Positions 1 through 24,318 of a stretch of 24,318 nucleotides of DNA are shown here, in pieces; position 1 is the first letter of the stretch; every line of letters starts with the position of its first letter. The DNA comes from a virus. The notes below the pieces were generated by a model. The model made no database searches and had not been told where the DNA came from. It saw nothing but the letters and a program-made list of their open reading frames with translations. The position numbers were made by a program, and so were the translations under genes. The stretch spans positions 1-24,318 of the IMG/VR virus record IMGVR_UViG_3300045010_000489. One strand, written 5' to 3'.

Positions 1-42
1 GTCACCCATACGACAACATAACATTTACCACCTACATAAAGT

Positions 43-597
43 ATGAGAATAGCGGGTGTGGATTACAGTTTGCGGTGCCCAGCCGTATGCATTTTTGAAG
101 GAGACAAGAAGTTCTGCATCTCCAAATGCACCATGCACTTCATGTCGGGCACAAAAAAATACAATCAAACTTTTTCACATAATATACATGGAACTCTCAT
201 GCAAGAACACAAGCATGAATGTCAACGCTATGGTTCCATATCAAACTGGGCTTTGAATATTTTAGAAGACTGTGACTTTGTGTGCATTGAAGATTATGCG
301 TTCACTGCCAAGGGTAAGGTGTTTCATATCGGTGAGAACACAGGTATCTTAAAGTACAGACTATGGGAAAAGAAGATTCAATATAAGACTGTTCCTCCAA
401 CACAGATAAAGAAGTTTGGAACAGGGAGAGGCAACGCAAAGAAAGAGGATATGTATGCTGCTTTCAAAGCAGAATGCCGTTTGGATTTGCAAAGAATTTT
501 TAGTGTCGCCACAAATCAGATTAAAAGTCCAATAACAGATATTACAGATTCATACTATATCTGTAAATACGGACACTACATAAACTATAACCAATAA
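43..597 (+). CDS. RuvC-like Holliday junction resolvase / RNase H-fold nuclease
   Basis: This 184-aa protein probably cleaves branched DNA (recombination intermediates or packaging substrates). It opens with the RNase H-fold strand GVDYSL, where Asp7 would be the first metal ligand. VCIEDYAF supplies Glu83, and ITDITDSYYI near the C-terminus supplies Asp166/Asp169. TGILKYRLWE and PPTQIKKFGTGRGNAKKEDM are typical of phage and bacterial RuvC-like proteins. The length fits the family. The start is the only Met placing the first acidic strand at the usual position, although no good Shine-Dalgarno precedes it. It converges on the baseplate operon with 10 nt between stop codons. The exact substrate is inferred; the fold assignment is fairly secure. 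Confidence 0.85.
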   Translation: MRIAGVDYSLRCPAVCIFEGDKKFCISKCTMHFMSGTKKYNQTFSHNIHGTLMQEHKHECQRYGSISNWALNILEDCDFVCIEDYAFTAKGKVFHIGENTGILKYRLWEKKIQYKTVPPTQIKKFGTGRGNAKKEDMYAAFKAECRLDLQRIFSVATNQIKSPITDITDSYYICKYGHYINYNQ

Positions 598-607
598 ATG
601 TGATACT

Positions 608-1987
608 TTAGACCTTTACAGCAGAAGAGAAGAAATCTCCCTGTTCTGGGAATTTGTTATTGTTCCATTTTTTGCTGTCTGGTATTGGTGTGGGTAAAGA
701 ATCGCGTGTCAGTTCTAGTCTCATACGATATCCATCTCGTATTTGTAAATGATGTCTAATTGCGCTAATGATATATTTACCGCTCATATACTTATCTAGC
801 CAATCTATAAAGGAATTTTGTTTCTCCTCGAATGAGGGTACAGTAAGTTTGATAACTTGCCCCACCCGAATTTTAGAGTTTCCAGGCAAAGTAAACTGTA
901 GTTTAGCACCTTCTATCTGTTGCATCTGAGCATTGCGCTTTAGTACCCACTCCTGATACTTGTCATTGTCTGCATACTGATTTTCGTTTCCATACATCCA
1001 CTTGTGCTTGGGGTAATACTTGAAATTGCTTAGTGCATGGGGGCTTAGGTTGTCATTGTTTGCTGCAACCAAAGGATGCTTTTCGATATGATCTGCATTA
1101 AAGAACTCTTCATTATATGCATAATCAACCTGTCCCCATTGTTTTCTTACAATATCGTGAAACAAAAGTCTAGAAGCATAAAAACCATTTTCAATATTTT
1201 TCATGGTATTATGATATTCCATCATTAAAAATTCTCTTACAGTTCTATATTCTTTCAATAAATCTCTTGATGCCGGAGATGAATTTCTATCTGGTCTAGT
1301 TTGTGGAAAGTATTCGTACTCTCCGATAGGTTGCTGTTTAGCAAGTTCAGCAAATGACTTCATCTTAAATCCTTCAAGATCTTCATAAAAAATAAAGTTG
1401 CAGTTCTCTTTATTGTCTGCATCAATTGCTCTGGTAGTTAGCCAGTTAATTGCAGATAGTGGACTCCAGTATGGAATAATAAACTTGTGGCGAAACATGG
1501 TCTTTGCCACATCAAAGTTCTTTTTGCTGTTGCCTGTGTAGTCCATTTTTAGATATTCTGTGTAAATTTTCTTTATAATTTCATCAACCCTTCCTTCATA
1601 AGCCTTACTAATCTTTGTCTGCTGACTCTTTACAAACTCTTCTGATACAAAATATAAAGTATAGCGTAAGGCTTTGTCGTTTTCTTGCGGTTCTCGCTCG
1701 CTAATTTTGTAGACTCTAAAAGTTCTCGTTACTGTTGTGTTTCCATATAAATTATCAAAAAAAGGAGTCTTGAAACTAATTTCTAGTTTCTCTCTTCCAC
1801 ATAGACTAAAATGATAGATTAGATTCAGCGAATCCAATATGGTAATTTGCCCGCTCAAGCAGTTGGTGTACATATCTTCAAATATTTCAATTTCATCCCA
1901 CAACTTTGTGATGTCTTGTTCATTTCCACTTGCATAAGAAATAAGTTTTAAACTCAATATATCAAAGTGATTTGTGGTATTACTCAT
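608..1987 (-). CDS. gp27: Baseplate hub protein, T4 gp27-like
   Basis: This 459-aa protein is the last gene of the minus-strand baseplate operon, starting 2 nt after the gp53 stop. The N-terminal ~100 residues (FDILSLKLISY, SGQITILDSLNLI, REKLEISFKTP) have the pattern of the gp27/late-control-D beta-barrel. The middle, with SPLSAINWLTTRAI and NFIFYEDLEGFKMKSF (about 175-215), matches the usual hub layout. The C-terminal region (about 375-430) carries GNSKIRVGQVIKLTVP followed by a GKYIISAIRHHL segment, again typical of hub proteins. T4 gp27 forms the trimeric torus joining the tail tube to the spike. This protein is somewhat longer than T4 gp27 (about 390 aa). Assignment is by pattern and context, without a search. 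Confidence 0.75.
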   Translation of the reverse strand: MSNTTNHFDILSLKLISYASGNEQDITKLWDEIEIFEDMYTNCLSGQITILDSLNLIYHFSLCGREKLEISFKTPFFDNLYGNTTVTRTFRVYKISEREPQENDKALRYTLYFVSEEFVKSQQTKISKAYEGRVDEIIKKIYTEYLKMDYTGNSKKNFDVAKTMFRHKFIIPYWSPLSAINWLTTRAIDADNKENCNFIFYEDLEGFKMKSFAELAKQQPIGEYEYFPQTRPDRNSSPASRDLLKEYRTVREFLMMEYHNTMKNIENGFYASRLLFHDIVRKQWGQVDYAYNEEFFNADHIEKHPLVAANNDNLSPHALSNFKYYPKHKWMYGNENQYADNDKYQEWVLKRNAQMQQIEGAKLQFTLPGNSKIRVGQVIKLTVPSFEEKQNSFIDWLDKYMSGKYIISAIRHHLQIRDGYRMRLELTRDSLPTPIPDSKKWNNNKFPEQGDFFSSAVKV

Positions 1988-1989
1988 GA

Positions 1990-2913
1990 TTAAAACTCTT
2001 CATTTAGTATCTCTTCAAACTTGTTTGCTATTTCTGAAACAATTTCTGGTGCGGGAAGTCTAATTTGCCTACGCTTTTCATTTATATTGGTTTCATACTC
2101 TAAATTAGTTACTGCTTTGATTGTTTGTGCTTCTGTTCCACCAGTAACATACGCACCGAGTAGTGTTTTATCAAATGGAAGTATAGTGGATCTTCCATAA
2201 TGATCAGGAGTAGAAGTTTTTTGCACTTCTTCTCCATTTTGTATCAGACCGCTATAAGTTGCAAGCGGAGCAAGTCTATTTCCTAAATCATCCTCAAAGT
2301 GATGTACTGCTTCGGTGTTTAGTTGGATGCGACGAATTTTACCACTTGCGGTTGCTTGTTCTCCACCAGTTATTGCAAACCCCACAATATCGTCCTCTTC
2401 AAAAGAACCATTCTCATCTACTACTACTGCTTTGTTCATGGTTCTATCCCAACACACAACATAGGCGCTTTTACTTGTGTCTAAATACGGTCCCGTGACC
2501 GGTCCCGTGACACCGAATACATGGTATCCTTCAGTAATTTTGTGATCTTTTCGTTTGCGTACAGAAGGTAGTGGACTTTCCTTTACAGGATGCATCTCTA
2601 GTAGAAATGCATTGCCTGGATATTTGTTCTCACAATATTGCAAAAACTCATGGTATGGAATTGGCCATTCGTAATATGGATTGTGTATTTCATTAAATAA
2701 CAAAATAATCCAATGTAGTTCAGAGTCACCGTATAGTTTATGAGCAATGATATCAGGACGATCTATGTCTTTTACTGTGTATTCGCCAAACAAAGAACCT
2801 TCAACTGCTTTAGAATTGATACGAACTCTTCGTAAAATATCTACAGCAACTTGAAAGTTCTTGTTGCCTTTAACATCGTAGTAGAAGTTCGGAAACTTGT
2901 TGAAGTATCCCAT
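1990..2913 (-). CDS. gp53: Baseplate wedge protein gp53
   Basis: The N-terminal 110 residues are characteristic of gp53: KFPNFYYD near the start, then RPDIIAHKLYGDSELHWIIL and NEIHNPYYEWP. In T4, gp53 joins neighbouring wedges and is needed for hub-wedge assembly. At 307 aa it is clearly longer than T4 gp53 (about 196 aa). The extra C-terminal part (about 120-307) is unrelated to anything I can name; it contains several short beta-rich stretches and may be a decoration or contact domain. The start codon overlaps the stop of the upstream gp48-like gene by one base (TAATG), so translation is probably coupled. Confidence 0.85.
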   Translation of the reverse strand: MGYFNKFPNFYYDVKGNKNFQVAVDILRRVRINSKAVEGSLFGEYTVKDIDRPDIIAHKLYGDSELHWIILLFNEIHNPYYEWPIPYHEFLQYCENKYPGNAFLLEMHPVKESPLPSVRKRKDHKITEGYHVFGVTGPVTGPYLDTSKSAYVVCWDRTMNKAVVVDENGSFEEDDIVGFAITGGEQATASGKIRRIQLNTEAVHHFEDDLGNRLAPLATYSGLIQNGEEVQKTSTPDHYGRSTILPFDKTLLGAYVTGGTEAQTIKAVTNLEYETNINEKRRQIRLPAPEIVSEIANKFEEILNEEF

Positions 2914-3875
2914 TAGAAACCTTTCTCTATGTGATCTCGGTGTAGGGGTTCTACTTCTTGGAATCCCATTGATATTGTAATGTAGACAGGCGCTCCGTCT
3001 TCAAACGAAACAAATCCAGTCTCATCACCATATGTAACATCAAATTTTGTACATACAAGTCTTCGGAGTCTTTGTAGATATGGGTTTTCTCTACCGTTTA
3101 TAAAAAATTGAAGTTCCCATTCAGATGGAACATTAAACTGCGTTTGGCTGGATAATGTAGGATGAGAATGCCATCTGCAAGTTTTAATGATACTGTTTAC
3201 CATTTCAGTTTCTTGAGCACTTTTAGGAGCAAAGGTATACTCGAAAGTGAAAGTGCGTTCTTTAATTTCTTTAAAAGACACTTCTTTATTTGGATTTTTG
3301 GCTTTACCTTCTTTTAATAATCTGTTTTGTTCTCCACCAGGTGACAACATATCTTTTAATGAGTTCACCCCACCTTGCAACATACCAGAAAGAATACCAC
3401 CCCATCCTCTACGCTCAGATTCAACATTTTCATATTCTGCGCTCATCCCAATTTCTATTGATCCTGGAATATAAAGAGCGATGCTTTCTTGGGGAGATCG
3501 TGCAACTTGTCCTGCAATTCTAGTGGTTGCTACAAACGATTCATTGCTTTTTGATTTTCTTTCATTAAATCCTGCAAGATCAAACAAAGAACCAGCAGCA
3601 TTTACAATAGATCCTGGAGTTCCTCCCAATCCAGCAGATATAATTCCGAATAAATTTCCTTTTTTATTTGATGCTTTTACACTTGTTTGAAATGTTGCTG
3701 GCTTATCTGCATATGCTGTGAGAAGAATAAAGTTTTGCATAACTTCTGTACCAACCTCGATGGGATATTGCATGGTTGCAATGGTTCCTGCTGGAGTTTC
3801 CACTCTTTCCAATTTAGCGAATATACCACTGTTTAGGCCGTCGTTTAAGAGTCTTCCACGATTGTTGTTTGGCAT
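2913..3875 (-). CDS. gp48: Baseplate tail-tube cap protein, gp48/gp54-like
   Basis: This 320-aa protein is first in the minus-strand baseplate operon, with a good AGGAG ribosome site just upstream. Its C-terminal half carries RTFTFEYTFAPKSAQETEMV, IIKTCRWHSHPTL and a closing VYITISMGFQEVEPL, a pattern typical of gp48/gp54-type tube-initiation proteins. In T4, gp48 and gp54 cap the hub and start tube polymerisation. A Gly/Ser-rich hydrophobic segment (about 75-110) and a low-complexity stretch (about 165-200) may be membrane-like or flexible inserts. Only one of the two T4 paralogues is present in this window, so I cannot decide between gp48 and gp54. Confidence 0.75.
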   Translation of the reverse strand: MPNNNRGRLLNDGLNSGIFAKLERVETPAGTIATMQYPIEVGTEVMQNFILLTAYADKPATFQTSVKASNKKGNLFGIISAGLGGTPGSIVNAAGSLFDLAGFNERKSKSNESFVATTRIAGQVARSPQESIALYIPGSIEIGMSAEYENVESERRGWGGILSGMLQGGVNSLKDMLSPGGEQNRLLKEGKAKNPNKEVSFKEIKERTFTFEYTFAPKSAQETEMVNSIIKTCRWHSHPTLSSQTQFNVPSEWELQFFINGRENPYLQRLRRLVCTKFDVTYGDETGFVSFEDGAPVYITISMGFQEVEPLHRDHIEKGF

Positions 3876-3902
3876 TTGTTCTCCTACCCTACATAGGTAT
3901 GT

Positions 3903-4364
3903 ATGGCATACAAGGGAAAGTATACACCGGTTAATTCTTCTAAGTATCGTGGAGACTCCACAAACATCATATATCGCAGTCTATTAGAGCGTCGATTCAT
4001 GGTGTATTGTGATACTAATGCAACGATCAATTGGTGGGCATCCGAGGAACTGTATATCCATTATATATCCCCGATAGATGGCAAGCGGCATAGATACTTT
4101 GTTGATTTTGTTATAGGCATTAGCGATGCCAATGGTCAAGAACAGACTATTATGGTGGAAATCAAACCGTATCGTCAATGTAAAGCACCAAAGATACGGA
4201 TATTCGAGGGTAAAGTAGATCGCCGCAGGCGCGACTACCGAGACTATGTGCGAAGTGTGAAGGATTGGGGTATCAACTCTGCTAAATGGGCAGCAGCGAA
4301 TCGGTATTGTAAAGAGCGAGGATGGATATTCAAGATCATCACCGACAAGGATTTGAAACCATAA
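3903..4364 (+). CDS. gp4: Head completion protein gp4 (TnsA-like nuclease fold)
   Basis: This 153-aa protein matches the T4 gp4/gp50 head-completion family: YKGKYTPVNSSKYRGD at the N-terminus, NIIYRSLLERRFMVYCD, then the nuclease core HRYFVDFV and IMVEIKPYRQ, and a C-terminal AKWAAANRYCKERGW. Glu29, Asp68, Glu86 and Lys88 form a PD-(D/E)XK-type constellation. In T4 the protein is added late to filled heads before tail joining. It is divergently transcribed from the baseplate operon across a 27-nt gap, so the two operons share a very short control region. It overlaps the next gene by one base (TAATG). Confidence 0.9.
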   Translation: MAYKGKYTPVNSSKYRGDSTNIIYRSLLERRFMVYCDTNATINWWASEELYIHYISPIDGKRHRYFVDFVIGISDANGQEQTIMVEIKPYRQCKAPKIRIFEGKVDRRRRDYRDYVRSVKDWGINSAKWAAANRYCKERGWIFKIITDKDLKP

Positions 4365-4990
4365 TGGCAAAAAACAAGAAAAACATCTATGAAGACTTGT
4401 ATAGAGAATATACTCGTGCTTTGAAGGATGACAAAAGCATTGAAGCAGCCATGATATGGTTCTATCGAGAGATCAGAACGCTATACGGATCGACTAGCAA
4501 ATCTCTTGTTCCCTTTCTCTCTGCAATGGAAGGCACTAAAAAGATTAGTGCAGAAGATATTGGATTCGGAAGACTATACTTGTTCGAGTACCGAGCAAGC
4601 AGACAAGAAGATTACTATGATCGTTTCCCTGTAGTACTTCCCTTCACAATTAAGAGTAACCATATTGTAGGATTCAACCTGCACTACCTACCACTCCGAT
4701 ATCGGTTACTTGCTATTGCTGAGATGCTGTACAAGGCAGATTCTAGATTTCCACCAAGCGAAAAGCGTCTAACTAAACTGGACTACGACTACATCAATGG
4801 AACATCTTTGAACTTTATGCGTGTTGCTGTAAGAACCTACAAACTCAGACGCATTCGTTCTATAGTTGGTGAAATTCCCTTAACAGGATGGATTACCGCA
4901 TCTTTACTTCCTGTGGCACAATATAGGGGTTCTGTTAGAACACAGAACGCCGTGAACGAAGAAATGCTGAAGCAAATCAAGAATATTTAA
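4364..4990 (+). CDS. Conserved T4-like phage protein, function unknown
   Basis: The start at the TAATG overlap with gp4 is preferred over an upstream in-frame ATG inside gp4; it gives a 208-aa product beginning MAKNKKNIYEDL. The core motif YYDRFPVVLPFTIK followed by GFNLHYLPLRYRLLAI is one I associate with a family common in marine T4-like phages, but I cannot give it a reliable function. It has no membrane segment or signal peptide. Its position between head completion and tail tube genes suggests a virion or assembly role. A DNA end protector (gp2) role is conceivable from gene order but not supported by any motif I can verify. Confidence 0.75.
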   Translation: MAKNKKNIYEDLYREYTRALKDDKSIEAAMIWFYREIRTLYGSTSKSLVPFLSAMEGTKKISAEDIGFGRLYLFEYRASRQEDYYDRFPVVLPFTIKSNHIVGFNLHYLPLRYRLLAIAEMLYKADSRFPPSEKRLTKLDYDYINGTSLNFMRVAVRTYKLRRIRSIVGEIPLTGWITASLLPVAQYRGSVRTQNAVNEEMLKQIKNI

Positions 4991-5001
4991 AAGGAGATAC
5001 C

Positions 5002-5715
5002 ATGCGTATTGACAAGTTTATAGCGGCTATATCAAAGATTAAACCACTAGATGCTACCCGATGGGGATTGTTCATAGGCAGGCCTGGCATGGACAATGAA
5101 CGATTGAATCTTACCGTTCGTAATGTTTCAGTACCTGGTAGAAAGTTGTCAGGAAATGATCTTGAAATCTATGGCCCTAAACGAACCATTGCAGCAAGAG
5201 AAGAGTTCTCGGACGACCTTTCTATGGAATTTTTGCTAGGGCAGGATGGTTACGAGCGTGATATCTTCAATAGGTGGATGAATCAGGTTGTTGATCCAAA
5301 GAGTGGAAACCCAAACTATTATGTAAACTATGTGTGCGATCTTGGGTTGCAGCAATATGACAAGAAGGGGGTACTACGATATGCTTGGAAGTTCTATGAG
5401 ATATACCCCACCGAAATTGAAGCAATAGACTTTGCGAACGAGGCTGGAGATGGAAATTTCGTTACCGTGAAAGTCAAGTTTGCATACAAGAACTTTCTGG
5501 CATCTGGAGTCGTTCCTTTGGAAGAAGTGCAAGACAGGATCGAACAGATGCGTATACAACCTCCTACTAGCCCTACTAGCAAGGATATGGCGTTTCGTGT
5601 AAATGGGAGGGTATGGCGGAGGGGGAGTGAGAATAGGGGGAGAAGGTGGGTTGGTGAAGATGATAGAGGACCAAGCATACTAGGACCTGGTGGTGCAGAG
5701 GGTGCAATTCCATAA
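5002..5715 (+). CDS. gp19: Tail tube protein gp19
   Basis: This protein forms the stacked hexameric inner tube of the contractile tail. Family hallmarks seen: LTVRNVSVPGRKLSGNDLEI, YGPKRTIAAREEFSDDLSME, then a FNRWMNQVVDP segment, NYYVNYVCDL and WKFYEIYPTEIEAIDF. An AAGGAG ribosome site lies 6-7 nt before the ATG. The core ends near residue 170; T4 gp19 is 163 aa, but this one is 237. The extra tail is rich in Pro, Arg and Gly (about 180-237), includes a PTSPTS repeat, and is encoded by unusually G-rich DNA. The tail could be a surface decoration or a recent addition. Confidence 0.9.
   Translation: MRIDKFIAAISKIKPLDATRWGLFIGRPGMDNERLNLTVRNVSVPGRKLSGNDLEIYGPKRTIAAREEFSDDLSMEFLLGQDGYERDIFNRWMNQVVDPKSGNPNYYVNYVCDLGLQQYDKKGVLRYAWKFYEIYPTEIEAIDFANEAGDGNFVTVKVKFAYKNFLASGVVPLEEVQDRIEQMRIQPPTSPTSKDMAFRVNGRVWRRGSENRGRRWVGEDDRGPSILGPGGAEGAIP
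5605..5650 (+). other. G-tract cluster inside the gp19 3' end (G-quadruplex-capable)
   Basis: Five G-runs occur on the coding strand: 5605-5607, 5609-5611, 5621-5625, 5636-5640 and 5648-5650, with loops of 1, 9, 10 and 7 nt. The surrounding genes are AT-leaning, so this is a local anomaly. It encodes the basic Arg/Gly tail of the tube protein. Whether it folds is not known. Confidence 0.45.
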
Positions 5716-5736
5716 CGCAGCATATATAACAAGAGT

Positions 5737-5753
5737 CGCATTATTGCAATGCG
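5737..5753 (+). other. Short hairpin between gp19 and gp26
   Basis: CGCATT (5737-5742) and AATGCG (5748-5753) form a perfect 6-bp stem with a 5-nt loop in the 71-nt gap between gp19 and gp26. No T-run follows, so it is not a typical Rho-independent terminator. It could stabilise the abundant gp19 mRNA 3' end or mark a processing site. The gap also holds CATATATAAC (5721-5730), a poor late-promoter-like sequence. Confidence 0.3.
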
Positions 5754-5786
5754 TGATTGACAGTTTTAACAGGACAGGAGAATAAT

Positions 5787-6548
5787 ATGGCATTACCGAT
5801 CATTGGAACACCGACATACGAAACCAAACTAATATCCACTGGCAAACAAATCAAATTCAGACCCTTCTTGGTGAAAGAAGAGAAGATTCTGCTTATGGCA
5901 TTGGAGTCCAAAAAGGACAAGGAAACCATAAGTGCGCTCCGCACCATCATTAGCAATTGCGTTCAGACACCAGGATTTGATGTAGATGAACTACCTCTGT
6001 TTGATATTGAGTGGTTGTTTTTACAACTCAGATCAAAGTCAGTGGGTAATATGGTGGAACCAATTGTGAAACTTGAGTGTGGTGCAGAAGTCAAAGTTCC
6101 TCTAAATCTAGACGAGATTAACCCAAAGATCACAGAGAATCACACCAATACAATCACGGTATTTGAAGACAAAAAGCGCAAGATAGGAGTCATCATGCGG
6201 TATCCAAAACTTGATCTTGCAACTCGTATGTCTGGAAAGGGTGTAAAGAGTGGTGATCTAAGCAAAGATCCCATGCTTGCATTTGAAGTGGTCAAAGAAT
6301 GTGTAGAGTACATTTTTGAAAATGAAGAAATGCACGCTGCGGAAGATGTTGGTGCCAAAGAGATTGATTCGTTCTTGGAATCGCTAACACAAGAGCAGTT
6401 TGTGAAAATCACTGCTTTCTTTGAGACTATGCCAAGACTAGAGCATGAAGTACAAATCTTTAACCCCTGCACAGAACAGAAGCAGTTTGTTGTTCTAAAG
6501 GGACTCCAAGATTTTTTCCAGTCCTCCTCTGTCACGACAATATCATAA
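5787..6548 (+). CDS. gp26: Baseplate hub / tail assembly protein, T4 gp26-like
   Basis: The ATG at 5787 follows an AGGAG at 5776-5780 and gives a 253-aa protein; an upstream TTG at 5757 is less likely. The N-terminus (LPIIGTPTYETKLISTGKQI, then KFRPFLVKEEKILLMALES) and LPLFDIEWLFLQLRSKSVG are the hallmarks of the protein annotated as gp26 in T4-like marine phages. In T4, gp26 is assigned to hub assembly. Its position just before a gp51-like gene and the tape measure is the slot occupied in other phages by tail assembly chaperones (lambda G/GT). A slippery heptamer occurs 31 nt before the stop, so a longer fused product of about 331 aa may also be made. Confidence 0.8.
   Translation: MALPIIGTPTYETKLISTGKQIKFRPFLVKEEKILLMALESKKDKETISALRTIISNCVQTPGFDVDELPLFDIEWLFLQLRSKSVGNMVEPIVKLECGAEVKVPLNLDEINPKITENHTNTITVFEDKKRKIGVIMRYPKLDLATRMSGKGVKSGDLSKDPMLAFEVVKECVEYIFENEEMHAAEDVGAKEIDSFLESLTQEQFVKITAFFETMPRLEHEVQIFNPCTEQKQFVVLKGLQDFFQSSSVTTIS
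6512..6518 (+). promoter_or_regulatory. Candidate -1 ribosomal frameshift site (T TTT TTC)
   Basis: In the gp26 frame the bases read GAT TTT TTC, giving the classic X XXY YYZ heptamer TTTTTTC. After a -1 slip the frame is open (first codon CCA at 6518) through the gp26 stop at 6546-6548 and directly into the gp51-like frame, which ends at 6781. The downstream gene has no ribosome site: its upstream 30 nt are pyrimidine-rich. The resulting fusion would have 244 gp26 residues plus about 87 more. I see no obvious strong stimulatory hairpin. Confidence 0.65.
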
Positions 6549-6550
6549 AC

Positions 6551-6781
6551 ATGATGAATACAAACTTTCAACTCATGCAGCACCACAAATATTCGCTGAC
6601 TGAGTTGGAAGAAATGATGCCGTGGGAGAGGGCGATATATGTACACCTTTTGGTTGAGTGGGTGAAAAAAGAGAATGAGCGCATCAAGAAGGAGAATGAG
6701 CAGATGAAGGCTCAGGCTGCCAAGGCTAAGTCCGCAGGCAGAGTAGGCAGAGTGTCTAGACCCGCAAGACGAACAAGGTAA
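6551..6781 (+). CDS. gp51: gp51-like hub assembly protein (possible frameshift extension of gp26)
   Basis: This 76-aa protein starts 2 nt after the gp26 stop at tandem ATGs (6551 and 6554). The N-terminal part, NFQLMQHHKYSLTELEEMMP followed by WERAIYVHLL, is the conserved core seen downstream of gp26 in T4-like marine phages. The rest is a charged helix (KKENERIKKENEQMKA) and a basic tail ending RPARRTR. T4 gp51 acts catalytically in hub assembly and is not in the finished virion. There is no Shine-Dalgarno sequence, and it lies in the -1 frame of gp26, so it may be expressed by frameshifting, by coupling, or both. Identification as gp51 rests on order and pattern. Confidence 0.7.
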   Translation: MMNTNFQLMQHHKYSLTELEEMMPWERAIYVHLLVEWVKKENERIKKENEQMKAQAAKAKSAGRVGRVSRPARRTR

Positions 6782-6785
6782 GTGG

Positions 6786-9700
6786 ATGGCTGAACAAAAT
6801 CCAAATCCAAACCAATCACTAGATGTGATACCATTAGCAGATAGTTTCCTGCGCGCCATGCAGGCAACTGAGGCTATGGACAAAGCGGTGAGTGATGCAG
6901 GTAATAGCATCAAGACTTTCCGTATCGGTTTGGAACGCGCTGAACCGCTGAGAGCAATTGCAGATACTGTTACTGATGTGTTGAAGAAACAAGCGGTGCG
7001 GGATGCCGCTGCTCAATTCAGAGCAGCAGGAAAGGGTAAACTAGACGAAGCGACGAAGAATCAAATTCGAGAGACATTCGATGTTGCGGCAGAAGCAATG
7101 CGTGATGGAACTGACAATGCTTTCGGCAGAGCATTGAAAACTCTTGAGATCAGAGAAGAGTATGCCAGACGCTTGCAAGACAAAACGCAAAAGCGCATCA
7201 TCATTGATAACATAAAGAGGTCTCGTAAGTTGCTCAAAGAGCAGTCCAAAAACTCAGTTGGATTCTTCGGCGAGACAATGGAAGACATCCGTCAAAACTA
7301 TTTGATACCTTTCGTGGATAAATTAGACAGCACTTTCTTTGGTAGAATGTTGAAACGATTCGCTATGGATAGATTGAATGACATTCGCAAGGCCGCTGAC
7401 GAGAGAGCGAAGTCAGCAGAAGCCGAAGCAAGAACAAACAGAGAGGCATATGAGGCAGAAGTCGAAGCGTCTAATGCAGCACAGAATATCCGAATAGCAC
7501 AAGATGCTGAAGGCGCGAAACTAGTTCAAGAGCGAATGCAAACAGAATATGAACTGGCAAAAGCACAAGGAAATATTGCAAAGGCTGAACAGATACAAGC
7601 AGAGCAGCAAGCAATATCTGCTGCGTTAGAAGCCAAAGCAACTCAAGAGGAAAAAGTCACCACAGCAAAAGAACAGTTAGTTCAGGCGAAGATCAGCGGA
7701 GATCCGCAAAAGATTGCAGAGGCTGAAGCAAATATGTCTCAGCAACTGTCTGCAAGACAAACTGCGGAAGATGAATTCCAGGCCAAACTTAAAGATGCTG
7801 CCAATAGAATTGGTATCACAAATGATGAAATTGATGGAATTTTCATCGAAGCAAGAAAGCGATCTCTAGAACAACTGCTAGACGAAAGTTCGTCTGGCAA
7901 CGAGAGGATCAAACAACTGTATTCCAATATCGCTGACGCACTTAAGGCAAATCCCGCGCTAAATCAAGAAGATTTATTCCGCCTAATAACAGTAAACAAT
8001 GGAATGGGAATTAATGAAGGCCTCGTTAGTGAAATTGCTAAAGGCAATCTATCAGTCGATCAGGGAGGACAATTGGTACGAGGTGCTTCACCTGAAGCAC
8101 CTATGACTGTTCCTCCATCTCCATCTGAATATGATGGATCAACACCAACAGAAGTAGTTCCAATTCCGCTTGGAAGTCCTGAGACTATTGGTGTATTATC
8201 GAATCTGCTGTCTCAAACACAAATAATGACACGGCATCTAGAGTTATCTAACGATAACTTGGTAAAGATTGCATTGAATACTGCATACTTACAGAAACCA
8301 CAGATTGCTGCCACCGCAGCAACTGTAGTTCCAACTCCGACATCACCTTCTGATTCCCTCACAGCAGCAGCACCAAAAGCGATAGATGCAGGACCGGCAG
8401 CCGCTGGCTCTGTTGCAGCCGCAGGTGGTGTTGCAGTAACGGTAAACATGAGTGGAGGTACGCTCGGTAGTTTGTTTGCAGATCTTAAAGATCGCGCCAT
8501 GAAGTTTGGCAGCAAAATCAAAGAGAATATCACAGGGTTTGCTAGTGAAGCAAAAAAGCAGGCAACTACTTTTGCAACTGATCTTGGAAATGCTGTTATT
8601 GGTCCTAAAAAAGACGAGGCCCAGGCACAAGCAGACACGGCAAAGGCGGATCAAAAAACAACCGAAGAGGCTGGCAAAGAAACACAAAAACCTGACAATA
8701 AACTTGGATTTGTGCAAAAACTATTCGGTGGTGGTATGTTCGATAAAATCAAAGGAGTTCTTGCATCGTTCAAGGGAGGGTTGACGGCTGCTATGAAAGG
8801 ACTCGCCGAAGGCCTGAAGTCTATGTTTGAAGCACTCGCAGAGGGATTAAAGAAACTTGCGGATGCTAAAGTACTTCAAGGTGCAATCGCTCTTGCAGTT
8901 ATTGCAATTGGACTTCTAGCGTTTGCAGGAGCCATGTATTTGTTTGGTATGACAAATTGGGGCGGAGCAATGATAGGTATTGTTGTGTTTATTGCCTTTG
9001 CAGTTGCTCTTGCATATCTTGCGCCGTTATTAGCACCTATATTGCCGATAATGTTTGTGCTTGCTGATGTTCTGCTTTTAATGAGCATTGCGTTGTTTGT
9101 TTTTGCGGCGTCCATGCTTGTGCTTGGTCTAGCCATGCAACTGTTTGCAACTGTTGGACTCGCAGGAGTTGGTGTATTGTTGCTGTTGCTCACGGGACTT
9201 GCAATTCTTTCACCCTTTTTGATTCTCGCAGGAATTGCGCTTCTGATTGCTGCGCCTGGATTCTTCTGGTTCGGTGCAGCGTTGTTTTCGCTTGGTTTGG
9301 GAATGATGATGTTTGCAAGCGTAGGTCTTTCTTCTCTACCTGTAGTTCTTGCATTACTTGCGGGACTTGCAATGATCGCGCCGTGGTTGGCTCTCGCAGG
9401 AGTAGAGTTGATTTTTGCTTCGCTTGGATACTTCATGTTTGGTGCAGCACTTATTGCTCTTGGACTTGGATTACAGATGTTTGCTAATGTTGGTCTAGGA
9501 AACATAGCAACTGCAATAGCCTTGCTTAGTATATTAGGACTGCTATCTCCGTTGCTTCTAATTGCAAGCATTTTGCTTGCAGTTGCATCTGTTGGTTTCT
9601 TGCTGTTTGGACTCTCTCTGATCTCGCTTGGACTCGGTATGCAAATGTTCATCGGAACCGCAGGAGCAATTCTCCCAGCCATTGCTCTACTGCTTGCACT

Positions 9701-10484
9701 TGGTTTGCTCGCTCCTCTGCTTTATGCTTCAAGCATTCTGCTGATGCTTGCTACTCCTGGCTTCTTGTTGTTTGGCTTTGCTCTAATGGCTCTTGGAGCA
9801 GGACTAGGTGCGTTTGCAGCAAATGCTGCCGGCGTGCTGCCTGCGATTGCTACTCTTGCAGCACTTGCAATGCTCGCCCCATTCTTGTTTGTCGCTAGTA
9901 TTGCACTTGGATTTTCTGCACCAGGCTTCATCATGTTCGGTATTGCAATGATGTTGCTAGGAACAGGGTTGTTGATGTTCTCTACTGGATTGTTGATATT
10001 CTCTACTGCAATCTCGCAGATATCAGAAGGATTGTTGGGACTGCTTAGTATCATTGCTCTGATGCCTTTGATTGCATTAGGGATCGGTGCAATGGTGCTA
10101 CTTCTCATGCCGCTTGTGCTACCCATGCTGCTTGTAGGTGGTGCGCTGCTACTGTTTGCCTTTGCAATAATGACCTTCTTCAAGGCACTAGCAGGTGGAG
10201 CGCAGGCGTCTCTGCCATCGCCAGAACCAGCAGAGGCAACCTACAATGTGGCCAAGATGGAAATTGACAATATGCCTTTTAGTTTCCCCGATTTTCTCAT
10301 CAATCAACAAGGTGGTGAACCACGAATTGGTGCAGCAGAAACCATAGTGAATATGCTGAACAATGCGGTTCAACCAGCAATCATCAACGCAGGAAATATC
10401 AATGATGGAAACGGCAAACTTCGCAACGACGAAAATACCTTCCGCCGTGTTCAAGAACGCTTCTACAACTCTGCTTTGATTTGA
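6786..10484 (+). CDS. Large tape-measure protein (T4 gp29 counterpart by position)
   Basis: This 1232-aa protein starts 4 nt after the gp51-like stop and is the largest in the window. Residues about 130-400 are predicted coiled coil, rich in Ala, Glu, Lys and Gln. A Pro/Thr/Ala-rich linker spans about 430-560, and a charged helix about 600-690. Residues about 695-1135 are strongly hydrophobic and carry tandem repeats of about 56 residues. The C-terminus (about 1140-1232) is hydrophilic. These are tape-measure features, and the position after the gp26/gp51 pair agrees. T4 gp29 is 590 aa, so at about 1.5 angstrom per helical residue this tail could be near 185 nm, much longer than T4's. The length estimate is inference. 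Confidence 0.8.
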   Translation: MAEQNPNPNQSLDVIPLADSFLRAMQATEAMDKAVSDAGNSIKTFRIGLERAEPLRAIADTVTDVLKKQAVRDAAAQFRAAGKGKLDEATKNQIRETFDVAAEAMRDGTDNAFGRALKTLEIREEYARRLQDKTQKRIIIDNIKRSRKLLKEQSKNSVGFFGETMEDIRQNYLIPFVDKLDSTFFGRMLKRFAMDRLNDIRKAADERAKSAEAEARTNREAYEAEVEASNAAQNIRIAQDAEGAKLVQERMQTEYELAKAQGNIAKAEQIQAEQQAISAALEAKATQEEKVTTAKEQLVQAKISGDPQKIAEAEANMSQQLSARQTAEDEFQAKLKDAANRIGITNDEIDGIFIEARKRSLEQLLDESSSGNERIKQLYSNIADALKANPALNQEDLFRLITVNNGMGINEGLVSEIAKGNLSVDQGGQLVRGASPEAPMTVPPSPSEYDGSTPTEVVPIPLGSPETIGVLSNLLSQTQIMTRHLELSNDNLVKIALNTAYLQKPQIAATAATVVPTPTSPSDSLTAAAPKAIDAGPAAAGSVAAAGGVAVTVNMSGGTLGSLFADLKDRAMKFGSKIKENITGFASEAKKQATTFATDLGNAVIGPKKDEAQAQADTAKADQKTTEEAGKETQKPDNKLGFVQKLFGGGMFDKIKGVLASFKGGLTAAMKGLAEGLKSMFEALAEGLKKLADAKVLQGAIALAVIAIGLLAFAGAMYLFGMTNWGGAMIGIVVFIAFAVALAYLAPLLAPILPIMFVLADVLLLMSIALFVFAASMLVLGLAMQLFATVGLAGVGVLLLLLTGLAILSPFLILAGIALLIAAPGFFWFGAALFSLGLGMMMFASVGLSSLPVVLALLAGLAMIAPWLALAGVELIFASLGYFMFGAALIALGLGLQMFANVGLGNIATAIALLSILGLLSPLLLIASILLAVASVGFLLFGLSLISLGLGMQMFIGTAGAILPAIALLLALGLLAPLLYASSILLMLATPGFLLFGFALMALGAGLGAFAANAAGVLPAIATLAALAMLAPFLFVASIALGFSAPGFIMFGIAMMLLGTGLLMFSTGLLIFSTAISQISEGLLGLLSIIALMPLIALGIGAMVLLLMPLVLPMLLVGGALLLFAFAIMTFFKALAGGAQASLPSPEPAEATYNVAKMEIDNMPFSFPDFLINQQGGEPRIGAAETIVNMLNNAVQPAIINAGNINDGNGKLRNDENTFRRVQERFYNSALI
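9084..10010 (+). repeat. Tandem ~56-residue hydrophobic repeats within the tape measure
   Basis: Units begin at protein residues 767, 823, 879, 935, 990 and 1045 with the anchors SIALFVF, APGFFWF, SLGYFMF, SVGFLLF, TPGFLLF and APGFIMF. The spacing is 56, 56, 56, 55 and 55 residues. Each unit continues with a Gly-rich LGLGMxMF-type stretch, a helix, and a LxPxLxLAxI-type helix. The last unit is partial and ends in an exact-phase 21-nt tandem duplication (9966-9986 and 9987-10007; GLLMFST then GLLIFST). The DNA copies have diverged, so the repeats are old apart from that short duplication. Confidence 0.85.
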
Positions 10485-10497
10485 AAAGCATCACCTA

Positions 10498-11073
10498 TCA
10501 GATTTTTTTTAGAGTTGGCAGCCTACCAGGCTTGATTTTTGAGTGCTTCCACTTACGAGTTCTTTGCATTAGCCGATAGGAATAATCCATTTCTTGAATT
10601 TCTCTTGCATATACCTTTATGTTCACTGGTAATTTGTAGTCTTTGATATACTCTAATGCGCGAGAGTCGGCGTCTAGTTCACACATACGCACACGATTAA
10701 AAATATCTGCAATTTCGTCAGCGTCTAGTTCTATCTTACCGTCAACCCAATCTTCCATGATATCTTGAGCATCTCTCCCATCCGGCATGGTAGTGATAGT
10801 CCATGTAATATCATTAAAGAACCATTGGCTCATGTGTCCAAATTCATGCGCCAACACAGCGAGCCATTTGCTGCGTGGTCGGCCTCGGGCAACTGCTAGT
10901 ATGCCTGGTGTCTTGTTTTTGGGCGGAGAGAAATATCCTGCTAGTTCTCCTATCGGTTCTCCAATAGCAGCCAAACTCGCGCCTTTCCCCCATATCAGTT
11001 TCACATTAGTAAGTTCACAGCAACGCTTCACAACTTGAAGAAATTCTTGTACTCTACGGTTAGTAGTAGTCAT
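10498..11073 (-). CDS. Zincin-type metalloprotease (HEFGH motif)
   Basis: This 191-aa protein has the zinc-binding motif LAHEFGHMSQW (His76, Glu77, His80) and a downstream CELDADSRALEY helix (Glu132) that fits the third ligand of gluzincins such as the ImmA/IrrE-like group. GRPRSKWLAVLAHE before the motif is a common arrangement. There is no signal peptide, so it should act in the cytoplasm or be packaged. AAAGGA lies a few bases before the ATG, and a sigma70-like promoter sits about 30 nt upstream. It is a lone minus-strand gene between plus-strand blocks, converging on the tape measure. Its target is unknown: a host regulator, a phage antitoxin-like factor or a virion protein are all possible. 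Confidence 0.8.
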   Translation of the reverse strand: MTTTNRRVQEFLQVVKRCCELTNVKLIWGKGASLAAIGEPIGELAGYFSPPKNKTPGILAVARGRPRSKWLAVLAHEFGHMSQWFFNDITWTITTMPDGRDAQDIMEDWVDGKIELDADEIADIFNRVRMCELDADSRALEYIKDYKLPVNIKVYAREIQEMDYSYRLMQRTRKWKHSKIKPGRLPTLKKI

Positions 11074-11105
11074 AGGTGTATCCTTTGGATTTACTGGATA
11101 GTCAT

Positions 11106-11133
11106 ACTATACTATATGTACCACAGATATCAA
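11106..11133 (-). promoter_or_regulatory. Candidate sigma70-type promoter for the metalloprotease gene
   Basis: On the minus strand, TTGATA (11133-11128) and TATAGT (11111-11106) are separated by 16 nt. Transcription would begin about 25-30 nt before the ATG at 11073. A host-type promoter suggests early expression, unlike the structural genes. Visual match only. Confidence 0.45.
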
Positions 11134-11206
11134 GTACAATTGTAAGATATTTGATATTTTTTGGATGCCAATTCTGTATACCATATGGGGCATCAATTTT
11201 TATTTC

Positions 11207-11223
11207 TGGCATATTTATTGCCA
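11207..11223. promoter_or_regulatory. Inverted repeat around an ATAAATA sequence
   Basis: TGGCA (11207-11211) and TGCCA (11219-11223) flank TATTTAT, which reads ATAAATA on the minus strand, close to the T4 late promoter core. It lies in the divergent region between the metalloprotease (-) and HNH gene (+). The 172-nt gap otherwise shows only AT-rich DNA and the promoter listed above. It could be an operator, a weak late promoter, or chance. Confidence 0.3.
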
Positions 11224-11245
11224 TACAATAGTAACTACATAGTAA

Positions 11246-11539
11246 GTGAAAACATTTTTTCAGTTCATTTCAGAAGTAAACCGCGACTATCGGGCAGAAC
11301 GCTTAAAACTGTACGGTGGCAAAGATCCAACACCTAAACAGTTGGCAGCACGCAAAAAGAAAGTGCAACGAAATCTGGCAAGACGCAAACTAGAGCAAGA
11401 TGGCAAAGTAAGCAAGGGAGACGGCAAAGATGTGGATCACAAGAATGGCAATGCCCTTGATAATCGCCCAAGCAATTTGAGAGTTATGGATCGCGGAAAG
11501 AATCGTGGTCGAGACAACAACAAGTGGAGAGATGAATGA
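11246..11539 (+). CDS. Small HNH endonuclease with capsid-targeting-like leader
   Basis: This 97-aa basic protein starts at GTG. There is no good ribosome site; the start is chosen because it yields MKTFFQFISE, which matches the leader seen on other proteins here. The C-terminal part has the HNH pattern DVDHKNGNALDNRPSNLRVM (His65 in the first position, Asn residues following) and a basic KNRGRDNNK tail. The middle (about 28-55) is a Lys/Arg-rich helix likely to bind DNA. After cleavage at ISE|V an 87-aa nuclease would remain. The stop overlaps the next start (ATGA). It could be a homing-type endonuclease, but the leader suggests packaging in the head. Confidence 0.75.
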   Translation: MKTFFQFISEVNRDYRAERLKLYGGKDPTPKQLAARKKKVQRNLARRKLEQDGKVSKGDGKDVDHKNGNALDNRPSNLRVMDRGKNRGRDNNKWRDE

Positions 11540-12591
11540 TAAGTTTTAAATCCTATCTCTATGAAGCGAGAGAAAAAACTAAGGGAATAGACTACGAAAC
11601 AGTCATTGTTACTGCTTGGAACTGCAAACATGAAGGTAAGAATAATTGCAAAGGAACTTCTGCCGTTCCCATCAGCGTTGGTCAGGCGATCATCAAGTCG
11701 CTGGAGCAATATGGATTTAAGGGAGGAACCGCTTCAAGAATTGGAAATGATGTTACCCAAGTCACCCCTGAATGGAGTAAGTACTTTAAAGATGGAAAGA
11801 TTCCTAGCGCAACCAAAACACCAAAGACAGATGTGATAATTGGCAATCAGAGGTGCAGCGTAAAACTAGGCGTGGGACAACTCATGTCTGGTGGCAAAGC
11901 AGAAAGTACAGCAACCTTCTACGCCGCTGCAAAGAAAAAGGGTGGCAAAGAGAGCCTCGCAGCGCAAATTGAAAAAGAGATCAAGCAACTTGCAGATTCC
12001 ACTCTTGCCTCCAAGAAAGGTGAGATCGGACCTCAAATCAAGGCTGGTAAAGACCGAGCGATTGCCCGTGCAGAAGCAGCACACAAACAACTAATGGAAA
12101 CTTTGCGAGATGCTTTTGCGAATGATACAGGATTTGCCGCAGCCTTTGTACACGAAGCCATGAGTGGAGACATAAAGTTTGGTAGCACATCTCCTGCCAG
12201 AGCCAAGTACATTCTGTCCACCAATACAACGGGTACACAGGTAAAACTGTATGACATTGATAATTCAGCGTACTGCGCCTCTGTTGCTAAAAAAGCAAGA
12301 GTGCAAGTTCGTTTCAAGACCACCTCTGAGAAAAAGGGTGAAAAGAAAACTGGGTACTATCGCTATTGGAGCGTGGTTTCCCTCATCATGGGCAAAATGG
12401 AGGAAGAGTTTGATGCTGCTGGCCCCATGCTTACAGAAGGTGTAATTAGCGGTATTTGGAATAAAATCACTTCATTCGTATCAGAGATTTGGAATAGTAT
12501 TAGTGGGTGGTTACAAGCCAAGTGGGAAAATCTTATAGAATTTTTTGGTATTGATGTGGATGTGAATTTTGATAACGAAATTGAATTTTGA
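11536..12591 (+). CDS. Putative internal head protein, possible PD-(D/E)XK-like fold
   Basis: This 351-aa protein begins MISFKSYLYE|A, a leader ending in LxE like its neighbours. I do not recognise a named family. Residues 97-123 (KTDVIIGNQRCSVKLGVGQL, then MSGGKAES) have the Asp...xK spacing of restriction-type folds (Asp99, Lys110), with the middle acidic residue replaced by Ser108; this is only suggestive. Residues about 125-200 are a long charged helix. The C-terminus holds another LTE|G site (about residue 300), followed by a Trp-rich amphipathic tail (VISGIWNKITSFVSEIWNSI). It overlaps the HNH gene by four bases, so both are probably translated together. Confidence 0.65.
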   Translation: MISFKSYLYEAREKTKGIDYETVIVTAWNCKHEGKNNCKGTSAVPISVGQAIIKSLEQYGFKGGTASRIGNDVTQVTPEWSKYFKDGKIPSATKTPKTDVIIGNQRCSVKLGVGQLMSGGKAESTATFYAAAKKKGGKESLAAQIEKEIKQLADSTLASKKGEIGPQIKAGKDRAIARAEAAHKQLMETLRDAFANDTGFAAAFVHEAMSGDIKFGSTSPARAKYILSTNTTGTQVKLYDIDNSAYCASVAKKARVQVRFKTTSEKKGEKKTGYYRYWSVVSLIMGKMEEEFDAAGPMLTEGVISGIWNKITSFVSEIWNSISGWLQAKWENLIEFFGIDVDVNFDNEIEF

Positions 12592-12597
12592 TAAATA
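12590..12597 (+). promoter_or_regulatory. Candidate T4-type late promoter (GATAAATA)
   Basis: GATAAATA matches 7 of 8 positions of the T4 late consensus TATAAATA and overlaps the stop of the upstream gene. It is 47 nt before the ATG at 12644, leaving space for a short leader with an AAAGG ribosome site. Late timing would fit a virion-packaged product. Confidence 0.5.
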
Positions 12598-12643
12598 TCG
12601 TCATGAACTAATTTCAATCATTCATTAAGAAAGGCAACTAACT

Positions 12644-14716
12644 ATGAGCAACATCAACAAATCATTCCGCGATTTCCGCAAGAAATTGGATGAACAGGTA
12701 TATGATACAAATGCCGAATATATTGGAGTGGAAGAGCAGAATGAAGCAGCGGGTATTAACGAACAAAGCGTCTTTATAAAACACTCACTCAACATTGCTA
12801 GAAAAACTGTCAAAATGAATGATGTGATGGCTAGAATCATGGGCGGCATGAACAAGAAAGAAGCACATGAGTTTCTTCTGAAACACGGTACTCCCCAAGA
12901 AAAGAAAAATGCATCAAAATATCTTGAAGTAGCAGAGGTAAAAGAAGGGGTTGAAGTAGACATTAACGAACTGGAATCTAAAACCAATGTGAAATTGAGC
13001 GCAGGAACAAAGGTCAAGGTTCCGCACAAGGGCAAGATGGTCAGCGGCAAGATCGTCCGCTACGATAGGGGTGGCACAGGACAAGCACGACAGCATGGTG
13101 GCGGCTATATTGTCGATGTCGGTGAACCCGCAAGCATTCTCGTCCCCGACCACAAGATTCTGAAGGAAGAGATTGATCACATTGAAGAGGGTGTTAACAC
13201 AGTAGACATTAACGAACAAAACATTACTAAAGTAAGTGAAAACGAAAAAAGTACTAAAACTCTTTACAAATACAAAAATAAATACTATTTGGTGTCCTAC
13301 CTACAAACTAGTAACAAGACTGTAATTTTTTCAAGTAAATCAGACGGTAGCCCATCATCGTATTCAGAACTGTGGTCAAGCACGGGTAAAGTTGATGCAA
13401 ACGAGGCTATCTCAGACTTTTTAAAACAGAAGGTAAAGATTGGGTCTATTGAACGCCGCTGGGTAGGGGAATCAAGGCAGCGTGGACTTTCCGCCGCTAT
13501 GGATAATGCACGAGAAGTTGCTAGAAGAATGGTAAAGATGAGCGATGCTAAACTTAAATCTATGGGTGGGATGGACGATCCAGCAATGGTTGCGTATGGA
13601 ATGACAAAGCCAAACGCATATAAATTTTTGTTAAAGTACGGAACCGACGAAGAAAAAAGTGCAGCAAAAAAATGGCTAAAATCCAATTCACAATCAGTTA
13701 ATGAAGATATTTTTCACGAAGTTCGTGTGTTGGATGGTGCAGAAAAATTGATACGAAACGACCCCAGCGGACTCGGTGTAGATATGATTAGTACGTTTAG
13801 AAACATTAAGAAACGCTTTGAAACCTCTCCAAAGGGCAGCGTTTTGGTGCTTCAGAAAGAAATCGATCCTGAAAGTATAAATCTAAATGTGTACACCCCC
13901 GAACAATTTAATTCTTTGGTACGGGGATTCGCCAAAAAACCTGAAACAAAAATTGGTTCAAAGGGCAGTTGGAGCGGTGGTGAAATAACGGTACTTGCCG
14001 TTAATGAAGATATTTTTCAAGAAGCAACTCTTTCAAAATATCTAAAAACTTACAGCCGTGGAAAAGTTGGTGATCGAAAATCAGAAGACGATTCAGAACT
14101 TGCTCGAAAGAAACGAGAAGCAGCAGTTCTTCGTCGTGGTGGTGCAAGTCCAGAATCAATTAAACAGGGAGTGAAATGGGGTGAATGGCCAGAACGAGGA
14201 GCCGCTATTGCAAAGTACAATTTTTACGACAAAGCCAAGTTCAGTAAACTTATTGGAAAAAAATCAGAACGTCGTGACAAGGAAGTGGCTGAAGCATTTC
14301 CCTCACGCAAGCCCGACCAAGTTCATTATGTATTAGTAGTGGACAACAAGGTGGTAGGCAAGGGAAGCAAAGGCGGGATGCGAAACCTGTCCAAAAAGTA
14401 TGGTGGTTTGCAACCACCAAAGAAGGCTGACGCAGAACACGCTAAAGGTAAGGTCTTTATCGGATATAGTCCAAAACAAATTGGAGACACATATTTCAAA
14501 GAGGGTGTCTCTCTTACAAAGGTGAAAGAAGGTGCTGCACTATTTTCTTCGAGTGAATTACGAAATGCCATTGAAGGTTCAAACCAAGAAATCAAAAAAC
14601 TCAAACAAAGATTAAAAAGTGCTAACGAAAAGGACGCTAAACGAATTCAAAAGGACATCAGCGATTTGGAATCTAACATTGAACACGCAAAAGAAATGCT
14701 CAAGGATATTTCATAA
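12644..14716 (+). CDS. Modular 690-aa protein, candidate internal head protein or polyprotein
   Basis: It begins MSNINKSFRDFRKKLDE|Q, again a basic, Phe-containing leader ending in LxE. Several different small modules follow, separated by acidic linkers containing INE or VNED. Residues about 48-95 and 286-346 are two copies of one domain (VKMNDVMARIMGGM... and VKMSDAKLKSMGGM..., each followed by FLLKxGTxxEK); the second has a 10-residue insert. Residues 113-172 look like a small beta-barrel (GTKVKVPHKGKMVSGKIVRY). Linkers VNEDIFHE (352-359) and VNEDIFQE (453-460) recur before new modules. The last ~60 residues are coiled coil. Prohead proteases cut after (L/I)xE, so INE linkers at about 38-40, 107-109 and 189-191 are possible processing sites. 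Function is otherwise unknown. Confidence 0.7.
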   Translation: MSNINKSFRDFRKKLDEQVYDTNAEYIGVEEQNEAAGINEQSVFIKHSLNIARKTVKMNDVMARIMGGMNKKEAHEFLLKHGTPQEKKNASKYLEVAEVKEGVEVDINELESKTNVKLSAGTKVKVPHKGKMVSGKIVRYDRGGTGQARQHGGGYIVDVGEPASILVPDHKILKEEIDHIEEGVNTVDINEQNITKVSENEKSTKTLYKYKNKYYLVSYLQTSNKTVIFSSKSDGSPSSYSELWSSTGKVDANEAISDFLKQKVKIGSIERRWVGESRQRGLSAAMDNAREVARRMVKMSDAKLKSMGGMDDPAMVAYGMTKPNAYKFLLKYGTDEEKSAAKKWLKSNSQSVNEDIFHEVRVLDGAEKLIRNDPSGLGVDMISTFRNIKKRFETSPKGSVLVLQKEIDPESINLNVYTPEQFNSLVRGFAKKPETKIGSKGSWSGGEITVLAVNEDIFQEATLSKYLKTYSRGKVGDRKSEDDSELARKKREAAVLRRGGASPESIKQGVKWGEWPERGAAIAKYNFYDKAKFSKLIGKKSERRDKEVAEAFPSRKPDQVHYVLVVDNKVVGKGSKGGMRNLSKKYGGLQPPKKADAEHAKGKVFIGYSPKQIGDTYFKEGVSLTKVKEGAALFSSSELRNAIEGSNQEIKKLKQRLKSANEKDAKRIQKDISDLESNIEHAKEMLKDIS

Positions 14717-15154
14717 ATGTACGAATATAAAATTATCGGCATACCAAAAGTCATTGATGGAGATACGCTTGATATAATGTTTGACATTGGTTTCCATGTT
14801 CAGATATCGCAGCGATGTAGACTTATGGGCATTGACGCGCCTGAGAGCAGAACCACCGATGCAAAAGAGAAGAAGTATGGCTTAGATGCCAAACAATTCG
14901 TGGAAACCTGGTTGAAGCGTCAACCTAAACTTTGGGGGCGCACAATCAAAGACGACAAATACGGTCGTATGCTTGTAGAAATATACGCAGACTCCTCTAC
15001 CAATTCTCTGAACACGCTGATGATTACAGAGGGATATGCCTGGTCTTATTTGGGTGAAACCAAAGTGAAAGACTTTGCTGCGCTTGATGCCCGCCGTGCG
15101 GCCGCTTTTGCTTCGCGCATGGAACCCGCGCATGAACAAAAGGATTCAATATAA
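14717..15154 (+). CDS. Staphylococcal nuclease-like (SNase) protein
   Basis: This 145-aa protein starts immediately after the previous stop. VIDGDTLDI, CRLMGIDAPESR and DKYGRML are the SNase signatures. The catalytic set appears complete: Asp16, Arg35, Asp40, Glu43 and Arg84, close to the positions in the Staphylococcus enzyme. No signal peptide or capsid leader is seen, so it should act in the infected cytoplasm unless carried otherwise. The family hydrolyses DNA or RNA using calcium. It may degrade host nucleic acid for reuse or take part in superinfection exclusion; the role is inferred. It is translationally linked to the 690-aa protein. Confidence 0.85.
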   Translation: MYEYKIIGIPKVIDGDTLDIMFDIGFHVQISQRCRLMGIDAPESRTTDAKEKKYGLDAKQFVETWLKRQPKLWGRTIKDDKYGRMLVEIYADSSTNSLNTLMITEGYAWSYLGETKVKDFAALDARRAAAFASRMEPAHEQKDSI

Positions 15155-15167
15155 AACCACTATCTAT

Positions 15168-15185
15168 TCAAATTTCAACAACACA
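15168..15185 (+). repeat. Left 18-nt direct repeat flanking the methyltransferase gene
   Basis: TCAAATTTCAACAACACA here matches the copy at 15942-15959 in 17 of 18 positions. The two copies are 774 nt apart and enclose a single AT-rich gene. A 12-nt core (TTTAACAACACA) also occurs at 21369-21380. Confidence 0.7.
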
Positions 15186-15235
15186 TAAGAATGCAGAAGC
15201 ACATACCCTAGACTAAACTTACGAGAGAAAACACA

Positions 15236-15898
15236 ATGAATATAACAGAATTATGTACAATTATGGCAGAAGAAGGTAGTGATAAAAGTGATGGTATAGG
15301 CGTACCAGCGAAACTCGACGGGGTTATACGCAACTACAACCGTCACAATTATACTCTAAAATATTATTCTTTATTCAACTCTAAAAGAGATGATATAAAG
15401 AGAGTATTTGAACTGGGATTAGGTACAAATTACACTGATGTACAATCCAATATGGGTTCGGCTGGAATTCCTGGTGCATCATTAAGAGGATGGAAACGAT
15501 ACTTTAAAAATGCAAAAATTTATGGAGGAGACATTGACACCCGAATTTTATTTACAGAAGACAGAATAAAAACATATTTTGTAGATCAAACAAATATAGA
15601 TTCAATAAGAAATATGTGGGAGTTAGAAGAGTTAGTAGATGGGTTTGATATCATCATAGATGATGGATTGCATGAAATAAATGCTAATTTAGTATTTTTA
15701 GAAAATTCATTACACAAATTAAACAAAGATGGGATCTATATTATAGAAGATGTTCAGTTTTCTAGGATACCCGACTACAGACTCAGATTAAATCAATTAA
15801 CCCAAAAAATAAATTTTGAATTTGCTGTGGTAGAACTTGAACATTCTAATAATAAATTCGATAATTGTTTAATATTAATAAAAAGAACAGAAATCTAG
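15236..15898 (+). CDS. Class I SAM-dependent methyltransferase (AT-rich accessory gene)
   Basis: This 220-aa protein has the Rossmann methyltransferase layout: motif I VFELGLGTN (58-66), an acidic end of strand 2 in IYGGDID (95-101), and DIIIDDGLHE (138-147), followed by GIYIIEDV (166-173). The DDGxHE and EDV combination resembles the group that includes MycE/CmcI-like enzymes and sugar or antibiotic methylases. The acceptor cannot be told from sequence; no DNA-methylase catalytic motif (NPPY) is seen. A GAGAG ribosome site precedes the ATG. The gene is more AT-rich than its neighbours and is bracketed by direct repeats, consistent with a recently acquired accessory gene. Confidence 0.8.
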   Translation: MNITELCTIMAEEGSDKSDGIGVPAKLDGVIRNYNRHNYTLKYYSLFNSKRDDIKRVFELGLGTNYTDVQSNMGSAGIPGASLRGWKRYFKNAKIYGGDIDTRILFTEDRIKTYFVDQTNIDSIRNMWELEELVDGFDIIIDDGLHEINANLVFLENSLHKLNKDGIYIIEDVQFSRIPDYRLRLNQLTQKINFEFAVVELEHSNNKFDNCLILIKRTEI

Positions 15899-15920
15899 AT
15901 TTTATAAAATACTATCCCTG

Positions 15921-15941
15921 AAGACCCCTATCTTTGGTCTT
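15921..15941 (+). terminator. Weak hairpin after the methyltransferase gene
   Basis: AAGACC (15921-15926) and GGTCTT (15936-15941) form a 6-bp stem with a 9-nt loop, 22 nt after the stop. Only a broken T-run (TCAAATTTT) follows, so termination would be inefficient. Confidence 0.4.
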
Positions 15942-15959
15942 TCAAATTTTAACAACACA
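15942..15959 (+). repeat. Right 18-nt direct repeat flanking the methyltransferase gene
   Basis: TCAAATTTTAACAACACA differs from the left copy at one base. It sits just downstream of the weak hairpin and just upstream of the ribosome site of the next small gene. Confidence 0.7.
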
Positions 15960-15994
15960 AAGTGATTGATTTTTTTTTCAAAAAGGAGTGTAAA

Positions 15995-16198
15995 ATGCAA
16001 CTGAAAACACTGAACAACGAATATTGTCAAAACCTGTACGAAAAGTATGTTGTGAAGGATGCAGAGGTGTGGTGTTGGTGATATTGGAATCAAGTAACAG
16101 AAGAGTATCTACATAATCAGTACGAGCAAATGCTTCATCGTGAATGGGATTATTCAAAACTAAAAGCCTCTTGGTGGGGCAAGCAATTCAAGGAGTGA
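15995..16198 (+). pseudogene. Small 67-codon gene interrupted by an in-frame TGA
   Basis: A strong AAGGAG at 15983-15988 precedes an ATG with ideal spacing. The frame reads 28 codons ending VWCW, then TGA (16079-16081), then 38 further open codons rich in Trp, Tyr and Glu, ending KASWWGKQFKE and TGA at 16196-16198. The second stop lies 2 nt before the next ATG, and the ribosome site of that gene is inside the final codons, as in a normal operon. The TGA is one base from TGG (Trp) and lies in a Trp-rich stretch. It could be a point nonsense mutation, a sequencing error, or a readthrough site; the 28-aa product alone is also possible. No family recognised. Confidence 0.5.
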
Positions 16199-16200
16199 AC

Positions 16201-17136
16201 ATGGGTCAGATGAACTACAAAAGATTTTTGACCTTATTGGTTGTGACGCTAATAGGTTTTTCGGGAACTCAATCCATTGGATGTGCCTCTCAGCAAAAGA
16301 AAATCCCCTCCACAGATAGTGGTGCAGTAACCAAACTCGCAGATGCTGCTCAAGATATCAAACGAGATGTAACTAGCATTGTTGAAGACGCGCAGATCAT
16401 TAAACAAGAAGCAGATCAAGCAGATGCAAGCATCGACAAAGCATATGATGATCCCACTACCAGTTCAACGGCAAAAGAGAATCTCGATACGGCCATAGAC
16501 TCTATTGCTCAGATTAAAAACCATAGTGATCAAGTTATTGAAGCGAGTGAGCGCATCGAAACAGAGATAATCAAGATAGAACTTGTCTCTACTCGTATCA
16601 AAGATCTTGAAGGGCGTGTCGCCGAACTAGAAAATATCGAAAAAGAAGGCCGTGCTGCTGCCATGCAAAAGTTGTACGGTTATATCACTCTTTTCTGGGT
16701 GATTGGTTTCATATTAATTGCTGGTGGTGTAGCATTCGCATTCTTTGCAAACAAACGCCTTGGTATGCTTGCGGTATTCACGGGCGGGCTCATGCTTGCA
16801 TTTGCAAGCGCAAGTCAATACTATCTGAAAGAGGTAGCATTGGTTGGTGGTATTTTGCTTGCAGGAATGGTACTTGCGGGAGTAGGAATTTTGCTATGGG
16901 GAATCTATCAATCGAACCGTAACGCAACAGCCATGCGCGAAGTGATTGAGATGATTGAAATTCTAAAAGAAACCATGACAGATGGAGAGCGTGAGCGTAT
17001 CTTTGGAGAGAATGGTGTTGCCTCTCATGTGCAAAGCAATTTTACGCGAGAATTGATATCTAAAATCAAAGAGAAAAACGGCTTTAAAAAACTTGAAAAA
17101 GCGCGGAATATTGCCAAGTCTGAAAGCCAAACATAA
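16201..17136 (+). CDS. Membrane lipoprotein with coiled coil and three transmembrane helices
   Basis: The ATG at 16201 is preferred over 16144 because AAGGAG lies just upstream and the product then has a clean signal peptide: MNYKRFLTLLVVTLIGF followed by SIGC with Cys28 as the lipidation residue (an atypical lipobox with Ser at -3). Residues about 45-155 are a polar coiled coil. Three hydrophobic segments follow (about 160-182, 187-207, 212-237), then a charged C-terminal helix. I do not recognise a family. It might work in the host envelope during lysis or superinfection exclusion. The paired lipidation and polytopic membrane design is unusual for a phage protein. Confidence 0.7.
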   Translation: MGQMNYKRFLTLLVVTLIGFSGTQSIGCASQQKKIPSTDSGAVTKLADAAQDIKRDVTSIVEDAQIIKQEADQADASIDKAYDDPTTSSTAKENLDTAIDSIAQIKNHSDQVIEASERIETEIIKIELVSTRIKDLEGRVAELENIEKEGRAAAMQKLYGYITLFWVIGFILIAGGVAFAFFANKRLGMLAVFTGGLMLAFASASQYYLKEVALVGGILLAGMVLAGVGILLWGIYQSNRNATAMREVIEMIEILKETMTDGERERIFGENGVASHVQSNFTRELISKIKEKNGFKKLEKARNIAKSESQT

Positions 17137-17196
17137 TCTAGTTACAGTATCAATTAAAACCTAACCATCGAGCAAGCAGAATTCCAATACAGAATC

Positions 17197-17958
17197 CTAA
17201 TGCACAAACGAGAATCCGTTGAATTTGGGTGGATCGCATTTGTTGTCCTCCATGATGTCATTGATCCATGATAGTAACAAATCTACTTGCACTGCTGAGT
17301 TCTCGTAGATGTATCCGCGTCTACATGAAAGCGAAGAGATGATACCTACCAGTTTGCCGTGTATATTAAATATTGCACCACCTGAATCACCAAACCATAT
17401 GGTTCCTTCGTAGCACAGCATTTTCAGATTGAATGGGTCTTCCATTAAGGTTCCGTAGTACCAAAACACACCTAGATTACTTTGCTTTCTGAATCCACCG
17501 CCATGTCCAACTGCAATAAGTAGTTCTCCGCGTAACAGAGGACCACTTCCAAGACAAACTGGTTGTTCTGTGCATGGTTCGTGCAATACCAAGAGTGCAG
17601 CATCAACTACAAATACATCTCCGTTTTTATAGAGCGGATGCATATGTGTTTGTTCAATACAATAATTAATTCCATTGCACTGAAACCAATAAGCGTCTGT
17701 GTCTTCCATGACATGACTAGCAGTAAGTACATGAGTTGGGGATATAAGAACACCACTACCAATTAAATCACCATTGTATTTTAGAATGCGTCCCACCGCA
17801 GATTTTTCAGCATCGCTAATGTGGGTAAATCCTCTGAGATACGATGGTGTGGGTAATTTTTGTTGTCTGGAACTTACATCGACACTCGTAGTTCCGACAC
17901 AGGCTGCAAGCAGTAGTGCCGCAAGCATGGGAAGAGATTGAACAACAGTTCTCTTCAT
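17197..17958 (-). CDS. Trypsin-like serine protease lipoprotein
   Basis: This 253-aa protein has an N-terminal signal peptide with lipobox LLAAC (Cys20), so it should be anchored in the host envelope. The chymotrypsin-fold catalytic triad is visible: His82 in LTASHVM, Asp119 in VVDAALLVL and Ser192 in GDSGGAIF. GSGVLISPTHVLTASH is the usual strand-loop before the His. It has several Cys residues (94, 100, 129, 135, 182, 212), which suggests disulfides and a periplasmic location. A TATAAATA sequence lies just upstream. Its substrate is unknown; surface receptor or competing-phage protein cleavage is possible. It is the last gene of the minus-strand block. Confidence 0.88.
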   Translation of the reverse strand: MKRTVVQSLPMLAALLLAACVGTTSVDVSSRQQKLPTPSYLRGFTHISDAEKSAVGRILKYNGDLIGSGVLISPTHVLTASHVMEDTDAYWFQCNGINYCIEQTHMHPLYKNGDVFVVDAALLVLHEPCTEQPVCLGSGPLLRGELLIAVGHGGGFRKQSNLGVFWYYGTLMEDPFNLKMLCYEGTIWFGDSGGAIFNIHGKLVGIISSLSCRRGYIYENSAVQVDLLLSWINDIMEDNKCDPPKFNGFSFVH

Positions 17959-17959
17959 G

Positions 17960-17979
17960 CCATATATTTATATCTGGCA
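17960..17979 (-). promoter_or_regulatory. TATAAATA late-promoter match inside an inverted repeat
   Basis: On the minus strand TATAAATA (17972-17965) matches the T4 late consensus exactly, 6 nt before the protease ATG. TGCCA (17960-17964) and TGGCA (17975-17979) flank it as an inverted repeat. If used as a promoter, transcription would begin almost at the start codon, giving a nearly leaderless mRNA, so its role is doubtful. Confidence 0.4.
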
Positions 17980-18012
17980 TATAGTTAGAGAGCAAAATAA
18001 AAAAATATGTGA

Positions 18013-18948
18013 TTAGTCGTTGTTAAATGTACCACCATCAATAACAGAACAGCATACAGAACCTGCATTTCCTGTGTGGTAGTCGGTGTATGTGATTATG
18101 AGATCTCCGTCCTCATTCACTTCGATTGATCCGATACCGATACCCATCTCACCTTGAGGGCCTTGAACACCCTGAACACCCTGAATACCCTGAATACCTT
18201 GTTCACCCTGTGGTCCTGCAGGTCCTGGAGGTCCTGGAGGTCCTTGAGGACCTGGAGGTCCTTGAGGACCTGGATGTTCAACAATATCATCATCTGTATT
18301 GTTTGAGCCAGCATCTTCGGGATCAAGTAAATCTTTTGCTACGCGAGCAGATATCTTGCCTGCGTTTACTGTTCTGCCATCGGTGAGAGTCACAATCAAC
18401 TCTCCAAGATCGTTAATGGATAGAGTTTTTACTCCAGTGCCTGTTGCACCGCGCTTCCCATCACGCCCGCGCTTTCCTTCTGCCCCTTGCTCTCCTTTAT
18501 CTCCTTTTAATCCCATAGGACCAATAGCACCCTGTATTCCTCTAGGTCCTGGTTCGCCGCGAGGGCCTTGAATACCCTGTTCACCTTGAGGTCCTTGAAT
18601 ACCTTGTTCACCTTGAGGGCCTTGGGAACCAGGAATACCTTGCTCACCTTGAGGTCCTTGTTCTCCTTGAGGACCTGCTTCTCCTTTTATCCCTGCTGGA
18701 CCAATGGGTCCTATTAGACCTACTGATCCTTGAGGTCCTCGCTCACCTTGCAATCCACGAGGACCCATTGAACCATGCAGTCCTTGTTCACCAATTACCC
18801 TGCCTGCATTGATGAAAGTTTCGTCGTTTAACAGGACGATTAAATCACCATCTTCGCTTACATAGGCGCCGTCAATACCTACAACCGTTTCTCTCTTTTT
18901 TTTCCATAGAGGTCCTTGTAGTGATTGATGAGTTGGTTTCATAGTCAT
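18013..18948 (-). CDS. Collagen-like fibre protein with repeated beta modules
   Basis: This 311-aa protein has two uninterrupted Gly-X-Y tracts: residues about 53-173 (roughly 40 triplets) and 227-272 (about 15, including [14 protein letters not shown]). Three similar short beta modules cap the tracts: about 22-52 ([14 protein letters not shown], then INAGRV), 172-199 ([20 protein letters not shown]) and 271-298 ([14 protein letters not shown], then GNAG). The C-terminus has adjacent cysteines (299-300) that could link chains, as in some collagens. Phage collagen-like proteins are usually trimeric tail or head fibres; this one is probably a virion fibre or decoration. No ribosome site is obvious; Met3 is an alternative start. 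Confidence 0.85.
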
Positions 18949-18960
18949 AATGGAAAGTTT

Positions 18961-19425
18961 TCAGTCTTTTCGTTTAAGTTTCCACAGTGCAGCAGCACCT
19001 CCCGAGAGTACTTTGTCCACATTGTACCCGTATTTAGACACAAATCGTTTTATTAATGCTCCATACGCTTTTTCACGGGAATCCCCTTGTGTCTTTGACG
19101 CGCTGAATGTAATAAATTGGGGGTTATACTCTTCTATGAATCGTTTTGTTGCGTCCAGCACAGTCGCAAATACTCTGCTTGCACCGCCTTGATCCGTCAT
19201 ACCAAACTTGTAGCCGCGATGAAACAGTAGTTCCCAAGAGTCTTCGTTCAGATTTGTTTGCTCAAATATCACCTCTAAGTCTTCCTTACGCTTTTCATAA
19301 TTTTGGGGATCTGCGTATCGGTATATTACTATTGGTCTGCCGCTGTGCGATTGCACTTCAGTAGAGTTGATAATTTTCCACGGCTTCTCAAACAGTTCGG
19401 TTAGATACGTGCTGAAAGTTTTCAT
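18961..19425 (-). CDS. Conserved phage protein with capsid-targeting-like leader (function unknown)
   Basis: This 154-aa protein starts MKTFSTYLTE|L. The remainder (YKFGMTDQGGASRVFATVLD, then FITFSASKTQGDSREKAYGA and a C-terminal ALIKRFVSKYGY) matches a family I have often seen in marine T4-like phages, where it is annotated as hypothetical. The last part resembles the C-terminal end of acetyltransferase folds (a SR...Y..L..R sequence), but I see no acetyl-CoA loop. There is no membrane segment. It sits between the collagen-like gene and another leader-bearing protein. Confidence 0.75.
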   Translation of the reverse strand: MKTFSTYLTELFEKPWKIINSTEVQSHSGRPIVIYRYADPQNYEKRKEDLEVIFEQTNLNEDSWELLFHRGYKFGMTDQGGASRVFATVLDATKRFIEEYNPQFITFSASKTQGDSREKAYGALIKRFVSKYGYNVDKVLSGGAAALWKLKRKD

Positions 19426-19445
19426 GTGTGTTTGTAAATACTACT

Positions 19446-20006
19446 TTACGTTTCTAGGTTTAAGTACCCGTCAGGTTTGGGGCTAAGAATGGTGTACCCT
19501 TTAAACATTCGTGCAAGTGTGGTTTCCACACGGCTTAAGCCCCGTAACAGCGCCCGATCACCAAGCAGGCTGTCTGTGGGGGCAATAGAAACAGTAACGG
19601 TTTTTCTGAAACGATCAATTCGCCCCTGATACGGAGTTCTGTCATGAAAACGCGGAGAAGCGTCTTTTCGATACTCTGGAATGGTGTCGTGAACCACGTC
19701 TGTTGCTGATTTCCCTTTTGGAATTTCCCAAATCACCACCTGTCCTGTTTTGTTTACCCACCACAGCAATGGCAGTAGTTCACGGGAAGTGTCTGTGGCA
19801 CTCAGTCCCCATTTTTTTAGCAGCCACGGCATGGGGTTGTTGTGCCCCACACCTGTGTACTCTACATTACCACTAGGGTCTGCTTCTTTACGCAACCGCT
19901 GCACTGTTAACGGATCAGGTTTAATTTTAACTGATGTTCCGTGTTTAACGAGTGGCGTGCGCTTCAGCACTGCTTCGCGGAGATACTGTGAAAACGTGTG
20001 TATCAT
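19446..20006 (-). CDS. Protein of unknown function with capsid-targeting-like leader
   Basis: This 186-aa basic protein starts MIHTFSQYLRE|A, the same leader form as its neighbour with one extra residue. Its ATG overlaps the stop of the upstream SpeD-like gene (TAATG), fixing the start and implying coupled translation. The middle (TGVGHNNPMPWLLKKWGL, ELLPLLWWVNKTGQVVIWEI) is Trp-rich; the rest (FHDRTPYQGRIDRFRKTVTV) is basic. I do not recognise a family. The strongly basic composition after the leader would suit a DNA-associated head protein, but that is inference. Confidence 0.7.
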   Translation of the reverse strand: MIHTFSQYLREAVLKRTPLVKHGTSVKIKPDPLTVQRLRKEADPSGNVEYTGVGHNNPMPWLLKKWGLSATDTSRELLPLLWWVNKTGQVVIWEIPKGKSATDVVHDTIPEYRKDASPRFHDRTPYQGRIDRFRKTVTVSIAPTDSLLGDRALLRGLSRVETTLARMFKGYTILSPKPDGYLNLET

Positions 20007-20452
20007 TAGGGGGTTTTTTCTTTAATGATTGCACCATACTCAACACCTCTTGTCGTGAAAAAGTCCTTGTGATCCATGAACCCAAATGTTTCTTGTGCAA
20101 AATTGTATACTGTGTTTGGATTGAATTTTTTGGACGAGTACACTTCAAGCGTGATGAAACTGATGGGTTCAACCGATTGAATCTGTATTCCACCCTCTGC
20201 CAGAGGAACCCAACCGCTGACTCCTGCCTTGTCAGGATACATCTCAACTCCATTGTCTCGCGGAGTATGAATCACAACAGGTGCGTTTATTCGGATCATT
20301 TCCAAGATATCTGGCAGAGTTTCCAAAAAGTGATAGGTGAGTTCAATATTGTTTGCTGTGCTTGGCAAGCATCCGAACATATCAAGCAGATACGAATATC
20401 CAAAGGGGGATGGAGTTGTCATGTTTTCTGTTATGCTCATGGTTATGCTCAT
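20006..20452 (-). CDS. SpeD-like (S-adenosylmethionine decarboxylase fold) protein lacking catalytic residues
   Basis: This 148-aa protein has the SpeD layout: GYSYLLDMFGCLP, then YPDKAGVSGWVPLAEGGIQI, SFITLEVYSSKKFNP and a closing RGVEYG. In the family, the segment ESHxxIH...C contains the Ser that becomes the pyruvoyl cofactor, the processing His and a catalytic Cys. Aligned on spacing (0, +5, +20), these positions are Gly87, Gln92 and Ser107 here. It therefore should not self-cleave or decarboxylate AdoMet by the known route. Two in-frame ATGs 12 nt apart (20452, 20440) arise from a tandem 12-nt duplication; neither has a good ribosome site. It is the first gene of the minus-strand block. 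Confidence 0.75.
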   Translation of the reverse strand: MSITMSITENMTTPSPFGYSYLLDMFGCLPSTANNIELTYHFLETLPDILEMIRINAPVVIHTPRDNGVEMYPDKAGVSGWVPLAEGGIQIQSVEPISFITLEVYSSKKFNPNTVYNFAQETFGFMDHKDFFTTRGVEYGAIIKEKTP

Positions 20453-20535
20453 ATATCTGTATTATGTAGTATGTTGCTAGTATAGATATAGTGGTTCACT
20501 TTTCAGTATGATGTAAGCCTGAAATGAGGACATAC

Positions 20536-20943
20536 ATGGAACATCCCACAAGCAACTGGGAACAAACTCTTATTGGATACGGTATTGAAGTGGGCCTGTT
20601 GGTGTCTGGGTTTTTTGGTGCTTTGTTGATGGTGGGGCGTCGCGGCGCTCAACGAGTCATACCAACCATTGTTAGCATTTTGGCTGGTACTGCTTGTGCA
20701 AATTATTTAACACCAATTGTGCTTCATTTTGCTCCGATAAGCATTCAAGAAGGCAGAGGCAAATACGCCGCAGCATTCATGATGGGATTTCTGGGTCTGA
20801 AAGGCCTGGAACTCATTGTGGACAAGTGGTTCGGAGATAAAGGTGTTAATGCCATGAAAGAAAACTCCGAGCGAATTCGCAAACATAAAGCCAGTTCGTC
20901 CAAAACCAGAAAAAATCAATCCCACAATATTACAGAGAATTAA
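20536..20943 (+). CDS. Holin-like membrane protein
   Basis: The ATG at 20536 is preferred to 20524, because GAGGA (20526-20530) gives it a proper ribosome site. The 135-aa product has hydrophobic helices at about 13-32 (GIEVGLLVSGFFGALLMV) and 39-65 (VIPTIVSILAGTACANYLTP), probably a third at about 80-97 (AAAFMMGFLGLKGLELIV), and a basic C-terminal tail. GFFGALL and LAGTACANYLTP are typical of a phage holin group. Holins form the timed lesion in the inner membrane. It is followed at 2 nt by another small membrane protein, a usual holin/antiholin arrangement, but no endolysin is recognised nearby. Confidence 0.7.
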   Translation: MEHPTSNWEQTLIGYGIEVGLLVSGFFGALLMVGRRGAQRVIPTIVSILAGTACANYLTPIVLHFAPISIQEGRGKYAAAFMMGFLGLKGLELIVDKWFGDKGVNAMKENSERIRKHKASSSKTRKNQSHNITEN

Positions 20944-20945
20944 AA

Positions 20946-21365
20946 ATGGACACTACTCTTATCACCGCGGCACAATCATCTGATATGGATACTGCAAAGA
21001 TTTGGATTAACTTTGCTGCCAATATCTGCTTAACAAGTTTCATGTCAGCATTTTTTATCTTTTTGTTTGGGCGCGATAATTCAACGGTATACAATATGCC
21101 AGGATACAAAATTTTAATTCTGAAATTGGGATTGGCCATGTGTGCCGCAGGCGCCTTGTTCAATGCTGGAACCTTGAACAATCCAACATGGGGTGAAACA
21201 ATTTTAAACAGCGGTTTTTGTGCTTTGTTTGGTTGGAGTGCTTGGTTTCATTATAAATTATTCGTGAAACCTTGGCAAGAGCAAGAAACAGCAAAGCGGT
21301 TAGAAGAGGTCATAAAAGCAAGCAAGTCAAAGCGAAAAGCACCACGCAAAATTGCCGCAAAATGA
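20946..21365 (+). CDS. Second small membrane protein, possible holin partner
   Basis: This 139-aa protein starts 2 nt after the holin-like stop. It has helices at about 20-42 (IWINFAANICLTSFMSAFFI), 55-75 (ILILKLGLAMCAAGALFNAG) and 87-105, then a Lys/Arg-rich tail (KASKSKRKAPRKIAAK). The size, topology and basic tail resemble holins and antiholins, but I see no specific family signature. The pair is probably co-expressed. An RNA hairpin starts at its stop codon. Confidence 0.65.
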   Translation: MDTTLITAAQSSDMDTAKIWINFAANICLTSFMSAFFIFLFGRDNSTVYNMPGYKILILKLGLAMCAAGALFNAGTLNNPTWGETILNSGFCALFGWSAWFHYKLFVKPWQEQETAKRLEEVIKASKSKRKAPRKIAAK

Positions 21366-21402
21366 TGGTTTAACAACACAGTTAAACATAAAGCGCATCA
21401 TT
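21361..21402 (+). promoter_or_regulatory. Two-step RNA hairpin between the membrane protein and the 384-aa gene
   Basis: AATGATG (21361-21367) pairs with CATCATT (21396-21402), and GTTTAAC (21368-21374) pairs with GTTAAAC (21381-21387) around a 6-nt loop (AACACA). The 3' side carries an 8-nt bulge (21388-21395). The hairpin begins in the stop codon region of the upstream gene and ends directly before GGAG (21403-21406), the ribosome site of the next gene. It may set mRNA stability or translation of that gene. Confidence 0.6.
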
Positions 21403-21412
21403 GGAGTTTTTA

Positions 21413-22567
21413 ATGGCTAAAACGTATTCGGCCGCAGAACTTACACGAATGCAGGAACTGGGTTCGGCTTGGATTTTTCGTCGGGCACTGAATGATAACG
21501 TGACTTACCGCAACGGCGATGATATTGTTGCAGATAAAAAATATAGTGAACTGCTGCGGTTGTATCCGGCATTAAATGATCAGAAGATTCGTAAAGTGTG
21601 GATTAATAACTATTATGCACAGCAAAAAAGAATTTTAAAAGAATTTTCTGCTGCGAGTTTCAGTGAATTCACTAGAGAAGGTGGATTCATGAATTTTATT
21701 AGTAAACTCATTTCTGAAAAATTCAAGATTTCTAAAAAAGATTCTTGGAATCCGGCAGATATCTGGTGCGTGAAAGACGAAACCAAAGTCATAAAAACCA
21801 TTAAAGACGCCATGAACAAAAAAAACGGCATGGCAACAATAGTTGAACTGAATACACTGATGCGTACCCTTTATGCTAAAAGAGTATTGGTTGGCATATC
21901 ACTTAAATTGATTTCTAGTACAGAAGCCAAATATGAAGAGGTTAACCTAGACGAATCACTATTTCCTGACGTAAAAGACTATAATTTTAATGTTACAAGT
22001 TTAAAGTGTTCTCTTGGACTGAAAAACAAGACGAAATTCGAAACACAAGACACTCGTGTTGTTGTTGAGTCTTTAGAAAATGGAAAGAAACAACTTTTCG
22101 ATTTTCAGATAAAACCAAATACAACATCTGGATTTGCGAATTTAAAGTTTGAACCCACAGTTTCAAGTGCATCCAAAGCAAGACTTGGAAAAACACCACT
22201 GGACAAATTGGCCGAACTGTTAAAATCGTATAATATTGGATTTGTAAACACGTACAAAAACTATCCTATGGATTTAGACGCATTCAACAATAAACAAATA
22301 ATTGATGGTGCAAAAAAGTCGTTCAACCACATTAAACAAAAGGGTGTTGATGTGGGTAGTTGTAAAAATGCCGATGAATTTATAAAAAATTGCCAAAAAG
22401 TTTTTACCGTTGAACCACATATTGCAACTTCCAAATTAATGCAAGTTGATTTCCTGTATCACACAACAAGACTATCTCCAGAAAAAATGGATGATTTGTT
22501 TACTGATATGAGTTTCTTAGCGCAGAAAAAAGGTAGAGAATTCGGTCCATTCGGAAAATTATACTAA
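21413..22567 (+). CDS. 384-aa protein of unknown function (weak nuclease-fold hints)
   Basis: The ATG at 21413 follows GGAG at a proper distance; an upstream TTG is unlikely. There is no signal peptide or membrane helix. Residues 109-121 (KDSWNPADIWCVK), 145-152 (ELNTLMRT) and 158-165 (VLVGISLK) form a pattern that resembles some restriction-type (PD-(D/E)XK) proteins, with Asp116, Glu145 and Lys165 as candidate residues, but the acidic residue before xK is replaced by Ser. I have seen similar proteins as hypotheticals in phage genomes. The C-terminal half (190-384) is beta-rich, then helical. It does not carry the leader motif. Confidence 0.6.
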   Translation: MAKTYSAAELTRMQELGSAWIFRRALNDNVTYRNGDDIVADKKYSELLRLYPALNDQKIRKVWINNYYAQQKRILKEFSAASFSEFTREGGFMNFISKLISEKFKISKKDSWNPADIWCVKDETKVIKTIKDAMNKKNGMATIVELNTLMRTLYAKRVLVGISLKLISSTEAKYEEVNLDESLFPDVKDYNFNVTSLKCSLGLKNKTKFETQDTRVVVESLENGKKQLFDFQIKPNTTSGFANLKFEPTVSSASKARLGKTPLDKLAELLKSYNIGFVNTYKNYPMDLDAFNNKQIIDGAKKSFNHIKQKGVDVGSCKNADEFIKNCQKVFTVEPHIATSKLMQVDFLYHTTRLSPEKMDDLFTDMSFLAQKKGREFGPFGKLY

Positions 22568-22828
22568 CTGTGTTCTGTGGTATCACTCCTGTTTAACACA
22601 CCCCACCGAACACCCAAAGCATTGATCTTTTGCTGGAAGTGAACGGTGAAATGCCAAAACACACCAAAGGCCGAGGTTGCCTGACCTGAGGCGAAACACA
22701 TTATTAACAATAGAAAATGGTACAAATGCCAAAAAACTGTGGCCGAGGATGGTGTAGAAACGCATTAAATGCATTGTTGAGTGCCTGGGCGCACAGTCGG
22801 GCTAGGAAGGCCGCAGCACACGGCGGCC
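22568..22828. repeat. Non-coding stretch with an imperfect direct repeat pair
   Basis: No credible gene is seen here. Two copies of a composite motif occur about 75 nt apart: AAATGCCAAAA (22649, 22724), GGCCGAGG (22669-22676, 22741-22748), and GAAAC(A/G)CATTA after each. GTGC/GCAC (22781-22794) and GGCCGC/GCGGCC (22809-22828) are small hairpins. The region is more GC-rich than the upstream genes. It may be a non-coding RNA, a protein-binding region or an origin; nothing identifies which. Confidence 0.5.
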
Positions 22829-22866
22829 AAAAAAAACCGTGCCCCACGCATAAGCGCAGGGCACGG
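22829..22866 (-). terminator. Rho-independent terminator (minus strand)
   Basis: CCGTGCCC (22837-22844) and GGGCACGG (22859-22866) form an 8-bp GC-rich stem, with an inner CGC/GCG stem and ATAA loop. On the minus strand it is followed by eight T residues (22836-22829). It lies 72 nt after the stop of the gene at 22938-23189 and should end the transcript carrying that gene and the CobT-like gene. Confidence 0.85.
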
Positions 22867-22937
22867 CACTGTGTGGCTGCTCTCTAAGCACCACTCATTC
22901 ATCCTAGGCTTCATAGGCCCAGTTGAAGATTTATTTG

Positions 22938-23189
22938 TCAGTCGTCACTTTTTGTGGCAAGCAGCACTTGGGACCAAAGTTGAATTGCTGCGTTCTCTTC
23001 ATCGGTGAGACAGGCAGGATCAACCCGTGACGAATAATAGGTTTCCAATGCTGCAAGAAGCACAATGAAATCTTTCTCTTCTATAGGCATGCCCAGACGA
23101 TTGCGCTCGGTAAATTGATCAAAGCGCACACGAAAGCCTTCAAGAAAATCGGACAAAGAGGTGGAACTGTGTTGAATTTTGTTGTTCAT
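22938..23189 (-). CDS. Small protein of unknown function
   Basis: The ATG at 23189 gives an 83-aa acidic protein (MNNKIQHSSTSLSDFLEGF...). Longer in-frame starts reaching into the CobT-like gene are less likely because they would add a His-rich, non-typical N-terminus. It contains one probable long helical region (EKDFIVLLAALETYYSS) and a closing helix (ENAAIQLWSQVLLA). No family recognised and no good ribosome site seen. It lies 37 nt downstream of the CobT-like gene, in the same transcription unit, and before the terminator. Confidence 0.5.
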   Translation of the reverse strand: MNNKIQHSSTSLSDFLEGFRVRFDQFTERNRLGMPIEEKDFIVLLAALETYYSSRVDPACLTDEENAAIQLWSQVLLATKSDD

Positions 23190-23226
23190 GTGATGTGTGT
23201 GAGAGAGGTGTAAATCTGGCTTTGAA

Positions 23227-24318
23227 TCAACGCACCGTGCGTTGTGATGGTTTACCCGTGGCAAAGCAGTCAGCAAAGCGAACCATGATGGTGCGCGAAG
23301 TGGAACGAGCAATCATACCCTTGGCAAACGATGCAGCAATTTTGCGAGCAGACATCGTTGGTGTATCCAACCGATCCATGAAATCTTCACTTTCGGTGCG
23401 CCCATCAACACCAACAACATAGTATTCGTCAAAGGCCTCATGCGGCATACAACATGATCCTTCGTGGTTCATTTGTGCAACTGCTGATTCTTGCATTTGT
23501 AAAGATGAAGAATACATTTTCACAAAATTCTTTGCCCGGCAAAGTGGTGTAAGAAAGAAACCGTATACGCGAGCACCAGTACGATCTCGCAGATAACGGA
23601 TAATGACATTGGTAGTGAATTGGTCAGTGGTCCATGTGGCGCGGGTGTTTGTGAAAGAATACTGACGAGATCCCCAACGCAGCACAATGGCCTCGCGGCG
23701 ATCACGGCCTTGCGAATCCTTTGTGTAATTGTGTTGGTCATCAGACGATGCTGCATGAACGCCAATGTTGCGTGAGGCCTCGCCATCAGTAAGCACAGCA
23801 AGATTCACGATTTGCGCGTTTGTACGCTTGCGAAACGCCTCGGTTAAATCAGCACATGCCAGCAATGCTTCATTCAGCGGAGTTCCTTTCAAGGTTAATG
23901 CATCTGGTGGGCGAAAGCCAGGCGCAAGCGTGTACAGATACTCTGATTGGTAGTAACCACCTACCTGCGGATTAATCTTGTGCGCTTCTGGACGCAAGAT
24001 ATCAGTGAAAGGCTTATACCCGTTAATCGCCATGACAGCGATCAGGCCGCGCACAGCATCATGGTGATCAGCGCGAGACATGCCATCACGCAAAAACTGC
24101 ACCATGCGAAAACCAGCAGGGGCCAAGGTGCCAGGCACCTGGTGAGTAACTTCGTACTTTTTGGAAAGGGAATCGAATGTGATATCCTCGTTTGGTTTCC
24201 AACCGCTCACGCAATCCGAGAATGCATACACTTCGTATGGCACTCCTGTTTTGCGGCAGAATTCCACCAAACACAGTACTTGGCTCAAAACTGATCCCAA
24301 CACATCGGACATGGAACC
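23227..24318 (-). CDS. CobT-like vWA-domain protein, 5' end cut by window edge
   Basis: The frame stays open to the window edge, where the codons read GSMSDVLGSV. This is the second half of the vWA metal-site motif DxSGSM, so the Met at 24312 is internal and the gene begins outside the window. VLCLVEFCRKTGVPYEVYAF, the Thr in LKGTPLNEALLACADL and the Asp in LAVLTDGEAS complete the MIDAS pattern. The C-terminal part (about 215-361) is typical of phage CobT-like proteins. In bacteria CobT works with the AAA+ partner CobS in cobaltochelatase; in T4-like marine phages CobS/CobT-like pairs are common with unproven roles. The partner is not in this window. Codon use looks more GC-rich than upstream genes. 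Confidence 0.8.
   Translation of the reverse strand, partial: GSMSDVLGSVLSQVLCLVEFCRKTGVPYEVYAFSDCVSGWKPNEDITFDSLSKKYEVTHQVPGTLAPAGFRMVQFLRDGMSRADHHDAVRGLIAVMAINGYKPFTDILRPEAHKINPQVGGYYQSEYLYTLAPGFRPPDALTLKGTPLNEALLACADLTEAFRKRTNAQIVNLAVLTDGEASRNIGVHAASSDDQHNYTKDSQGRDRREAIVLRWGSRQYSFTNTRATWTTDQFTTNVIIRYLRDRTGARVYGFFLTPLCRAKNFVKMYSSSLQMQESAVAQMNHEGSCCMPHEAFDEYYVVGVDGRTESEDFMDRLDTPTMSARKIAASFAKGMIARSTSRTIMVRFADCFATGKPSQRTVR

Follow-up and report, generated by a model that had tools for sequence, protein, structure and literature searches.

Four proteins of an uncultured, T4-like virus related to Pelagibacter and Methylophilales phages begin with short leaders which are probably capsid targeting sequences like those of the T4 internal proteins: a gp21-type protease would cut after the Glu of the leader, and the cargo would reside in the head and enter the host. 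The mechanism is already known, and it is the cargo and the lineage that are new. The window analysed here is a whole virus record of 24,318 bases, likely a fragment, and its proteins are named after the lower coordinate of their ORFs (Table 1). An earlier, sequence-only reading had ascribed a shared leader to five proteins, and all five ORFs and N-termini were found where it had placed them (the start codon of 11246 is GTG). A short, aromatic N-terminal leader ending in (L/I)xE is present in four of these (11246 and 11536 on the plus strand, 18961 and 19446 on the minus strand), but not in 12644 on the plus strand, which does not fit the pattern and has its motif in an internal position in homologues. 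The capsid-targeting interpretation of that reading, apart from this fifth member, finds good support in independent data from the virions of the cyanophages S-CREM2 and S-SCSM1, from an N-terminal leader class in metaviromes and from gp21 in relatives.

Table 1. Leaders, cargos and neighbouring features in the window; the arrow marks the putative cut.
Feature	Coordinates	Strand	Basis
Leader MKTFFQFISE of HNH protein, GTG start	11246..11275	+	Pattern match; sister contigs
HNH endonuclease-like cargo (PF13392, phrog_4590)	11276..11539	+	Conserved domain opens RDYRAERLK right after leader
Leader MISFKSYLYE	11536..11565	+	Glu kept in homologues; low model confidence
Cargo, predicted HinP1I/MspI/HhaI restriction endonuclease fold	11566..12591	+	Structure match; D99 and S108-x-K110 invariant
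690-aa protein resembling a string of small domains; weak possible leader MSNINKSFRDFRKKLDE↓Q	12644..14716	+	Motif internal in homologues
Staphylococcal-nuclease-like protein, leaderless	14717..15154	+	Block-end position kept in sister contigs
GNAT-fold acetyltransferase-like cargo (DUF6934/phrog_16075)	18961..19395	-	Predicted fold, residues 13-154
Leader MKTFSTYLTE, then LFEKP	19396..19425	-	Pattern match; cf. T4 Alt MELITELFDED
Cargo without assigned family	19446..19973	-	Homologues in L020, L021, L024
Leader MIHTFSQYLRE	19974..20006	-	Pattern match; homologue leaders

The four leaders, MKTFFQFISE↓V (11246), MISFKSYLYE↓A (11536), MKTFSTYLTE↓L (18961) and MIHTFSQYLRE↓A (19446), fit the compact pattern M-x(2,3)-F-xx-[FY]-[LIVM]-x-E and have the same form as the capsid targeting sequences and the gp23 cleavage site of T4. 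Translated from T4 DNA, IPII and IPIII start with MKTYQEFIAE↓A and IPI with MKTFKEFTSTTTPVSTITE↓A, and the gp23 site reads FGSFLTE65↓A, the Glu being residue 65; the start of Alt may be compared with the leader of 18961 and the LFEKP that follows it. The gp21 motif was given as L/I-X-E in a review, according to which packaging of IPIII requires its first ten residues (PMC9026906), and Ip1-3 of T4 have only the leader in common, each blocking different GmrSD enzymes (PMC12373910).

As in IPI, IPII, IPIII and Alt, where a leader of about ten residues (M-x2-[FY]-xx-F-I-x-E↓A) precedes unrelated cargos, the leaders of the window stand before an HNH protein, a protein of HinP1I/MspI-like fold, one of GNAT fold and one of no assigned family. 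That the proteins are otherwise unrelated, as had been proposed, thus applies within the window; in related contigs, however, the 11246 and 18961 families are fused in one ORF and so are the 11246 and 11536 families. In one such ORF, that of L024, a leader is joined to an 18961-type domain, with RLAE↓A and then the HNH domain behind it. A tie of site-bearing HNH fusions to a T4-like context was considered and rejected (Fisher p = 0.10), most such contigs showing no T4 hallmark in the stretch covered. The cargo of T4 differs in that it comprises small restriction-enzyme inhibitors or an ADP-ribosyltransferase, and the virus of the window, kin of Pelagibacter and Methylophilales phages, is uncultured. 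If our reading is correct, capsid-targeted cargo widens from small restriction-enzyme inhibitors to nuclease-like and transferase-like proteins.

During head assembly, the leader would bring its cargo into the prohead core, where the gp21-type prohead protease of the virus would cut after the Glu of (F/Y)(L/I)xE, as on the major capsid protein; the mature cargo would then remain inside the head alongside the DNA and enter the host at infection. The set so delivered would consist of the HNH protein, the HinP1I/MspI/HhaI-fold protein, the GNAT-fold protein and the one without a family. For the virus of the window we infer packaging, cleavage, injection and enzymatic activity alike. A PF03420/gp21 gene was not found in the 24 kb of the window, which is uninformative in a fragment. 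As in T4, a head module with gp21 accompanies the leaders, here in relatives: S77 (gp21-type) protease genes are present in the contig G007 and in the phages HTVC008M, Melnitz and Mosig, and G007 combines leader-bearing homologues of 19446 and 18961 with a gp20-gp21-gp22-gp23 head module. Aligned stretches of gp23 read AFLSE↓A in Melnitz and Mosig, AFLGE↓I in HTVC008M and LLTE↓A in S-CREM2. One point counts against the reading: in HTVC008M, where gp21 and a homologue of 11536 are both present, the leader pattern gave no match, owing to a longer leader (MLSFTGYSNLSE↓A).

It is improbable, though worth weighing, that the motif targets the prohead core and is left uncut, or is cut in some of the proteins only. 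The Glu is followed by A in two of the four leaders (11536 and 19446), but by V in 11246 and L in 18961, whereas IPII, IPIII and gp23 of T4 have A; processing of head proteins is variable in the giant phage SPN3US and its relatives; and the cyanophage proteomes cited below, obtained by MS from CsCl-purified virions, report presence and not N-terminal cleavage. Against this, the Glu hardly varies among homologues whose leaders otherwise drift in length and sequence, which fits a constraint by cleavage, and the site resembles that of gp23. Homologues keep the Glu ahead of the domain while the leader diverges, and E occupies the last leader position in 31 of 52 N-termini of the loci compared (the next commonest residue occurs four times). 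The DNA pattern used on metaviromes (see below), when altered to require D instead of E, was found in 38 stretches of the whole collection, 22 of them at an ORF start; such D-variant leaders, MKTFKQFMADA and MKTFRQFMEDA, open ORFs in some contigs (L238-L275). According to the literature, head cargo of the giant phages phiKZ and SPN3US is cut after Glu by a prohead protease and ejected with the DNA, but their propeptides are mostly longer and differ in sequence.

Capsid targeting with cleavage, our preferred reading, also draws on published virion proteomes. The leader probably marks proteins which travel inside the virion and reach the host together with the DNA, because it resembles the T4 tag and because published MS finds tagged proteins in particles of related cyanophages. 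The virion proteome of S-CREM2 (Table 3 there) lists 52 proteins (PMC10665884). When the S-CREM2 genome was scanned with the compact pattern, F and T being also permitted before x-E, four annotated genes were returned, all four in the published proteome, plus one internal start within nrdA. The four, which include non-structural enzymes, are a SAM hydrolase (MKDFDSFLEE), a kinase (MKRFDAFLTE), a cytidylyltransferase (MKNFSSFLTE) and ORF136 (MQTFSMFFSE). With variant leaders of two further virion proteins, ORF13 (MKDLHSFLTE) and the Cas9-like ORF12 (RFASFMAE), the count is six of six. With 52 of 219 S-CREM2 proteins detected, the hypergeometric probability is 0.003 for 4/4 and, with leaders included that were spotted by eye once the virion list was seen, 1.4e-4 for 6/6 or, among non-structural proteins, 6.9e-6. 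The list also holds virion proteins of unassigned function without the leader, and its authors concede possible carry-over of abundant proteins (PMC10665884). The virion NMNAT of S-SCSM1 starts with MKSFLQFLKE↓A, a leader of the same kind as those of the window and of the S-CREM2 cytidylyltransferase (ORF154), both cyanophage proteins being virion-detected; an NMNAT gene was not found among the leader genes of the window. The accessible parts of the S-CREM2 and S-SCSM1 papers make no mention of the leader, and in open-access papers we found no literature tying capsid targeting sequences to cyanophages. If our reading holds, it offers a possible explanation for NMNAT, kinase and SAM hydrolase in cyanophage virions, a point which the S-CREM2 authors left open. 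Two side observations concern the same virions: the Cas9/Csn1-like annotated protein of S-CREM2 (OR473000, 7704-10313), MS-detected there, has RFASFMAE↓A near its N-terminus, and a 69-aa virion protein of S-SCSM1 (L117:17508-17717) has a leader-like motif at its C-terminus, KKRTFKEFLEYIE, ending TFKEFLEYIE.

These proteomes also bear on the notion that the motif forms a short amphipathic helix which docks onto a partner outside the capsid, such as the sliding clamp or a late-gene factor, to which we assign very little probability. F-xx-F/Y-L is indeed like generic hydrophobic docking peptides, and the starts of T4 gene 61.1 and of an ORF at the uvsW end, which are not known as internal proteins, resemble the window leaders; but every annotated S-CREM2 match was in the virion proteome, the last position shows a strong preference for E, and the motif agrees with the T4 leader as defined by experiment.

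The compact pattern was derived from the window leaders themselves; a looser, T4-derived pattern returns the same four proteins. Chance or common descent, aided by a composition bias of phage starts, can be set aside almost entirely: MK-rich starts are common and 18961-family paralogues are of shared descent, but with residues 2-16 of the 27 window genes shuffled in 20,000 rounds a mean of 0.003 compact-pattern matches per window (0.023 with the T4-derived pattern) stood against four observed, a number never reached, none of 175 internal methionines in the window matched, HNH-bearing contigs of other phages gave one match in 703 kb scanned, and the 76 closed leader proteins among the metavirome matches listed fall into many unrelated families. 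These matches stem from a scan of viral contigs with a DNA pattern for MK-x-F-xx-aromatic/L-aliphatic-x-E-A, which gave at least 120 matches; among those listed (80 loci), 81 of 82 begin ORFs. Represented among the 76 closed proteins are cytidylyltransferases (26 by PHROG), zeta-toxin/AAA kinase-like proteins, DUF5661, DUF6267 and one GNAT. Several of the contigs compared are fragments, and related paralogues count as non-independent.

Regarding the cargos, homologues of the HNH protein 11246 in four sister contigs (L001, L022, G001, G002) keep MKTF(F/L)QFISE↓A, while free-standing HNH homologues in other phages are mostly leaderless and start with M(A/P)RDYKKEY. Homologues of 11536 (36-75% identity) vary in length and sequence of the leader, the Glu before the domain being nearly invariant. 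The possible second nuclease of the sequence-only reading, 11536, gained support from a predicted HinP1I/MspI/HhaI-type fold. The model, built from 30 sequences (pLDDT 79, pTM 0.72), matched HinP1I with Z 11.1 and 9.4, MspI with 10.7 and HhaI with 6.3 over most of residues 4-285; these, its only strong matches, made up the top four VIA rows, the next having Z 3.9. The family has D...(Q/N)xK where 11536 has a conserved D...SxK, a candidate active site of PD-(D/E)XK type. It differs from the family in lacking detectable sequence similarity (a PDB search with the 11536 profile gave no significant match), in having no methylase gene seen adjoining it, and in possessing a leader and a C-terminal helical extension. 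AGCT, missing from the window and its close sisters, was considered as target of 11536 and rejected: it is normally frequent in most contigs with 11536 homologues, and G007 also lacks it, yet no 11536 homologue was detected there.

For 18961, the predicted model matched mainly GNAT chains with a middling best Z of 8.7, which gives the protein a predicted GNAT fold; in phage PA5oct, ESI-MS/MS underlies the annotation of a homologue as structural protein. Across the 18961 family the Glu is followed by a conserved LFE(K/R)P, and the stretch might therefore belong to the domain. The search of viral contigs for related loci returned no 18961 relatives. In the models of both 11536 and 18961 the predicted folds exclude the leaders. 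Leaders of 19446 homologues read MRSFRDHLRE↓A, MKEFRQYITDHLRE↓A and VKSFRDHLHE↓A, with LRE↓AVL or LHE↓AVI at the junction to the domain; family searches with 19446 gave no match.

Most likely, the cargo would act against the DNA of the host or help to take the host over early. The counter-defence or takeover arsenal suggested earlier finds at most partial support in its first half, as the cargo of clearest fold resembles a restriction nuclease and would suit an attack on host DNA equally well; PADLOC assigned no defence family to the leader proteins of the window. A wider proposal, in which marine T4-like viruses use the leader as a general enzyme-loading code and 11536 is injected from the head as an active four-base nuclease, the viral genome having lost its own target sites, we regard as doubtful. 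If the narrower reading is true, candidate injected cargo of T4-like viruses, uncultured marine ones included, could be read from a ten-residue leader.

The fifth protein, 12644, has an N-terminal motif, SFRDFRKKLDE, outside the compact pattern. In its homologues (L001, L003), RFADFRKQLDE↓Q and SFKDFRKQLDE↓Q are located well within the protein; the motif is therefore not an N-terminal leader in this family, and 12644 was rejected as an ordinary leader protein. Processing as a polyprotein was rejected as well, [LIVMST]xE[AGS] sites showing no excess (6 vs 4.8 in shuffles); a mild excess occurred only in L018, L026 and L042.

The T4-type genes of the window encode gp53, a tail tube cap, gp4-like head closure, a gp2-like end protector, tail tube and gp26 hub. 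By several proteins, Pelagibacter phage HTVC008M and Methylophilales phage Melnitz are the nearest cultured relatives, with homologues of the leader families in gp126 of the former and gp15 and gp16 of the latter, and the sister contigs G001, G002 and L003 are 70-82% identical to the window block. Among minus-strand neighbours are a protein with a HEFGH metallopeptidase-like motif (10498-11073; sister contigs 78-82% identical), a trypsin-like protease (PF13365) with lipoprotein-like start (17197-17958), a collagen-like repeat protein (18013-18948) and, directly upstream of 19446, an S-adenosylmethionine decarboxylase-like protein (PF02675; 20006-20452). AGCT occurs 0 times in the window against 70 expected from trinucleotides, and is missing from G001 (0/178) and G007 (0/303), the latter having also ACGT at 0/301, CCGG at 0/326 and GGCC at 2/240.
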